Source of the DNA: Dyella sp. C11
GTDB taxonomy: Bacteria; Pseudomonadota; Gammaproteobacteria; Xanthomonadales; Rhodanobacteraceae
Reading direction: 5' to 3'
DNA length: 64,000 nt
NCBI RefSeq assembly: GCF_003121485.1
Contig: NZ_QAVX01000015.1
Coordinates: 1-64,000, forward strand
In this document: positions 1-64,000 of the stretch, piece after piece
Layout of the letters: every line of letters begins with the position of its first letter
Position numbering within the stretch: position 1 is the first letter of the stretch
The notes under the pieces: model-generated
Database searches by the model: none
What the model was told of the DNA's origin: nothing
Seen by the model: the letters and a program-made list of their open reading frames with translations, nothing else
Translations under genes and position numbers: made by a program

Positions 1-33
1 TCCTCATGCAAGAGTAGGTCACCGCCAGGGGCT
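1..33 (+). rRNA. rrf: 5S rRNA, 3' end only
   Basis: The first bases match the conserved 3' portion of gammaproteobacterial 5S rRNA (ATGCAAGAGTAGGTCA followed by CGCCAGG), the strand that closes helix I. The rest of the gene, and presumably the 16S-23S operon, lies upstream of the window. The exact mature end is uncertain by a few bases. A strong terminator follows 10 nt later, as expected at the end of an rrn operon. Confidence 0.85.
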
Positions 34-42
34 TTATCCCTC

Positions 43-75
43 AAACGCCTTCCCATCCGGGAAGGCGTTTGTCTT
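43..75 (+). terminator. rrn operon intrinsic terminator
   Basis: A perfect 12-bp inverted repeat (arms 43-54 and 59-70, 4-nt loop) beginning AAACGCC and ending GGCGTTT, directly downstream of the 5S end. The left arm starts with A-residues and the right arm ends in T-residues, giving the usual U-tract. The following 71-338 stretch contains no recognisable gene. Confidence 0.9.
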
Positions 76-338
76 TGCGCGCAAGGAAAATGTCGGCCGC
101 AGGTGTGCTTCGCATGCTGCTTTCCTTCGCTTGTTCGCGCGGGTTTTCAGCCGGAATGTGCGGCGTTTTCCCGGCGCATCGGTCGAGTCGACGCGCCTTT
201 TGAGCCGAACGTCTTCGCTGCAGGCGGCTTTTGCCCTCGCCGCGCAGTGCGATGGCTCCGCGCGCCATGCGCTGTGCAGAAAAACCTTATCGCCTATGAT
301 GCAAAGCCATCTGGCCTTCCATCTCGCGGAGCGTTCCT

Positions 339-1022
339 GTGTTTGTCCATGTCGAAACCCGCCGTCGCCAGCACGTGCAGTGGGCCACCGTGCTTCTGGT
401 GGTCGTATGCGTGATCAGCTTCGTGGGTTTGGCGTTGATGCCGGCCCCGCAGCGCATGTCGATGTGGCTCGAGTGGGGCACGGTGCCGGCGAATATCTTC
501 GATGCGAAGGAGCCCATCCTTCCGCAGCTGCATGATCCATCGCTGCTCCGGCTGTTCACCGCGCTTTTCATCCATCTTGCGTGGCTGCACCTGCTGGGCA
601 ACCTGCTCTTTCTTGTGATCTTTGGCCTGCCGGCGGAGCGAGCCTTGGGTTCGTTGCGCTTCCTGCTGCTTTTCGTGCTTGGCGGCATCGTGGCCAACCT
701 GGTGGGCGCCCTGTCTCTGGCAGGCGTGCGGTCACCCATCATCGGTTGCAGCGGTGCGGTATCGGCGGTGCTCGGCACGTACATCGCGCTGTTTCCGCGC
801 GCGAAGCTGGGCCTGGTGTTGCCGCTTGGCCTCTATCTCGAATTTGTCCGTGTGCCGGCGTTTCTGCTGATCGGCATCTGGGTGTTGCTGCAATTGCTGT
901 TCAGCTACGCAGGCCCGAGTTACGGCGCGGTGGTGTGGTGGACGCACATCGCGGGTTTCCTGTTTGGCATCGTGTTCGCGCTGTTCTCGCGTGACGACAT
1001 CGCGCGACGCCTGCGCGGCTAA
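339..1022 (+). CDS. Rhomboid-family intramembrane serine protease
   Basis: A 227-residue polytopic membrane protein of the rhomboid family, which cleaves transmembrane segments of substrates within the inner membrane. The catalytic Ser is in GCSGAVS (about residue 138) and the partner His in WWTHIAGFLFG (about 203); the HLxGN element with His79/His84/Asn88 that forms the oxyanion region is present. About six hydrophobic segments are visible. The start is GTG at 339, chosen because a GGAG box lies 7 nt upstream (328-331). It is followed after 9 nt by the DUF1820 gene, so the two are probably cotranscribed. Substrates cannot be predicted. Confidence 0.88.
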   Translation: MFVHVETRRRQHVQWATVLLVVVCVISFVGLALMPAPQRMSMWLEWGTVPANIFDAKEPILPQLHDPSLLRLFTALFIHLAWLHLLGNLLFLVIFGLPAERALGSLRFLLLFVLGGIVANLVGALSLAGVRSPIIGCSGAVSAVLGTYIALFPRAKLGLVLPLGLYLEFVRVPAFLLIGIWVLLQLLFSYAGPSYGAVVWWTHIAGFLFGIVFALFSRDDIARRLRG

Positions 1023-1031
1023 AATACGGCC

Positions 1032-1355
1032 ATGCGCAACAAGAAACTCTACAAGGTCACCTTTCTCCACCTGGGCAAATGCTACGAGCTCTATGCTCGC
1101 CATGTGGCGTCGAGCGGTTTATGGGGATTTACCGAGGTCGGTGAACTCGTGTTCGAGCCCGTTGGCGAAGGCATCCTGGTCGACCCCACGGAAGAAAAGC
1201 TTCGCGACGAGTTCAAGGACACGCGCGTGCTGCACCTGCCGATGCAGTCGGTGGTGCGTATCGAAGAAGTCGAAAGCAAAGGTGCGCTGGTGATACGCGA
1301 TGCCAGTGACGGGCAGAAGATCACGCCCTTCCCGATGCCGCCACGTTCGCGCTGA
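1032..1355 (+). CDS. DUF1820 family protein
   Basis: A 107-residue protein starting MRNKKLYKVTFLHLGKCYEL, the typical opening of the DUF1820 family, small cytosolic proteins of unknown function found in gammaproteobacteria. It lacks a signal peptide and membrane segments. It lies 9 nt after the rhomboid gene and ends 5 nt from the convergent stop of the DUF155 gene. No enzymatic motif is visible. Confidence 0.8.
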   Translation: MRNKKLYKVTFLHLGKCYELYARHVASSGLWGFTEVGELVFEPVGEGILVDPTEEKLRDEFKDTRVLHLPMQSVVRIEEVESKGALVIRDASDGQKITPFPMPPRSR

Positions 1356-1360
1356 GCAGC

Positions 1361-2491
1361 TCAAACGTGCCGGATGACGGCAATGACGATCTCGACGACG
1401 ATCAGCGCGATGATCGCCAACTCCAGCAGTTCGCCGCGCTTGCTTGAGGCTTCTTCGTAAAGCGCCGCATAGCTGTCCCGGATGATGGCCAGCTTTCGAT
1501 CCACCGCCTTGCTGACGTGCGGCACGCGAAACAGTTCGAGTGCGGCGGCGTAAACGCGCGCCAGATACACGTCTTCGGTCACCTGCAAGGCGTTGTCCAC
1601 CTTCTCCGTGATTTCGGTGACTTCGGCCACGAGCGTATAGAGATGGCGTGCCAGGTCGGCGTATCGACGAGCCGCCAGGGGATTGGCGACGTGATGTGTC
1701 GCTTCCACCAGGTCGTACATGCGCGGCAGTTCTGCATCGAGCAGTTCGTCGTAGTAACGCAGTTCCAGCAGCTGTGCGTTGGCGACTTCGAGGATATCGA
1801 CCACATCCGACTCGTCGCGCGGCTCATAGATGAAGGCGCGATCCCACGTGAGTACGGCAAGATCATCGGTGTAATACGAAAAGCGTTGTCGCAGCAGTTC
1901 CTGCCTCGCCGGTTCGGACAAGGGGCGCGATTCGCCGGCCAGCATCGGTACAAGATCGAGATCGTCGTGAAGCGTCGCCGTGCTCGTGACACCTTCAAGC
2001 GAGTGCACCAATCCAAGCAGATAGTCCTCGTGCAAGGGTTCCTGGCTGGGTCGCAACAATGCGGGGCGCATGATGCCCGTAATCTGCACCACCAGCCGAT
2101 TCCATAGATCCGTGTCCGAGGCGAGACCAAGCGCCGCATCGACGGCGTTCACCCGCGCGCTGAAATCCATCCACGACAGATCATCCGCCGGCACGCTGAT
2201 CGAAAACGCTGCCACGCCGAATTCGTAGAGCCTGGCCAGCGCCGTGGCTTGCAGCGCTTGCCCGGCGATATCGATCTGCAGCGCACCCAATGACAGCTCG
2301 ACGGGTGGAACGCCGAACGTCATCGCTTTGGGCGCTGCTGTGGTCAGCTTGCTGCGGGCCGCTGCCGTGCGCGCCTGGCGCGCCCACAACGACTCAGCTG
2401 CGGTCAGGTCGATCGCATTGGCGATGTCGACCAGGCGCATCGCGATGACGGATGCACGGTGCACATGCGGTGCTCGAGTCATCGACTTCAT
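1361..2491 (-). CDS. RMND1/DUF155 family protein with C-terminal membrane anchor
   Basis: A 376-residue protein of the RMD1/RMND1 (DUF155) family. The family signature FSYYTDDLAVLTWDRAFIYEP region is present near residues 210-235, and a hydrophobic C-terminal segment (LLELAIIALIVVEIVIAVI) anchors it in the membrane. Eukaryotic relatives act in mitochondrial translation; the bacterial role is unknown. The N-terminal start is uncertain: ATG at 2491 gives the longest form, but Met4 or Met18 are possible and none has a clear Shine-Dalgarno box. Confidence 0.8.
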   Translation of the reverse strand: MKSMTRAPHVHRASVIAMRLVDIANAIDLTAAESLWARQARTAAARSKLTTAAPKAMTFGVPPVELSLGALQIDIAGQALQATALARLYEFGVAAFSISVPADDLSWMDFSARVNAVDAALGLASDTDLWNRLVVQITGIMRPALLRPSQEPLHEDYLLGLVHSLEGVTSTATLHDDLDLVPMLAGESRPLSEPARQELLRQRFSYYTDDLAVLTWDRAFIYEPRDESDVVDILEVANAQLLELRYYDELLDAELPRMYDLVEATHHVANPLAARRYADLARHLYTLVAEVTEITEKVDNALQVTEDVYLARVYAAALELFRVPHVSKAVDRKLAIIRDSYAALYEEASSKRGELLELAIIALIVVEIVIAVIRHV

Positions 2492-2560
2492 CCCGGTTGC
2501 GGTGCTTCGCGTCGTTCGGCACCCATGGGCTGATTCTAGACAGCGACTGTGACAGCGGCG

Positions 2561-3283
2561 TCAGCCCGCAGCGAGGCCATGGTGTCGCGAGAACTGCCGG
2601 AACAGCCGGCGCGCCAACGGTGTGGGCGCCACTTGTTTGAAAGTGTGGTGGGGATCGAACCCTTCGCGCTTCATGTCGTGGTGTTTGCGATGAATATAGG
2701 CGCGCATCACATCGGCATTGAACTCGGGGTGGAACTGCGCGCTCATCGCGTTCTTGCCGTAGCGAACGAGATGATTCGGATCGCGCGCGGAACTCACCAG
2801 TACGGTCGTTCCCTTGGGCAACTCAAGCACGCTCTGCTCGTGCGTGGCATGTGCGCGAAATTCGGATGGCAGAGCACTGGCAAGCGGATCGTGCTTCGCC
2901 GCTTCCAGCACGTTGAGCGACACTGTGCCGATTTCGCGTCCACCGGGAAGGTAGTCGACGCGGCCACCCAGCGCGTGAGACATCAGCTGATGGCCGTAGC
3001 ACACGCCGAACAGCGGAAGTTCCACATCCATGGCGTCGCGAATCCAGCCCGCGGTGCGTTCGCTCCATGGCGCGCGCTCGGTGACCATGGACGCGGAGCC
3101 GGTGATGAGTGCCCCTGCGACATCATTGGGAGGCGGCAGTTCTTCACCCGCCTGCACGTCGACGACGCGAATGCGCGATGGTGAAAGTTGCGCACCCAGG
3201 CGGAACCAGTGCGGAAAATCACCGTGCCGCGCGCGAATGGGATCGGGGGCGCGACCGGTGCGGATGATCAATACAGGCTTCAT
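2561..3283 (-). CDS. Class I glutamine amidotransferase-like protein
   Basis: A 240-residue stand-alone class I glutamine amidotransferase domain, resembling the GMP-synthase amidotransferase-like group. The nucleophile Cys95 is in GVCYGHQ and the rest of the triad is His185 and Glu187 in FHPEF. It would hydrolyse glutamine, or related gamma-glutamyl compounds, in the cytosol. No synthetase partner is next to it; neighbours are the DUF155 gene and the secretion ATPase on the same strand, spaced 69 and 39 nt, so functional coupling is not evident. The specific substrate is unknown. Confidence 0.83.
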   Translation of the reverse strand: MKPVLIIRTGRAPDPIRARHGDFPHWFRLGAQLSPSRIRVVDVQAGEELPPPNDVAGALITGSASMVTERAPWSERTAGWIRDAMDVELPLFGVCYGHQLMSHALGGRVDYLPGGREIGTVSLNVLEAAKHDPLASALPSEFRAHATHEQSVLELPKGTTVLVSSARDPNHLVRYGKNAMSAQFHPEFNADVMRAYIHRKHHDMKREGFDPHHTFKQVAPTPLARRLFRQFSRHHGLAAG

Positions 3284-3322
3284 GCGATACGACGACAGGC
3301 GATGGTTGAACCCGGTGCCACG

Positions 3323-5128
3323 TTAGACGGCACCGTGCTCAATGGGAGGAATGACGGTGAGAACTTCCTTGACCGTGGTGACACCACGCGCCACCTGCGC
3401 GGCGGCTGAAATACGCAGCGGCTGCATGCCCTCGGCCAAGGCGGCGTGGCCAAAGTGGCCCAGGTCAAGTTGCGATGAAATCAGTCCGCGCAAGCGATGC
3501 GATAGCGGCATCATTTCGTAGATGCCGGTACGACCCATGAAGCCGGTATTGCGGCATTCCAGGCAACCCACGGGCTTGAACACCTTCTCCGGCACCGCGA
3601 GCGACCAGCCATGCGTCAGTGCGGTCCACTCGTGCGGGTCCTGCGTGGTGGCTTCCTTGCAATGCGCGCACAAGGTGCGCACGAGTCGTTGCGCCACCAC
3701 ACCAGTCAGCGTCGACTGGATCAGATAGTGAGGCACGCCCAGATCGAGCAGGCGCGTGATGGCGCTGGGTGCGTCGTTGGTATGCAGCGTTGACAGCACC
3801 AGGTGACCGGTGAGTGATGCCTGCACCGCCATCTGCGCGGTTTCCAGGTCGCGGATTTCGCCGACCATGATGATGTCCGGATCCTGGCGCAGCAGTGTGC
3901 GAACACCCGTGGCGAAATCCAGGTCGATCGCCGGCTGCACCTGCATCTGGTTGAACTCGGCGCTGACCATTTCGATCGGGTCTTCCACCGTACAGACGTT
4001 CAATTCCGGCGTGGCGAGATGCTTGAGCGTGGAATAAAGCGTGGTGGTCTTGCCCGAACCGGTCGGGCCGGTGACCAGCACGATGCCGTGCGGGCGCTCC
4101 ACCATCGCGCGCCACGAAGCGTCTTCGTCGGCGGAGAAGCCGAGCTGCGAGAAATCCTTCGCCACGATATCCGGGTCGAAGATACGCATCACCACTTTTT
4201 CGCCGAACGCCGTCGGCATGGTGGAGATACGCAATTCCACTTCGCGGCCCGAGGCCGAGCGCGTCTTGATGCGGCCATCCTGCGGACGTCGTTTCTCGGC
4301 CACGTCCATGCGCGAAAGAATCTTGATGCGCGCAGTGACGGCGGTCATCACCGGCGGCGGCAGTTCAAACACCTTGTGCATCACGCCGTCGATGCGGAAG
4401 CGCATCAAGCCCGCTTCGCGACGAGGCTCCAGGTGGATATCCGACGCGCGTTGCTCGAAGGCGTACTGCAGCAACCAATCGACGATGTGCACGACGTGGC
4501 GGTCGTCTGCGCCGACTTCACCACTCTTGCCCAATTCCAGCAGCTGCTCGAAATTGAGGAGGGACGAAGTGCTTTGCCCTTTCGCATCCTGCGCGAGCTG
4601 GATGGACCGCTGCACGCCGTAGAACTCGAGCAGATAGCGATTGATGTCGATCGGGTTGGACACCACGCGCTTCACGTCGCGGCGGATCATCTGGGCAAGA
4701 TCGGCGGCCCAGCTGTTGTCGAATGGCTCGCAGGTGGCAAAGGTCACTTCGCCGGGCGCTACCGCCACCGGCAAAATGCGATGACGTTCGGCGTAGGCGC
4801 GGCTGACCACCTGGGTCACCGCGGCCACGTTGATCTTCATCGGATCGATCTTGAGGTACGACAGCTGCGCCTGGCCGGCGAGCCATTCGGTCAGCCCTTC
4901 CAGACTCAAGGGCCGGCCCGGATCGCGTTGATTGGGCAGCTTGGCATTGGCCACCAGCACCAGCGGATGCAGTTCCACCGTGGCGCGGCCACTGCGGGTG
5001 CCCATGCGAACCTGCTTGGCATCTTCGGCCAACAGATAGCCGTCCACCACCAGCGTGGCCAGCATGTCGTCGAGTGCCAGCCGGTTTCGGCGGCCGAGCA
5101 GGGACACGGATTGCGGTGAAGCGGCCAT
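3323..5128 (-). CDS. GspE/PilB-family type II secretion / type IV pilus ATPase
   Basis: A 601-residue hexameric secretion ATPase. It has an N-terminal MshEN/T2SSE-N type domain (residues about 1-150), a central linker, Walker A GPTGSGKTTTLYST, Asp box and Walker B region (DPDIIMVGEIRD), the His box SLTGHLVLSTLHTND, and a CAHC...CLEC tetracysteine zinc motif near residues 500-540. It would power pilus or pseudopilus assembly at the inner membrane. The start is ATG 5128, with GGGAGA about 10 nt upstream; the open frame runs on antisense across glyQ but that extension is not coding. No other gsp/pil gene is adjacent, so it is an orphan here and its assignment to T2SS or T4P is open. Confidence 0.87.
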   Translation of the reverse strand: MAASPQSVSLLGRRNRLALDDMLATLVVDGYLLAEDAKQVRMGTRSGRATVELHPLVLVANAKLPNQRDPGRPLSLEGLTEWLAGQAQLSYLKIDPMKINVAAVTQVVSRAYAERHRILPVAVAPGEVTFATCEPFDNSWAADLAQMIRRDVKRVVSNPIDINRYLLEFYGVQRSIQLAQDAKGQSTSSLLNFEQLLELGKSGEVGADDRHVVHIVDWLLQYAFEQRASDIHLEPRREAGLMRFRIDGVMHKVFELPPPVMTAVTARIKILSRMDVAEKRRPQDGRIKTRSASGREVELRISTMPTAFGEKVVMRIFDPDIVAKDFSQLGFSADEDASWRAMVERPHGIVLVTGPTGSGKTTTLYSTLKHLATPELNVCTVEDPIEMVSAEFNQMQVQPAIDLDFATGVRTLLRQDPDIIMVGEIRDLETAQMAVQASLTGHLVLSTLHTNDAPSAITRLLDLGVPHYLIQSTLTGVVAQRLVRTLCAHCKEATTQDPHEWTALTHGWSLAVPEKVFKPVGCLECRNTGFMGRTGIYEMMPLSHRLRGLISSQLDLGHFGHAALAEGMQPLRISAAAQVARGVTTVKEVLTVIPPIEHGAV

Positions 5129-5164
5129 GCGGCGATCTCTCCCGGTAGGCTTTTTTCGCCTCAA

Positions 5165-5194
5165 TTCAGCGAAGAAAGCGGTCCCGGCTATACT
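5165..5194 (+). promoter_or_regulatory. Candidate sigma70 promoter for glyQS
   Basis: In the divergent gap between the ATPase and glyQ, a good -10 hexamer TATACT (5189-5194) is preceded at 18 bp by a weak -35 TTCAGC (5165-5170). Transcription would start about 24 nt before the glyQ ATG. Inference from sequence only. Confidence 0.4.
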
Positions 5195-5224
5195 AACCCG
5201 CTTTATTGAAGCCCACGGAAAGCC

Positions 5225-6132
<908 letters not shown>

Positions 6133-6136
<4 letters not shown>

Positions 6137-8283
6137 GCGCCGCCACCAAGCCGCTGTTGATCGAACTGGGCACGGAAGAACTGCCGCCCAAGGCGCTGGA
6201 CGAACTGGCTGCCGCCTTCCTGCGCGGCATCAGTGATGGCCTGTCCAAGCGCGGCGTGGAAGCCGATCTGGACAAGGCAGCGCTGTACGCTTCGCCGCGT
6301 CGTTTGGCCGTCCATATCCCTGCTGTTGCCATCAACCAGCCCGAGCAAAGTGTCGAGCGCCGCGGTCCCGCGGTGAATGCCTCACTCGACGCGGAAGGCA
6401 ATCCCAGCAAGGCTTTGCAGGGTTTTGCGCAGTCCTGCGGCGTCACCGTGGAACAGCTGGAAAAGCTCGAAACCGACAAGGGTGCGTGGTTCGTGTTCCG
6501 CGCGGTGAAGCCGGGCCAGGCGGTTGCTACGCTGCTGCCGGAAATCGTTGAAGAGGCGCTCAAGGGCCTGCCGATTCCCAAGCCCATGCGCTGGGGCAAC
6601 CACGATTACTCCTTCGTGCGTCCGGTGCACTGGCTGGTGATGCTGCACGGTTCGGACATCGTGGATGGCGAAGTGCTGGGTCTTACCAGCGGTCGCAAAT
6701 CGCGCGGCCATCGCTTCATGCACACGCAGCCGGTGCACGTGTCCGATGCCGATATCTGGCTGGATTCGATGCGTGCGGCCAAGGTGTTGGCCGATCCGGC
6801 CGAGCGTCGCCAGAAGATCCGCGATGAAGTGTCGCGCGCTGCCAGGGAAACCGGTGGCGTGCCGCAGCTGGACAACGCGTTGCTCGACGAAATCGCCAAC
6901 CTCACGGAATGGCCCGTGGCTGTGGCGTGCACATTCGATCGTGAATTCCTGGCCGTGCCGCCCGAAGCGTTGATCACCACCATGGAGACGAACCAGAAGT
7001 TCATCCCGGTGTTCGATGCCGAGGGCAAGCTCACCGAGCATTTCATCGGCATTGCCAACATCGAGAGCAAGCAGCCGTCGGAAATCCGCAAAGGCTACGA
7101 GCGCGTGATTCGCCCGCGCTTCGCCGACGCCAAGTTCTTCTGGGATGAAGACCTCAAGACCCCGCTGGCCGGTTATCAGGACCAGCTGAAGAACGTGACC
7201 TACCAGCAGGCGCTGGGCACGCTCTGGGACAAGACGGTGCGCGTGGCCGAGCTGGCCCGCATCATCGCCGGCCGCGTCGGCGTGGATGCCGGTGCCGCCA
7301 CGCGCGCGGCCGCGCTCAGCAAGTGCGATCTGCTCACACGCATGGTCGGTGAATTCCCCGAACTGCAGGGCGTGATGGGTCGTTACTACGCCTCGCGTCA
7401 CGGTGAATCGGCGGATGTCGCCGATGCGCTCGACAGCTATTACCAGCCGCGCTTTGCGGGTGATGCCATCGCTGCCGGCAAGGTTGGCCAGGTGTTGGCC
7501 GTGGCGGATCGCTTTGACACGCTGGCCGGCATCTTCGCCGTCGGCATGAAGCCCAGCGGCAACAAGGATCCGTTCGCGCTGCGCCGCGCTGCGCTCGGCC
7601 TGGCGCGCACGCTGGTTGAAGGCGGCCTGGAGCTGGACCTGCGTGGCAGTTTCGTCGAAGCGCTGGAGTTGCTGCCGGAAGCCGCGCTCGCTGCCGGCCT
7701 GAAGCCGGGCAAGGACGGCAAGGCACCGACGCTCGACGCCGGCAAGCGTCGTGCGGCGCTCGCTGACGAGCTGGTCGAATTCGTGTTCGATCGACTGCGC
7801 GGTTACTACTCCGAGCAGGGTTTCACCGGTGAACAGTTCGAGTCGGTGCTCGCTGTATCGCCGTCCACGCTGGTGGATTTCGACCGTCGCCTGCGTGCCG
7901 TCGGCGAATTTGGCCGTCGTCCGGAGGCACTCAGCCTTGCCGCTGCCAACAAGCGCGTGGCCAACATCCTGCGCAAGCAGGCCGAGGAAGCCGGCGCCGC
8001 ACCGGTGGGTACCACGGTGGACCCGTCGCACTTCGAGGCCGATGCGGAGCGCGCGCTCGCTTCCGCGCTGGATGCGGCCCGCTCCGATAACGCGGCGCCG
8101 TTGCAGGCTGGCGATTACGCCGCCGTGCTGACGCGTCTCGCCCAGCTGCAGGCCCCGGTGGACGCGTTCTTCGACAGCGTGCTGGTGAACGCGGAAAACC
8201 CGGCCGTGCGCGCCAACCGATTGGCCTTGCTCGGCCAGTTGAAGGCGCAGTTCGGTGCCATTGCGGATATTGCCCGCCTCTGA
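6133..8283 (+). CDS. glyS: Glycyl-tRNA synthetase beta subunit
   Basis: A 716-residue beta subunit of tetrameric GlyRS, which binds tRNA-Gly. It opens with the conserved [15 protein letters not shown], has the central [11 protein letters not shown] and NQKFIPVFD regions, an HD-like middle domain (about residues 390-450), and a C-terminal DALR-type anticodon-binding region containing [18 protein letters not shown]. Full length relative to the family (about 690-720). It overlaps glyQ by 4 nt and is followed by a strong terminator. Confidence 0.98.
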
Positions 8284-8302
8284 CGGCGGGTCATTGCGCC
8301 AC

Positions 8303-8335
8303 AAAAAACGGCAGCCTCAGGGCTGCCGTTTTTTT
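8303..8335. terminator. Bidirectional intrinsic terminator between glyS and the HTH gene
   Basis: An 8-bp GC stem (CGGCAGCC 8309-8316 / GGCTGCCG 8321-8328) with loop TCAG is flanked by A6 on the left and T7 on the right, so it can terminate glyQS on the plus strand and the convergent regulator gene on the minus strand. Confidence 0.92.
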
Positions 8336-8355
8336 ATGCCTTGCGACGCACTCGC

Positions 8356-8928
8356 TTACGCAGCGGCGATCTGGCGACCGCGCTTCACGCGCTCGTGCAG
8401 GCGCTGGTTGAAGGCCACCATCGCGGTAGCGTCCACATCCGTGCCACCCGGGCCAAGGATCTCGTAGAGGTCGGCCAGCATGTCGGCGTTGTCAGCCAGG
8501 GTCAGGCGGCTCTCGGCCAGGTCGAGTTCCGACTGCAGGATGCGCAGTGCCGTGTTCAAGCGATTCGGGTCCATCGCCATGCCGCTGGCATGCAGCGTGT
8601 CTGCGGCAGTGCGCAGCTTCGAGCGATGGCGGTTGGCGGCGGTTTCCGCGTTGGTCTGGTCGTCACCCGAGTTCAGGGTGTCGTTGACCTGGATCTGGCC
8701 TTCGCCAGCGACCAGCCACACCAGGGAAATGCCCAGGGTCTTGGCCAGCGTGACGCAGCGCGCACGTGACGGGTCGGTGTTGCCATCGCGCCAGCTGCGC
8801 ACGACGCCTTCGGAGAAGCCGCACATCCGTGCGATCTCCGTGACGCTGCCCACGCGCTGGATGAGCACCTTGATGCGATCCGCGAAGGTGGACGAAGACT
8901 CGGTGGTCGAAATTTTTAGCATGTTCAT
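8356..8928 (-). CDS. XRE-like helix-turn-helix transcriptional regulator
   Basis: A 190-residue protein with an N-terminal lambda-repressor-like HTH (residues about 18-75: VTEIARMCGFSEGVVRSWRDG, then a second helix pair ending LGISLVWLVAGEG). The C-terminal 110 residues are charged and helical with no recognised domain and no LexA-type Ser/Lys protease dyad, so it is not a cleavable repressor. ATG 8928 is preceded by AGGAAA. It is transcribed divergently from the TonB receptor, and a perfect 6+2+6 palindrome in the shared gap (9117-9130) could be its operator; a role in regulating that receptor is inference. Confidence 0.75.
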   Translation of the reverse strand: MNMLKISTTESSSTFADRIKVLIQRVGSVTEIARMCGFSEGVVRSWRDGNTDPSRARCVTLAKTLGISLVWLVAGEGQIQVNDTLNSGDDQTNAETAANRHRSKLRTAADTLHASGMAMDPNRLNTALRILQSELDLAESRLTLADNADMLADLYEILGPGGTDVDATAMVAFNQRLHERVKRGRQIAAA

Positions 8929-9012
8929 CGCATTTTCCTGGCGGATGGCGACTTGTGAGGGAGCGTGGTCCGAAATTCCGCACGCCCACGTGAAGCAAGC
9001 GTTACGAAAGCG

Positions 9013-9041
9013 TTGACACTCGCAAGAATTTTCACATAAGG
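9013..9041 (+). promoter_or_regulatory. Candidate sigma70 promoter for the TonB receptor gene
   Basis: A consensus -35 TTGACA at 9013-9018 is followed after 17 bp by ATAAGG (9036-9041) as -10. It would give a 5' leader of roughly 205 nt before the ATG at 9253, in which the hairpin at 9048-9099 and the palindrome at 9117-9130 fall. Confidence 0.45.
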
Positions 9042-9047
9042 TCGTAA

Positions 9048-9099
9048 GTTCTTGGTAGTCGAAGGCCCCTGGGGAGCAACTTCTACCGAGACCAAGAAC
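9048..9099 (+). promoter_or_regulatory. Structured 5' leader element
   Basis: Perfect 9-nt arms GTTCTTGGT (9048-9056) and ACCAAGAAC (9091-9099) enclose an internal hairpin around CCCCTGGGG and a further short pairing GAAG/CTTC. It sits just downstream of the predicted promoter, so it would be transcribed in the receptor mRNA leader. Function unknown. Confidence 0.35.
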
Positions 9100-9116
9100 G
9101 AGACTGTTGCGAATTG

Positions 9117-9130
9117 GTAATCACGATTAC
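9117..9130. promoter_or_regulatory. Perfect palindrome GTAATC-AC-GATTAC, candidate operator
   Basis: A 6+2+6 perfect dyad in the gap between the HTH regulator and the TonB receptor. The dimension suits a dimeric HTH protein. No second copy was noticed in the window. Assignment to the adjacent regulator is inference. Confidence 0.3.
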
Positions 9131-9252
9131 GCCGACTTGTTCAGCTGGCAGACAGCTTTTCCCACGGTGCAACGCCGTTGGGACAGTCACTTGCCACGGC
9201 ATGACGGCATTTCTGACGTCGGTTGGGGCCGGCGTCTTACTGGGGAGAAACT

Positions 9253-12132
9253 ATGCAGTTCCGCAAGAAAGTTGACAACAAACTTACGGTCGCCGTCCGC
9301 CTGGCGCTCTCCGTAGGTACCTTCGCGGCCATGGCACCGGCCTTTGCCCAAGACGCATCCGCCAGCCAGAACGACGCCAAGAAGCTTGAAACCGTCACCG
9401 TGACGGGCTCGCGCATTCCGCGCGTGGACATCGAGACCGCCCAGCCGGTGGTCACCATCGACCGCAAGCAGATCGAGAACCAGGGTTTCACCTCGGTCGC
9501 CGACATCCTGCAGAACCTCACCGAAGTGGGCACGCCGGCCATCAGCCGCGCCAACGCGCTGTCGTCGGGCGAAGACGTGGGTGGTTACTACGTCGACCTG
9601 CGCAACCTGGGTGCCAACCGCACGCTGATCCTGGTCAACGGCAAGCGCCTGGGTGCGAACACCTCGGGCCTGCAGGATCTGGGTCAGATCCCGGTGTCGG
9701 TGATTGAGCGCATCGAAGTGCTGAAGGACGGTGGTTCGTCCATCTACGGTTCGGACGCCATTGCCGGCGTGGTCAACGTGATCACCCGCAGCAACTTCAC
9801 CGGCGCCGAAGCCAACGCTTACGTGGGCGAGTACGACCAGGGCGACGGCAAGGGCCAGAGCTACGACTTCACCATCGGTACGGCGAATGACCGCGGCTCG
9901 ATCATGGCCAGCGCGCAGTACCAGAAGGACGATCCGGTCTGGGCAAAGGACCGCGAGTTCAGCGCCTACCCGTCGGGTCCGTACCATCCCACCGCCGGCT
10001 GGAGCGGCATCAGCCAGTACGGTTCGTTCAGCGGCCCCTGCGGCCCGGGCGGCGCCAAGGCCACCTGTACGCTGAAGCCGGGCACCGACCCGCGCGACAT
10101 CGCCAACTACCAGCCGCTGACGTCGGACCGCTACGCGAACTCCAACCAGCAGATGACGCTGGCCACAGGCCAGGAGCGCACCTCGCTGTTCGTGGCGGGC
10201 AAGTACAACCTTGCCGAGAACATCGCGTTCAAGACGGACTTCCTCTACAACAAGCGCGACACGTTCCAGCAGATCGCGGGCTATCCGTACCAGTCCGCGT
10301 CGTTCGGCACGCCGCTGGCAGCTACCAGCTACTTCAACCCGCTGGGCACCACGCTGAACTTCGCGCGTCGTGGCTGGGAAATGCCGCGCACCACCAACAG
10401 TGAGCTGGAAACCTATCGCTGGACGGCCGGCTTCGAAGGCTTCTTCGAACTCGGCGGCCGCACCTGGAACTGGGACGTTGGTGCGATGACCAATCGCAAC
10501 AACATGCTCAAGACCGGCCACGGTGACTTCAACCTGGTGAACGCCGAGCAGGCGCTGGGCCCGTCGTACATGGGTTCGGACGGCAAGGTCCATTGCGGTA
10601 CCGCCGCCAAGCCGGTCAACGGCTGCGTGGCGTGGAACCCGCTGCTGCCGTACGGCCAGGCCGGCGCCGGTTCGCTGGCTGATCCGGACCTGCAGGCCTT
10701 CCTGTTCCCCGAATTCCACGACACCGGCAAGACCACCACCGTCGACTACACCGCCAACATTGCGGGCACGGTCCCGGGCCTGCCGGCCGGTGACATCGGT
10801 ATCGCCGGCGGCGTGGAACATCGCCAGGAAGACGGCCGCTTCGTGCCGGACGCGTTCAACCAGGCGGGCCTGAGCTCGGGCCTGGCGGCGACCACCACGA
10901 AGGGCAAGTACTCGGTGAACGAGGCTTACCTCGAATTCGACGTGCCGCTCCTGAAGGACGTGGTGATGGCGCGCGAGCTGTCCGTCGACGTGGCCACCCG
11001 CTACTCCGACTACGACAACTTCGGCACCACCACCAACAGCAAGGCCAGCGTGAAGTGGAAGCCGATCGACGAACTGCTCGTCCGCGGCAGCTGGGCACAG
11101 GGCTTCCGCGCGCCGACCATCTCTGACCTCTACGGCGGTACCGGTTCAAGCTTCGAGTCGTACACCGATCCGTGCGATTCCAAGAGCGGTTCGGCCCGGG
11201 GCAACCCGGCGGTGGCTGCCCGTTGTACGGGTGGCTTCGGTGGCCAGCCGGCTGTGGCCGGCAACTTCGTCCAGCTCGGCCAGGCGCTGCTGCCCTGCAC
11301 GACCTATCCGTGCGCGACGAACTACCAGTTCACCAACGGCTCCAACGACAAGCTGACGCCGGAAACGGCCACGACCCGCACCTTCGGCCTGATCTACAGC
11401 CCGCAGTACATCGAAGGCTTCGACGTCTCGCTCGACTGGTACAAGATCGACATCAAGAACCTGATCAGCCAGGACTCGGTGCAGGACATCCTGGACGACT
11501 GCTACGTGGCAGGCATCACGTCGCGCTGCTCCGGCTTCACGCGTGATCCGAACACGGGCGTCATCACCAACATGTTCTATGGCCTGACCAACAAGGGTTG
11601 GGAGAAGACCGCCGGCTACGACTTCGGCGTGAACTACAAGTTCTCGCTGGGCGCCATCGGCAACTTCGCCACGCGCTGGAACACGACCTACGTTGACTAC
11701 CTCAACGTCAAGTCCGACAACAACCCGGAAACCAAGGTGCATCCGTACACCGGTATCGGCGCCAACTTCCGCGTGCGTTCGAACCTGTCGCTGGATTGGA
11801 CCAAGGGCATCTTCGGTGCGACGTGGACCATGCGCTACTACTCCAGCATGACGGAGAACTGCGTGGCCGTGGCCATGGGCGAGTGCAACGAGCCCGACCA
11901 CATCGATCCGTTCAACGGCGCGCAGCCGATGCGTCACGTCGGCAGCACCACGTTCAACGACGTGCAGTTCCGCTGGGCCATGCCGTGGAAGGGCGTGATC
12001 TCCGTGGGTGCCAACAACGTGTTCGATCGTGCCGGCCCCATCATGTATTCGAAGCCGAACAGCGCGTTCGTCTACTACGGTGGTTTCGACATTGGTCGCT
12101 TCTACTACCTGAAGTATTCGCAGCGCTTCTAA
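9253..12132 (+). CDS. TonB-dependent outer membrane receptor
   Basis: A 959-residue outer membrane receptor. It has a signal peptide ending AFA before QDAS (about residue 35), a TonB-box/plug beginning KKLETVTVTGSRIPR, the plug core (YYVDLRNLGANRTLILVNGKR, IERIEVLKDGGSSIYGSDAI) and a C-terminal 22-strand barrel ending in Phe (YLKYSQRF), the signal for Bam-mediated insertion. The barrel contains extracellular-loop cysteines (PCGPGG..C, PCTTYPC, DDCYVAGITSRC). The ATG at 9253 has GGGGAGA 5 nt upstream; an upstream TTG in frame at 9223 is not needed. Ligand unknown; a siderophore, vitamin or glycan are all possible. It is followed by a strong terminator. Confidence 0.93.
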   Translation: MQFRKKVDNKLTVAVRLALSVGTFAAMAPAFAQDASASQNDAKKLETVTVTGSRIPRVDIETAQPVVTIDRKQIENQGFTSVADILQNLTEVGTPAISRANALSSGEDVGGYYVDLRNLGANRTLILVNGKRLGANTSGLQDLGQIPVSVIERIEVLKDGGSSIYGSDAIAGVVNVITRSNFTGAEANAYVGEYDQGDGKGQSYDFTIGTANDRGSIMASAQYQKDDPVWAKDREFSAYPSGPYHPTAGWSGISQYGSFSGPCGPGGAKATCTLKPGTDPRDIANYQPLTSDRYANSNQQMTLATGQERTSLFVAGKYNLAENIAFKTDFLYNKRDTFQQIAGYPYQSASFGTPLAATSYFNPLGTTLNFARRGWEMPRTTNSELETYRWTAGFEGFFELGGRTWNWDVGAMTNRNNMLKTGHGDFNLVNAEQALGPSYMGSDGKVHCGTAAKPVNGCVAWNPLLPYGQAGAGSLADPDLQAFLFPEFHDTGKTTTVDYTANIAGTVPGLPAGDIGIAGGVEHRQEDGRFVPDAFNQAGLSSGLAATTTKGKYSVNEAYLEFDVPLLKDVVMARELSVDVATRYSDYDNFGTTTNSKASVKWKPIDELLVRGSWAQGFRAPTISDLYGGTGSSFESYTDPCDSKSGSARGNPAVAARCTGGFGGQPAVAGNFVQLGQALLPCTTYPCATNYQFTNGSNDKLTPETATTRTFGLIYSPQYIEGFDVSLDWYKIDIKNLISQDSVQDILDDCYVAGITSRCSGFTRDPNTGVITNMFYGLTNKGWEKTAGYDFGVNYKFSLGAIGNFATRWNTTYVDYLNVKSDNNPETKVHPYTGIGANFRVRSNLSLDWTKGIFGATWTMRYYSSMTENCVAVAMGECNEPDHIDPFNGAQPMRHVGSTTFNDVQFRWAMPWKGVISVGANNVFDRAGPIMYSKPNSAFVYYGGFDIGRFYYLKYSQRF

Positions 12133-12152
12133 GAGCAGCGTTGCGTTAGCAC

Positions 12153-12183
12153 ACGGCGGCCCAGCGATGGGCCGCCGTTTTTG
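12153..12183 (+). terminator. Intrinsic terminator of the TonB receptor gene
   Basis: A perfect 10-bp stem ACGGCGGCCC (12153-12162) / GGGCCGCCGT (12169-12178) with a 6-nt loop, followed by T5, 20 nt after the stop codon. Confidence 0.92.
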
Positions 12184-12242
12184 TTCACAGGCCGTTTAGG
12201 CGGCTATTTGCTGTTGCATACGCAAGCGCATGGAGCCAACTT

Positions 12243-12270
12243 TTACAAGGCCTTACGTTTGGGATATGCT
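12243..12270 (+). promoter_or_regulatory. Candidate promoter of the YbaY-like lipoprotein gene
   Basis: TTACAA (12243-12248), 16-bp spacer, TATGCT (12265-12270), located about 85 nt upstream of the lipoprotein ATG. Sequence inference only. Confidence 0.4.
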
Positions 12271-12355
12271 GGAATCTTCCCCCGTGTAGAGTCGAGGCGT
12301 GTTGGGCGCCTGATGGTTCTCGCGCTTAGCCCTGACAATCGAAAGAGGTTTTCCC

Positions 12356-13219
12356 ATGCGCCGTCTTGTTTGGTCGCTGATGTCGGTCGCTGCTCTGGCT
12401 CTCGCCGGCTGCGGCAATTCTTCCCAGTCGTCCGAAGGCGGCACCGAGGGCGGTAATGGCGCTGCCCAGCAGCCGCCGGCCCAGGCCAACCAGATCACCG
12501 GCCAGGTGTCCCTGCGCGACGCTGGCGACGTGTCCGCCTCGTCCAAGCTGGACCTGACGCTGATCGACGTTTCCAACGCGGACGCCGCTCCGCTCGCCAC
12601 CAAGACGATTGAGCCGGCCAACACGCTGCCGATCTCGTTCCAGGTGCCGTTCAACCCGGCCGACGTGAACCCGAACGGCCTGTACGTGCTCAAGGCCACG
12701 CTGACCGACGGCGACCGCAAGTACAACCCGCCGCTGCAGACCCAGGTGCTGACCAAGGGCGCGCCGACCCAGGTGAACATCCAGCTCGTCGCCGAGCAGA
12801 CCCCGGGTGAAAAGGAACTGGCAGCCTTCACCGCCGTGCAGAAGCAGATCGGCGGCATGAAGATCAGCAGCGGCACCAAGCTGGAAGACAAGGTCTCGCG
12901 TGGCTGGCAGGTGTTCCGCGAAGCCGGTGAAGTGAAGTTCATCCGCGAAGAAGTCGACTACGGCGACAAGGGCTTCACCAGCACCGATTACGCCTACAAG
13001 GACGGCAAGCCGTGGGTGGTCGCCCAGCAGAAGAAGTCCAGCAAGGACGCCAAGCCGACCTCGACCGAGCGCGCTGCGTGGACGGCCGATGGCACGCTGG
13101 TGCTGAAGACCAACGACCAGGGCGGCAAGACCTCCCCGCTGTCGGACGACGAAGCCGCCAGCCTGCAGAAGCAGTCGCAGACGATCCTTAACCTGGCGAC
13201 GAACGGCAAGGGCAAGTAA
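12356..13219 (+). CDS. YbaY-type lipoprotein
   Basis: A 287-residue lipoprotein: n-region MRRLVW, hydrophobic core and lipobox LAGC with Cys19 as the lipidated residue, then a Ser/Gly/Gln-rich linker (residues 20-47) and a YbaY/YscW-like beta-sandwich domain (about 48-145, pattern ITGQVSLRD...LDLTLIDVSNAD...FQVPFNPADVNPNG). The C-terminal half (about 150-287) is Lys-rich and less conserved. It would sit in the outer or inner membrane facing the periplasm. ATG 12356 follows a clear GAAAGAGG box. Monocistronic, with its own terminator. Confidence 0.82.
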   Translation: MRRLVWSLMSVAALALAGCGNSSQSSEGGTEGGNGAAQQPPAQANQITGQVSLRDAGDVSASSKLDLTLIDVSNADAAPLATKTIEPANTLPISFQVPFNPADVNPNGLYVLKATLTDGDRKYNPPLQTQVLTKGAPTQVNIQLVAEQTPGEKELAAFTAVQKQIGGMKISSGTKLEDKVSRGWQVFREAGEVKFIREEVDYGDKGFTSTDYAYKDGKPWVVAQQKKSSKDAKPTSTERAAWTADGTLVLKTNDQGGKTSPLSDDEAASLQKQSQTILNLATNGKGK

Positions 13220-13250
13220 GTCCTCGTTTCGCCTGGTATTGATTCAAGAG

Positions 13251-13282
13251 AAAGCCGTCCACGAAAGTGGGCGGCTTTTTTC
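13251..13282 (+). terminator. Intrinsic terminator after the YbaY-like gene
   Basis: A 12-bp stem with one G:T pair (arms 13251-13262 and 13267-13278, loop GAAA) ending in a T-run, 31 nt after the stop. Confidence 0.9.
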
Positions 13283-13344
13283 TTGGGTGATGTTTGGGCG
13301 TATGGACGTCCAAATAGAGCGTACGCATCGCGGCGACGCAGTGC

Positions 13345-13860
13345 CAACTCCCTCTCCCCTTCGGGGAGAGGGTTGGGGTGAGTCCCGATAAGGGGATAAA
13401 GGTCGGGTGCTCGCGAGAATGTTTCTATCCCTCGCCGCCGCCTTTGCGATGACGCCTCTATTCTTCACCACTTTCATCGCAATGATGTTTCTACCCCAAC
13501 CGCCATTCTTGCGATGACGTCCCTACCCCTCACCGTCATTCCCGCGAAGGCGGGAATCCAGTGACTTTGCCTTTTCGCTCTTTTTGGTCCTTTCCTCGAC
13601 CTGGCTCGCCTGCCGCGGGCTTCCGAACTGCTGCCGCAGTCCGGGTCACTTTTCTTTGCTTGCCCAAAGAAAAGTAACCAAAAGAAAGGGCACCCCCGCT
13701 TGGCGCTGGCTGGGCGTTGCCCAGCCAGTCCGTGAGGGGCGGCCGGGCTTTTCGACCGGGCTCCTGCCCGGACGAAAAGGAATCGGCATCCCTGCCGATC
13801 CCCCTGTGGGCCTGATCGTCCACCCCTCACCGCCGCACAGGGGGCCCAAGATCAAGAACG
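13345..13860. repeat. Compound intergenic repeat, copy A
   Basis: This gap between two convergent genes contains, in order, a CCCTCTCCCC-type REP (13348-13385), a CGTCATTCCCGCG-type palindrome (13533-13565), the motif CACTTTTCTTTGCTTGCCCA with its partner AAGTAACCAAAAGAAAGGGC, and a series of hairpins: TTTTCG/CGAAAA (13749-13778) enclosing CCGGGC/GCCCGG, ATCGGCA/TGCCGAT (13782-13799) and a 9-bp stem (13800-13808 / 13836-13844). The same order of elements occurs at 28098-28585. Open frames here are artefacts of the repeat. No gene is evident in 13283-13943. Confidence 0.8.
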
Positions 13861-13943
13861 GTGCAGACGGCTCGTGCAGCTGCGCTGCACATCGCGTCGC
13901 GGCTTGCTGCGGTCAGTTGGAAGTGATTGGAATCTCACCCAAC

Positions 13944-13976
13944 AAAAAAGCCGCCCGCTTACGCGGACGACTTTTC
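13944..13976 (-). terminator. Terminator of the GDSL autotransporter gene
   Basis: On the minus strand an 11-bp stem with two G:U pairs (arms AAGTCGTCCGC and GCGGGCGGCTT, loop GTAA region) ends in T6. It lies 20-52 nt downstream of the minus-strand stop at 13996. Confidence 0.75.
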
Positions 13977-13995
13977 TGCGAAACCAGCGTCTTTC

Positions 13996-16020
13996 TTAGA
14001 AGGCGTACTTCATGCCCAGGTTCACGCTGTTGTACTTCTGGCTGTTGTCGCCGAAACGGCCGCTGTAGCCGACCCAGCCGCTCAGGGCCTGGCTGAACTG
14101 TGCGCTCAGGCCGATGTCGCCGGTGCCCCAGTTCTTGTCGGGGGTGAAGCCGGCGAGTTCGAACGAGCCCGGCATGCCGTTGAGGCCGGCGGTGACGAGG
14201 CGCTGGTCAGCCTTGCTGTCGTAGTTCCAGGCGAGTTCCGCGTAGGGCGACAGCATGGTGTTGCCGGCCTGCCAGTGACCTTCCAGGCGCCAGCCGAGGG
14301 TGTTGGTCTGCGAGTCGCGCTGCTGGCTGCCGTACCACATAGCGGTGGAGTCGCTGCCGCTTTCGTTGTAGCCGTTGACCTTCACCGACTGCCATTCGAA
14401 CGTGGCGAACGGACCGGTGCGCAGCGTGCCCATGTCGAACCAGTAGCCGCCGGTGATGCCGCCGCCGACGTGATTGCCATCGGCCTTGGCCGTTTCGCTG
14501 CGCAGCGCGCTGCCGAGCTGGATGTTGCGCTGGATGTCGGAGAAGTTGTCCTGGCCGAAGTCGACGTAGCCGCCGACGTAGCCACCACCCTGGTGCCACA
14601 TCATGTAGCCGAGGCCGGACACGTCCTGCAGCTTGTAGCCGCCACCGCCGGAGTAGTCGGCGTTGTGCTGGCCGATGTTCATGCCGATGCCGCCCGACCA
14701 GTTGTCGTTGAAGCGCACATCGGCGCCGATGGTCAGGTTGACGTTGTCGCTGGAGGTGCGCGGCGAGGTGGCGCTGGAGTCGAAGCGCTGATCGCCGTAA
14801 TCAACATTGGCCCACACGCGGGTGTCGCTGCCCTGGCCGTCGGCGAGCATCTGGTTGCGGACGGCGCGGTTCTGGGCCTGGATGGAGGCCAGCGGCGCTT
14901 CCGCCAGCAGCGAGGCGTAGCCCGGCGCGCTGAGGATGGAGACGACGTACTGGCCCAGCATCACGTCGGCGGCGGTGGTCGGGTGCACGCCGTCGGCGAA
15001 CAGGTAGGTCTGGTTGGTGCCGGCCGCATAGGTGTACGGCAGGCCCGAGCCGACCGGACCGCACTGCACCGAACTGGAACCCACGCCGCAGGCTTCGTTG
15101 GTCACGTTGGTGAAGCCGTACTTGCCCGGGTTAGCGATCACTTCGTTGAGCAGGCTGAAGGTGTCGACCGGGACGATGCCCTTGCCGAGCTGCGCGATGC
15201 CCGCGTTGAGCGTGCCGTTGAACACCAGGCTGAGGCTGGTCAGCGACGAGGCTGCGCTGGCGCCCTGCTCGAGGGCCGACGGGGTCAGGCCGATGTTGGG
15301 CAGGTTGAACACCAGGATGTTCTTGGCGCCGGCGGCCTGCATCTGACCGATCAGCTTCACTTCCTGCTGGGCGGCGGCGGCGACGTTGGCAGCGGCCTGG
15401 TCGGCGGTCTGGAAACCCGACACGCCGGCAGCGGCCAGCACCTGCTGGGTCACGGCAGCGGTCACGGCCTGGGTGATGGCAGGGAGCTGCTGGGCGATGA
15501 CGCTGGGCGGATAACCCGCGTTCTGCAGGGCCTGAACCTGCTGGGCCACGTTCGCCTGAATCAGCTGCTGCGCCGTCGCACCAGCACCAGCGGCGGTCGC
15601 GGCGTAGAAGATGTCATTGGCGCCGCCCCAGATGGAGTACAGCGCCTTGCTGTCGAACTTGCCGCCAGCGAGGTAAGCGTTGACCTGGGTGGTGATGGTC
15701 GGCACGGCGGAAGGCGTGCCCGGCGAGTTGGTCAACACGCCTGCACCACCCCACGCGTAGTCGGTGCCGCCTGTCAGCGAGGCGGTCAGGCCGTAGCCGT
15801 AATGGCTGGCCACGTTCTGCACGGTCACGGCACCCGGGTTGGTGGTGAATTCCAGCGGCGGCTGGATGGCCGGGTTGGTGGCCAGCGAAATGTTGCCGGC
15901 GTCGCTGAGGCTGTCGCCGAACACGACAACGCTATCGAACTGGGACTTGGCAGCGAAAGCAGGGGAGCTGATCAGCAGCGCGGCGGCGATGGCGCCAGTG
16001 ATGGTGCGAGTACGAAGCAT
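13996..16020 (-). CDS. GDSL esterase/lipase with autotransporter barrel (EstA-like)
   Basis: A 674-residue secreted esterase. Signal peptide to about residue 23 (SSPAFA-AKS), then an SGNH/GDSL hydrolase domain with block I VVVFGDSLSDAG (Ser37), block III GGANDIF and block V DGVHPTTAAD carrying the catalytic Asp/His (about residues 330-340). The final 270 residues form a type V autotransporter beta-barrel ending in Phe (NLGMKYAF). By analogy with EstA the passenger stays anchored on the cell surface and hydrolyses short-chain or glycerol esters. An Ala/Gln-rich insert (residues about 130-200) is notable. AAGGAG lies 10 nt before ATG 16020. Monocistronic. Confidence 0.92.
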   Translation of the reverse strand: MLRTRTITGAIAAALLISSPAFAAKSQFDSVVVFGDSLSDAGNISLATNPAIQPPLEFTTNPGAVTVQNVASHYGYGLTASLTGGTDYAWGGAGVLTNSPGTPSAVPTITTQVNAYLAGGKFDSKALYSIWGGANDIFYAATAAGAGATAQQLIQANVAQQVQALQNAGYPPSVIAQQLPAITQAVTAAVTQQVLAAAGVSGFQTADQAAANVAAAAQQEVKLIGQMQAAGAKNILVFNLPNIGLTPSALEQGASAASSLTSLSLVFNGTLNAGIAQLGKGIVPVDTFSLLNEVIANPGKYGFTNVTNEACGVGSSSVQCGPVGSGLPYTYAAGTNQTYLFADGVHPTTAADVMLGQYVVSILSAPGYASLLAEAPLASIQAQNRAVRNQMLADGQGSDTRVWANVDYGDQRFDSSATSPRTSSDNVNLTIGADVRFNDNWSGGIGMNIGQHNADYSGGGGYKLQDVSGLGYMMWHQGGGYVGGYVDFGQDNFSDIQRNIQLGSALRSETAKADGNHVGGGITGGYWFDMGTLRTGPFATFEWQSVKVNGYNESGSDSTAMWYGSQQRDSQTNTLGWRLEGHWQAGNTMLSPYAELAWNYDSKADQRLVTAGLNGMPGSFELAGFTPDKNWGTGDIGLSAQFSQALSGWVGYSGRFGDNSQKYNSVNLGMKYAF

Positions 16021-16148
16021 GTCGGTAACACTCCTTGAACCGGGGCGGTGTTTGTTATCACGGCGTTACGGTAATGCATGCCCATACGTAAGCGCATGCT
16101 GCGCCGCACCGCGAAAAAAAGCCTTACATGGCTAGCATTGCTCTTCTT

Positions 16149-16227
16149 GCAGGAGCGCCCTCGGGCGCGACCGCTGGCCCCGGCCTCGAAGACGGGGCGC
16201 TGGTCGCGCACAAGTGCGCTCCTACAG
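16149..16227. repeat. Inverted pair of GTAGGAGCGCAC-type REP elements
   Basis: Left copy AGGAGCGCCCTCGGGCGCGA (16151-16170) and right copy (16202-16227, reverse orientation) flank a 30-nt spacer. The stems differ (GCGCCC/GGGCGC versus GCGCAC/GTGCGC) but stay complementary. It sits just after the tex stop, downstream of tex and upstream of the autotransporter gene on the minus strand. Confidence 0.75.
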
Positions 16228-16235
16228 GGTGTCTA

Positions 16236-18584
16236 TCAGCGCTTCAGGGCTTTGGAGAAGGCGTCTGCAAAGGCGCTGTTGCCAGGGGCTGGCGCTGTCG
16301 GCTTGGGTGCGCCGCCGCCCGGACGCGGGCCGCGGTTGTCACGCGGGCCGCCACGGGAGGGCTCGCTACCGCCGGCCGGACGTCCGCCACGGACCTGCTG
16401 GCCCGGCTCGTCGTCCAGGCGCATGGACAGGCCGATGCGCTGGCGCGGCAGGTCGACCTCCATCACCTTCACCTTCACGATGTCGCCCGCCTTCACGGCG
16501 TCGCGCGGATCCTTCACGAAGGTGTGCGAAAGGGCGGAGACGTGCACAAGGCCGTCCTGGTGCACGCCGATGTCCACGAATGCACCGAAGGCCGCCACGT
16601 TCGTCACGCGGCCTTCCAGCACCATGCCGGGGCGCAGGTCCTTCAGGTCTTCCACGCCTTCGGCGAAGCTGGGCGCGACGAATTCCGGACGCGGATCGCG
16701 GCCCGGTTTTTCCAGCTCCTTGAGGATGTCGCGCACGGTCGGCACGCCGAACGTTTCGTCGGTGAACTGCTCGGCCTTCAGGCTGCGCAGGAAGCTGGTG
16801 TCGCCCATGATGGAACGCACTTCGCGACCGCACTGCGCAATGATGCGCTCGACCACCGGATACGCTTCCGGATGCACCGAGCTCGTATCGAGCGGGTTGT
16901 CGCCATTGGGCACGCGCAGGAAGCCTGCGCACTGCTCGAACGCCTTGTCACCCAGGCGCGGCACCTTCAACAACGCCTTGCGATTGGCGAACGGGCCGTT
17001 GGCATCGCGATGCTTCACCACGTTCTCGGCGACGCTGGCGGAAAGGCCCGCCACGCGCGTGAGCAGCGCCGCGGAAGCGGTGTTCACGTCCACGCCCACG
17101 GCGTTCACGCAGTCTTCCACCTTGGCATCGAGCGCGCGCGCCAGCTTCACCTGGTTCACGTCGTGCTGGTATTGGCCAACGCCAATCGCCTTGGGTTCGA
17201 TCTTCACCAGCTCCGCGAGCGGGTCCTGCAGGCGACGCGCGATGGACACGGCGCCACGCAGGCTTACGTCGAGATCGGGGAATTCCTTGGCGGCGGTTTC
17301 CGACGCCGAATACACCGAGGCGCCTGCTTCGCTCACCACGACCTTGGAAAGCTTGTGCTCCGGATGCGTCTTGGCCAGGCCCTTGATCAGCTCGCCAGCC
17401 AGCTTGTCCGTTTCGCGCGAGGCGGTGCCGTTGCCGATGGCGATGAGATCCACGCCGTGCTTCTGGCACAGGCGTGCCAGCGCAGCCAGCGATTCGTTCC
17501 ACTGGCGACGCGGCTCATGCGGATAGATGGTGTCGGTGGCGAGCAGCTTGCCCGTGGCATCGACCACGGCCACCTTCACGCCGGTGCGGATGCCCGGATC
17601 GAGACCCATCACGCTCTTCGCGCCAGCCGGTGCGGCAAGCATGAGGTCCTTGAGGTTGTCGCCGAATACGCGGATCGCTTCGTCTTCCGCGCCTTCGCGC
17701 ACGCGACCGAACAGGTCGAGCGTGAGATGCAGGTGCAGCTTCACGCGCCAGGTAAGGCGCACCGTCTCGCGCAACCACGTATCGGCAGCGCGGCCTCGAT
17801 CAACAATGCCGCTGTGCGCGGCGACGCGACCTTCGCCTTCGAGATGGCCTTGTTCCATGTCGAGCGCGGGCGACAGTTCCAGTTCGATCACGCCTTCATT
17901 GCGTGCGCGCATCAATGCGAGCAGGCGATGCGAAGGAATCTTGCCGATCGGCTCCATGTGGTCGAAGTAGTCGCGGAACTTCGCGCCTTCGTTCTCTTTG
18001 CCTGCGACCACTTTCGCGCGAATCTGACCCTTGTCCCATAGCCAGTCGCGCAGTTCGCCGACGAGGCCGGCGTCTTCGGCGATGCTTTCCATCAGGATCG
18101 CGCGTGCGCCGTCGAGCGCAGCGCGTACGTCAGCGACACCCTTCTCTGCATCGACATACGAAGCGGCCAAGGCATCCGGTGACTGCGTGGGATCGTCCCG
18201 CAGGGTGAGGGCGAGCGGCTCCAGGCCCGCTTCGCGCGCAATCTGCGCCTTGGTGCGACGCTTGGGCTTGTACGGCAGGTACAGATCTTCCAGGCGCGCC
18301 TTGGTGTCGGCGGTGAGGATGTCGTGCTTCAGTGCATCGCTGAGCTTGCCCTGTTCCTCGACGCTGGCGAGGATCGCGCTGCGGCGTTCTTCCAGCTCGC
18401 GCAGATAGCGCAGGCGTTCTTCCAGCATGCGCAGCTGCGTGTCGTCGAGGCCGCCGGTGGCTTCCTTGCGGTAGCGGGCGATGAAGGGCACGGTCGCGCC
18501 GCCGTCGAGCAAATCCACCGCGGCATGAACCTGGTCCGGCTTGGCGGCGATGTCCTGGGCAATACGTTGTTCGATGCTGAGCAT
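16236..18584 (-). CDS. tex: Tex family S1 RNA-binding transcription accessory protein
   Basis: A 782-residue cytosolic nucleic-acid-binding protein that influences transcription and, in other bacteria, toxin gene expression and stress resistance. The order is the N-terminal Tex helical domain (about 1-190), YqgF/RNaseH-like domain (about 325-450, with [12 protein letters not shown]), helix-hairpin-helix region ([17 protein letters not shown]), and an S1 domain (about 650-725, [20 protein letters not shown]). A Gly/Arg/Pro-rich tail of about 50 residues follows, a common but poorly conserved extension. Start [13 protein letters not shown] at 18584 preferred over an in-frame upstream GTG/ATG extension of 13 codons that lacks family similarity. 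Confidence 0.95.
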
Positions 18585-18672
18585 GAGGCTGAAACGTTTC
18601 CTGAGCGTTCGACAAGGCGACAAGCCGCCACGCGGCCTGCCGGGCTGTCGATCATAGCAAGTCGATGCGTGC

Positions 18673-19425
18673 TTACCCGCGCGCGGCGGGTGCCTGTTCC
18701 GGACGAAGGGTCAGAAAACCCGCGGCACGCAGTTCCGTGGCCGCATCGTCGCGATCGCCGGGATATTCCGTGGCGAGTCGACGGTAGTGGGGCAAGTGCC
18801 GCGGATGCATGGGCCGCGTATCCAGTTCGCGGGCCACCGGCATCAGGGCAATCGCCGGTTGAGGCGTCACGCGCGGTTCGGTGGCGTGGTCGTCGGGTGT
18901 GCGCCAAAAGCTGAATACGGCAAGGACTGCCACGATCACCGCGAGCGTGATCGCCGCTGCCAGCCAGTGGCGCGGCCGCACGGGTTCATGCGCTGGCTTC
19001 TGCGCAGCGAGCACAACGATTTCCGGCGCCGGTGCGAGATCGTCATTGCTGGCGGTATCGGGCAATCGTTCGGGCGAGTATGCGGAGGGCACGCGATGCA
19101 CATCGCCGATGAAGCGATAACCCAGGCTGTGCACCGTGGCGATGTAGTGGGGTTGTGCGGCGCAATCGCCCAGCGCATGTCGCAATTGCGAGATCACGCG
19201 GGTGAGCACGCCGGGCGTGACATGCCGATGCCCCCATGCGGCATCGAGCAGCGCGTCTTTGCCAACGACTTCGCCGGCCTGCTGAAGCAGGACCATCAGC
19301 ACCGCGTAGGCCTTGGGCTCCACGGATATCGCCATGCCCCCGCGTTCGAGCCGATGTGCGCGCGGATCGATGACGATGTCATCGCACTGATAGATCCAGT
19401 CGCATTCAGGGTGGGACTGGGCCAT
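18673..19425 (-). CDS. CadC-like membrane-bound winged-helix regulator
   Basis: A 250-residue one-component regulator. N-terminal OmpR/PhoB-type winged helix (about residues 10-108, with [30 protein letters not shown] and the wing ending HSLGYRFIG), a single transmembrane helix (about 158-180, [22 protein letters not shown]) and a short periplasmic tail of about 70 residues. This is the topology of CadC/ToxR proteins, which sense a periplasmic signal and bind DNA from the membrane. The sensor part is much shorter than CadC (about 300 residues), so the signal is unknown and it may need a partner. Confidence 0.85.
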
Positions 19426-19634
19426 GACCTTGCCTGGTACGTGGCCCCCTGTATCGCAAGCATGCGCTTATTGCGCGGCTACGCGCATCCGCCATAGGTC
19501 ATAACGCGCAGCGCAAAATTCGCCGCAACGATGGACGTCCATTTGATATGTGCAGCGAACGAATGGCATGTGTCGTGCAGCAATGCACCGCTCATATGCA
19601 ACGCGTGCGTGAACGCGATGTTCCCGTCGCGTCA

Positions 19635-19660
19635 GTTCCGCCGTGTTTCCACGGCGGAAC
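19635..19660 (-). terminator. Perfect hairpin downstream of the RDD gene
   Basis: An 11-bp perfect stem (19635-19645 / 19650-19660) with a GAAA tetraloop on the minus strand, 36 nt past the RDD-gene stop. There is no T-run, so it may be a processing or Rho-linked barrier rather than a classical terminator. The rest of 19426-19695 holds the upstream region of the CadC-like gene, including a perfect ATGGACGTCCAT palindrome (19531-19542). Confidence 0.5.
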
Positions 19661-19695
19661 GATTCTTCGTGTGTGCAGTGCTCGCGTATCGCGAA

Positions 19696-20487
19696 TCAGG
19701 CATTGAACGAGCTGTTGTCGCGCTGCTCGGTGCGCTGCGTCTGCGCGGCGACGTCCTTCGCGCGGCCATTGAGCACCAGCGTCTGCGCGATCAGGTCGTG
19801 CAGACCCTGCTTGCGCTGTGTCCATGCCACCATCAGGAAGCCGACGAAGAACGTCAGTACGCTGAGGATCTTCGCGAAATAGCGCCCCGTGGCGCGCAGG
19901 AAGCTGATGCGCTTCCCCTCCATGTCCGTGACGCGGATGCCCAGGGCCAGCTTGCCCAGCGTGGCCTGCAGCGACGAGCTTTCCATCAGCGAGAAGTACA
20001 GCCACGACAGCAGCGTCTGCGCGAACAGCGCCGGGCCCAGTGCGTGCATGTAGGTGTCCATCGCCTGGATCATCAGCTGCGGATCGCTGTTGGCGGCGTG
20101 GATGGCCTGCGTATAAGTCTCCGCAGCGTGATCCGCACCGAGCATGCTGCTCAGGATCATGTTGGGAACCCACAGCACGATACCGTCGATGATGTAGCTG
20201 CCTACACGCTTCCAGAAGCCCGCGTAGTCGGTCAGCGAGGCGACGGCGCCGGCATTCGATGCGTATGGCGTGGCGGGCGTGTAGGGCGGTACCGGAGGGG
20301 CTGGTGGCGCAACCGATGCCTCGGCGCGTTCGTCAGGGAACAAGGTGGAAAGGGGTGCCCAATCCGTCATGCCTTCATGCCAGCCCAGATCGTCGGGGCT
20401 GACCTGGCCGCTGCGCAGCCACTGCCGCACGTCGACTTCCTTGTAAGGGCCATGCCGCTCGCCGTCCCGCCCGATCCAGACTTCCAT
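19696..20487 (-). CDS. GYF_2 domain plus RDD family membrane protein
   Basis: A 263-residue protein combining an N-terminal GYF_2 domain (about residues 1-55: VWIGRDGERHGPYKEVDVRQWLRSG) with a proline-rich linker (70-90) and a C-terminal RDD domain (about 95-250) having hydrophobic helices, the first beginning AGFWKRVGSYIIDGIVL. RDD proteins are inner-membrane proteins, some implicated in ion transport; the GYF_2 module probably binds proline-rich or protein partners. The function here is unknown. It lies 77 nt downstream of mnmG in the same orientation. Confidence 0.85.
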   Translation of the reverse strand: MEVWIGRDGERHGPYKEVDVRQWLRSGQVSPDDLGWHEGMTDWAPLSTLFPDERAEASVAPPAPPVPPYTPATPYASNAGAVASLTDYAGFWKRVGSYIIDGIVLWVPNMILSSMLGADHAAETYTQAIHAANSDPQLMIQAMDTYMHALGPALFAQTLLSWLYFSLMESSSLQATLGKLALGIRVTDMEGKRISFLRATGRYFAKILSVLTFFVGFLMVAWTQRKQGLHDLIAQTLVLNGRAKDVAAQTQRTEQRDNSSFNA

Positions 20488-20564
20488 GGTGTGCTCCGAG
20501 ATGAACCGTCAGGCCCGCATGATGCCATGCGGGCCTGCCCTCTTGGAGCGCAGGGGAAAGGAAA

Positions 20565-22445
20565 TCAGGCCGCGTCGCGACGCTTCAGGTGCACCAGCAA
20601 CAGCGAGATGGCGGCCGGCGTGACGCCGCTGATGCGTGAGGCCTGACCGATCGTTTCCGGCAGCGCGCGCTTGAGCTTCAACAGTACTTCGGCGGAGAGG
20701 CCGCGCACCTTGTCGTAGTCGAAGCTGGTGGGAATGCTGGTCTGCTCATGACGCCGCTGGCGCTCGATCTCCTCGCGCTGGCGTTCGAGGTAACCGGCGT
20801 ACTTGGTCTGCACTTCCACCTGGGCAGCGACATCGGCGTCGTCCACGGCGGGGCCGATGCCGTCCACGGTCGTCAGCTTCGCGTAGTCGATCTCGGGTCG
20901 ACGCAACAGGTCGAGTGCATTCGTCTCGCGGCTCAGGGTGATGCCGAGTTGGCTCGCGATGGTCGCGCCCAGTGCGTTGGCCGGTGCTGCCCAGAGCGCG
21001 CCAAGGCGCTGCGTCTCGCGTTCCACGGCGTCCCGCTTGTTGCGCAGCGCGTCGTAGCGGGCCTGTGGCACCACGCCGAGGCGGTGGCCGGTTTCGGTGA
21101 GGCGCAGGTCGGCGTTGTCTTCGCGCAGGTACAGGCGGTACTCGGCGCGCGAGGTGAACATGCGATAGGGCTCGATGGTGCCGTTGCTGGTGAGGTCGTC
21201 GATCAGCACGCCGATATACGCCTCGTCCCGACGGGGGTACCACGGCGCCTCTCCCTTCACGGTGAGGGCAGCATTGAGGCCGGCGATCAAACCCTGTGCG
21301 CCCGCTTCCTCGTAACCGGTGGTGCCGTTGATCTGCCCCGCGAAATAGAGCCCCGGAATGCCCTTGGTTTCCAGCCACGGATGCAGGCCGCGCGGATCGA
21401 AGTAGTCGTATTCGATCGCATAGCCCGGGCGCGTGATGTGTGCCCTCTCGAAACCCTTGATGGAATGCACCAGGGCCAGCTGCACGTCGTAGGGCAGGGA
21501 AGTGGAAATGCCGTTGGGATACACCTCGAAGGTGTCCAGGCCTTCCGGTTCGATGAAGATCTGGTGCGAGCTCTTCTCGGCAAAGCGCACCACCTTGTCC
21601 TCGATGGACGGGCAGTACCGCGGACCGACGCCTTCGATCTGGCCGCTGTACATGGGCGAGCGGTCCAGCGAACCGCGAATCAGCTCGTGCGTGCGTTCGC
21701 TGGTATGCGTGATCCAGCAGCTGACCTGGCGCGGATGCTCGTCTCGCGAGCCGAGATACGAGAACACCGGGGCCGGGTCGTCGCCGGGCTGCTCTTCCAG
21801 GCCCGTGAAATCGATGCTGCGCAGGTCGATGCGGGGCGGCGTGCCGGTCTTCAGGCGATCGGCGGCCACCGGCAGCTCGCGCAGCTTCTGCGCCAGCGTG
21901 GTGGCCGGCGGGTCACCTGCGCGTCCGCCAGCGTATTGCGCCGGGCCGATATGGATCTTGCCGGCCAGGAAGGTGCCGGCGGTCAGCACCACCGCGCGCG
22001 CGCGGAAAGCCAGGCCCATCTGGGTCACCACGCCGGTGGCGCGGCCGTTCTCCAGGATCAGGTCGTCCACCGCCTGCTGGAACAGCTCCAGGTTCGGCTG
22101 CGTCTCCACCATGCGGCGGATGGCGGCCTTGTAGAGCGAGCGGTCGGCCTGCGCGCGGGTGGCACGTACGGCCGGACCCTTGGAGGCGTTCAGCGTGCGC
22201 CACTGGATGCCCGCGAGGTCCGCCGCATGGGCCATCGCACCGCCCAGCGCGTCGATTTCCTTGACCAGATGGCCCTTGCCTATGCCGCCAATGGCTGGGT
22301 TGCAGCTCATCTGGCCAATGGTTTCGATGTTGTGGCTGAGCAGCAGCGTACGCGCGCCCGTACGGGCAGCGGCAAGCGCGGCCTCGGTGCCGGCGTGGCC
22401 GCCACCGACCACGATCACGTCGTAGGAAATCGGATGAAAGAACAT
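20565..22445 (-). CDS. mnmG: tRNA uridine-5-carboxymethylaminomethyl synthase MnmG
   Basis: A 626-residue FAD protein that works with MnmE to form cmnm5U34 at the wobble base of certain tRNAs. The dinucleotide-binding motif [19 protein letters not shown] is at residues about 11-30, GidA signatures [21 protein letters not shown] and [21 protein letters not shown]-like region follow, and the C-terminal MnmE-binding helical domain ends LKRRDAA. Length matches the family (about 629). Start is [11 protein letters not shown] (22445); upstream in-frame codons are not family-like. Confidence 0.97.
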
Positions 22446-22629
22446 AGGGACTGCCCTGAAAGCGCAGGTTTGGACCAATCTGGACGCATATGGTAACGCC
22501 ACGCCGTCGCGCTGGCGCTTGGCACGCTTCCTGCTTTAACTTCCATGCACTTTCCACGGGCAGAAGCTGCGCGATACGCGCGCCGAGATCGAACGACAGG
22601 GGTTCGATCGCGTGCCGGGGAGAGGAAGC

Positions 22630-22800
22630 AAGAAGGCGCCCCTCGGGGCGCCTTCGCCTTTTCTGAGCTTTGAAGAGGACCTTCAAGCGCTCTATGGAAG
22701 ATCTGGCGCCCGGCGGTCTCAGGAACAGGGGGAATCCAGGATGACCGTGTTGCCGGGCGCCAGAAACCGAAACTGGCTGGCAGCAAGTTTGTGCTGCTCG
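22630..22800 (-). ncRNA. Candidate structured RNA in the mnmG upstream gap
   Basis: In the 552-nt gap 22446-22997 four hairpins stand in a row. Read on the minus strand they are GCAGCA/TGCTGC (22797-22780), a 13-bp perfect helix TCTGGCGCCCGGC / GCCGGGCGCCAGA (22764-22752 / 22714-22702), a hairpin with GCTTGAAG/CTTCAAAGC arms (22692-22665), and a terminator-like perfect stem AAGGCGCCCC/GGGGCGCCTT (22654-22633). No open frame here resembles a protein. It may be a small RNA ending at the last stem or the mnmG 5' leader; it does not match RNase P, tmRNA, SRP or 6S RNA by eye. The strand is uncertain. Confidence 0.3.
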
Positions 22801-22896
22801 TTGAGAGGGATATTTACGCCTAACGCGTGAACGTGGAGTGACTAAAACGCTTGTTTGTGCCGAGTTTTTTCAACAGGTGACGCACAGCGTCAATGC

Positions 22897-22933
22897 GTGA
22901 TCCATCACCAAAATGAATGTGATCGATGTCACG
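22897..22933. promoter_or_regulatory. CRP/Clp-like site with adjacent palindrome
   Basis: TGTGA-TCGATG-TCAC (22918-22932) matches the CRP consensus TGTGA-N6-TCACA in all but the last base. A second perfect dyad GTGAT-CC-ATCAC lies at 22897-22908. Both are 65-100 nt upstream of the small protein gene at 22998, a usual activating distance. Confidence 0.5.
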
Positions 22934-22997
22934 TTGCTGGCACGGCTGTTGCTTTTATCCCCAAGCCAAACAAGGCGACGTTGGGGGACGGAATGTC

Positions 22998-23183
22998 ATG
23001 GAACTCAGTAACGATTTCCAGCCGATGTATCAGCACCACGATCTGTTGATTGAACTTGGCCGCGTTGAAATGGCCATGGATGTCCTGGAAGAACGTAGCG
23101 AGAACGAGCGTCAGGCCCTGCGCCCGCGCCTGGTTTCGCGATGGAACCGGCTGCGCGACGAACTGGCGCGTCTGGCGGTCTAG
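22998..23183 (+). CDS. Small conserved-looking protein, 61 residues
   Basis: A 61-residue acidic, probably helical protein beginning MELSNDFQPMYQHHDLLIEL and ending in Arg/Leu-rich helices (RLVSRWNRLRDELARLAV). It has no signal peptide, membrane segment or recognised domain. It is supported as a gene by a strong GGGGGACGGA ribosome site 6 nt before ATG 22998, an upstream CRP-like site and a strong downstream terminator. It could be a small regulatory or coiled-coil protein. Confidence 0.65.
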   Translation: MELSNDFQPMYQHHDLLIELGRVEMAMDVLEERSENERQALRPRLVSRWNRLRDELARLAV

Positions 23184-23292
23184 TCGTCGCAGTTTTCGCG
23201 ACGATGGTGGCAAGCGGGTGCGCACCGGGGGGTAGCACCTGCCATCTGCAAGTCCTGCTTTATCAGGTTACATCCTCTCGTTTTATCGCATT

Positions 23293-23342
23293 ACGCCCGG
23301 GTGCCCCGTCCAAGGACGGGACGCACTCGGGCGTTTCTTTTT
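23293..23342 (+). terminator. Long hairpin terminator
   Basis: An outer 12-bp stem (23293-23304 / 23323-23334, one mismatch-type pair) stacked on an inner CCCGTCC/GGACGGG stem (23305-23311 / 23314-23320), then TTTCTTTTT. It ends the small-protein transcript and abuts the convergent pepN stop. Confidence 0.85.
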
Positions 23343-23353
23343 GGACGTCTATC

Positions 23354-26011
23354 TCAACCGTGCTGCATGCTGCGCACGATCTCGCCCAGGTTGCGTGAAA
23401 GGTTGGGCTGCATGGCCAGCATGTCGATGGCCGCGCGTGCGGCAGCATGGCGCATCGGTTCCAGTCGCTGCCATCCATTGAAGGCCGTCGCCAGGCGCGC
23501 GGCCACTTGCGGATTGAGCGCATCGAGCTGGTGAAGCCGCTGGGCCAACAGTTGATAGCTCGCACCGTCCGCGCGATGGAAACCATCGGGATTGCCACGT
23601 GCCCAGGCGCCAAACAGCGCGTTGATGCGGTTGGGATTCTTCAGCGTGAATGCCGCATCCTTCTCAAGCGTCTGCACGCGTTCAAGCGCGGCGTCACCGG
23701 GCAATTGCGTCTGCACCGAGAACCACTTGTCCATGGCCAGCGGGTTGTCGGCATAGCGTTCGCGAAAATGCGCCAGCGCCGCATGCGCCTGCGGGGCGTT
23801 GCCGCGCACCAGCACGGACAAGGCGGCGAGGCGATCGGTCATGCTGGGCGCGTTGTCGTATTGCAGTGTGGCCAGCGTATGCGCATTCCACGGATCGACC
23901 GCTGCGATCAGTTCCAGCACGCGTCGCTTCAGCCTGCGGCGAGCCTGGCTGGCGGCGTCCAGATCAATGCTGGTGCGCGCGGCGAGCACGTCATAGCGCG
24001 CCTGCAGTGATTCCCGGCCGATGCGCAGCGCAAGATGCTCCTGCAATTTCAGGCGCAACGCGTGCACGTGCGATGGATCGACCACGCGTTCGCGCTCGGC
24101 CAGTTCGATTTCACCCGGCGGGGTCAGCAGATCGGCGAGCAGCGCGTCGTCAATGGCGCTGTCGCCGAACAGCGCGGCCAGTGCGTCGCACCATGCGTCC
24201 AGCGCTTCGGTGCCATCGCCTTCGCGCAAATTGTCGAACGCGCGCGCCGCAAGCTGTTGGCCGGCTTCCCAGCGGTTGAAGCCATCCACATCGTGCCGCA
24301 ACAGCAGCGCGAGTTCGGCAGGCGAGTAGTCACATTCGAGAATCACCGGCGCGGAAAAGCCGCGCAGCAACGACGGCACCGGCGCCGTGGCCACCTGCTG
24401 GAACACGAAGGATTGCTCGGCACGATCAAGCACTACGACACGCTCGGTGGCGCCCGATGTCTCCGCGCTGTCGCTCGTCAAATGCAGTGGCAACAACTGG
24501 CCGTCGTGCCCGAACAAGGCAAGCTTCACGGGAATCGGCAACGGTTGCTTGCCGGGTTGATTCGGCGTGGATGGCGTGTGCTGCGACAACGTCAGCGTAA
24601 AACTGCGATGCGCCGCGTCGTACTGCCAGCGCGCGCTGAGGCGCGGTGTGCCGGCCTGCGCGTACCACGCGAGGTACGGCGAAAGATCGATGCGGTTGGC
24701 TTCGCCAAGCGCGCCCAGGAAATCTTCCAGCGTGGCGGCGCGGCCATCGTTGCGCGAGAAGTAGAGATCCATGCCATGGCGGAAACCTTCCTTGCCCAGG
24801 TGGCCCGCCACCATGCGCACCAGCTCCGAACCCTTTTCATACACGGTGGCCGTGTAGAAGTTATTGATCTCGCTGTACTGCGCGGGACGCACGGGATGCG
24901 CAAGCGGGCCGGCATCTTCGGGGAATTGCGCACGGCGCAACAGCGCCACGTCTTCGATGCGCTTGAGCGGCGCGGAATTCATGTCCGCCGAGAACTGCTG
25001 CTCGCGGAACACGGTGAGGCCTTCCTTCAGCGACAGCTGGAACCAGTCCCGGCACGTGACGCGATTGCCGCTCCAGTTGTGGAAGTACTCGTGCGCCACC
25101 ACGGCTTCCACCGCGCGGTATTCGTCGTCGGTGCTCGAGTCGGGATCGGCCAGCAGGTACTTGGCGTTGAAGATGTTGAGACCCTTGTTCTCCATCGCGC
25201 CCATGTTGAAGTCGTGCGTGGCGACGACATGGAATACGTCCAGGTCGTACTCGCGACCGTAGGCTTCTTCATCCCAGCGCATGGAGCGCTCCAGCGCATC
25301 CATTGCGTAGTGGCATCGGCCAATGGCATCCGGCTCGGCCCAGATCACCAACTTCACCGCGCGACCGCTGCCGGTGACGTAGGCCTGTTCGATCTTCTGC
25401 AGGCGGCCGGCCACCAGCGCAAACAGATAGCTGGGCTTGGGGTGCGGGTCGACGAAGCGCGCCCAGTGCCGGCCGCCGTCCAGGTCGCCGGCGCCATCGG
25501 GATTGCCGCCGGCCAGCAACACGGGGAAGCGATCGCGGTCGGCGCGCAGCGTCACCGTGTAGCTGGCGAGCACGTCCGGACGATCCGGGAAGAACGTGAT
25601 GTGGCGAAAACCTTCCGCTTCGCATTGCGTCAGCAGAAAGCCCGCCTCGCGCGAACCCGACAGGTACAAACCTTCCAGCGCCGTGTTGGTGGCCGGCTGC
25701 ACGCGCACGCGTGTCTCGAGAACGCTGCCGTCGTTCACACCATCCACTTCAAGCACGCTGTCGGCGTAGCGCCATGCATCCGCGGCAAGCTCCTTTCCAT
25801 CCAGCGCGATGGAAAGCAGTTCCAGCCCTTCGCCATCCAGACGCACCGGCGACGTTTGCGCCGGGTCGCGCTTGAAGTGAAGGCGCGAGGTGACCTCGGT
25901 GCTGTCGATGCCCAGATCGAACGCCAGCTCGACTTTCGTCACGTGCCAGGCCGGCGCGCGATAGTCGCTGAGCCGAATCAGAGGGGCGGAGACGTCGTTG
26001 CGAAGGGTCAT
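23354..26011 (-). CDS. pepN: Aminopeptidase N
   Basis: An 885-residue M1-family zinc aminopeptidase that removes N-terminal residues from peptides in the cytosol. The exopeptidase motif GAMEN is at 271-275 and the zinc site HEYFH (His307, Glu308, His311) with Glu330 downstream in KEGLTVFRE. N-terminal beta domain, thermolysin-like domain, beta-sandwich and C-terminal helical domain are all present at the usual lengths (E. coli PepN is 870). It starts MTLRNDVSAPLIRL at 26011. Confidence 0.97.
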   Translation of the reverse strand: MTLRNDVSAPLIRLSDYRAPAWHVTKVELAFDLGIDSTEVTSRLHFKRDPAQTSPVRLDGEGLELLSIALDGKELAADAWRYADSVLEVDGVNDGSVLETRVRVQPATNTALEGLYLSGSREAGFLLTQCEAEGFRHITFFPDRPDVLASYTVTLRADRDRFPVLLAGGNPDGAGDLDGGRHWARFVDPHPKPSYLFALVAGRLQKIEQAYVTGSGRAVKLVIWAEPDAIGRCHYAMDALERSMRWDEEAYGREYDLDVFHVVATHDFNMGAMENKGLNIFNAKYLLADPDSSTDDEYRAVEAVVAHEYFHNWSGNRVTCRDWFQLSLKEGLTVFREQQFSADMNSAPLKRIEDVALLRRAQFPEDAGPLAHPVRPAQYSEINNFYTATVYEKGSELVRMVAGHLGKEGFRHGMDLYFSRNDGRAATLEDFLGALGEANRIDLSPYLAWYAQAGTPRLSARWQYDAAHRSFTLTLSQHTPSTPNQPGKQPLPIPVKLALFGHDGQLLPLHLTSDSAETSGATERVVVLDRAEQSFVFQQVATAPVPSLLRGFSAPVILECDYSPAELALLLRHDVDGFNRWEAGQQLAARAFDNLREGDGTEALDAWCDALAALFGDSAIDDALLADLLTPPGEIELAERERVVDPSHVHALRLKLQEHLALRIGRESLQARYDVLAARTSIDLDAASQARRRLKRRVLELIAAVDPWNAHTLATLQYDNAPSMTDRLAALSVLVRGNAPQAHAALAHFRERYADNPLAMDKWFSVQTQLPGDAALERVQTLEKDAAFTLKNPNRINALFGAWARGNPDGFHRADGASYQLLAQRLHQLDALNPQVAARLATAFNGWQRLEPMRHAAARAAIDMLAMQPNLSRNLGEIVRSMQHG

Positions 26012-26081
26012 GGTAAAGGCCGGAACTACGGAAACGGATGAGTCAGGCTAACATGCGGGCCTTTCCCGGCAGGACAAGGCA

Positions 26082-27086
26082 ATGGCGGAGTATCTTGCGG
26101 AACGCGGCCAGGTTGGCGATCACCAGATCGTGGTGCTGACCGACCAGGCAACGGGGCGGCGCGTGCGCATCGCGCGGCGTGGTGCGACGCTGATGAGCTT
26201 CGAGGTGCCCACGCCACAGGGCCTGCGCAACATCGCCGACGGCTATCGCGATGCCGGGGAGCTCGACACCCGTCCCAGCTCGCGCTTCGCCATCATGGTG
26301 CCGTTCGCCAATCGCATCGCGGATGCCCGCTATGTCTTCGACGGCGAACCGCACGACCTGCAGCCGGGTGTGGAAGGCGCCGCACGTGCCGCGCGCCATG
26401 GCTTTGTGCGCGGTGTCGATTTCGACATCGCGGACCTGGTTGCCGATGCGCAGGACGCGCGCGTCACCTTCACCACGCAAGCGATACGACCGGGCGTGCA
26501 TCCGGGCTATCCCTTCGCCATCGACCTGGCGGTGACTTACGTTCTGGACGAAAGCGGGCTGACGCTCGAAGCGAACATGCGCAACGTCGGCAAGCACGCC
26601 GCGCCGTGCTTCTTCGGCTGGCATCCGTATTTCCGGCTGTCCGACACATCCATCGACAGCTGGGAGCTGCAGATTCCCGCCGGCGGCATCGTGCGCACCG
26701 ACGAGCAGTACATTCCGGTGGCTGGCGAGCATGCGCACGTCGCGATCGACTCGGTACCCGAACTGGATTTTCGCCGCATGCAACCGATCGGTGCGCGCGA
26801 GCTCAACCATGCGTTCACCGACCTGCGACTGGATACCGATGGCCGTGCCCGCACGCGCCTGCGCGATCCGGAAAGTGGCATCGGCATCGCCATGTGGCAG
26901 GTGACCGGTGTCATGCTGGCCTTTACCGCCGACACCGTGACGCGCGACGTGCGTCGTTCGGTGGCGCTGGAGCCCATGGAAAGCTGGGCGGATGCGTTCA
27001 ACCGCCCCGATTGTGCCGACACCATCCGGCTGGAGCCGGGCGCAGAGCGTCGCTACACCTGCGGCGTGGAGATCGAAAGCGCATGA
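26082..27086 (+). CDS. Aldose 1-epimerase (GalM-like)
   Basis: A 334-residue mutarotase-family protein that would interconvert alpha and beta anomers of hexoses or hexose-phosphates. Family features are the substrate-binding Arg/Asn in MVPFANRIADARYVFDG (about residues 68-85), a conserved His in RAARHGFVRG (about 107), and GWHPYFRLSD (about 180-190). The C-terminal motif LEPMESWADAFN is also typical. It overlaps the following PLP enzyme by 4 nt, so the two are translationally coupled, although no metabolic link is obvious. Confidence 0.88.
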   Translation: MAEYLAERGQVGDHQIVVLTDQATGRRVRIARRGATLMSFEVPTPQGLRNIADGYRDAGELDTRPSSRFAIMVPFANRIADARYVFDGEPHDLQPGVEGAARAARHGFVRGVDFDIADLVADAQDARVTFTTQAIRPGVHPGYPFAIDLAVTYVLDESGLTLEANMRNVGKHAAPCFFGWHPYFRLSDTSIDSWELQIPAGGIVRTDEQYIPVAGEHAHVAIDSVPELDFRRMQPIGARELNHAFTDLRLDTDGRARTRLRDPESGIGIAMWQVTGVMLAFTADTVTRDVRRSVALEPMESWADAFNRPDCADTIRLEPGAERRYTCGVEIESA

Positions 27087-28048
27087 GTGCACCGTCGAAT
27101 CGTGCTGCGTTGCCCACGTTCGCGCAGGTCCGGGAGGCCGCCGAGCGCATCGCACCCTATGCCGTGGTGACGCCGGTTTTGCGAAGCGCGGTGTTGAACG
27201 CGTTGAGCGGCGCGGATCTTCATTTCAAGTGCGAAAACCTGCAGCGCGGTGGTGCCTTCAAGTTCCGTGGCGCGTGCAATGCCGTCTGGTCGATGGATGA
27301 CGAACAGGCCGCGCGTGGCGTGGTGACACATTCGTCCGGCAATCACGGCAACGCCCTGGCGATGGCCGCAGCCACGCGTGGCATTCCTGCGCACGTGGTC
27401 GTGCCTGATGGGGCCGTGCGCACCAAGCTCGAGGCCATCGAACGTGCGGGCGCCATCCTGCATCGTTGCGAAGCGACACAGGCCGCCCGCGAAGCCAAGG
27501 CCGACGAAGTGCAGCGCGCCACCGGTGCCGAGCTGGTGCATCCGTTTTCCGACACGCGAGTCATGGCAGGGCAAGGCACGGCCGTGCTGGAACTGCTGGA
27601 GCAGACGGGCGGCGTAGATATCGTGGTGACACCCATTGGTGGTGGCGGCTTGATCGCCGGCACGGCTATCGCCGCTCACGGTGTTGCACCCAACGTGCTT
27701 GTGCACGGCGCCGAGCCCATGGGTGCCGACGATGCATCGCGATCGGTAGCGGCGGGAACGCGCGTGGGGCCATTTGTGCCGGATACGGTGTGCGATGGCC
27801 TGCGCACGCTGATCGGCGAGACGAATTTCGAGGCGCTGCTGATGCATCGCGTGGAGGTCACGACGGTGAGCGATGCCGAGGTGATCGCGGCGATGAAGCT
27901 GTTGTGGAACGAATTGAAGATCGTGGTGGAGACATCCAGTGCGACGGTGCTTGCGGCGGTGTTGAAGAGGCCGGAGCGGTTCAAGGGGAAGCGGGTGGGG
28001 TTGATTCTTAGTGGGGGCAATGTGGATATCGATGCGTTGCCTTGGTAA
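27083..28048 (+). CDS. Threonine/serine dehydratase (PLP fold type II)
   Basis: A 321-residue PLP enzyme resembling serine racemase/catabolic threonine dehydratase: the Schiff-base Lys is in GAFKFRGA (about residue 55), the SSGNHGNALAMAA phosphate/substrate loop follows (about 82-95), and GGGGLIAGTA (about 185) binds the cofactor phosphate. It lacks the ACT-like regulatory domain of the IlvA at 45169-46731, so it is the non-allosteric type, probably catabolic. Start ATG 27083 overlaps the epimerase stop. Confidence 0.9.
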   Translation: MSAPSNRAALPTFAQVREAAERIAPYAVVTPVLRSAVLNALSGADLHFKCENLQRGGAFKFRGACNAVWSMDDEQAARGVVTHSSGNHGNALAMAAATRGIPAHVVVPDGAVRTKLEAIERAGAILHRCEATQAAREAKADEVQRATGAELVHPFSDTRVMAGQGTAVLELLEQTGGVDIVVTPIGGGGLIAGTAIAAHGVAPNVLVHGAEPMGADDASRSVAAGTRVGPFVPDTVCDGLRTLIGETNFEALLMHRVEVTTVSDAEVIAAMKLLWNELKIVVETSSATVLAAVLKRPERFKGKRVGLILSGGNVDIDALPW

Positions 28049-28097
28049 TACCCATGCTTTGCTCCCCGTCCCCGTGTTGGTGAAGTGAGGTCTGCTC

Positions 28098-28690
28098 TTA
28101 CTCCCTCTCCCCTGTGGGGAGAGGGTTGGGGTGAGGGGCGGGTGCTCGCGCTAACGTTTCTATCCCTCACCGTCATTTCTATCTCTCACCGCCATCTTGG
28201 CGACGACGCCCCTACCCCTCACCGTCATCCCAGCGAAGGCTGGGATCCAGTGACTTTGGTTCTTGGCTCTGTCGCTCGATTGAAGCGATTCCGCGACCTT
28301 GCCCGCCTGCCGCGGGCTTCCGACCTCCTGCCGGAGGCCGGGTCACTTTTCTTTGCTTGCCCAAAGATCCCACGGGACTAGCTTTGCGTCGAAAGTAACC
28401 AAAAGAAAGGGCACCCCGGATGACCGCGCCTTCCGGGCTTTCAGCCCTCCAGGTCCGCGTGCGGGTTACGGGGTTTGTCGACAGGGCATCCTGCCCTGAC
28501 GACAAACTGGCCGGCGTCCTGCCGGCCACCCTGCGGGCTGATCCTTCACCCGCACGCCGCTGTCATACGGGGGCCCTGAAGAGCGGAGAGCGGAGAGCCA
28601 AGAGCCACTGCCACAGCTCGAATTGGCTGGGCTTTCTCGAGTGCCGGCCCCTCACCCCAGCCCTCTCCCCGAAGGGGAGAGGGAGAAAGC
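28098..28690. repeat. Compound intergenic repeat, copy B
   Basis: Between a plus-strand and a minus-strand gene, like copy A. Order: REP (28100-28150), CGTCATCCCAGCG palindrome (28221-28255), the CACTTTTCTTTGCTTGCCCA motif, interrupted at its centre by about 20 nt, then hairpins TTTGTCG/CGACAAA (28474-28506) enclosing CAGGGC/GCCCTG, and GGCCGGC/GCCGGCC (28509-28527). A reverse-oriented REP at 28646-28685 closes the block. Stems differ from copy A but keep pairing. No gene is evident in 28049-28704. Confidence 0.8.
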
Positions 28691-28704
28691 GTGGAGCGCG
28701 TGGC

Positions 28705-28917
28705 TCAAACCTTCTTGATGAAACACGTCTTCAACACCAGCGTCGACTTGCCATCGCGGCATTCGATTTCTTCCGGGTTGTCCTCGTCCACACGAATGGA
28801 CTTGAACACCGCGCCGCGTTTCAGCGTCTGCGATGAGCCTTTCACTTTCAGGTCCTTGATGACCTGCACGGAGTCGCCGTCTGCGAGCACGGTGCCGTTG
28901 CTGTCCTTGACGTTCAT
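28705..28917 (-). CDS. YjdM/PhnA C-terminal-like small protein
   Basis: A 70-residue protein beginning MNVKDSNGTVLADGDSVQVIKDL with the KG..Q.LKRG..F..IR and IECRDGKSTLVLKT patterns of the YjdM (formerly PhnA) C-terminal SH3-like domain. E. coli YjdM also has an N-terminal zinc ribbon; that part is absent here. Its function is not established. The ribosome-binding site and start codon are duplicated in tandem just upstream (see the repeat at 28909-28953). Confidence 0.8.
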   Translation of the reverse strand: MNVKDSNGTVLADGDSVQVIKDLKVKGSSQTLKRGAVFKSIRVDEDNPEEIECRDGKSTLVLKTCFIKKV

Positions 28918-28953
28918 GGGATGCCTCCTGGACGTTCATGGGATGCCTCCTGG
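28909..28953. repeat. Tandem duplication of a ribosome-binding site and start codon
   Basis: A 22-bp unit (28909-28930) is repeated exactly at 28931-28952. On the minus strand each unit carries a CAGGAGGCATCCC-ATG-AACGTC block, so there are two strong Shine-Dalgarno/ATG pairs 22 nt apart. The upstream ATG (28939) reads a different frame of 95 codons that overlaps the YjdM-like gene. Confidence 0.9.
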
Positions 28954-28972
28954 TTGATGCAAACCGGCCATG

Positions 28973-29869
28973 TTAGCCGCGCGCGGCGCGCAGGTTGCGC
29001 AGGCCCATGCCGCTCACGGCGATCAAGCCGAGCAGGATGAACGCGATACCTGCGAATTCCATGGCGCTGGGTTGCTCGTGCAGGATCATCCATGCCAGCA
29101 GCACGCTGACGATGGGAACGCCCAGGCTTGCCACGCTCGCGATGGCGGTGGGCAGGCGATGCAGCACGATCAGCCACAGGCCCCACGCAAGGCTCGACGC
29201 CAGCACGACGCTGTAGGCGAGGCCGGCGATCAGATCCCACGTCCAGTCGAACGGTCGTTGCGGCACGCATAGCGCAACGACGATGAGTGCCAGCGCGCCA
29301 AACAGCATTTGCCAGGCGGTGAGGTTGAGCGGCGAAGGCTTGTGGCGCAGAAAGGCACGTTTGCTGAGTACGGTGCCGAACGCCCAAGCCAGGCCTGCAC
29401 ACACCGCCAGCAGAGTGCTGCGGGTGCTGCCCAGGCCATGCCAGGGCTCGATGATGCACACGAGTCCAATGGCGGCCAGGCCCAGGCCGATCCAATGCCG
29501 ACGTGTGATGCGCTCATCCAGGATCACCCGTGCCAGCAACACCGACCAGAACGGCATGGTGTAGGCGAGCAATGCCACGCGACCGGCGCCACCGCTTTCC
29601 AGCGCCAGCTGTCCCAGGCCCTGGAAGGCGGTGGTCTGGCACAGGCCGATGGCGAGGGTCGGCAACAGCGGCGGTGGCCGCAGCGACTGGCGCGTGATTG
29701 CCAGTGCGGCAAACAACACCAGCGCGCCCAGCGAGTAACGCAGCGCCGAGAAGTTGAAGGGCCCGGCGTGTTGCAGCACCTGCTTCATCACGATCCAGCT
29801 GTAGGCCCAGATCAGGATGGTGGCAAGCAGGGCCAGCACGGCGCCGCGGGAAGATGGCTTGATGGTCAT
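28973..29869 (-). CDS. EamA/DMT-family transporter
   Basis: A 298-residue inner-membrane protein with ten predicted transmembrane helices in two EamA repeats (about residues 10-135 and 150-285), typical of RhaT/YdcZ-type exporters of metabolites or amino acids. It begins MTIKPSSRGAVLALLATILIW; the frame continues upstream for 157 codons but that part is not membrane-like. The substrate cannot be predicted. Confidence 0.87.
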   Translation of the reverse strand: MTIKPSSRGAVLALLATILIWAYSWIVMKQVLQHAGPFNFSALRYSLGALVLFAALAITRQSLRPPPLLPTLAIGLCQTTAFQGLGQLALESGGAGRVALLAYTMPFWSVLLARVILDERITRRHWIGLGLAAIGLVCIIEPWHGLGSTRSTLLAVCAGLAWAFGTVLSKRAFLRHKPSPLNLTAWQMLFGALALIVVALCVPQRPFDWTWDLIAGLAYSVVLASSLAWGLWLIVLHRLPTAIASVASLGVPIVSVLLAWMILHEQPSAMEFAGIAFILLGLIAVSGMGLRNLRAARG

Positions 29870-29966
29870 GGGTCTGCGGGATGGCCTGATCGAGGCGCCT
29901 TGCCCAGCGCATCTCGGTGGGATAGCGTCCTGCTGTCGAAGCAGGGAGCTTAACAAGGGAGGCCCC

Positions 29967-30323
29967 GTGACTGCAGCGCGCACAAGAAACGTGTTCGTGG
30001 CCTGCCTGGGTCTGCTGGCCGTGCTCGCCATGGTCGTGCCGTTGTCGACACTGCTGCCGATGGTGAAGAACGGCGAGCTGCCATGGCTGCGCCTGTTTCC
30101 CCTGTTGATCGGCATGCTGCTTCTGTTCCTCGACAGTGTGGCGCTGCTGTTTCGTCGGCCCGAGCATGGATGGGTCTTCGCCCTGGCTGCCATCTTCCTG
30201 CTGCTGGGCATGTGGTGGCTGCGGGAAAGTTCGTCCGTGTGGCCATGGTTTGCCGTGATCGCCTCGGCGACAGGCGCGGTGTACGGTTTTCGCAAGGAGC
30301 GCGGCGACGAAGCCGTGGATTGA
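29967..30323 (+). CDS. Small hydrophobic membrane protein
   Basis: A 118-residue protein with four hydrophobic segments (about residues 8-28, 38-55, 62-80 and 88-103) and a basic C-terminus, suggesting an inner-membrane protein. Start is GTG 29967, with AAGGGAGG 5 nt upstream. It is 1 nt from the tag gene, so cotranscription is very likely. No domain is recognised. Confidence 0.65.
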   Translation: MTAARTRNVFVACLGLLAVLAMVVPLSTLLPMVKNGELPWLRLFPLLIGMLLLFLDSVALLFRRPEHGWVFALAAIFLLLGMWWLRESSSVWPWFAVIASATGAVYGFRKERGDEAVD

Positions 30324-30324
30324 T

Positions 30325-30894
30325 ATGGCGACCAAGGCAAGACAGCGCTGCCCCTGGGGCAACAGCGAAGACATGCACGACTACCACGACACCGAGTGGG
30401 GTGCGCCGCTGCACGACGACCAGCGACTGTTCGAGTTCCTGTGCCTGGAAGGCGCGCAGGCGGGGCTGTCGTGGCGCACCATCCTGCTCAAGCGTGACAA
30501 TTATCGGCGCGTGTTCCACGATTTCGACATCAAGCGTGTAGCCGCCATGAAGGAGCGCGAGCTGGAGAAAGCGCTGCTTGATGCAGGCATCGTGCGCAAT
30601 CGTTTGAAGGTGTATGCAACGCGCGACAATGCCATCGCGGCGCTGGCGGTCATCGACGAATTCGGCAGCCTCGATGCGTACCTGTGGTCGTTCGTGGATG
30701 GCAAACCCATCCGCAACGCATGGACGGGTCAGGGCGACGTGCCTGCAAGCACGCCCTTGTCGGACCGCATGAGCAAGGCGTTGAAGAAGCGCGGCTTCCG
30801 CTTCGTCGGCACCACCATCTGCTATGCCTTCATGCAGGCCACGGGCATGGTCAACGACCACGTGGTGGGTTGTTTTCGTTACAAGCAGGTCTGA
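30325..30894 (+). CDS. tag: DNA-3-methyladenine glycosylase I
   Basis: A 189-residue HhH-superfamily glycosylase that excises 3-methyladenine from alkylated DNA. The N-terminal RCPWGNSEDMHDYHDTEWG block holds the first Cys and His zinc ligands, and the C-terminal NDHVVGCF block supplies the other His and Cys; the catalytic Glu in FEFLCLEGAQAGLSW is present. Full length relative to E. coli Tag (187). Confidence 0.95.
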   Translation: MATKARQRCPWGNSEDMHDYHDTEWGAPLHDDQRLFEFLCLEGAQAGLSWRTILLKRDNYRRVFHDFDIKRVAAMKERELEKALLDAGIVRNRLKVYATRDNAIAALAVIDEFGSLDAYLWSFVDGKPIRNAWTGQGDVPASTPLSDRMSKALKKRGFRFVGTTICYAFMQATGMVNDHVVGCFRYKQV

Positions 30895-30914
30895 TCCGCT
30901 ACCCGTAACGAAGT

Positions 30915-30937
30915 GGCGGAGGAGTGGCTCCTCCGCC
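30915..30937. terminator. Hairpin between convergent tag and lipoprotein genes
   Basis: A perfect 10-bp stem GGCGGAGGAG (30915-30924) / CTCCTCCGCC (30928-30937) with 3-nt loop in the 50-nt convergent gap. It lacks a T-run on either side, so termination efficiency is uncertain. Confidence 0.6.
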
Positions 30938-30944
30938 GGGAAGA

Positions 30945-31481
30945 TCAGTTCATCAGCGTCTTGAAGCGCGGATCGGACACGGCCTTCTTGATCAGGTCCT
31001 GCACCGCCGGCCCCAAGGCTTGCGCCGTCTGGTTGCACGCGGTGATCGCATCGAAGCCGCTCTTGAATTCGTACTTGTTCTCGACGGACAACGAGTTGCC
31101 GTTGTTGGAATTCAAGGTGAGCGAAAGATCCCACCAGCCGCTCGTCAGGCCGGCGCTGGAAGAAAAGGCGATCTTTTCCATGCGTCCGGTAACGACGGCG
31201 TTGTCGCCGTAAACGCCCGCCAGTTTGAATTCGTCGTTGAAGGCCTTCTGCACGAATTGCGGAATGGTGGCGCCGTCGGACGCCTTGATCGGGCCCATCA
31301 AGCGGCAGTTCGCGTCGTAGGTGGCCGGTGCGTCGAGCGAGGCCACGTTCAAGGTCTTGCCTTGGTACGTCTTGAGAATCATGTCGTTGTCGACGGACAC
31401 CGAGTAACGCGCAGGCGTCATCGTCGAACAGCCGGACACGACAAGCATCATGCCTAGAAGGGCAAGCCGAGACTTCTTCAT
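30945..31481 (-). CDS. Putative lipoprotein of unknown function
   Basis: A 178-residue lipoprotein: MKKSRLALLGMMLVVSGC gives a type II signal peptide with Cys18. The mature part has alternating beta-like stretches (YSVSVDNDMIL, VVTGRMEKIAFSSS, WWDLSLTLNSNN) and ends in a helical region with QALGPAVQDLIKKAV. ATG 31481 has GGGGGA upstream. No characterised family is recognised. Confidence 0.75.
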   Translation of the reverse strand: MKKSRLALLGMMLVVSGCSTMTPARYSVSVDNDMILKTYQGKTLNVASLDAPATYDANCRLMGPIKASDGATIPQFVQKAFNDEFKLAGVYGDNAVVTGRMEKIAFSSSAGLTSGWWDLSLTLNSNNGNSLSVENKYEFKSGFDAITACNQTAQALGPAVQDLIKKAVSDPRFKTLMN

Positions 31482-31675
31482 GTTTTCCCCCTGTTGACCC
31501 CATGGCTGGACGCGCTCTGAAGGCGCGTTGCAACCGCCGCGGGCGATGGCCGCGGCGAGGAGCACTCTAGCCAAAGGCCATGCCGGAAGCGAGCAGGGTT
31601 TCATCGGCTGAAAGTGGGGTTGCGCCACCGTTGTTCCCTGGTGATGCGCCACACGTTGAGCGGCGCCCTTCGACG

Positions 31676-32557
31676 TCAGCGACGACGCGAGCCCCGCAGG
31701 CTGTCGATGGAAAAACTCGCCATCTCGCCACCACCTGCCAGGCGGCGCGACTGCCCCGGCGGCGGACCCCAGGCGTGCGCCGTCACCACTTCCCACGTGG
31801 CGGGAATGCGGCCATCGACACGCATGGTTTCGTACGCGGCCAGCATGCGCTGGTAGTGCTTCTTGCCGAGCAGGTGGCGCTCGCGTTCGCGGTCGGCATT
31901 GGTGGCGCCCAGGCCTTGCAGCTCCTTGAGCAGCATGCGTGGTTCGCTGTAGGTGAGCGTGTAGCGATCCACGTCGAGCACGGGATCGCGCAGGCCGGCG
32001 CTGATCATGGCGTCGCCCAGATCGTGCATGTCCAGGAAGCGGCTCACGTGCGGCTGCTGGTCCGCTTCAGCCCATGCGGCGCGCAATTCCTTCAGCGTGT
32101 CGGGGCCGAAGGTGGAGAACACCAGCAAGCCGCCGGGCTTGAGCACGCGTACGCATTCGCCGAACAACGCGGGCAGGTCGTCAATCCACTGGAAACACAG
32201 GTTGGAATGCAGCACGTCCACGCTGTGGTCGGGCAGCGGCAGCGACGTGGCCTCCGCGCACACGCGCTGGAACGGCTTCAGCCAGCTGATGTTCTTCTTC
32301 GCCGTGCGCAACATCGGCAACGCCATGTCCATCGCGATCACCTGCGATTTCGCGTAACGCTTGCGCAGCAGCGCGGTGCCGCGACCCGTACCCGCGCCGA
32401 CGTCGATCACGCGTTCGGGCGTTTCCAGATAAAAGCCCAGGCGATCGAGCAGCAGTGTCTGCACTTCACGCTGCAAGGCGTCGTGTTGTTCGTAGCTTTG
32501 CGCCGCGCGGCCAAAATTGCGGCGCACCTGCGCGCGGTCGAAATGCGAGTTGGTCAT
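31676..32557 (-). CDS. bioC: Malonyl-ACP O-methyltransferase BioC
   Basis: A 293-residue SAM-dependent methyltransferase that methylates malonyl-ACP so the fatty acid enzymes can build pimeloyl-ACP for biotin. The SAM motif VIDVGAGTGRGTALL (about residues 49-63) and the family opening FDRAQVRRNFGRAAQSYEQHDALQ are clear. It overlaps bioH by 4 nt (ATGA) and ends the operon; no bioD or bioA is in the window. Confidence 0.93.
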   Translation of the reverse strand: MTNSHFDRAQVRRNFGRAAQSYEQHDALQREVQTLLLDRLGFYLETPERVIDVGAGTGRGTALLRKRYAKSQVIAMDMALPMLRTAKKNISWLKPFQRVCAEATSLPLPDHSVDVLHSNLCFQWIDDLPALFGECVRVLKPGGLLVFSTFGPDTLKELRAAWAEADQQPHVSRFLDMHDLGDAMISAGLRDPVLDVDRYTLTYSEPRMLLKELQGLGATNADRERERHLLGKKHYQRMLAAYETMRVDGRIPATWEVVTAHAWGPPPGQSRRLAGGGEMASFSIDSLRGSRRR

Positions 32558-33324
32558 CGAAAGCTGTCCAGCACGGGCGTCAGCGCAGCGGCGACGTCGC
32601 CCGCATAACCAAAGAAGGGCGCATGGCCGGCGTGCGCGATTTCAGTGAAACTGCCACGCGCCTGTTCTGCAGACCACGCCATGGCCGGCGGCGGCACGAT
32701 GCGATCACGGCGTCCAACAATCCATGCGTTGGGCATGGCAAGCGTAGCGAGCTCGGCGCGACGGTCCGCCGTGTCGAGAATGCGGATGCCTTCCTGCAGC
32801 ACACGCAGATCGGGCTCGCCGCGCTGGAAGATCAAGCTGCGCAGGTGGCGCACTTCCGCCATCGGGTCGCGGCTGCCCATTGCTTCCAGTGCAATGAAGC
32901 GCTCCAGCGTGGCGTGGTAATCGGTTTCGAGATCCGTGGCGAGCTGGCGCACCAGTTTGGGATCGCTGCCATGCGGCCAGTCTTCGCTGCGCGAGAACTT
33001 CGGCGTGCCATCGATCACGCCCAGGCCGCGCACGTGATGCGGATGCTCGATGGCCCCCGTCATGGCGACGAGGCCGCCGAGCGACCAGCCGATCCAGATG
33101 GCTGGTGGCGTCATTTGCGCAATGGCTTGCGCGCAGGCGGACGGCTCCAGCGGCACGCTGCTGTCGCGCGAATAGCCGTGCCCGGGAAGGTCGACCACGT
33201 GCAGCGTGCAGCGATCGGCCAACTGTTCCCACAGCGGCTCCATCATGCCGCCGTGCATGGCCCAGCCGTGAAGGATCACCACGGGAATCTCGCCGTGGCC
33301 GTGCGTTTCGATGTGCAGCGTCAT
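32554..33324 (-). CDS. bioH: Pimeloyl-ACP methyl ester carboxylesterase BioH
   Basis: A 256-residue alpha/beta hydrolase that removes the methyl group added by BioC to release pimeloyl-ACP. Nucleophile Ser81 in GWSLGG, catalytic His in HAGHAPF (about 235), and the [13 protein letters not shown] oxyanion region match BioH. ATG 33324 overlaps the TGA of trhO. Confidence 0.94.
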
Positions 33325-34190
33325 GCGCCCAACTCTCCCTCTCCCCTCTGGGGAGAGGGTTGGGGTGAGGGGCGGGTGCTCGCCGAGGCGTTGTTCGATG
33401 CGAGCTCGTCGCCAGATTGGCCCCTCGCCCCAGCCCTCTCTCCGGAGGGGAGAGGGAGCAAAGGCGACGGCGCTAGCGCCTTGTCCACCGCGCCACGCTC
33501 ATCGAACACGAAACAATCGCCGTTCCAGTGCGCGCCGTCGGTTTCCTCGAAATATTTCAGGATGCCGCCTTCCAGCTGGAAAACGTGCTCGATGCCGATG
33601 TCCTGCATATGCAGTGCCGCCTTTTCGCAGCGAATGCCGCCGGTGCAGTACGACACCACCGTCTTGTTCTCGAAGCGCGCGCGATCGGCGGCGAGTGCCG
33701 CGGGAAATTCGGTGAAGCTGGCAATGCGGTAGTCCACCGCGTTCTCGAACAGGCCCACGTCGGTTTCGTAGTCGTTGCGCGTGTCCAGCAACACCACTTC
33801 GCGGCCGTCGTCATCGCGGCCCTGCGCCAGCCAGCGTTGCAAGGTCACCGGCGCCACCGACGGCGCGCGCCCGCCTTCCGGTCGAATGGTGGGCATGCGC
33901 ATGGTGATGATTTCCTTCTTCAGCCGTACGCGCATGCGGCCGAACGGCACCGCGTCGGAGATCGACTCTTTCGGTTCCAGCCCGGCGAAGCGCGGGTCGG
34001 TGCGCAGCCAGTCCATGAACGCATCGATGGGTTCACGCGCCCCGGCCAGGAACAGGTTGATGCCTTCGGGCGCCAGCAGGATGGTCCCCTTGAGCGCCAG
34101 GGCTTCGCAGCGCTCGAGAACGCGCTCACGCAACGTGGGGAGATCGTCCAGCTGGACGAAGCGGTAGGCGGAAAGATTGAGGATCGACAT
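33321..34190 (-). CDS. trhO: TrhO-type rhodanese (tRNA U34 hydroxylase) with repeat-encoded tail
   Basis: A 289-residue protein of the TrhO/YceA family, which hydroxylates uridine 34 of some tRNAs. It has the N-terminal acylphosphatase-like part (about 1-100: [19 protein letters not shown]) and a rhodanese domain with the active-site loop [12 protein letters not shown] (Cys182). Residues 241-289 are low-complexity and coincide exactly with two REP elements (33333-33459), so the natural end was probably near residue 240 and an insertion extended the frame to overlap bioH. It sits inside the biotin operon. Start [11 protein letters not shown] at 34190. Confidence 0.9.
33333..33459. repeat. Inverted pair of CCCTCTCCCC-type REPs inside the trhO frame
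   Basis: Two REP copies in opposite orientation (33333-33390 and 33418-33459) with a 27-nt spacer. The reading frame of trhO passes through both, producing a Pro/Ser/Gly/Arg-rich tail. Confidence 0.85.
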
Positions 34191-34219
34191 GGCGGGGATG
34201 GGGTACGGCAAGGCGCCCA

Positions 34220-35395
34220 TTATACGGGGCCGGCCGGGATGGCCCGGGAAAGGGCGTCCAGCAGGCGGTCCACGTCGCCTTTCTCGTGGGCGGCCGAGAG
34301 CGTGATGCGCAGGCGCGCCTTGCCCTGCGGCACGGTGGGCGGCCGAATGGCCGTGACCAGAAAGCCTTCCCGTTCCAGTGCCTCGGAGACTTCCAGCGCT
34401 GTTGTGGCGTCGCCCAGCAGCAGAGGCTGGATGGCGGTGGGCGACGGCATCAGGGGCAGTCCCCGCTGGGCCGCGCCGGTGCGGAATCGGGCGATCAGCG
34501 CATGCAGCCTGTCCCGGCGCCAGCCTTCCGCCTGCGCCAGGCGTACCGCGGCGAGCGTCGCCGCCGCCAGCGCGGGTGGCATGGCGGTGGTGTAGATGTA
34601 GGTGCGGGCGGACTGCACCAGGCCATCGATGAGGGCGGCGGAACCGGCCACGAACGCGCCGCTGCACCCCAGCGCCTTGCCCAGCGTCGCCATCAACACC
34701 GGCACGTCGTCCTGCGAAAGACCGGCATCGAGCACACTGCCCTCGCCACGCTCACCCAGGACACCCAGGCCATGGGCGTCGTCCACCATGAAGGTCGCAC
34801 TTTCGCGCCGACACAGCGCGGCGAGCTCCTGCAGCGGTGCGATGTCACCGTCCATGCTGAAAACGCCATCGGTGGCGAGCAGCGCCGCGGCATCGGGGCG
34901 CATGGCCAGCTGGCGTGCCGCGGCGTCCACATCCGCGTGGGGGTAGCGTTTCAGTTCGGCGCCCGCGAGTTGGGCGCCATCGATCAGGCAGGCGTGGTTG
35001 AGTTTGTCCTGCACGCACACGTCGTCGCGTTGCAGCAGCGCCTGCATCACGCCGAGATTGGCCATGTAGCCCGTGGAAAACAGCAGCGCACGCTCGCGCC
35101 CGGTCCATGCGGCCAAGGCTTCTTCCAGCGCGGCGTGCGCCGTGCGATGGCCGCTGATGAGATGCGCCGAACCGCTGCCGACCCCGTCATCGGCGGCATG
35201 CTTCAGTGCATCGATCAACGTCGGGTGCTGCGCGAGGCCAAGGTAATCGTTGCTGCAGAAGGACAGGAGGCGACGGCCGTCGCGCTCCACCCACATGCCG
35301 TCGGCATGCGTGATGGTGTGCAGGCGACGACGCAGCCCGGCCTGTTCACGCTGTTGCGTGTGCAGGGCGAGCCGGTGGAGCAGGTCAGTGCGCAT
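34220..35395 (-). CDS. bioF: 8-amino-7-oxononanoate synthase BioF
   Basis: A 391-residue PLP-dependent alpha-oxoamine synthase that condenses pimeloyl-ACP with alanine. The PLP lysine is in [14 protein letters not shown] (about residue 233), the cofactor contacts [11 protein letters not shown] and the [12 protein letters not shown] opening fit BioF. Start [11 protein letters not shown] at 35395; an upstream in-frame GTG/ATG extension comes from the adjacent REP. Confidence 0.95.
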
Positions 35396-35412
35396 GACAG
35401 ATCCCGGCCGTT

Positions 35413-35520
35413 GTAGGAGCGCACTTGTGCGCGACCGCAAAGCCACGGTGTACCTTCGTCAACCGGATCGGGTGCATGTGGATGGCGCTCCGCTTTGGTC
35501 GCGCACAAGTGCGCTCCTAC
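35413..35520. repeat. Inverted pair of GTAGGAGCGCAC-type REPs between bioB and bioF
   Basis: Copies at 35413-35436 and 35497-35520 in opposite orientation, 60 nt apart, filling the bioB-bioF gap. Confidence 0.85.
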
Positions 35521-35533
35521 AGCGAGGTGGCGC

Positions 35534-36538
35534 TTACGCGGCGCAGTGCTCCACGATATCCGCGTGCACCGTGCTCGACGTTTCCACCACTTCCAGCGCG
35601 TGCAGATCGAGTCGCTTGAACAGCTGGCGATCGTGTTCCACGTCCGGGTTGCTGGTGGTGAGCAGCTTTTCGCCGTAGAAAATGGAATTGGCGCCGGCGA
35701 AGAAGCACAGCGCCTGCACGGCGTCGTCCATCTGCTGGCGACCGGCGGACAGGCGGACCATCGACGCCGGCATCATGATGCGGGCGACGGCAATAGTGCG
35801 CACGAAGTCGAACGGATCGATGGCCTCGGTGCCATTGAGCGGTGTGCCTTCCACCTGCACCAGCTGGTTGATCGGCACGGACTCGGGATGTTCGGGAAGG
35901 TTGGCCAGCGTCTGCAGCAGGCCGGCGCGCTGGTCGCGCGTTTCACCCATGCCCACGATGCCGCCGCAGCAGGTTTTCAGGCCCGCTTCGCGCACGTTCT
36001 CCAGCGTGTCCAGGCGGTCCTGGTACTGGCGGGTGTGGATGATCTCGCCGTAGAACTCCGGCGCGGTATCCAGGTTGTGGTTGTAGAAGTCGAGGCCGGC
36101 GCCCTTCAGCGTCTTGGCCTGTTCGCCGTTGAGCATGCCCAGCGTGGCGCAGGTTTCCAGGCCCAGGCCCTTCACGGCGCGCACGATCTCGGCCACCTTT
36201 TCCACGTCGCGGTCTTTCGGGCTGCGCCAGGCGGCGCCCATGCAGAAGCGGCTGGCGCCGGCATCCTTGGCGGCCTTGGCGCGTTCCAGCACGGCCTCCA
36301 CGCTCATCAGCTTCTGCGCCTGCACGCCGGTGTCGTAGCGCGCGGCCTGCGGACAGTACGCGCAGTCTTCCGGGCAGCCGCCGGTCTTGATGGACAGCAG
36401 GGTGGACACCTGCACGGCGTTCGGATCGTGGTGTTCGCGGTGCACCGAGTGCGCGCGATGCAGCAGCTCGTTGAACGGCAGGGCGAACAGCGCGGCCACT
36501 TCGGCGCGCGTCCAGTCGTGGCGGATGAGTTGGGCCAT
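35534..36538 (-). CDS. bioB: Biotin synthase BioB
   Basis: A 334-residue radical-SAM enzyme that inserts sulfur into dethiobiotin. The 4Fe-4S cysteines are Cys55, Cys59 and Cys62 in [10 protein letters not shown]; conserved Cys and Arg ligands of the 2Fe-2S cluster appear in [18 protein letters not shown] and LSAGRQQM. First gene of the operon bioB-bioF-trhO-bioH-bioC. Start MAQLIRHDW at 36538. A BirA-like dyad lies 57-90 nt upstream. Confidence 0.96.
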
Positions 36539-36594
36539 GGCGACAGCTCTGGGGGAAACGGGGAATGGGCGACAGTGTGGCAGTGCGGTTTTTC

Positions 36595-36628
36595 TTGTCA
36601 ACTTACGACGGCATGTATCAGTTGACGA
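36595..36628. promoter_or_regulatory. Candidate BirA operator upstream of bioB
   Basis: TTGTCAACT (36595-36603), 16-nt spacer, AGTTGACGA (36620-36628): an imperfect dyad with one mismatch in 9-bp arms. The layout matches the known BirA operator TTGTAAACC-N14-16-GGTTTACAA. It lies between bioB and the divergent TM2-like gene, overlapping a TTGACA hexamer on the minus strand. Confidence 0.55.
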
Positions 36629-36686
36629 TGCGCCGACGTATGGCTGCCGCTACCATCAGCCCATCCATCGGGAGGGAGTGGCTGGC

Positions 36687-36893
36687 ATGAGTGAAGGACA
36701 AGGCAGTTCGGGCAACGTGCTTGCTGCCATCTGCAGTTTTTTCATCCCCGGCCTGGGCCAGCTGGTGCAAGGCCGTTTCTGGATTGCCCTGGTGATGTTC
36801 GTGCTGGCGGCGATCCTGTGGATCGTCTGGCTGGGCTGGATCATCCACCTGTGGTCGATCCTTGACGCCGCGCTGTTCAAGCGTAAAGCCTGA
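36687..36893 (+). CDS. Small membrane protein, TM2-like
   Basis: A 68-residue protein with two closely spaced hydrophobic segments (about 10-28 and 32-55) and a GLGQLVQGRFW turn, resembling TM2-domain or YqaE-sized proteins. GGGAGGG lies 10 nt upstream of ATG 36687. It is 12 nt from comF, so the two may be cotranscribed. Confidence 0.65.
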   Translation: MSEGQGSSGNVLAAICSFFIPGLGQLVQGRFWIALVMFVLAAILWIVWLGWIIHLWSILDAALFKRKA

Positions 36894-36905
36894 TCCGCAC
36901 CGCGC

Positions 36906-37628
36906 ATGGATGCGCCCGCCTTCTTGCGACCCCTGGCAGGGGCGCTGCAACGTTTCGTGCTTCCGTTCCGCTGCCTGCTTTGTGGAGCAGCGGGCGACGA
37001 AGGACGGGATCTGTGCCGCGATTGCGCCCACGAGCTGCCACGCAACCGCATCTGCTGTGCACGATGCGCCTTGCCTCTGCCCGAGCCGGCGGCGCAGTGC
37101 GGCCAATGCCAGCGACGGGCGCCGCCGTGGGATGCCGCCTGGGTGCCGTTCCGCTATGCGTGGCCGCTGGATCGCCTGGAATCGCGTTTCAAGTTCAGCG
37201 CCGATCTGGCCTCGGGTCGCGTGTTGTCGGCGCTATGGTTGCGCGAGCCGCCGCCGTCTGCGCTGCCAGCGTGCATCGTGCCGGTGCCCCTGCATGCCGG
37301 GCGCCTGCGCGAGCGCGGCTATAACCAGGTCGCCGAGCTGGCGAAAGCGCTGTCGCGCCACTTTGGCGTGCGCTGGGACATGAGTGCGCTGACACGCGTG
37401 CGCGCCACCTCGGCCCAGACCGAACTCGGTGCACCGGGGCGCCGTCGCAACGTGCGCGGTGCATTCATGGCAGACAGCCGAGAGAGCTGGCCCGCGCATG
37501 TGGCCCTGCTCGACGACGTGATGACAACGGGTGCCACCCTTGCCGAATGCACGCGGCAGCTGAAACGCGCCGGCGTGCAGCGCGTGGATGTCTGGGCGCT
37601 GGCGCGGGCGCCGCGGCCGGGAGGCTAG
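36906..37628 (+). CDS. comF: ComF family phosphoribosyltransferase-like protein
   Basis: A 240-residue ComF/GntX protein. N-terminal four-cysteine zinc motifs (CLLCGAAGDEGRDLC, CARC..., CGQC) are followed by a type I phosphoribosyltransferase domain with PRPP-binding loop VALLDDVMTTGATLAEC (about 198-214) and PLHAGRLRERGYNQ. Relatives support DNA uptake or gluconate/periplasmic DNA use. Adjacent to the bio operon, as in many gammaproteobacteria. Confidence 0.9.
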   Translation: MDAPAFLRPLAGALQRFVLPFRCLLCGAAGDEGRDLCRDCAHELPRNRICCARCALPLPEPAAQCGQCQRRAPPWDAAWVPFRYAWPLDRLESRFKFSADLASGRVLSALWLREPPPSALPACIVPVPLHAGRLRERGYNQVAELAKALSRHFGVRWDMSALTRVRATSAQTELGAPGRRRNVRGAFMADSRESWPAHVALLDDVMTTGATLAECTRQLKRAGVQRVDVWALARAPRPGG

Positions 37629-37650
37629 GCTTCTCTCGGACGCGGAACGG

Positions 37651-38187
37651 CTACGTGCCGTAGCCCGGTTCCCCGTCGCAGCCGTCGTCCACCCATTCCT
37701 GCATCTTGCCCCGCCACAGGCGGCGGTTGCGCTGCAGCTGCGTGCCGTCCGCGCGCTGGTGGTGTTCGGTCCAGCTGTTGCACGTGGCTTCCACCCGGCT
37801 GGTGGCGGCGAATCGCTTGCTTCCCAGCACCGGTGCCAGGCATCGCATGGCGCGGCGCATGTCGTTCAGCGAGCCGCTGCCGAAATGAAACACGAAGATG
37901 GCCGGCCCGTGTTGCGGCGGAAATCGGTGGGAGTCGAGAAATCCCGGGTTGCAGGTGAGCAGCGACAGCTTGCGGTCGAAGGCATACGCCGCATGGGCGT
38001 CGTCCGTTTGGCCAACCAGGCCTGTATCCGACGAAGTGCGCACCTGGGCGCCAGCCGAGCGCAGCAATTCGACGGCGCGCGGGGGAAACGAGGCATCCAC
38101 GAGAAAGCACGCGCGGCTTTCCATGCTGCCTTCGTCAGGCAGGCTGCGATTGCTGGAGCCTTCCAGTTCCCGCCACATGAGCTGCAC
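37651..38187 (-). CDS. DUF5615-like PIN-domain protein
   Basis: A 178-residue protein with a PIN-like core: LVDASFPPRAVELLRSAGAQVRT (about 28-50), an acidic TDDAHAAYAFD and LLTCNPGFLD (about 59-86), the pattern of DUF5615/Mut7-C proteins related to toxin nucleases. The C-terminal 60 residues are Arg/Gln-rich with no domain. No antitoxin gene is adjacent. The start is uncertain: Met1 at 38187, Met4, or Met22 just before the domain. Confidence 0.6.
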   Translation of the reverse strand: MQLMWRELEGSSNRSLPDEGSMESRACFLVDASFPPRAVELLRSAGAQVRTSSDTGLVGQTDDAHAAYAFDRKLSLLTCNPGFLDSHRFPPQHGPAIFVFHFGSGSLNDMRRAMRCLAPVLGSKRFAATSRVEATCNSWTEHHQRADGTQLQRNRRLWRGKMQEWVDDGCDGEPGYGT

Positions 38188-38385
38188 GACTCCGTTGGAT
38201 CAGGGACGCGGCAGGCCACCTTGTATGGCTCGGTGGCGACGTGGAATGTCGAGCGCTGTCATGCCAGGCAGCCATCGCCACTCGCGGCATGAATTGCGCG
38301 GAATACGAGATTCCCCGTGGCTTTTCTATCGGTCCCCTGCGCGGCGGGCAATAGGACCTTTGGGGCATACCCGGTTGCGACGGCG

Positions 38386-39003
38386 TCAGCGGGGGCTGCG
38401 CGCCTCGATGGCGATGCGGATGGCGTCCGCGCTGCTGTGGGCGCCAAGACGCTTGAGCAGGCTGGCGCGGTGCATCTTCACGGTCTTTTCCTCGATGCCC
38501 AGCAACTCGCCGATCTGCTTGTTGCGCAGGCCGCGCGACATGTGTTCGAGCACCTGTTTTTGCCGTGGCGTCAGGCTGTCCACCAGGGCGGAAGCATGGG
38601 AAATGCGCAGGGTCTGCGCGCGTTCGGGCGCGTCGGTCACGTCCATCTGCGAGCCGATGAAATATTCGATGGAACCGTCGGCACCGAACAGCGGCGCGAT
38701 CATCACCGCATTGCGGAACAGCGTGCCGTCCTTGCGGTAATTGCTGAGCACCATCAGCACCGGTTTCCCTTTCGCAATGGCGTCGCGCAACAGGGAGCGT
38801 TGCTCGGGCTCAGTGCCGTTGCCCTGCAAAAAACGGCAGTTACGGCCCAGAACTTCACGTTCCCCGTAACCCGTGAGCGCGCAGAACGCAGCGTTCACGC
38901 ACACGATGGGGTTATCCGGCAAACGCGGATTGGTCACGATGGTCGCGAGGGGAGACAGGCCGATGGATGTGAACAGGGCGCCTTCAAAACCAGGTTGATG
39001 CAT
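38386..39003 (-). CDS. LOV-domain LuxR-type regulator (putative blue-light sensor)
   Basis: A 205-residue protein. Residues about 15-125 form a PAS/LOV domain containing GRNCRFLQ with the photo-adduct Cys56, flavin-contact Asn88 (SNYRKDG) and Asn98 (LFRN), and Gln119 (GSQMDVT), all as in phototropin-type LOV domains. Residues about 142-200 form a LuxR/GerE HTH (LTPRQKQVLEHMSRGLRNKQIGELLG...TVKMHRASLLKRLG). It should bind FMN and change DNA binding on blue light. GAGGAAAG precedes ATG 39003. Transcribed divergently from an AhpD-like gene, a plausible target. Confidence 0.88.
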   Translation of the reverse strand: MHQPGFEGALFTSIGLSPLATIVTNPRLPDNPIVCVNAAFCALTGYGEREVLGRNCRFLQGNGTEPEQRSLLRDAIAKGKPVLMVLSNYRKDGTLFRNAVMIAPLFGADGSIEYFIGSQMDVTDAPERAQTLRISHASALVDSLTPRQKQVLEHMSRGLRNKQIGELLGIEEKTVKMHRASLLKRLGAHSSADAIRIAIEARSPR

Positions 39004-39232
39004 CGTTTCTTTCCTCAGTCACCTTCTGCGCATACGCGTCAGATTCGAACAGAACACGTCGTTCATACCAAGCCCGACCTTGGCAGGGCGCGGCAGCAGT
39101 CACTGTCCTGCAAAAGATGGGCCGTCGGGCCTCGAACCATCGTGGTATTCACGTTGATGCGGCATGAAGCGCAGCATCGAAGGGTCGTGCCTGGACAGGG
39201 GCGGGTGCGATCCCATCATCAGGAGACGCCCC

Positions 39233-39583
39233 ATGCTGAACTGGCCTGAATACCGCAAGCAGCTGATGAATCGCATCGGCATGATCGGCAAGCTGAGCCC
39301 GGATACTGTCGCTGGATATCAGACGCTGAGCAATGCCGGAAGCAAGACCGGTCACCTGAACGCGAAGACGCGTGAACTCATTTCGCTCGCGGTAGCGGTA
39401 ACAACGCGCTGCGATGGTTGCATCACCGTGCACACGGCCGAAGCGCTGAAGCAGGGGGCCACGCACGAGGAAATCGCCGAAGCACTTGGCGTGGCCGTGG
39501 CGATGAATGCTGGCGCGGCGCTGGTTTACTCGGCACGCGTGCTCGATGCCGTGCACGCCTATGAATCAACCGCTCCCGCATAA
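39233..39583 (+). CDS. Carboxymuconolactone decarboxylase family (AhpD-like) protein
   Basis: A 116-residue protein of the CMD/AhpD family. The CxxC pair with nearby His (RCDGCITVHTAEAL, about residues 60-73) is the peroxidase/reductase active site of AhpD-type members, rather than a true decarboxylase site. AGGAGA lies 7 nt upstream of ATG 39233. It overlaps the convergent membrane-protein gene by 25 nt and shares its upstream region with the LOV regulator. Confidence 0.85.
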   Translation: MLNWPEYRKQLMNRIGMIGKLSPDTVAGYQTLSNAGSKTGHLNAKTRELISLAVAVTTRCDGCITVHTAEALKQGATHEEIAEALGVAVAMNAGAALVYSARVLDAVHAYESTAPA

Positions 39584-40425
39584 CGCGTCGCGCGATACGA
39601 ATCGCCCACCACCCAGGCGCCGCACGCGATGGCCGCGGAAATCACCAGTGCCGTCCACGCGGTGCGGTCGCTTGGGTTCGCCGCGATGGCGGGCCCCCAG
39701 ACGAGCAAGGTGATGATCCACAACATGGCCGCCTCCAGTCGCGCAGCGAGCGGTGCCAGGACACCGAACAGCACCGCCAGACAGGCGACGATGCTGCACG
39801 CGCCCGTGAAATACACCCAACCCAGGCGGAACGGCAGCCACGCCGGCACCAGCGCTTCGGTCTGTGCGCTGTAGAAGAAGTGCGCCAAACCGATCATGGG
39901 CAACGACAACGCGAACAGCACGCGCGCCGCACGCACGCCGTGAAGGCCGGTAACGCGGCGAAGCCAGTCGTTCCGTTCACCGATGTGAAGAGCAGACAGC
40001 ACCCAGGCGCCAGCGAGCATCACCGCAATCTCGCCAAACCCAAGCCACGTGGCCTCCATTGTCGGCACCACCACGACGGCAGGCAGTTTCAACAGCACCA
40101 CCCATGCCAGCAGGAAAACCGTAAGCAGCGCAGATGCCGCCTTCGCCCATGCCCTCAACAGCAGGCCCACGCCGCAGGCAAGCTCGATCAGCGCGAAGAC
40201 ATAGGCAATGGCCGTGGCGCCCGGCATGTGCTCGATGGGCAGATGCTGCCAGACCAGGGCGACGTCGCCGTAGATGAAACCGAGCACGCCCAGGCCGATC
40301 ATGCAGAGTGCGAAAAACTGCTGCGAAATGCGGGTCTGCGGCAGCGCGAAAGCGTCGATGGTGCTGCGTGATCCGATATCACCGTCAGCCAGTACGGCCG
40401 ACGATGCGTGGTGCGAACGTTCCAT
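39559..40425 (-). CDS. DoxX-like integral membrane protein
   Basis: A 288-residue protein with about eight hydrophobic helices in two halves (QFFALCMIGLGVLGFIYGD... and VLFALSLPMIGLAHFFYSA...), each similar to DoxX/DoxD-type membrane proteins. The Gly/Trp placement suggests a duplicated four-helix unit. Start MERSHHASSAV at 40425 with AAGGAGC upstream. Function unknown; DoxX relatives work in thiol or quinone redox. The 3' end overlaps that of the AhpD-like gene. Confidence 0.7.
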   Translation of the reverse strand: MERSHHASSAVLADGDIGSRSTIDAFALPQTRISQQFFALCMIGLGVLGFIYGDVALVWQHLPIEHMPGATAIAYVFALIELACGVGLLLRAWAKAASALLTVFLLAWVVLLKLPAVVVVPTMEATWLGFGEIAVMLAGAWVLSALHIGERNDWLRRVTGLHGVRAARVLFALSLPMIGLAHFFYSAQTEALVPAWLPFRLGWVYFTGACSIVACLAVLFGVLAPLAARLEAAMLWIITLLVWGPAIAANPSDRTAWTALVISAAIACGAWVVGDSYRATRYAGAVDS

Positions 40426-40582
40426 GCCTTGCTCCTTCACGATGGACGGACAGGGGAACAACGGTTCTTTGCAACGTGGCGGCCTGACCCGCGAGACGAT
40501 GCGTGCGGTGGGCATGCCGGCCATTTAAACGGCTGGCTGGTCGTGGTGCAATCGCACTCGCCAAGAGCCGCAAGGAGCGCCC

Positions 40583-40999
40583 ATGTATCGCCCACGACCC
40601 ATCGTGAATCTGCCGCGCGACACCGACCCCGACGGCATCAAGGTGTACGCCATTTCGGCGCCGGGAAAAGCGGTGGATGTCTCGCATTACCTGCCACGCC
40701 TGCAGGCCATGAAGCAGGTGCGGCCGATAGCGTGGCGCAGCACGCCGGCGTTTGCGATCTTCCACGAGGGTGCCAATGCTCGCTATCTCGTGCTTGGCTG
40801 GTGGGGCAACGACAACGAGATGTTCATCGCGGTGGCTGCGGAAGATGCCTCCGGCTGGGTCGAGGACATGTCGCGCTACTCGTTCTGCCTGTGGGACATG
40901 GAAGTGATGTGGTACGAGCGCAACGCCTTCGTCGAGTGCATGTACGGTGTGGTGCCCAGCCTGGATGCGTATCGCGCCAGCATGCTGTGCAAGTCCTGA
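40583..40999 (+). CDS. Hypothetical protein, 138 residues
   Basis: A cytosolic-looking protein rich in Trp and aromatic residues (YLVLGWWGNDNEMFIAVAAED, YSFCLWDMEVMWYERNAF). AAGGAG lies 6 nt before ATG 40583. No domain is recognised with confidence. It is followed after 1 nt by a tiny membrane protein gene. Confidence 0.7.
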   Translation: MYRPRPIVNLPRDTDPDGIKVYAISAPGKAVDVSHYLPRLQAMKQVRPIAWRSTPAFAIFHEGANARYLVLGWWGNDNEMFIAVAAEDASGWVEDMSRYSFCLWDMEVMWYERNAFVECMYGVVPSLDAYRASMLCKS

Positions 41000-41000
41000 C

Positions 41001-41138
41001 ATGAACAGGGCATGGTGGGCCGCCAGGGGCATCGCGCGACTGGTGTTCGTGGTGCTGGTGAGCCTGCTGCTGGCGGGCCTTGGCTATCTCGCCATACTTG
41101 CCGTGATCATGCAGTTCCCGCCGCACGCCATCCGCTGA
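41001..41138 (+). CDS. Small single-pass membrane protein, 45 residues
   Basis: A 45-codon frame starting at ATG 41001, one base after the previous stop. The product has basic N-terminus MNRAWWAARGIAR, one hydrophobic helix (LVFVVLVSLLLAGLGYLAIL) and a short tail ending QFPPHAIR. The tight spacing suggests translational coupling with the gene at 40583. No family known. Confidence 0.5.
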   Translation: MNRAWWAARGIARLVFVVLVSLLLAGLGYLAILAVIMQFPPHAIR

Positions 41139-41144
41139 CGCCAT

Positions 41145-42413
41145 TCACGCGCGGCTGCTGTCTACGGCGCGGCGCAACAGCAGTTCGCGCTCGCGTTCGT
41201 TGCGCGTCATGGCGGCGGCACGCTCGAATTCCTCGCGCGCCTCGCCATGACGCCCCAACCTGACCAGCAGCTCGCCGCGCACGCTGGGCAACAGGTGATA
41301 GTGACGGAGCAGAGGCTCTTCACGAAGTTCGTCCACCAGCGACAAACCCACGTCCGGGCCAAAGGCTTGCGCATGCGCCACGGCGCGGTTGAGCGCCACC
41401 ACCGGCGATGGCATGCGTCGGGCCAGCGTGTCGTAAAGCGCGGCGATGCGTGGCCAGTCGGTTTCCTGTGCCGTGTGGGCGCGTGCGTGGCAGGCGGCAA
41501 TGGCGGCCTGCAACGTATACGGTCGTTCGCCTCCGCCCAGTTGCTCCGCGCGTTGCAACGACGCAAGCCCGCGACGTATCAGCAACTGGTCCCATCGTGC
41601 GCGGTTCTGGTCGTTCAACAGGATCGGCTCGCCATTCGGCCCTTGCCGTGCCGCGGTGCGCGACGCCTGGATTTCCATCAGCGCTACTAGACCATGCACT
41701 TCCGGTTCGGCCGGTGCGAGCCCCGCGAGCACCCGGCCCAGGCGCATCGCCTCGTCGCACAGTTGCGGACGCATCCAGTCGCGGCCGGACGTGGCGGCGT
41801 ATCCTTCGTTGAAGATCAGGTAGACGACTTCGAGCACCGACGCCAGGCGCACCGACAACTCGTCGCCACGCGGCACTTCGAATGGCACCCTGGCGTCGCT
41901 GAGCGCACGCTTCGCACGCACGATGCGTTGCGCGACGGTGGGCTCCGGCACCAGGAAGGCGCGCGCAATCTCCACCGTGGTCAGGCCACCCAGCAGGCGC
42001 AGCGTGAGCGCCACGCGCGCCTCGGTGGACAACACCGGATGGCATGCCGTGAATATCAGGCTGAGCAGATCGTCACCGACCGGATTATCGAGCATGGCAT
42101 CCGGGTCTCCCACGGATTGTTCAAGCTGATCCTCGATCTCGCGCGTGAGCTGGTCTTCCTTGCGTCGATGCAGGGCGTGGCGGCGCATCTGGTCAATCGC
42201 CCGATGCTTGGCCGTGGTCATCAGCCACGCACCGGGATTGCGCGGCACACCCGTCTGCGGCCATTGCTCCAGCGCCGTGACCAGCGCGTCCTGGGCCAGC
42301 TCTTCCGCCAGGCCCACGTCGCGCACGATGCGGGCAAGCCCGGCGATCAGTCGCGGCGCCTCGATGCGCCAGACCGCGTCAATGGTGCGATGGATGTGGT
42401 CGGTGGCCGTCAT
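41145..42413 (-). CDS. ECF42-type RNA polymerase sigma factor
   Basis: A 422-residue sigma factor. Sigma2 (about residues 25-90, LAEELAQDALVTALEQWP...AWLMTTAKHRAIDQMRR) and sigma4 (about 135-190, LTLRLLGGLTTVEIARAFLVPEPTVAQRIVRAKRAL) are followed by a 230-residue C-terminal extension with the NEGYAATSGRDWMRPQLCDEAMRL segment and TPR-like helices (ALNRAVAHAQAFGP). That architecture and the adjacent DGPF (YciI) gene fit the ECF42 group, which has no anti-sigma factor. ATG 42413 preferred; a GTG at 42434 is also possible. Confidence 0.88.
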   Translation of the reverse strand: MTATDHIHRTIDAVWRIEAPRLIAGLARIVRDVGLAEELAQDALVTALEQWPQTGVPRNPGAWLMTTAKHRAIDQMRRHALHRRKEDQLTREIEDQLEQSVGDPDAMLDNPVGDDLLSLIFTACHPVLSTEARVALTLRLLGGLTTVEIARAFLVPEPTVAQRIVRAKRALSDARVPFEVPRGDELSVRLASVLEVVYLIFNEGYAATSGRDWMRPQLCDEAMRLGRVLAGLAPAEPEVHGLVALMEIQASRTAARQGPNGEPILLNDQNRARWDQLLIRRGLASLQRAEQLGGGERPYTLQAAIAACHARAHTAQETDWPRIAALYDTLARRMPSPVVALNRAVAHAQAFGPDVGLSLVDELREEPLLRHYHLLPSVRGELLVRLGRHGEAREEFERAAAMTRNERERELLLRRAVDSSRA

Positions 42414-42477
42414 GGCCGTCGATGACAACACCACGCCCGATGCCGCGCAAGTTCATGCGCAGCACCGCCGCGTTGCC

Positions 42478-42900
42478 TCACGGAGGCGACATCACCATCC
42501 AGTGCACGCCAAAGCGGTCGCGCAACATGCCGAAGCTGGAGGCGAAGAACGTCTTCGACAGCGGCATGGCCACCGATCCACCGTCTTCCAGCAGCGCGTT
42601 GAAGTGTTTGGTCGCCTCGGCGTCATCCTTGGCGTTGAGCACCAGCGAAAAGCCGCGGAAATCCGGCTGGCCACCGCATTCGCCATCGGAAGCATTCACC
42701 AGTGACTCGCCGACCTTGAACGACGCATGCATGATCTTTTCACCGTTCGGCGGACGAGGGCCGGCGGCCTGGTCGCCCGGCTGTTCGGGATTGTCCTTGA
42801 AGCGGATCAGCGTTTGCACCTGCGCGTTCACGGCCTTGCCGTAGAAGGCGAGGGCCTCCTCGCAGCGGCCATCGAAGAAGAGATAAGCCTGGACAAGCAT
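42478..42900 (-). CDS. VOC/PhnB-like protein
   Basis: A 140-residue protein of the VOC superfamily, PhnB-like/3-demethylubiquinone methyltransferase-like group: LVQAYLFFDGRCEEALAFYGKAVNAQVQTLIRF opening, IMHASFKVGESLVNASD in the middle, and FASSFGMLRDRFGVHWMV at the end. No full set of metal ligands is seen. GGGAGA precedes ATG 42900. Second gene in the YciI-VOC-ECF operon. Confidence 0.88.
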   Translation of the reverse strand: MLVQAYLFFDGRCEEALAFYGKAVNAQVQTLIRFKDNPEQPGDQAAGPRPPNGEKIMHASFKVGESLVNASDGECGGQPDFRGFSLVLNAKDDAEATKHFNALLEDGGSVAMPLSKTFFASSFGMLRDRFGVHWMVMSPP

Positions 42901-42920
42901 GTCGCGGTCTCCCGTGATGT

Positions 42921-43349
42921 TCAGTGGTGTTCGCCCAACGTGGCCCGCTGCTGTGCTTCCTGTTCGCGCAGCTCCGGCGTGAACTGCTCGCCGAAATCGT
43001 CGGCGTCGAACACGCGGCGAATCTCGATCTCCGAAGCCCCTTCCTCGAAGGGATTGGGGCAGCGCTTCATCCATTCGATGGCCTCTTCCAGCGAGCCCAC
43101 CTGCAACAGCCAGAATCCGGCGATGAGTTCCTTGGTTTCGGCAAATGGTCCATCAATGACGGTGCGCGTGTCGCCTTCGTAGCGGATGCGTGCGCCGTTG
43201 CTGCTGGGGTGCAGGCCTTCGCCGGCCAGCATCACGCCGGCCTTCACCAGCTCTTCGTTGAAGCGGAGCATGTCGGTGAGCATCTTCTCGCTCGGCATCT
43301 CGCCGGCCTCGGAAGCCCGCGTGGCGCGGACCATGGCTACGAATCGCAT
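42921..43349 (-). CDS. YciI/DGPF family protein
   Basis: A 142-residue YCII-related protein with the DGPF signature (VIDGPFAETKELIAGFWLLQV) and the MRFVAMVRATRASEAGEMPS opening. Such proteins are regularly encoded next to ECF42 sigma factors and are thought to be their targets or partners. AAGGAG lies 9 nt upstream of ATG 43349; it is the first gene of the operon. Confidence 0.9.
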   Translation of the reverse strand: MRFVAMVRATRASEAGEMPSEKMLTDMLRFNEELVKAGVMLAGEGLHPSSNGARIRYEGDTRTVIDGPFAETKELIAGFWLLQVGSLEEAIEWMKRCPNPFEEGASEIEIRRVFDADDFGEQFTPELREQEAQQRATLGEHH

Positions 43350-43477
43350 GGGTATCACTCCTTGTCGGTGTCGTGGGCCGTAGAAAGGCGGCCTTCATGC
43401 ACACGACGAACGACCTTGCCGGGAATCGACAGGGTAGCGGAGGGAATTTCTACGCGACGTGGAAAACCCGTCTTTAT

Positions 43478-43560
43478 GTAGGAGCGCACTGGTGCGCGAC
43501 CGGTTCCTGCCAGGTCGTACTAGCCGAAGGCGAGTGGTCGCGCACAAGTGCGCTCCTACA
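43478..43560. repeat. Inverted pair of GTAGGAGCGCAC-type REPs
   Basis: Copies at 43478-43501 and 43536-43560 in opposite orientation, between the ubiA 3' end and the YciI operon promoter region. Confidence 0.85.
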
Positions 43561-43582
43561 AAGGGGATGCCGTGTTTGGGCT

Positions 43583-44608
43583 TTACCTGAACGCCAACGC
43601 CAGCACGATGCCGATCCACACCGCCATGCCCAGCCAGTTGTTGTTGCGGAAGGCCCACAGGCAGGCGGCGCGGTCGTGCGTGCGAATGCGCCACAGCTGC
43701 CACCCGAACAGGCCGGCAGCGGCCAGCAGGCTCAGCCAGTAGGGCCAGCCCAGCGAGGCGCGCTGGCCCACGAACAGCATGGCCAGCAGGAACGTGGCCA
43801 TCAGAATGCCCAGGATCGGCAGATCGGCATCGCCAAACAGGATGGCCGTGGACTTGGCGCCCGCCTTGATGTCCTCGTCGCGGTCCACCAGCGCGTATTG
43901 GGTGTCGTAAACCACCGACCAGATGATGTTGGCGATGAACAGCAACCAGCCCACCGGCGGCACGGTGTTCATCACCGCGGCGAACGCCATGGGGATGGAC
44001 CAGCCGAACGCCGCGCCCAGCACCACCTGCGGCAGATGCGTGTAGCGCTTGGTGAACGGGTAGATGGCGGCCAGGGCGGCGCCCGCGAACGACATCTCGA
44101 TGGTCAGCTTGTTGGTGAACAGCACCAGGATGAACGAGAACACCAGCAGGCTGGCAAACACGATCAGCGCCTCGCGCGGCGTCACGCGCCCGGCGGCGAT
44201 GGGTCGGCCCGCGGTGCGCTCCACTTGCGGGTCCAGCTTGCGGTCGGCGTAATCGTTGATGGCGCAGCCGGCAGCACGCATGGAAAACACGCCCAGTGTA
44301 AAGATCACCAGCATCTTCACCGGCGGGAAGTCCGATGCCGCCAGCCACAGCGCCCACCACGTCGGCCACAGCAACAGCAGCGCGCCGATGGGGCGATCCA
44401 TGCGGGTCAGCACCAGGTAGTCGCGCGCCTTGCTGCGATAGGCCTCGGGCAGCTTCTGCAGCAGCCAGTCCAGCACTCGCGTGGCGCGCGTGGAACTGTC
44501 CGCCGGCTGCGCCGTGCGCGCGGTTTTCGGCGCCACGCCGGGGCGCGGACGCGGGGCACTGGTGGTCGGCAGGTTGCGCCGCTGGCGCTTGCGTGAAGTG
44601 GGAGCCAT
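43583..44608 (-). CDS. ubiA: 4-hydroxybenzoate octaprenyltransferase
   Basis: A 341-residue membrane prenyltransferase of ubiquinone synthesis. The first Asp-rich motif INDYADRKLDPQVERT and the second around YDTQYALVDRDEDIKAGAKS bind Mg-polyprenyl diphosphate; about eight transmembrane helices follow. The first 45 residues (Arg/Pro/Thr-rich) exceed the usual N-terminus of about 290-residue UbiA proteins, so a downstream start is possible, although the Met at 44608 is the only clear ATG before the conserved part. Confidence 0.93.
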   Translation of the reverse strand: MAPTSRKRQRRNLPTTSAPRPRPGVAPKTARTAQPADSSTRATRVLDWLLQKLPEAYRSKARDYLVLTRMDRPIGALLLLWPTWWALWLAASDFPPVKMLVIFTLGVFSMRAAGCAINDYADRKLDPQVERTAGRPIAAGRVTPREALIVFASLLVFSFILVLFTNKLTIEMSFAGAALAAIYPFTKRYTHLPQVVLGAAFGWSIPMAFAAVMNTVPPVGWLLFIANIIWSVVYDTQYALVDRDEDIKAGAKSTAILFGDADLPILGILMATFLLAMLFVGQRASLGWPYWLSLLAAAGLFGWQLWRIRTHDRAACLWAFRNNNWLGMAVWIGIVLALAFR

Positions 44609-44735
44609 TTGCCCAGTTTAACGTGGGCCATCGTCATGGGTGGCGTGACGGATGACCTGTTTCCCCTGCGCGCCGTGTCGCAACACCGTCACAAAGGGGC
44701 CTAAACTCGCGGTCTACCCGCATGGAATCACGCCG

Positions 44736-45092
44736 ATGCCCAAGGCCCTCAGTCACATCGCCCTGATCGTCGCCCACCCCACCCGCACCGCACACCTGCT
44801 CACGGGCGTGTTCGACGACGCGCGTATCGTGCAGGAAGAAGACCCGGACCACGCGCACCCCGAGGTCATCGTCTCCGTGGGTGGCCTGGAGTTCGCCCTG
44901 ATCCGCGGGCAGGGGCCGGTGTCACGCAATGGCGATCACATCGCCTTCGCGGTGACCAAGCAGGAACAGCTCGAATGCGCGCGCCGCATGGACGAGCTGG
45001 CGCTGGATTACCAGATGGCCCGCGAAGACACGGCGCTGTATTTCAGCGATTACGACAACCATGTGTTCGAGCTGGAAGTGATGGAATCGTAG
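44736..45092 (+). CDS. VOC metalloenzyme, FosX/fosfomycin-resistance-like
   Basis: A 118-residue single VOC unit with candidate metal ligands His in LSHIALI (about residue 7), His in GDHIAFAV (about 68) and Glu in NHVFELEVM (about 113). Opening LSHIALIVAHPTRTAHLLTGVFDD and ending ALYFSDYDNHVFELE resemble FosX/FosI, which open the fosfomycin epoxide, but generic glyoxalase functions are also possible. Start ATG 44736. It is divergent from ubiA. Confidence 0.72.
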   Translation: MPKALSHIALIVAHPTRTAHLLTGVFDDARIVQEEDPDHAHPEVIVSVGGLEFALIRGQGPVSRNGDHIAFAVTKQEQLECARRMDELALDYQMAREDTALYFSDYDNHVFELEVMES

Positions 45093-45098
45093 ACCGCT

Positions 45099-45158
45099 GT
45101 CGCGCACAAGTGCGCTCCTACAAGGTCTCGTTTCTGTAGGAGCGCACTTGTGCGCGAC
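45099..45158. repeat. Inverted pair of GTAGGAGCGCAC-type REPs
   Basis: Copies at 45099-45121 and 45136-45158 with a 14-nt spacer fill the convergent gap between the VOC gene and ilvA, so they may serve as a terminator-like hairpin. Confidence 0.85.
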
Positions 45159-45168
45159 GGGACTCGCC

Positions 45169-46731
45169 TTACCGCAGCAACAAGCGATACGCCGGATTCT
45201 CGCTCTCATCCCGGAACGGATAACCCAGCGTATCCAGGAAGGCCTGGAACAACGCCCGCTCATCCGCCGGCACCTGGATACCGACAAGAATCCGCCCGTA
45301 ATCCGCACCCTGGTTGCGGTAGTGGAACAGGCTGATGTTCCAGTCCGGATGCATGTGGCCCAGGAAGCGCGTCAGCGCACCGGGCCGCTCCGGAAACTCG
45401 AAGCGGTAGAGCAGCTCGTCGCAAGCCAGTGGTGAGCTGCCGCCGATCATGTGGCGCAGGTGCAACTTGGCCAGTTCGTCGTCGGTGAGGTCGAGCACGC
45501 CAAAGCCATGGGCGCGGAAGGCGTCGATCAACGTCTGGCGTTCGTCCCGGTGCGTGGTCTGCACGCCCACGAAGATGTGCGCTTCGCTGGCGCTGCCGAT
45601 GCGGTAGTTGAATTCAGTGATGCTGCGCTGATCGAGCGCCGCGCAAAAACGCCGGAAGCTGCCGCGCTCCTCGGGAATGGTGACCGCGAACACCGCCTCG
45701 CGCTGCTCACCCACTTCGGCACGCTCGGCCACAAACCGCAGCCGGTCGAAATTGAGATTGGCGCCGGACACCACCGCCACCATCGGCTGCGCCGACGCAT
45801 CATGCGTTGCGATGTACTGCTTGAGACCCGCCAGCGCGAGCGCGCCTGCCGGCTCGGGCACGCTGCGCGTCTCGTGGAATACATCGCGAATGGCTGCACA
45901 GATGGCGTCGGTATCCACGCGCACCATGCCATCGGCGTAGCGCTGGCACAGATCGAAGGTCAGGTCGCCCACGCGTTTCACCGCGGTGCCGTCGGCAAAC
46001 AGGCCCACTTCGGACAGTGTCACCGGCGCGCCGGCATCCAGCGATTGCGCCATGGCATCGGAATCGCAGGTCTGCACGCCGATGACCTTGATCTCGGGGC
46101 GCAGCGCTTTCACGTAGGCGGCGATGCCTGCCAGCAGGCCGCCGCCACCCACCGGTACGAAGATGGCATGCAGCGGTCCGGGATGCTGGCGCAGGATCTC
46201 CATGCCCACCGTCGCCTGGCCGGCGATAACAGCCGCATCGTCGAAGGGGTGCACAAAGGTGTAGCCGTGTTCGGCCTGCAGCCGGGCCGCTGTTGCCTGG
46301 GCGTCGCTGTACGAATCGCCGGCCAGCACCACTTCCACGTGCGTACCGCCAAAGCGGCGCACGGCATCTACTTTCACCTGCGGCGCCGTTACGGGCATCA
46401 CGATTACCGCACGAACGCCAAGCCGGGCTGCCGCAAGGGCAACACCCTGCGCGTGGTTGCCTGCGGAAGCGGCAATGACGCCGCGCGCGCGTTCGGCTTC
46501 GCCAAGCTGTGCCATGCGGTTGTAAGCGCCGCGGAGCTTGAACGAGAACACCGGCTGCTGGTCTTCCCGCTTGAGCAACACGGGTTGCCCGAGTCGCGCG
46601 GAAAGCAACGGTGCTGCTTCGAGCGAGGTCTCGCGTGCGACGTCATAGACACGCGCACCCACGGTCATGCGCAGCAGGTCATGTCCGCTTGGCGATGCGT
46701 CCGACACGCTGCGGGCAGCAAGAGCGTTCAT
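45169..46731 (-). CDS. ilvA: Biosynthetic threonine ammonia-lyase
   Basis: A 520-residue PLP enzyme converting threonine to 2-oxobutanoate, first step of isoleucine synthesis. The catalytic domain has the PLP Lys in FSFKLRGAYN (about residue 64), SAGNHAQGVALAA and GGGGLLAGIA; the C-terminal third contains two ACT-like regulatory units (about 335-510) for isoleucine feedback. Last gene of the leu-ilv cluster; ATG 46731 overlaps the ilvM stop. Confidence 0.96.
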   Translation of the reverse strand: MNALAARSVSDASPSGHDLLRMTVGARVYDVARETSLEAAPLLSARLGQPVLLKREDQQPVFSFKLRGAYNRMAQLGEAERARGVIAASAGNHAQGVALAAARLGVRAVIVMPVTAPQVKVDAVRRFGGTHVEVVLAGDSYSDAQATAARLQAEHGYTFVHPFDDAAVIAGQATVGMEILRQHPGPLHAIFVPVGGGGLLAGIAAYVKALRPEIKVIGVQTCDSDAMAQSLDAGAPVTLSEVGLFADGTAVKRVGDLTFDLCQRYADGMVRVDTDAICAAIRDVFHETRSVPEPAGALALAGLKQYIATHDASAQPMVAVVSGANLNFDRLRFVAERAEVGEQREAVFAVTIPEERGSFRRFCAALDQRSITEFNYRIGSASEAHIFVGVQTTHRDERQTLIDAFRAHGFGVLDLTDDELAKLHLRHMIGGSSPLACDELLYRFEFPERPGALTRFLGHMHPDWNISLFHYRNQGADYGRILVGIQVPADERALFQAFLDTLGYPFRDESENPAYRLLLR

Positions 46732-46970
46732 GGCAGGGCGGCGGGATGGGTCACGTCGATCACGTCCACCAGCTTGCGGGTCTGCTTGATGATCTGCTCC
46801 ACCGTATCATCCGCACCTTCCATCACCAGCGTGAGCTGCGAGACGGCGGGATCTTCCGTGGCGGCCACGGTGAGCGAGTCGATGTTGCAGTGACGTGCGG
46901 CGAACATGCCGGCGACGCGCATCAAGGCGCCGGATTCGTTTTGCAGAAGAATGGAAAGCGTGTGTTTCAT
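46728..46970 (-). CDS. ilvM: Acetolactate synthase small subunit, IlvM-type
   Basis: An 80-residue ACT-domain protein (MKHTLSILLQNESGALMRVAGMFAARH opening) with the short length of IlvM rather than the two-domain IlvH/IlvN. It stabilises and regulates the IlvG catalytic subunit. ATG 46970 has GGAG close upstream; an in-frame GTG at 46976 is too near the ribosome site. Coupled to ilvA by ATGA. Confidence 0.9.
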   Translation of the reverse strand: MKHTLSILLQNESGALMRVAGMFAARHCNIDSLTVAATEDPAVSQLTLVMEGADDTVEQIIKQTRKLVDVIDVTHPAALP

Positions 46971-46995
46971 GGCCACTCCGTAGTCCCTACCTATC

Positions 46996-47078
46996 CGTCA
47001 TTCCGGCGCAGGCCGGAATCCAGTCGCGACCACCTGACACCATCGGCACTGGATCCCGGCCTTCGCCGGGATGACGAG
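46996..47078. repeat. Inverted pair of CGTCATTCC-type palindromes between ilvG and ilvM
   Basis: Copies at 46996-47024 and 47048-47078. Their stems (ATTCCGGC/GCCGGAAT and ATCCCGGC/GCCGGGAT) are each self-complementary. Confidence 0.8.
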
Positions 47079-47107
47079 CTTTGAACTCTCCACGGGGATG
47101 GCGAGCG

Positions 47108-48988
47108 TCAGAACATGTCGCTCGTCGCATCTCCCGACGTTTCCTGCGCCACGCGCGAGGGAATGAAATCCCCCGTGATCATCTGCGCATACGTCGAACC
47201 CGGCCCCACCATGGGATACACGCCGGCATCCGGATCGATCATCACTTCGAGGAACGCCGGACCATCGAAGGCAAGAAAATCGGCGATGGTGTCCGCGAGC
47301 TTGGCCTTGTCTTCCAGCCGCTGGGCCCACTCGAAGCCATCGGCCTGCGCGGCCTTGATGAAATCCTTCTTGTGCAGGCTCTTGTCCGACGAGGCAAACC
47401 GCCCGCGGAAGAACAGCTTCTGCCATTGGCGCACCATGCCGTCGCCAATGTTGTTGAGCACCACCACCTTCACGGGCAAGTGATAGGTGGTGACGGTTTC
47501 CAGCTCGCCGAGATTCATGCGGATACTGGCATCGCCATCGATGTCGATGACCACCGCATCGCGCCGCGCGAACTGCGCGCCAATGGCCGCCGGCAAGCCG
47601 AAACCCATGGTTCCCATGGAGCCGGAGGTGAGCCAATGGCGCGGTTCGCGGAAATCGAAATATTGCGCAGCCCACATCTGGTGCTGGCCGACGCCGGTGC
47701 TGATCACCGCGCGACCTTGCGTGTGCTGGTTGATGGCTTCGATCACCGCCTGCGGCTGGATCAGCGTACTGTCGCGATCGTAATTCAGGCCGTGGTCGCG
47801 CTTGAGCGCGGCGATATGGGCATGCCAGTTCGCGTAACGGCCTTCCGCTGAGAAATTCAGTCCGTGACGCAGGCCGTACTGGTGCAGCCGCGACAAGGTG
47901 GCGTCGAGATCGCCGTGATGATGCCAGTGCACGGACTTCACCTTGCCGATCTCGGCAGGGTCGATGTCGATCTGCGCGATGAAGCGTGCGTGCGGCGCGA
48001 ACTTGTCGGGCACGCTGGCCACGCGATCATCGAAGCGCGCGCCCAGTGCCAGCAGGAAGTCGCAATCTTCCACGGCATAGTTGGCGTGCGCCGTACCGTG
48101 CATGCCCAGCATGTGCAGCGCGAGCGGCTCGGTGGTGTCCATCGCGCCGATACCCATCAGCGTGGTGGTCACCGGCAGCCCGAATTGCTTGACGAAAGCG
48201 CGCAGCGTGGCAGAGGCCTCGCCCGCGATGATGCCGCCGCCCGCATAGATCAGCGGACGCCTGGCCTTGGCCAGCGCGTCGAAGAAAGCTGCGCATTGCG
48301 CGTCGTCCACGCGAGCGTTCTGGATGGCGTGCTGGCGCGCGCGATAACCGGGGATCGGCAGCGTGCCTTCGCCGGCAAACGTGAGTGCGCTGTTCTGCAC
48401 GTCCTTGGGGATGTCGACCACGACAGGGCCGGGTCGTCCGCTGCGGGCGATTTCGAACGCGGTGCGCAACGTCTCTTCCAGCCGCGACGGATCAGTGAGC
48501 AGGAACACGTGCTTGGCGCACGGGCTCATGATGTTGCTGACCGGCGCTTCCTGAAACGCGTCGCTGCCCAGCGCCGCGGTGGGCACCTGGCCGCAGATGA
48601 CCACCATGGGCACGGAATCGGACATCGCGTCGCGCACCGGCGTCACCATGTTGGTGGCGCCCGGACCGGAGGTAACGATGGCCACGCCCACTTTGCCGGA
48701 CGCACGCGCGTAACCGGCGGCCATGAAGCCCGCACCCTGCTCGTTGGCGGGCACGATCAGCGGCATCGGCTCGCCGCCCAAGGGCGACAGATGTGTCGCG
48801 TTGAAACGGAAAACCGCGTCATACACGGGCAGGATCGCGCCGCCCGAATAACCGAACAGCACATCGACGCCTTCATCGGCCAATACCTGCACCACCACTT
48901 CTGCGCCGCTCATGGACTGGCCGGCGAGAGGGTGTGTCGTCAGTGGCGTGGGCACGTCACGATCTTCGATGGCGCGGTGCAGAGGCAT
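47108..48988 (-). CDS. ilvG: Acetolactate synthase large subunit
   Basis: A thiamine-diphosphate enzyme (626 residues from ATG 48988, 601 from ATG 48913) making acetolactate or acetohydroxybutyrate. TPP Glu in NEQGAGFMAAGYARA, FAD-region TSGPGATNMV and GRPGPVVVDIPKDVQ, and the C-terminal TPP motif DIDGDASIRMNLGEL...VVLNN are present. Neither start has a good ribosome site; the first 25 residues are not family-like, so 48913 may be the true start. The 5' gap 48989-49160 holds no other gene. Confidence 0.95.
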   Translation of the reverse strand: MPLHRAIEDRDVPTPLTTHPLAGQSMSGAEVVVQVLADEGVDVLFGYSGGAILPVYDAVFRFNATHLSPLGGEPMPLIVPANEQGAGFMAAGYARASGKVGVAIVTSGPGATNMVTPVRDAMSDSVPMVVICGQVPTAALGSDAFQEAPVSNIMSPCAKHVFLLTDPSRLEETLRTAFEIARSGRPGPVVVDIPKDVQNSALTFAGEGTLPIPGYRARQHAIQNARVDDAQCAAFFDALAKARRPLIYAGGGIIAGEASATLRAFVKQFGLPVTTTLMGIGAMDTTEPLALHMLGMHGTAHANYAVEDCDFLLALGARFDDRVASVPDKFAPHARFIAQIDIDPAEIGKVKSVHWHHHGDLDATLSRLHQYGLRHGLNFSAEGRYANWHAHIAALKRDHGLNYDRDSTLIQPQAVIEAINQHTQGRAVISTGVGQHQMWAAQYFDFREPRHWLTSGSMGTMGFGLPAAIGAQFARRDAVVIDIDGDASIRMNLGELETVTTYHLPVKVVVLNNIGDGMVRQWQKLFFRGRFASSDKSLHKKDFIKAAQADGFEWAQRLEDKAKLADTIADFLAFDGPAFLEVMIDPDAGVYPMVGPGSTYAQMITGDFIPSRVAQETSGDATSDMF

Positions 48989-49160
48989 ATTCACGGTGAT
49001 CGGCTTTCCCGGTGCATCGCCGAAACGTCGGCGAGCGGCATGTCGGTTGGAAAATCCCCTCCCCTGAAAACCAGGGGAGGGCCAGGGAGGGGTAATGCGT
49101 GCGGGATGAGCACCCCTCGAGTCGAGCAAAAACGTTTGATGCTTGCGAAACCTTTCCTGC

Positions 49161-49254
49161 TCGTCATCCCTGCGAAAGCAGGGATCCAGTGCCTTTTGTG
49201 ATCCAGCCTGCACGTTGAAAGACACTGGATTCCTGCTTTCGCAGGAATGACGAG
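49161..49254. repeat. Inverted pair of CGTCATCCC-type palindromes between ilvC and ilvG
   Basis: Copies at 49161-49191 and 49223-49254 with stems ATCCCTGC/GCAGGGAT and ATTCCTGC/GCAGGAAT. The spacer contains GTTGAAAGACACTGGATTCC, also found in the repeat at 59245-59338. Confidence 0.85.
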
Positions 49255-49263
49255 CCAAAATAC

Positions 49264-50277
49264 TTAACCCACTTTCTTCAACGGCTCGGCAGCAGCCTTC
49301 GGCGCATTCGCCTGCAGCCACGGCATGCGCTCGCGCAGCTTCGCGCCGACCTGTTCCACCGGATGCTCCAGGTCCGCCTGCTTGAACTTCTTGTAGTTCG
49401 GCAGGCCGGCTTCGTATTCGGCAATCCAGTTCTTGGCGAAGGTGCCGTCCTGGATGTCCTTGAGCACGCCCTTCATGCGCTCCTTGGTGGCCGCATCGAT
49501 GATGCGCGGGCCGCTGACGTAGTCGCCGTACTGCGCGGTCTCGGAGATGAACTCCAGCATGCGGGTGATGCCGCCTTCGTAGAACAGGTCCACGATCAGC
49601 TTCAGTTCGTGCAGCACTTCGTAGTACGCGATTTCCGGCTGGTAACCGGCTTCCACCAGCGTTTCGAAGCCGGCCTGTACCAGCGAGCTGGCGCCACCGC
49701 ACAGCACGGCCTGTTCGCCGAACAGATCGGTCTCGGTCTCTTCCTTGAAGTCGGTCTTGATCAGCAGCGCGCGACCGCCGCCGATACCGTCGGCATACGC
49801 CTTGGCCTTGGCTTCGGCGTTGCCGCTGACGTCCTGGTGCACGGCCCAGATGCTGGGCACGCCACGACCGATTTCATACTCGCGACGCACCAGCGCGCCC
49901 GGACCCTTGGGCGCCACCAGCACCACGTCGATGTCCGTGCGCGGCTCGATCCGCTTGAAGTGCACGTTGAAGCCGTGCGCGAACAGCAGCGCAGCACCGG
50001 GCTTGATGTTCGGCTCGATGCTTTCCTTGTACAGCTTGGCCTGCACCATGTCGGGCGTGAGCACGGCGACCAGGTCGGCGTCCTTCACCGCATCGCCCGG
50101 TTCGGCGACGTTGAAGCCTTCGGCGCGGGCTTTCTCCCACGAGGGGCCACCCTTGCGCAGGCCGACGACGACGTCGAGACCGGAGTCGCGCAGGTTGAGT
50201 GCGTGGGCGCGGCCCTGGCTGCCAAAGCCCAGGACGGCGATGCGGGCGTTGGCCAGCGTGTCGTTGTTGTTGCTCAT
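49264..50277 (-). CDS. ilvC: Ketol-acid reductoisomerase
   Basis: A 337-residue class I (short) KARI converting acetolactate to dihydroxyisovalerate with NADPH and Mg. The nucleotide site is [19 protein letters not shown] (about 13-31), with Arg/Ser-type NADPH contacts in LRKGGPSW, and metal-binding Asp/Glu in [12 protein letters not shown] (about 191-202) and the [13 protein letters not shown] helix (about 225-237). It overlaps ilvD by ATGA. Confidence 0.97.
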
Positions 50278-51995
50278 GCGGTGACTCCTGCGTTCGTGTC
50301 TTCGTTGACGTGTGTGGAAGCGTGGGATGCGGATGTACTGCGTGCTGCAATGGGTTGCGTGGTGGCACCTTCGGAAGCGGAGCCCACCAGGGAGACGTAC
50401 TTGGCCAGCGCGCCGCGCGTGACCTTGGGTGCTGGCGGCTGCCAGGCGGCGCGACGCGGGGCGAGGTCGGCGGTGGTGCTGATCTCGCGCGTGTCGGCAT
50501 CGATGCGGATGCGGTCGCCTTCGTGCAACAGGCCGATGGGGCCGCCACGTGCGGCTTCGGGTGCGATATGGCCCACCATGTAGCCGTGCGTGGCGCCGGA
50601 GAAACGGCCGTCGGTAATCAACGCGACGTCGTCGCCCAGGCCGCGGCCGATCAGTGCGGCGGTGACGCCCAGCATTTCGCGCATGCCCGGGCCACCGGCC
50701 GGACCTTCGTTGCGGATGACGATGACGTCACCCTTCTCGATGGTCCCACCCTGCACGGCGGCGAAGGCCTGCTCCTCGCTTTCGAACACGCGCGCACGGC
50801 CTTCGAAATGGCTGGCGCCCTTGCCGGCGAGCTTGAGGATGCAGCCTTCCGGCGCGAGGTTGCCGTAGAGGATGGAGTAGCCACCACGCGGCTTCAGCGG
50901 CTGCGAGATCGGATGCACGACATCCTGGTGTTCCGCACGGGGTGCGGCGGCAGCTTCATCGAACAGGCTGCGGCCGGTGACGGTCGGCGTGTCGGTGAGC
51001 ATGTCGGCGGCGATCAATTCCTGCGCCACGCGCGCGCTGCCACCGGCGCCGAACATTTCCACGGCGGTGTAACGGCCACCGGGCAGAAGATCGGCAATCA
51101 CGGGCGTGTGCCTGGAAGCCGGTTCGAAATCCTCCAGCGTCCAGCGCGTGCCCGCTTCGCGCGCGATGGCGAGCAGATGCAACACCGCGTTGGTAGAACC
51201 CGCCGTGGCGGCGACCATGCGCGCGGCGTTGCGGAATGCGGTTTCGCTCAGCAGCTCGCGCGGCGTGCGGTTCTCCCTGAAGCACTCCATCACCAGCTCG
51301 CCACAGCGACGTGCGGCGGCGGCCTTGGCCGGATGCGTGGCGGGAATGTCGTTGAAACCCATCGGCGACAAGCCGAGCGTGGTCAGCACCATCGCCATGG
51401 TGTTGGCGGTGAACTGGCCGCCGCAGGCACCTGCGCCCGGGCAGGCATCGCGTTCCACGGAGGTGAGTTCGTCATCGCCGATCTTGCCCGCGCCATGCGC
51501 GCCGACGGCTTCGAACACCTGCTGGATGGTGATGGGGTGGTTGTCGTGCGTGCCGTGCGCAATCGTGCCGCCGTACAGCGCCACGCTCGGGATATTGAGT
51601 CGCGCCATCGCCATCGCGGCGGCGGGAATGGTCTTGTCGCAGCCGCACAGCACCACCATCGCATCCAGGCAGTGACCGTCCACGGCCAGCTCGATGGAGT
51701 CGGTGATCACTTCGCGACTGATCAGCGACGCGCGCATGCCGGGCGTGCCCATGGCAATGCCGTCGGTCACTGCGATGGTGTTGAATTCCACCGGCGTGCC
51801 GCCGGCGGCGCGAATGCCTTCGGCCACGTGCTCGGCGAGCTCACGCAGGTTGAGGTTGCACGGGCTCACGTTCGACCACGTGTGCACCACGGCCACGAGC
51901 GGCTTGGCGATGGCTTCGTCGTCCATGCCGGTGGCGCGCAGCATGGCGCGTGCCGGTGCGCGGTCGGGGCCGGTCTTGATCAGGTCACTGCGCAT
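50274..51995 (-). CDS. ilvD: Dihydroxy-acid dehydratase
   Basis: A 573-residue iron-sulfur dehydratase giving the 2-oxoacid precursors of valine and isoleucine. Cluster cysteines lie in [12 protein letters not shown] (about 110-122) and [12 protein letters not shown] (about 182-193); the [20 protein letters not shown] motif near residue 480 is typical. First gene of the ilvD-ilvC pair. Confidence 0.97.
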
Positions 51996-52049
51996 GCGTG
52001 GGTTCCGGTGAAGAAGTGAACATGAAACTTGCGGACGCTTTCAAAGACA

Positions 52050-52160
52050 CCGTCATCCCCGCGTAGGCGGGGATCCAGCGTCTTTCGGACCGCGCAAAGG
52101 CACTGGATGACCAGCCATACGGCTGTTGGAAAAGCGCCTCCCGCCTACGCGGGAATGACG
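52050..52160. repeat. CGTCATCCCCGCG-type palindrome pair between leuB and ilvD
   Basis: A forward copy at 52050-52080 (stem ATCCCCGC/GCGGGGAT) and a reverse copy ending at 52160 (CCCGCC..GCGGG..ATGACG), the latter with a diverged left half. Confidence 0.75.
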
Positions 52161-52190
52161 TTGCAGGAGAGGCTGAGGGTGTGGCTGGAC

Positions 52191-53288
52191 TCAACCGCAT
52201 GCGCGCCCCCAGCGAAGAAAAGCCGCCGCGTTGCAGGCGTGTTCGTCGACGGCGGCAAGCACCGCTTCCAGCACGTCCTTGGTACCTGCGCTGCCACCGA
52301 TGTCGCGTGTGTGCGGGCCGCGCTCCAGCACTTCGGCCACGGCTGCTTCCACGGTGCTGGCTTCTTCTTCCAGGCCCAGCGAATGACGCAACAGCATGGC
52401 GGCGGAAAGAATGGCGCCGATGGGATTGGCCACGCCCTGGCCAGCGATATCCGGCGCGGAACCGTGGATGGGTTCGTACAGGCCACCCTTGCCTTCACCC
52501 AGCGACGCTGACGGCAGCAGGCCCAGCGAACCGGCGAGCGCGGCGGCTTCGTCGGTGAGGATGTCGCCGAACAGGTTTTCGGTGACCACCACGTCGTACT
52601 TGCCCGGCTGCGTCAGCAGCAGCATGGCCATGGAATCGACCAGCTGGTGCTCCAGCTTCACGTCCGGATATTCGGCCGCGATGCGCTGCACCGTGGTGCG
52701 CCACAGGCGCGACGTTTCCAGCACGTTGGCCTTGTCGACCGACGTGACGTGCTTGCGGCGCTCGCGTGCGAGTTCGAAGGCACGACGCGTGACGCGTTCC
52801 ACTTCGGCAACGGTGTACTTGCACTCGTCGATGGCGGTGTCGATGGTGCGCGTCTTCGCGCCGAAGTAGGCGCCTCCGGTGAGTTCGCGCACGAACAGCA
52901 CGTCGACGTTCTTCAGCTTCTCGTTCTTCAGCGGCGACAGCGAGGCCAGCGCCGGATGCACTTGCAGCGGACGCAGGTTGGCGTAGACGCCGAGTGCCGC
53001 GCGCAGTGCCAGCAGGCCCTGTTCGGGGCGCACCGGCGCGTTCGGATCGGACCACTTCGGACCGCCTACTGCGCCAAGCAGTACCGCATCGGCGGCCTTG
53101 CACGCTTCCAGCGAGGCTTTTGGCAACGGTTCGCCAGTGGCATCGATGGCGCAACCGCCGATCTGATGTTCTTCGAAGTGGAAGTGATGATCGTAATGCG
53201 CAGCGACCGCATCGAGCACGGCCACGGCCGCAGCAGTGACTTCCGGGCCGACGCCGTCGCCGGGCAGGGTGACGATATGCGCTCTCAT
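52191..53288 (-). CDS. leuB: 3-isopropylmalate dehydrogenase
   Basis: A 365-residue NAD-dependent decarboxylating dehydrogenase of leucine synthesis. [15 protein letters not shown] opening, substrate Arg residues in [21 protein letters not shown] and REL..GAYFG, and metal Asp in [23 protein letters not shown] match LeuB. ATG 53288 overlaps the leuD stop. Confidence 0.97.
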
Positions 53289-53950
53289 AGGGTGACTCCG
53301 GCGGTGCGAGGCTCTTGTTGAGGAGTGCGGCCATGGATGGCCGCTTCTTGACCTTCGCGTTCATGGATGAACGCATCAATCAATGGCATGTGTTGCTGGA
53401 GATAACCCAGCTGGTCGACGCCGTTGAGCAGGCAGTGACGGGCAAACGGTTCGAGCTGGAAGCGGATGTGGCCGCCGTCAGGCAGGGCGATCACCTGTTC
53501 CTTCACGTCGATGGACAGCTCAATGCCCGGGTGTTCGATCAGCCAGCGGTGCTCGGCTTCATCCAGCACGATGGCGAGCAGGCCGTTCTTCAGCGCGTTG
53601 TTGCGGAAGATGTCCGCGATCTCGCTGCACAGCACCGCCTGGATGCCGTAATCAAGCAGGGCCCACGGCGCGTGCTCGCGCGAGGAACCGCAACCGAAAT
53701 TGCGACCGGCGACCAGGATGTGGCATCCACGCGCCTGCGGCTGGTTGAGCGGGAACGCCGGGGTGTCGCTGCCGTCGGCCTGGTAGCGCCAGTCGTTGAA
53801 GCACAGCTTGCCCAGGCCAGCGCGCTCGGTAGTGGTAAGGAAGCGCGCCGGGATGATGCGGTCGGTGTCGATGTTCTCGTCCGGCAGCACGGCAGTGCGG
53901 GAGTGGAGGCGGGTGATGGGGCGCAGTAACGAACCTCCGAAGGACAACAC
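53285..53950 (-). CDS. leuD: 3-isopropylmalate dehydratase small subunit, with palindrome-encoded tail
   Basis: LeuD partners LeuC to isomerise isopropylmalate. [35 protein letters not shown] and [14 protein letters not shown] are family hallmarks. The frame given is 221 residues from GTG 53950; a CTG at 53926 preceded by TCGGAGG 7 nt upstream is an attractive non-standard start giving 213 residues. The C-terminal end [20 protein letters not shown] is encoded by a palindromic repeat also present in ilvE. Confidence 0.93.
53319..53358. repeat. GCGGCCATGGATGGCCGC palindromic element in leuD 3' end
   Basis: A near-perfect hairpin, GCGGCCAT-GG-ATGGCCGC, within a unit of about 40 nt that is nearly identical to 55560-55599 (28 consecutive identical bases, then scattered differences). 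It is translated as part of the LeuD tail. Confidence 0.85.
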
Positions 53951-53966
53951 GATGCGAAGCGCTTAA

Positions 53967-54018
53967 CTCCCTCTCCCCTCCGGGGAGAGGGTTGGGGTCA
54001 GGGGCGGGTGCTTGCGGG
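53967..54018. repeat. CCCTCTCCCC-type REP between leuC and leuD
   Basis: One REP copy with the hairpin CCCTCTCCCC/GGGGAGAGGG and the conserved GGTTGGGGT and GGGGCGGGTGCTTGC tail, in the 166-nt leuC-leuD gap. Confidence 0.85.
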
Positions 54019-54116
54019 CACGCCTATCGAAGCGTCGCTTGAAGAAGCAGTGAGGCCAGCGTGGGCCCGCTCCGGAGGCCCCGACCCGGCGCGGACCGGC
54101 AGTACACCCTAGGGCT

Positions 54117-55529
54117 TCATGCCGGCCCCAGCTCCCTGGTCTCACGCCGGGCGGCGATGCGACCCGCCACGGCAGAGGCTGCCGCCGTCGCCGGACTCGC
54201 CAGCACCGTGCGCGCCCCCTTGCCTTGGCGTCCTTCGAAATTGCGATTCGAGGTGCTCACCACCAGCTGCCCCGGCTGCGCGAAATCGCCATTCATCGCG
54301 ATGCACATCGAGCAACCCGGCTCGCGCCACTCGGCACCGGCAGCCTTGAACACGTGATGCAGGCCTTCGCTCTCCGCGTCGCGACGCACCGCTTCGGAGC
54401 CTGGCACCACCAGCATGCGCACGCCATCGGCGACGCGACGACCGCGCAGCACATGCGCCGCCTCGCGCAGATCCGACAGTCGCGAATTAGTGCAGCTGCC
54501 GACGAACACCACGTCCACCGGCGTGCCCTGCATGGGCTTGCCCGCTTCGGCCTTCATGTAGTCGAGCGCGCGCTTTTCCTGCGGATTGCGTGCGGCCGGT
54601 ACCGGCTTGTCCATGGCGATTGCCATGCCCGGATGCGTGCCGTAGGTGACGGTGGGGCGGATCTTGCCAGCGTCGATGCGTACTTCGCGGTCGTACTCGG
54701 CGCCGTCGTCCGTGCGCAAGGATTTCCAGCGTGAAACGGCTTCATCCCATGCCTCGCCCTGCGGTGCGCGCGGACGACCCTTCAACCACGCGAAGGTGGT
54801 TTCGTCCGGCGCGATCAAGCCAGCGCGTGCGCCGGCTTCGATCGACATGTTGCACACCGTCATGCGCTCTTCCATCGACAGCTGTTCGATGGCCTTGCCG
54901 CGATATTCGATGACGTAGCCAGTGCCGCCGTCCACGCCGATCTCGCCGATGATGTGCAGGATCAGATCCTTGGCGCCCACGCCAGCAGGCAGGTCGCCAT
55001 CGACATGGATCGCCAGCGTCTTGGCCTTGCGCTGGAGCAGGCACTGCGTGGCCATCACATGGCCCACTTCCGTGGTGCCGATGCCGAACGCCAGTGCGCC
55101 GAACGCGCCGTGTGTGGAGGTATGGCTGTCGCCGCACACGATCGTCATGCCAGGCTGCGTCGCGCCCAGTTCGGGGCCGAACACATGGACGATGCCGCGG
55201 TCGCTGCTGTTCCAGCCATGCAGTTCCACGCCAAACTCTCTGCAGTTGGTTTCCAGCTGCGAGACCTGCGCTTTCGCCTCGGCGTTGGCGTAGGGACGCT
55301 CGCCATCGGTGCCCGGCGGCAGCGTGGGGGTGGAGTGGTCCAGCGTGGCCAGCATGCGATCCGGGCGACGCAGCTTCAGGCCGCGTTCGCGCAGCTCGCT
55401 GAAGGCCTGCGGCGAGGTGACTTCGTGCACCAGGTGCAGATCGATATAGAGAATCGCCGGCGTGTCGATGGATTCCGCAGCAACGACGTGGGCATCCCAC
55501 ACTTTCTCGAACAGGGTCTTGGCGGTCAT
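54117..55529 (-). CDS. leuC: 3-isopropylmalate dehydratase large subunit
   Basis: A 470-residue aconitase-family subunit. 4Fe-4S cysteines in [16 protein letters not shown] (about 345-360) and GCSMCIAMN (about 405-413); substrate/iron-region [20 protein letters not shown] at about 130-150. Normal length (E. coli 466). ATG 55529 overlaps the ilvE stop by ATGA. Confidence 0.97.
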
Positions 55530-56530
55530 GCCGTGGCTCCCAACGAAGCAGGCTGCTGGTGAGGAGTGCGGCCATGGATGGCCGCTTTTTGATCTTCGTG
55601 GTCAGGGATGACCACATCGGATACGGGCGTGAGCCAGCCCCACTGGTCAGTGGTGGTGCCATCAAACAAGCCGAAGACCGCCTTCTGCAGCGCGCGGGTG
55701 ACATCGCCCGGACGACCCGCGCCCACCTGCTTGCGATCCACCGCGCGCACCGGCGTGATTTCCGCCGCGGTGCCGGTCATGAAGATTTCGTCGGCGGTGT
55801 ACAGCGCTTCGCGCGGCAGGTCGCGTTCTTCCACCGCCATACCGAGCTCGCCAGCGAGCGTGATGACGGATTCGCGCGTGATGCCAGCCAGGATGCCCGC
55901 GCTCGTCGGCGGCGTGAGCAGCTTGCCGTTCTTCACCAGGAACAGGGTTTCGCCGGCGCCTTCGCTCAGCAGGCCGTTGTGGCCCAGCGCGATGCCTTCG
56001 GCGTAGCCGCCGCGACGCGCTTCAAGCGCGATCAGCTGGCTGCTGAGGTAGTTGCCGCCGGCCTTGGCCCAGCTGGGAATGGTGTTGGGTGCGGGGCGAT
56101 GCCACGAGGACACGCACACGTCGGCGCCGTGCTCGATCGCATCGCCGAGATAAGCGCCCCATTCCAGCGCCATGATGGCCACGTCCACCGGCGAATCCGT
56201 TTTCGGCAGCACGCCCAGGCCACCCGCGCCGCGGAACACGATGGGACGCACGTAGGCGGACTTCATGCGGTTGGCGCGGATCACTTCGTGACAGGCGGCG
56301 TTGATCTCGTCTTCGGTGTAGCCGACGTCGATCTCGTAGACGCGCGCGGATTCGAACAGGCGGCGCGTGTGGTCGGCGAGGCGGAAATAGGCGGGGCCCT
56401 GCGGCGTGGCGTAGACGCGTTCGCCTTCGAAGACCGAGGAACCGTAGTGCAGCGCGTGGGTGCTGACGTGGACCGTGGCCTCGGTCCAGGGTTTGATCTG
56501 GCCGTTGTGCCAGAGGAATGGCGTGGTCAT
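55526..56530 (-). CDS. ilvE: Branched-chain amino acid aminotransferase
   Basis: A 334-residue fold type IV PLP aminotransferase catalysing the last step for Leu, Ile and Val. PLP Lys in [19 protein letters not shown], Glu in [16 protein letters not shown] and [11 protein letters not shown] are present. The last 25 residues are appended by a repeat element (see 55560-55599). AAGGAG precedes ATG 56530. Confidence 0.95.
55560..55599. repeat. GCGGCCATGGATGGCCGC palindromic element in ilvE 3' end
   Basis: The second copy of the unit seen at 53319-53358. It lies in the same frame relative to the coding strand, giving [14 protein letters not shown] in IlvE versus [14 protein letters not shown] in LeuD. 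Confidence 0.85.
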
Positions 56531-56546
56531 TACATAACTCCTTGGA

Positions 56547-58139
56547 TCACAGGCTCGCGACCGCAGCCCGTTGTTGCACGGGTTGTTGTCGTTCGATGCG
56601 GTTGACGATGGCGAGCGCGGCATGCGCGGTCGCTTCGATGATGTCGGTGGAGATGCCCTGGCCACGCCAGTCGCGCTCGGCATGGCGCGCGGTGAGGTTG
56701 GCCTGGCCTTGCGCGTCGCCGCCCTCGCTCACGGCGCGCACCTGGAACTGCGTGACATCCAGCGTGGTGCCGGTGGCGCGTTCGATGGCGCGCAGCACGG
56801 CGTCCACCGGGCCATCGCCAATGGCGGCTTCGCCCACTTCGTGGCCGTTGTCGTGCGTCAATTTCACCGATGCGGACGCGCTGCCGCCCAGGTGCGAATT
56901 GGTGTTGAGCTGCACGATGCGCCAGGGGCCGGTCGCTTCCGGGTCCATGCCCAGCGCGATGGCTTCCAGGTCTTCGTCATGCACTTCACGCTTCTTGTCG
57001 GCCAGCACCTTGAAGCGGGTGAAGATGCTGTCCATCGCGGCGTCGTCCACCTCGTGGCCCAGGCCCTGCAGGCGCTGGCGCAACGCGTGGCGGCCGGAAT
57101 GCTTGCCCAGCACCAGGCGCGTTTCGCCCATGCCGACATCCTGCGGACGCATGATTTCGTAGGTGCCGCGATGCTTGAGCATGCCGTGCTGGTGAATGCC
57201 GGACTCGTGCGCGAACGCGTTCTCGCCGACCACGGCCTTGTTGCGCGCCACGGATTGCCCCGTGAGCTGCGTCAGCAGGCGCGAAGCGGGATAGAGCTTG
57301 CGTGCATCGATGCCGGTGTCGACGCCGAAGTAAGCACCGCGCACTCGCAGCGCCATGACGATTTCTTCCATCGACGCATTGCCGGCGCGTTCGCCGATAC
57401 CGTTGATGGTGCATTCCACCTGACGCGCGCCAGCGGCCACACCGGCGAGGCTGTTGGCCACCGCCATGCCCAGGTCGTCATGGCAGTGCGTGGAGAAGAT
57501 CACCTTGTCGGCGCCGCGCACATGCTGGCGCAGGTAGGTGATGCGTTCGGCCATTTCCACCGGTGTGGTGTAGCCCACGGTGTCCGGCACGTTCAGCGTG
57601 GTGGCGCCCGCGGCAACGGCGGCGCTGAATACTTCGACCAGGAACTCCGGTTCGGTACGCATGGCGTCTTCGGCGGAGAACTCCACCTCGTGCGCCAGCT
57701 TTCTCGCCCGTTCGATGGCGGCGCAGGCCGTATCGATCACCTGCTGTTTGCTCATGTTGAGCTTGTGCTCGCGATGCAGAGGGCTGGTGGAGAGGAACAG
57801 GTGCAGGCGCGAATGACGCGCCGGCTCCAGCGCGCGGCCGCAGGCGTCGATGTCGCCATCGTTGCAGCGGGCGAGGCCGCACACCGTCGGGCCGCGCAAC
57901 ACGCGGGCGATTTCGTTGACCGAGGCGAAATCATCCGGCGAAGCGCTGGGGAATCCCGCCTCGATGATGTCCACGCCGAGCGCTTCCAGCGCATGCGCCA
58001 TGCGGAGTTTCGCGCGGCGATCCATCGAAAAGCCGGGCGCCTGCTCGCCGTCGCGCAGGGTGGTGTCGAAAATGCGCACGCGTTCGGCGGCTACGTCGCC
58101 CACGTCGCTGCTCTCGTTGCTGGATTGATCGGGGGTCAT
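56547..58139 (-). CDS. leuA: 2-isopropylmalate synthase
   Basis: A 530-residue enzyme for the first committed step of leucine synthesis. HMGL-type TIM barrel (about 18-290, FDTTLRDGEQAPGFSMD and the metal motif THCHDDLGMAVANSLAG) and C-terminal LeuA regulatory domain (about 400-515). ATG 58139 is chosen because GGAG lies 6 nt upstream; Met at 58151 is also possible. First structural gene of the cluster, preceded by a leader peptide and attenuator. Confidence 0.96.
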   Translation of the reverse strand: MTPDQSSNESSDVGDVAAERVRIFDTTLRDGEQAPGFSMDRRAKLRMAHALEALGVDIIEAGFPSASPDDFASVNEIARVLRGPTVCGLARCNDGDIDACGRALEPARHSRLHLFLSTSPLHREHKLNMSKQQVIDTACAAIERARKLAHEVEFSAEDAMRTEPEFLVEVFSAAVAAGATTLNVPDTVGYTTPVEMAERITYLRQHVRGADKVIFSTHCHDDLGMAVANSLAGVAAGARQVECTINGIGERAGNASMEEIVMALRVRGAYFGVDTGIDARKLYPASRLLTQLTGQSVARNKAVVGENAFAHESGIHQHGMLKHRGTYEIMRPQDVGMGETRLVLGKHSGRHALRQRLQGLGHEVDDAAMDSIFTRFKVLADKKREVHDEDLEAIALGMDPEATGPWRIVQLNTNSHLGGSASASVKLTHDNGHEVGEAAIGDGPVDAVLRAIERATGTTLDVTQFQVRAVSEGGDAQGQANLTARHAERDWRGQGISTDIIEATAHAALAIVNRIERQQPVQQRAAVASL

Positions 58140-58172
58140 CTTTGGCTCCATTGGCACGCGCCGTTGGGGCAA

Positions 58173-58209
58173 CAAAAAACCCCGCATCCGTTTCCGGGTG
58201 CGGGGTTTT
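58173..58209 (-). terminator. Attenuator terminator of the leu-ilv leader
   Basis: On the minus strand an 11-bp perfect stem AAAACCCCGCA/TGCGGGGTTTT, extended through one mismatch by CCG/CGG, with a GAAA loop and T6, ends 34 nt before leuA. Its left arm contains CCCGCACC (58204-58197), complementary to GGTGCGGG at the end of the leader gene. Confidence 0.9.
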
Positions 58210-58254
58210 GAGTTGGGTATCTAGGTTGGTTTTGCTTTACCTGGACACACGCCC

Positions 58255-58392
58255 TCAGCCCGCACCTCCGTTGGTAATAAGGAGTACGAGTACAAGGGCA
58301 AGAAGGAGGTTGTTGCGAAGGCGCAGCACGCCGACGTTGGTCGGGGGACCAATGGGTTCGGCGATGCGATCGTGGCTGTTGCGCTGCGACAT
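58255..58392 (-). CDS. Leu/Val/Ile-rich leader peptide of the leuA operon
   Basis: A 45-codon frame from ATG 58392 to TGA 58255. The product begins MSQRNSHDRIAEPIGPPTNV and contains a run LLLALVLVLLIT (residues 29-40) with six to seven Leu, two Val and one Ile codons in a row, then NGGAG and stop. It is followed by a short gap and the attenuator, the classic arrangement of amino-acid operon leaders. The predicted -10 lies only 8 nt upstream of the ATG, so the mRNA may be leaderless. Too short for ordinary gene callers. Confidence 0.85.
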   Translation of the reverse strand: MSQRNSHDRIAEPIGPPTNVGVLRLRNNLLLALVLVLLITNGGAG

Positions 58393-58400
58393 GCAGACGA

Positions 58401-58429
58401 ACCTAACGGCCCGTCCGACAGGTTGTCAA
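58401..58429 (-). promoter_or_regulatory. Promoter of the leu-ilv leader transcript
   Basis: On the minus strand, consensus -35 TTGACA (58429-58424), exactly 17 bp, then -10 TTAGGT (58406-58401). Start of transcription is expected within or next to the leader ATG. Confidence 0.65.
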
Positions 58430-58538
58430 CAGTTTCTTTTGAAAATGTTTAAATCGTGTGTCGAACCACGCATTCGGACGTCCAGATGGCTGGACGTCTT
58501 ACGCGCGCACAACACGCACGCGCACGGCGTAGCGACGA

Positions 58539-59162
58539 TCAGCGCGAAGAGAGTGCGCCGAGATACAGCGAAAGTGCCTGTTGCAGCTGGTTTTGAGCGG
58601 ATTTACGCAGGGTGGCCGGTTGCTCGCTGTCGAGCGCGACTGCTGCTTTCATGAACTGCTGAACCACCATCGCTGCGGGGCGCAGTTCGCCAGCCGCGAT
58701 GCCGGGCGCGTGAATCGCTACGATCTGGCTCAAGTAATCGCGCATGCGCTGGCGAATGGTGCGACCCAGCATGGATGGCAGCGACGGCGCCATCTCGGCC
58801 AGCACGGCGAAGGCCGGATGCTGTTTGCGGTAATCGACGAATGTGCGCACCAGCTTTGCCGCAAGTTCTTCCGTGGTCCAGTCCGGTGTCTGCGCCACCA
58901 GGCGTTCCATGCGCTCGTTCAGGCCGTTGGCGAGATTGGTGATCAATGCCTCGGCCAGCGCTTCCTTGGTGGGGAAAAACTGGTACAGCGAACCGATGGA
59001 AGCCTCCGCGCGGGCGGCGATCTCGGTCATGGTGGTGGCGTCGTAACCTTTTTCGACAAAGCAGTCGGAGGCGGCCGAAAGCAGCGCCGCCACGCGTTCG
59101 TGGCCACGGCGACGGCTGGGCGCGCGGGCGCCCGGGGTTGTGTTTTGTGAGGCCACCCTCAT
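58539..59162 (-). CDS. TetR-family transcriptional regulator
   Basis: A 207-residue regulator. TetR-type HTH at about residues 22-68 (RVAALLSAASDCFVEKGYDATTMTEIAARAEASIGSLYQFFPTKEAL) and a helical ligand domain of unknown specificity. It has a near-duplicate operator pair at its own 5' end, so autorepression is likely. The start is ambiguous: ATG 59162 (GGAG only 3 nt away) or GTG 59156 (8 nt spacing). It is divergent from the YecD-like gene. Confidence 0.9.
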   Translation of the reverse strand: MRVASQNTTPGARAPSRRRGHERVAALLSAASDCFVEKGYDATTMTEIAARAEASIGSLYQFFPTKEALAEALITNLANGLNERMERLVAQTPDWTTEELAAKLVRTFVDYRKQHPAFAVLAEMAPSLPSMLGRTIRQRMRDYLSQIVAIHAPGIAAGELRPAAMVVQQFMKAAVALDSEQPATLRKSAQNQLQQALSLYLGALSSR

Positions 59163-59189
59163 AAACTCCAATGTGAGGTTACCCTCATA
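59146..59189. promoter_or_regulatory. Two near-identical TetR-type operators
   Basis: TGTGAGGCCACCCTCATA (59146-59163) and TGTGAGGTTACCCTCATA (59172-59189) differ at two central bases and start 26 bp apart. Each is a dyad, TGAGG/CCTCA. The first overlaps the regulator's start codon. Likely operators of the adjacent TetR protein. Confidence 0.75.
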
Positions 59190-59244
59190 TATTAGAGGTT
59201 TTCCGGACGACGTTGGGCGGTGCTTCGACCGGCCATCTTGCCTC

Positions 59245-59338
59245 ACCGTCATTCCCGCGAAAGCGGGAATCCAGCGACTTTTTCCGGCGTCCCTGCGCGT
59301 TGAAAGACACTGGATTCCCGCTTTCGCGGGAATGACGA
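59245..59338. repeat. Inverted pair of CGTCATTCCCGCG-type palindromes
   Basis: Copies at 59245-59277 and 59307-59338, stems ATTCCCGC/GCGGGAAT, with spacer GCGTTGAAAGACACTGGATT as in the 49161-49254 element. It lies between the TetR promoter region and the YecD-like gene. Confidence 0.85.
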
Positions 59339-59418
59339 TGAGGGGAATACCCGTCGCACAACGCCTGACCGCACGGCCCATCCCTACGTTTTCAACCCCG
59401 CACTCGTGGAGCTTCCCC

Positions 59419-59988
59419 ATGGAAAAGCTAGATCCCCGCACCACCGCTCTTGTCCTGATCGACCTGCAGAAGGGCATCGCTCCCTTTGCTGGCGGCCCGC
59501 ACACCAGCGCCGAGGTGAACGAGCGCGCCGGCCGCCTCGCCGCCCGTTTCCGTGAACTGAAGGCGCCGGTGGTACTGGTGCGCGTGGGCTGGTCGAAGGA
59601 TGCCGGCGACATGCTGCATCCGGTGACCGACGAGACGCCGCGCAACTTCACGCTGCCCGACAACTGGATGGAGTACGCCGACGAGCTCAACGTGACCGAT
59701 GGCGACATCCATATCGTCAAGCGCCAGTGGGGCGCGTTCCATGGCACCGAGCTGGAACTGCAGCTGCGCCGTCGTGGCATCACGCAGATCGTGCTGGGCG
59801 GCGTGTCCACCAACATTGGCGTGGAATCGACCGCGCGCAACGCCTTCGAGCTGGGCTTCAACCAGGTGCTGGTGGAAGACGCCATGAGCTCCAGCGACGC
59901 CGATCACCACCGCTTTGCCGTGGAAAACATCTTCCCGCGCCTGGGCCGCGTGCGCTCGACCGAGCAGGTGCTTGCCGCGCTGGCCTGA
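59419..59988 (+). CDS. Isochorismatase-family hydrolase, YecD-like
   Basis: A 189-residue cysteine-hydrolase-fold protein closely resembling E. coli YecD. Asp15 (LVLIDLQKG) and Lys101 (KRQWGAF) of the triad are present, but the nucleophile position in GGVSTNIGVESTAR is Gly134, not Cys, as in YecD and EntB. It may therefore act by non-covalent catalysis or on an unusual substrate. It is divergent from the TetR regulator, which probably controls it. Confidence 0.88.
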   Translation: MEKLDPRTTALVLIDLQKGIAPFAGGPHTSAEVNERAGRLAARFRELKAPVVLVRVGWSKDAGDMLHPVTDETPRNFTLPDNWMEYADELNVTDGDIHIVKRQWGAFHGTELELQLRRRGITQIVLGGVSTNIGVESTARNAFELGFNQVLVEDAMSSSDADHHRFAVENIFPRLGRVRSTEQVLAALA

Positions 59989-60095
59989 AGAGGCTTCGAC
60001 GAAAAAGTGGGGCGGGCGTTCAGCGGCCCGCCTCGCTTGGTTCGCGGCTGCAAAGGCCGTTACTCTCCGGCGAACGGACAAGCGGGAGAGCGAAC

Positions 60096-60887
60096 ATGGT
60101 GATGAAGCGCGCGGGTTGGTTGGCGGCCGTGATGCTGCTGGGCATGGTCTCGGCATCGCATGCGTCCGACGCACACTTCGTCGCCAGCGAGGTGACGGTG
60201 AACGGTCACCGCTATCCCTTCCAGGTGTTCGTGCCCCGCGACTGGACGGCGAATCGTTCGTGGCCGGTGGTGCTGTTCCTGCATGGCAGCGGCGAGCGGG
60301 GCAACGACAACGAAGCCCAGCTCAAGCAAGGCCTGCCGCCGTGGCTCGACAAGCATGGCGCGGATTTCCCCGCGGTCGTGGTGGCCCCGCAGGCACCGGA
60401 CGACACGGTGTGGAGCGGCGAGGTGGAACGCGCTGCCGTGGCCGCGCTCGAAAAGAGCATCGCCACCTACCACGGCGATCGTTCGCGGCTTTACCTCACC
60501 GGCCTCTCGATGGGCGGCTACGGTGTGTGGCAGGTCGCGGTGGACCATCCGGGCATGTTTGCCGCCGCTGCGCCCATTTGCGGCGGCATTGTCGGGCTGG
60601 ACGACATGCCGGAGCTGAAGGTTTACGGTGTGCCCAAGGGTGCCGACCCGTACGCCTGGGTGGCCAGCAAGGTGAAGCCCACGCCGGTGTGGATCTTCCA
60701 TGGCGCTTTGGACGACCAGGTGCCTCCGGCCGATTCGCGCGCGATGAACAAGGCGCTCACCGCTTCCGGCGACGAAGTGCGTTACACGGAATTTCCGGGT
60801 GTGAACCACGGTTCCTGGGTGCCCACTTACGATTCGCCGGAGCTCTGGCCCTGGATGTTTTCGCACACGAAGGACGGCGCAGGCTGA
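60096..60887 (+). CDS. Secreted alpha/beta hydrolase (esterase/phospholipase-like)
   Basis: A 263-residue protein with signal peptide (MVMKRAGWLAAVMLLGMVSASHA, cleavage near 23) and an alpha/beta-hydrolase domain: LFLHGSGERG oxyanion loop (61-69), nucleophile Ser138 in GLSMGGYG, Asp206/207 in HGALDDQVP and His238 in GVNHGSW. The layout resembles PHB-depolymerase/dienelactone-type and LpqC-like esterases. It is expected in the periplasm or outside. GGGAGAG precedes ATG 60096. Confidence 0.85.
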   Translation: MVMKRAGWLAAVMLLGMVSASHASDAHFVASEVTVNGHRYPFQVFVPRDWTANRSWPVVLFLHGSGERGNDNEAQLKQGLPPWLDKHGADFPAVVVAPQAPDDTVWSGEVERAAVAALEKSIATYHGDRSRLYLTGLSMGGYGVWQVAVDHPGMFAAAAPICGGIVGLDDMPELKVYGVPKGADPYAWVASKVKPTPVWIFHGALDDQVPPADSRAMNKALTASGDEVRYTEFPGVNHGSWVPTYDSPELWPWMFSHTKDGAG

Positions 60888-61066
60888 CGTCAGCTTCACT
60901 TCGCTAACCCTTTCCCTACCGAAATTTTAGCGATCGATGTTGCACTGCCGTATGGCCTGATGCTGCGTCGACCGCTTTACCGTGCGCGGCTACGGCAAGT
61001 TCTTCCGTCGTTGGCTTTTGCGGTGCAGCGAAAAACCGCCGAAAACGTCCCTTTACAAGTTTTGAT

Positions 61067-61078
61067 GAAAACGTTTAC
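61067..61078. promoter_or_regulatory. LacI-type operator upstream of the regulator gene
   Basis: GAAAACGTTTAC, a CG-centred dyad typical of LacI-family proteins, overlapping a weak promoter (TTTACA at 61052-61057). It is 11/12 identical to the core of the site at 62233-62248. Confidence 0.65.
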
Positions 61079-61134
61079 GTTCCGCCGCAACGCGCTGGGG
61101 GAGCGCCGCTGATTGCCGTGTCCCGGGAGCTGAT

Positions 61135-62181
61135 GTGACCACCAAGAAGGCCACCATCAAGGATGTGGCGCGCGAGGCGAAGGTCTCGATCGCTTCGGTG
61201 TCGCGCGTGCTCAACGGACTGGGTGGCGTCACCGCGGAAACGCAGGCCGCCGTGCGCAAGGCGGCTGCCCGCCTGCATTACGTGCCCGACAGCGCCGCGC
61301 GCAGCCTCATCACCGGTCGCACCCACACCATTGGCGCCGTGCTGCCCGACCTGTATGGCGAGTTCTTCTCCGAACTCATCCGCGGCATCGATCTGGCCGC
61401 GCGCGCCAAGGGCCTGCACCTGCTCGTCTCCAGCTCGCACGACGGCGTGGAAGATGCCGCCGCGGCCGTGCGTACCATGCGTGGCCGGGTGGACGGCATG
61501 ATCATCCTGTCCGAGTTCGTCGACGGCGACTTCCTCGATCACAACCTGCCGTCGGATTTGCCCGCGGTGTTGCTGGACAGCCCGGTCGACAACCCGCGCT
61601 ATCCGTCGATCAACATGGACAACGTCGCCGGTGCACAGGCGATGGTGAAGCATCTTCTCGATACCGGCCACGCATCGGTGGCCTTCATCAACGGTCCCGC
61701 CGGCAACTACGACGCACAGCAGCGCGAGAAAGGCTATCGCGCGGCGATGGGCCAGCTCGCGCCCAAGGCGAAGCTCAACATCGTGGCCGGCGACTTCAGC
61801 GAAGAATCGGGCTATCGCGCCGGTCGCGAACTGCTGGCCCAGGCCAAGCGTCCGCGCGCCGTGTTCGCCGCCAACGACATGATGGCGGTGGGTTGCCTGT
61901 ACGCCTTCAAGGAAGCCGGCATTCGCGTGCCCGAAGACATCGCGATCGCCGGTTTCGACGACATCCTCATCGCACGGTACGTCTCGCCTTCGCTCAGTAC
62001 CGTGAGCGTCAGCATTGCGGATTTGGGCAAGAGCGCGCTGCTCCTGCTCACCGAGCTCATGGAAGGCAAGGGCCACGCCGGCTCCAACACCCGCACCTTG
62101 CGTTGCGACGTTGTCGTACGCGAATCGTGCGGTGCACATCAGACCAACGTTGCAACGAAACATCCTCCGGCGCTCGTCTGA
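61135..62181 (+). CDS. LacI-family transcriptional regulator
   Basis: A 348-residue regulator. N-terminal LacI HTH (residues about 6-28, ATIKDVAREAKVSIASVSRVLNG) with hinge, then a periplasmic-binding-protein-like sensor domain (about 62-335; HTIGAVLPDLYGEFFSELIRGID, FAANDMMAVGCLYAFKEAGIRVPEDIAIAGFDD). Start is GTG 61135 with CGGGAG upstream. Followed after 31 nt by a TonB receptor, the usual layout of xanthomonad carbohydrate uptake loci. The sugar is unknown. Confidence 0.92.
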   Translation: MTTKKATIKDVAREAKVSIASVSRVLNGLGGVTAETQAAVRKAAARLHYVPDSAARSLITGRTHTIGAVLPDLYGEFFSELIRGIDLAARAKGLHLLVSSSHDGVEDAAAAVRTMRGRVDGMIILSEFVDGDFLDHNLPSDLPAVLLDSPVDNPRYPSINMDNVAGAQAMVKHLLDTGHASVAFINGPAGNYDAQQREKGYRAAMGQLAPKAKLNIVAGDFSEESGYRAGRELLAQAKRPRAVFAANDMMAVGCLYAFKEAGIRVPEDIAIAGFDDILIARYVSPSLSTVSVSIADLGKSALLLLTELMEGKGHAGSNTRTLRCDVVVRESCGAHQTNVATKHPPALV

Positions 62182-62212
62182 GCGGCGGCCTTTTGTGGGA
62201 GGGGAGATCCAG

Positions 62213-64000
62213 ATGACTAATCAAACTCAGAAAAGTAAACGTTTACTTGCCGCTGCCATCGCTGTTGCCATGGCTTCCACCGCACCGGCCATCAGCTGGG
62301 CGCAGAGCTCTGACGCGACCATTCGCGGCCAGGCTCCCGCCGACACCGACGTGGTCGCCAAGAACACCGCGACCGGTGCTTCCCGTCGTACGCACTCGGA
62401 CAAGAGCGGCAGCTACGCGCTGGTCGGCCTGACGCCAGGCACCTACCAGGTGGATGCCGGCCCGGGCACCGAGCGCACGGTCACCGTGACCGTGGCCTCC
62501 ACGTTCCAGTTGAACCTCGCCGCCCCCGCCGCGGCAGGCGCGGCAACGTCGGCCAGCGCCGCCAATGCCCAGAACCTGGGCGGGGTCACCGTCAACGCCA
62601 CCACGCTGCAGGAAGTGAAGACGTCCGAAGTGGGCCAGCTGGTGTCGCTGCGCCAGATCGAGACCACGCCGGCTGCCTCGCGCAACTTCCTCGAGTTCGC
62701 CGATACCGTGCCGGGCATGGTGTTCACGCGCGATGCCAACGGCAACACCAGCCTGCGCTCCGGTGCACAGGCCAGCTCCAACATCAACGTCTACATCGAC
62801 GGCGTGGGCCAGAAGAACTACGTGCTGCCCGGCGGCGTCACTGGCCAGAACAACAGCCAGGGCAATCCGTTCCCGCAGCTGGCGGTGGCCGAGTACAAGG
62901 TCATCACGTCCAACTACAAGGCCGAATACGACCAGCTGTCCAGTGCGGCGGTCACGGCCGAAACCAAGTCGGGCACCAACGAATTCCACGGTGACGTGTT
63001 CGGTAGCTTCACCAACACCGCCATGCGTGCGGAAACGCCGGCCGAACAGGCTGACGGCAAGAAAGTGCCTTCCAAGGAGAAGGACTACGGTTTCGACATC
63101 GGCGGCCCGATCCTGAAGGATCAGGCGCACTTCTACCTCGCCTATGAAGGCAAGGAATTCGACAGCCCGATCACCGTGTCGCCGACCGGCGATTCCACCC
63201 TGTGGGCCAACCTGCCGCAGAGTGCGAAGGACGGCATCGGCCCTGCCGCGTTGCCGTTCAAGGAAAACAACTGGTTCGGCAAGGTGGACTGGGAGCCGAC
63301 GGACCGCGACCGCATCGAAGTGAGCGGCAAGTACCGCGACGAAACCGCCATCAGCGGCATCGGCGGCGCCAGCACGGCGAACTCGGCGCTCGATACGCGC
63401 AACACCGACAAGCGCTTCGACATCCGCTGGGATCACAGCACCGACAGCTGGTTCAACCGCCTGCAGGCCACCTACGAGGACGCGGTCTACAACCCCACGC
63501 CCATCACCACGGGCTACGGCGCGGCCTACACGGCTTACAACGACCAGAACCAGACCATCCTGACGGATGGCTCCTCGCCGCTGTCGTACCAGAACAAGGG
63601 CCAGAAGGGTCCGGCCATCTCCGACGACTTCACCCTCAACGACGTGCAGTGGCACGGTGACCACGTCATCAAGATGGGCGTGAAGTTCAAGTCGGTGAAG
63701 CTGACCGCGCAGGACGCGGGCGACACCAACGCGCTGTACACCTACGCCGTGGGTCCGGATGGCACCGAGTCCATTCCGTACAAGGTGCAGTTCGGTTCCC
63801 CGGTGCCGGGCGAGAGTCCGGTGGCGACCAGCCGCGACAAGCAGTTCGGCACCTACATCCAGGACGACTGGCAGGTGGACGACCACTGGACCTTCAACCT
63901 GGGCGTGCGTTGGGACTACGAAAAGACGCCGTCGTACCTCGACTACGTCACGCCGGCCGACGTCGTGTCCGCACTCTACTCGCAGGACCCGAACGCACCC
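62213..64000 (+). CDS. TonB-dependent receptor (Oar-like), 3' end beyond window
   Basis: The first 596 codons of a receptor; no stop before the window ends. Signal peptide to about residue 30 (APAISWA-QSS), an N-terminal CarboxypepD_reg-like domain (about 33-100, TGASRRTHSDKSGSYALVGLTPGTYQVD), plug with VSLRQIETTPAASRNFLEFADTVPG and NINVYIDGVGQKN, then Oar-type barrel. Start ATG 62213 follows GGGAGGGGAGA. A perfect 16-bp LacI-type palindrome lies over codons 7-12. With the upstream regulator it likely imports a glycan or oligosaccharide. Confidence 0.9.
   Translation, partial: MTNQTQKSKRLLAAAIAVAMASTAPAISWAQSSDATIRGQAPADTDVVAKNTATGASRRTHSDKSGSYALVGLTPGTYQVDAGPGTERTVTVTVASTFQLNLAAPAAAGAATSASAANAQNLGGVTVNATTLQEVKTSEVGQLVSLRQIETTPAASRNFLEFADTVPGMVFTRDANGNTSLRSGAQASSNINVYIDGVGQKNYVLPGGVTGQNNSQGNPFPQLAVAEYKVITSNYKAEYDQLSSAAVTAETKSGTNEFHGDVFGSFTNTAMRAETPAEQADGKKVPSKEKDYGFDIGGPILKDQAHFYLAYEGKEFDSPITVSPTGDSTLWANLPQSAKDGIGPAALPFKENNWFGKVDWEPTDRDRIEVSGKYRDETAISGIGGASTANSALDTRNTDKRFDIRWDHSTDSWFNRLQATYEDAVYNPTPITTGYGAAYTAYNDQNQTILTDGSSPLSYQNKGQKGPAISDDFTLNDVQWHGDHVIKMGVKFKSVKLTAQDAGDTNALYTYAVGPDGTESIPYKVQFGSPVPGESPVATSRDKQFGTYIQDDWQVDDHWTFNLGVRWDYEKTPSYLDYVTPADVVSALYSQDPNAP
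62233..62248. promoter_or_regulatory. Perfect LacI-type palindrome inside receptor codons 7-12
   Basis: AAGTAAACGTTTACTT is a perfect 16-bp CG-centred dyad. It occurs 20 nt past the receptor ATG, and its core matches the site upstream of the LacI gene. A repressor bound here would block elongation or the promoter of the receptor gene. Confidence 0.65.

Follow-up and report, generated by a model that had tools for sequence, protein, structure and literature searches.

Introduction

The leuL and ilvL leaders of enterobacteria carry a 5′ UTR and are led by a Shine-Dalgarno (SD) sequence, and ilvL is multivalent. Proteobacterial attenuators are reportedly the subject of a comparative study by Vitreschak from 2004. 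The element described here, upstream of leuA in Dyella sp. C11, is like leuL and ilvL in having a leader peptide with control codons, alternative 1:2, 2:3 and 3:4 pairings and an intrinsic terminator, placed before leu and ilv genes. It is unlike them in that one leader serves a merged leu and ilv cluster, is 45 codons long, and is predicted to be leaderless.

Leaderless leader peptides are already known in Actinobacteria and Sinorhizobium. At the ilvBNC attenuator of Corynebacterium glutamicum a single nucleotide separates the transcription start from the start codon of the leader (PMC11857589); this attenuator shares Leu, Val and Ile codons and a terminator/antiterminator arrangement with the Dyella element (ilvL, ilvB-II motif; PMC11857589 and PMC10272879), whereas its leader has 15–17 residues and it belongs to another phylum and another gene context. 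Streptomyces lividans has leaderless leader peptides (leuL, ilvL and trpL) before leuS, leuA, ilvBHC and trpE, although these are 12–18 residues long and its LeuL1 leader is described as being without a typical Rho-independent terminator (PMC8079986). In Sinorhizobium meliloti the trpL attenuator RNA has the leader ATG at its very 5′ end; unlike the present case, it concerns tryptophan, has 14 residues and belongs to an alphaproteobacterium. The TrpL peptide has roles in trans (PMC7298713). Caulobacter ilvBN has an Ile/Val attenuator (PMC4117421). In a broad terminator survey the one mention of Xanthomonas concerns rpsL, and the text has neither ilv nor leuA (PMC2965389). Titles and visible abstracts yielded no description of the element in the Xanthomonadales, which is weak evidence of absence, as the subscription literature lay mostly outside the search and an earlier notice in Xanthomonas relatives is possible. 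What is added here is a predicted leaderless start, an order-wide spread with permuted operons, covariation, and an apparent grading of Leu and Val over Ile sensing.

The leader and the gene cluster behind it

The window is the whole stretch of DNA that was analysed, 64,000 nucleotides of Dyella sp. C11 (contig NZ_QAVX01000015.1, positions 1 to 64,000). The features discussed below are:

58424..58429 (−): −35 element TTGACA, starting 37 nt ahead of the leader AUG
58400..58405 (−): predicted −10 element TAGGTT, placed from spacing; 18-nt spacer, 7 nt ahead of the AUG
58255..58392 (−): leader peptide frame, ATG at 58392 to TGA at 58255, 45 codons, no SD seen; read directly from the sequence
58273..58308 (−): control codons CTC CTT CTT GCC CTT GTA CTC GTA CTC CTT ATT ACC, encoding L L L A L V L V L L I T
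58251..58299 (−): possible pause or protector hairpin (1:2), in which the control codons pair with GGAGGTGCGGG; from folding
58259..58266 (−): region 2, antiterminator arm GGTGCGGG, within the last leader codons
58197..58204 (−): region 3, CCCGCACC, which forms the antiterminator with region 2 or the terminator with region 4
58174..58205 (−): hairpin of the intrinsic terminator with its U6 run, from sequence and folding
56547..58139 (−): leuA, first gene of the cluster, from a family model; start taken as ATG 58139
45169..56530 (−): ilvE, leuC, leuD, leuB, ilvD, ilvC, ilvB, AHAS small subunit and ilvA, from family models
46728..46976 (−): the AHAS small-subunit ACT protein among these, from a family model

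The leader frame, given as MSQRNSHDRIAEPIGPPTNVGVLRLRNNLLLALVLVLLITNGGAG from 58392 to 58255, closes with LLLALVLVLLITNGGAG; both were read directly from the minus strand. An alternative, longer leuA frame would begin at 58187, which falls within the terminator. The ten genes behind the leader, leuA through ilvA in the order listed, are probably carried on one transcript. The best named relative of LeuA among the matches listed is that of Dyella japonica, with 92% identity. The original prediction of a 45-codon leader, exactly complementary arms, a terminator and ten leu/ilv genes was confirmed to the base.

Two kinds of repeat occur within the cluster. A 69-nt direct repeat (GCGGCCATGGATGGCCGC...), with copies 86% alike at 53309-53377 and 55550-55618, lies in the 3′ portion of each of two reading frames, leuD and ilvE, and the ends of LeuD and IlvE may be repeat-derived tails. 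REP-like palindromic repeats (CGTCATCCC...GGGATCCAG...GGAATGACG) are present in three gaps between genes: 46996-47079 (ilvB/small subunit), 49162-49255 (ilvC/ilvB) and 52051-52160 (leuB/ilvD).

Alternative structures and ribosome position

Three alternative pairings are found: 1:2 (58299-58251), 2:3 and 3:4. The arm GGTGCGGG (58266-58259) is exactly complementary to the terminator left arm CCCGCACC (58204-58197); the terminator stem spans 58205-58180 and is followed by U6 at 58179-58174. Folding also places an extra hairpin, GTGTCCAGGT...ACCTAGATAC, between arms 2 and 3. None of 200 dinucleotide shuffles folds as well as the 220-nt stretch (z −4.86). A simple terminator scan did not list the minus-strand leader hairpin, which folding did show. 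Within the leader, GGAGGT at 58269-58264 is SD-like and overlaps arm 2; it could slow the ribosome just ahead of the leader stop codon.

Each ribosome position was folded with 14 nt ahead of the A site assumed to be covered and the RNA made only through region 3. With the A site at codon 30, 34, 36 or 38, all of GGTGCGGG pairs with region 3, at about −29 kcal/mol. At Ile39 the antiterminator arm is partly covered (−22.3 kcal/mol), and at Thr40 more of it is covered (−19.0). With the ribosome at the stop codon GGTGCGGG is covered and does not pair with region 3 (−2.0). The folds thus suggest that stalls at Leu and Val codons free the arm fully and an Ile stall in part, so that Leu and Val would be sensed best and Ile less. 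Multivalent control by all three amino acids had been proposed for the run; this is supported for Leu and Val and less well for Ile, since a ribosome halted at Ile39 hides some of the antiterminator arm. Even with arm 2 free, the terminator is present in every minimum free energy fold computed for the full stretch; since all of these folds favour it, the decision of the switch would have to be kinetic, as in classical attenuation.

Distribution across the order

Two sets of loci were compared with the window. The first comprises 52 regions upstream of leuA, of which 22 were chosen for a visible leader from 80 relatives with named contigs and 30 are the best DNA matches, so that they are not a census. 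All have the frame with its codon run and the terminator, and they reduce to 48 distinct leader stretches. Those of the 80 outside the 22 taken were judged by a score alone, apart from four named Lysobacter loci (L020, L025, L038 and L064), which have no such leader directly before leuA.

The second set was found with a covariance model spanning the last 18 leader codons to the U run. At E ≤ 0.01 this model has a match in 214 of the 299 order-level genomes. All 80 order-level matches that were opened have a branched-chain-rich leader ahead of branched-chain genes, although the codon run in these loci is not independent evidence, given the 18 codons in the model. The presence of frame and codon run in relatives, on which the original prediction depended, thus holds in both sets. 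Nine of 60 loci were without a leader by script; all nine have one when read, with TTGACA (5/6 or better) 35–38 nt before the ATG, and they stand outside the leaders counted below. One genome unmatched by the model (G051) nonetheless has such a leader before leuA (L251), and the model therefore misses some leaders.

Within the family of the window 73 of 76 genomes match the model, a count taken from a listing by kinship, with 65 unlisted misses assigned to other families on the strength of that order. The three misses (G135, G208 and G020) have no close LeuA, showing just 26–28% identical stretches, and the joint absence of a close LeuA and of the leader suggests a loss of leucine synthesis. 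In the genome of the window itself the model gives 11 matches at E ≤ 1, including the element, the reverse strand of its terminator and eight weak matches; one other, L163, proved on reading to be a terminator alone.

The leader is kept while the gene order behind it changes, with leuA, ilvC, ilvD, ilvB or ilvE coming first. In the 71 loci that a script could parse, the gene next to the leader is ilvC in 28, ilvD in 22, leuA in 18, ilvB in two and ilvE in one. Arrangements include leuA-ilvE-leuC-leuD-leuB-ilvD-ilvC-ilvB-ilvA, ilvC-ilvB-ilvA-leuA-leuC-leuD-leuB, and ilvD-ilvC-ilvB-ilvE-ilvA-leuA-leuC-leuD-leuB. Two genomes, G260 (L231/L232) and G073 (L233/L234), have split leu and ilv operons and two diverged leaders, one for each.

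Among class-level genomes, seven of 274 match at E ≤ 1e-5, and three of these (G000, G037 and G048) belong to this order. Matches outside it were rejected: L262 has no leader, neither L265 nor L266 has one ahead of leu/ilv genes, and in L264 a 28-residue frame rich in Ile and Val comes with an SD-like AGGAG and no leu/ilv gene in the stretch fetched. Sister leaders were sought in the same genome before hisG, trpE and an aspartokinase gene, and no His-, Trp-, Thr-, Ile- or Phe-rich frame was found in the 450 nt before the matched stretch, except before hisG, where the frames are nested ones of a longer gene. Five planctomycete records (L049, L060, L062, L063 and L067) have short Leu-rich frames and T runs before leuA, and are perhaps unrelated leucine leaders.

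For the comparisons that follow, 122 entries were reduced to 116 distinct leaders, 48 upstream of leuA and 68 from the order-level set. L212 duplicates L017 and L223 duplicates L019, each pair being counted once; the starts of L105 and L110 were set to an inner ATG, and L156, a truncated copy of L024, is not among the 122.

Promoter and predicted leaderless start

A −35 element located 35–38 nt before an AUG places the transcription start at or beside the A of that AUG. From this spacing, transcription at the element is predicted to start on the A that opens the leader AUG or at most about 2 nt away, and by sequence criteria the leader mRNA appears to be leaderless, with neither a 5′ UTR nor an SD. 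The −10 hexamer at the leader is poor, and a consensus promoter scan gave no promoter match there.

The spacing is shared by nearly all of the leaders: TTGACA (5/6 or better) starts 35–38 nt before the AUG in 114 of the 116 (47/48 upstream of leuA and 67/68 at order level), at 6/6 in 108 and 5/6 in six, and it is absent at 5/6 in L024 and L157. A C immediately precedes the AUG in 105 of the 116. Within the 15 nt upstream, a single leader of the 116 has an SD-like tetramer; a slightly wider set of tetramers is found in the 30 nt before 13/116 leaders and, for the main gene, before its first aligned codon in 35/71. The promoter score counted when an ATG was chosen for the 68 order-level leaders. 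Where there is only one possible in-frame ATG, the choice is free of promoter information, and 80 of 81 such leaders show the TTGACA spacing, compared with 1.5% of shuffled upstream stretches. A stricter test over all in-frame ATGs is passed by 111/116; L159, L189 and L218 have the promoter and fail since upstream in-frame ATGs shift the stretch searched. Promoter and AUG lie outside the covariance model, so this evidence is not circular for the loci found with it.

A classical attenuator of the leuL/ilvL type would operate the same switch with an SD-led leader, a 5′ UTR and a transcription start well upstream. The enterobacterial leaders are the model for such an arrangement, and a second promoter may still lie further upstream, but the near-constant promoter spacing and the rarity of SD-like tetramers speak against it, and we regard it as unlikely. 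The description of the element as known from leuL and ilvL is accordingly right as to mechanism and incomplete as to the leader, which by sequence is without a 5′ UTR or SD and has no Rfam match at gathering score.

The 5′ codons of the leader have features of their own. The first seven (58392-58372) encode M[STP]QRNSH, which is conserved in the relatives of the window though distant from the switch, and codons 2–7 are U-poor (10% T in the 116 leaders). That these codons keep the AUG less paired was not supported by comparison of the 116 leaders with codon shuffles: the accessibility of the first 12 nt is 0.56, against 0.55 in the shuffles, and is higher in 54/116 leaders.

Covariation of the arms and choice of control codons

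The antiterminator and terminator arms covary, a feature that the original reading had proposed to look for in relatives. Over the 116 leaders the mean energy of the own 2:3 duplex is −17.5 kcal/mol, compared with −10.2 when arm 2 is shuffled, and own pairing outdoes the average over swapped partners in 102 leaders but fails to do so in 14; the own arm 2 is better than all 50 shuffles in just 53/116. The pair beside the GCGGG:CCCGC core is U-A in 78 leaders, A-U in nine, C-G in six and G-U or U-G in three, with a non-pair in nine of the 105 that have the core; the core as defined is absent in 11/116. These figures are counts of sequences, not of independent events. Five leaders (L159, L191, L193, L196 and L228) form a group in which both arms carry an insertion that adds a pair, so that GGTAGCGGG faces CCCGCTACC.

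Codon choice in the control run differs from that in the genes controlled. CTT, GTA and ATT are minor codons in the ten genes of the operon, with 4.9%, 4.5% and 12.7% of their codon sets. Over the final 20 leader codons these shares are 52%, 92% and 98.5% among the 48 leaders upstream of leuA, and 44%, 58% and 90% among all 116. The pairing demands of the 1:2 hairpin may be a partial source of this bias. There is a weak indication that control codons track operon content: in the stretch fetched, four leu-only operons (L231, L233, L236 and L237; n=4 only) have Leu-dominated runs adjoining the switch—LLLIGLLLRP, GLLLIPP twice and LLLLLLRI—with Val also present just upstream of the run in L233 and L237.

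The terminator could instead be constitutive and stand behind a functional small protein, with the Leu/Val/Ile run forming a membrane helix rather than a sensor. The hydrophobicity of the run and the conserved N-terminus seen in relatives would suit such a protein. A helix, however, leaves the preference for operon-minor codons, the position of the run against arm 2, its recurrence ahead of branched-chain genes in the 80 opened loci and the covariation of arms 2 and 3 pointing the other way, and we consider this reading very improbable. Control of the terminator by a metabolite- or ppGpp-binding riboswitch, or by a protein-binding leader, is still harder to credit, for although ppGpp riboswitches control branched-chain genes in other bacteria (PMC8632094), no Rfam family matches the leader at its gathering score (Leu_leader, RF00512, reaches 16.6 bits against a gathering score of 50 and aligns to 58174-58234 only), and conservation lies in the open frame and the switch arms.

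Proposed mechanism and significance

We propose that the element is a leaderless, ribosome-mediated attenuator of the leuA...ilvA cluster, sensing charged tRNA-Leu and tRNA-Val most and tRNA-Ile less, and we put the probability of this at roughly 0.87. The frame, codon run, promoter spacing, arm complementarity, covariation, conservation and gene content all argue for it, and the attenuator reading made from the window itself is well supported by the comparison of sequences. RNA polymerase would start at, or a couple of nucleotides from, the A of the leader AUG, and the leader would be translated as a leaderless message. When amino acids are ample, the ribosome should reach the stop codon and cover GGTGCGGG; the terminator would then fold and end transcription as a short RNA of about 220 nt. 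With Leu or Val tRNA uncharged, a halt of the ribosome at codons 29–38 would leave GGTGCGGG free to pair with CCCGCACC before the right arm of the terminator is made, and transcription of the ten genes would continue.

A more speculative extension, which we think unlikely, is that the terminated RNA of about 220 nt also serves, across the order, as a small leaderless mRNA, and that either its conserved peptide (M[ST]QRNSH ... LVLVLLIT ... GGAG) or the RNA acts in trans, making one transcript sensor, switch and signal; the coupling of the first ribosome to RNA polymerase would be set by leaderless initiation as the AUG emerges, and not by a 5′ UTR with a pause site.

The attenuator proposed here would be a clear, testable case of gammaproteobacterial attenuation that seemingly does without a 5′ UTR or SD, in contrast to the SD-led leader of the textbook model for these bacteria. 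More than 100 natural variants, in which one leader stands before operons of differing gene order, make it possible to test what governs control codons, arm spacing and codon choice. The finding suggests how one switch can cover the synthesis of leucine, valine and isoleucine in these bacteria.
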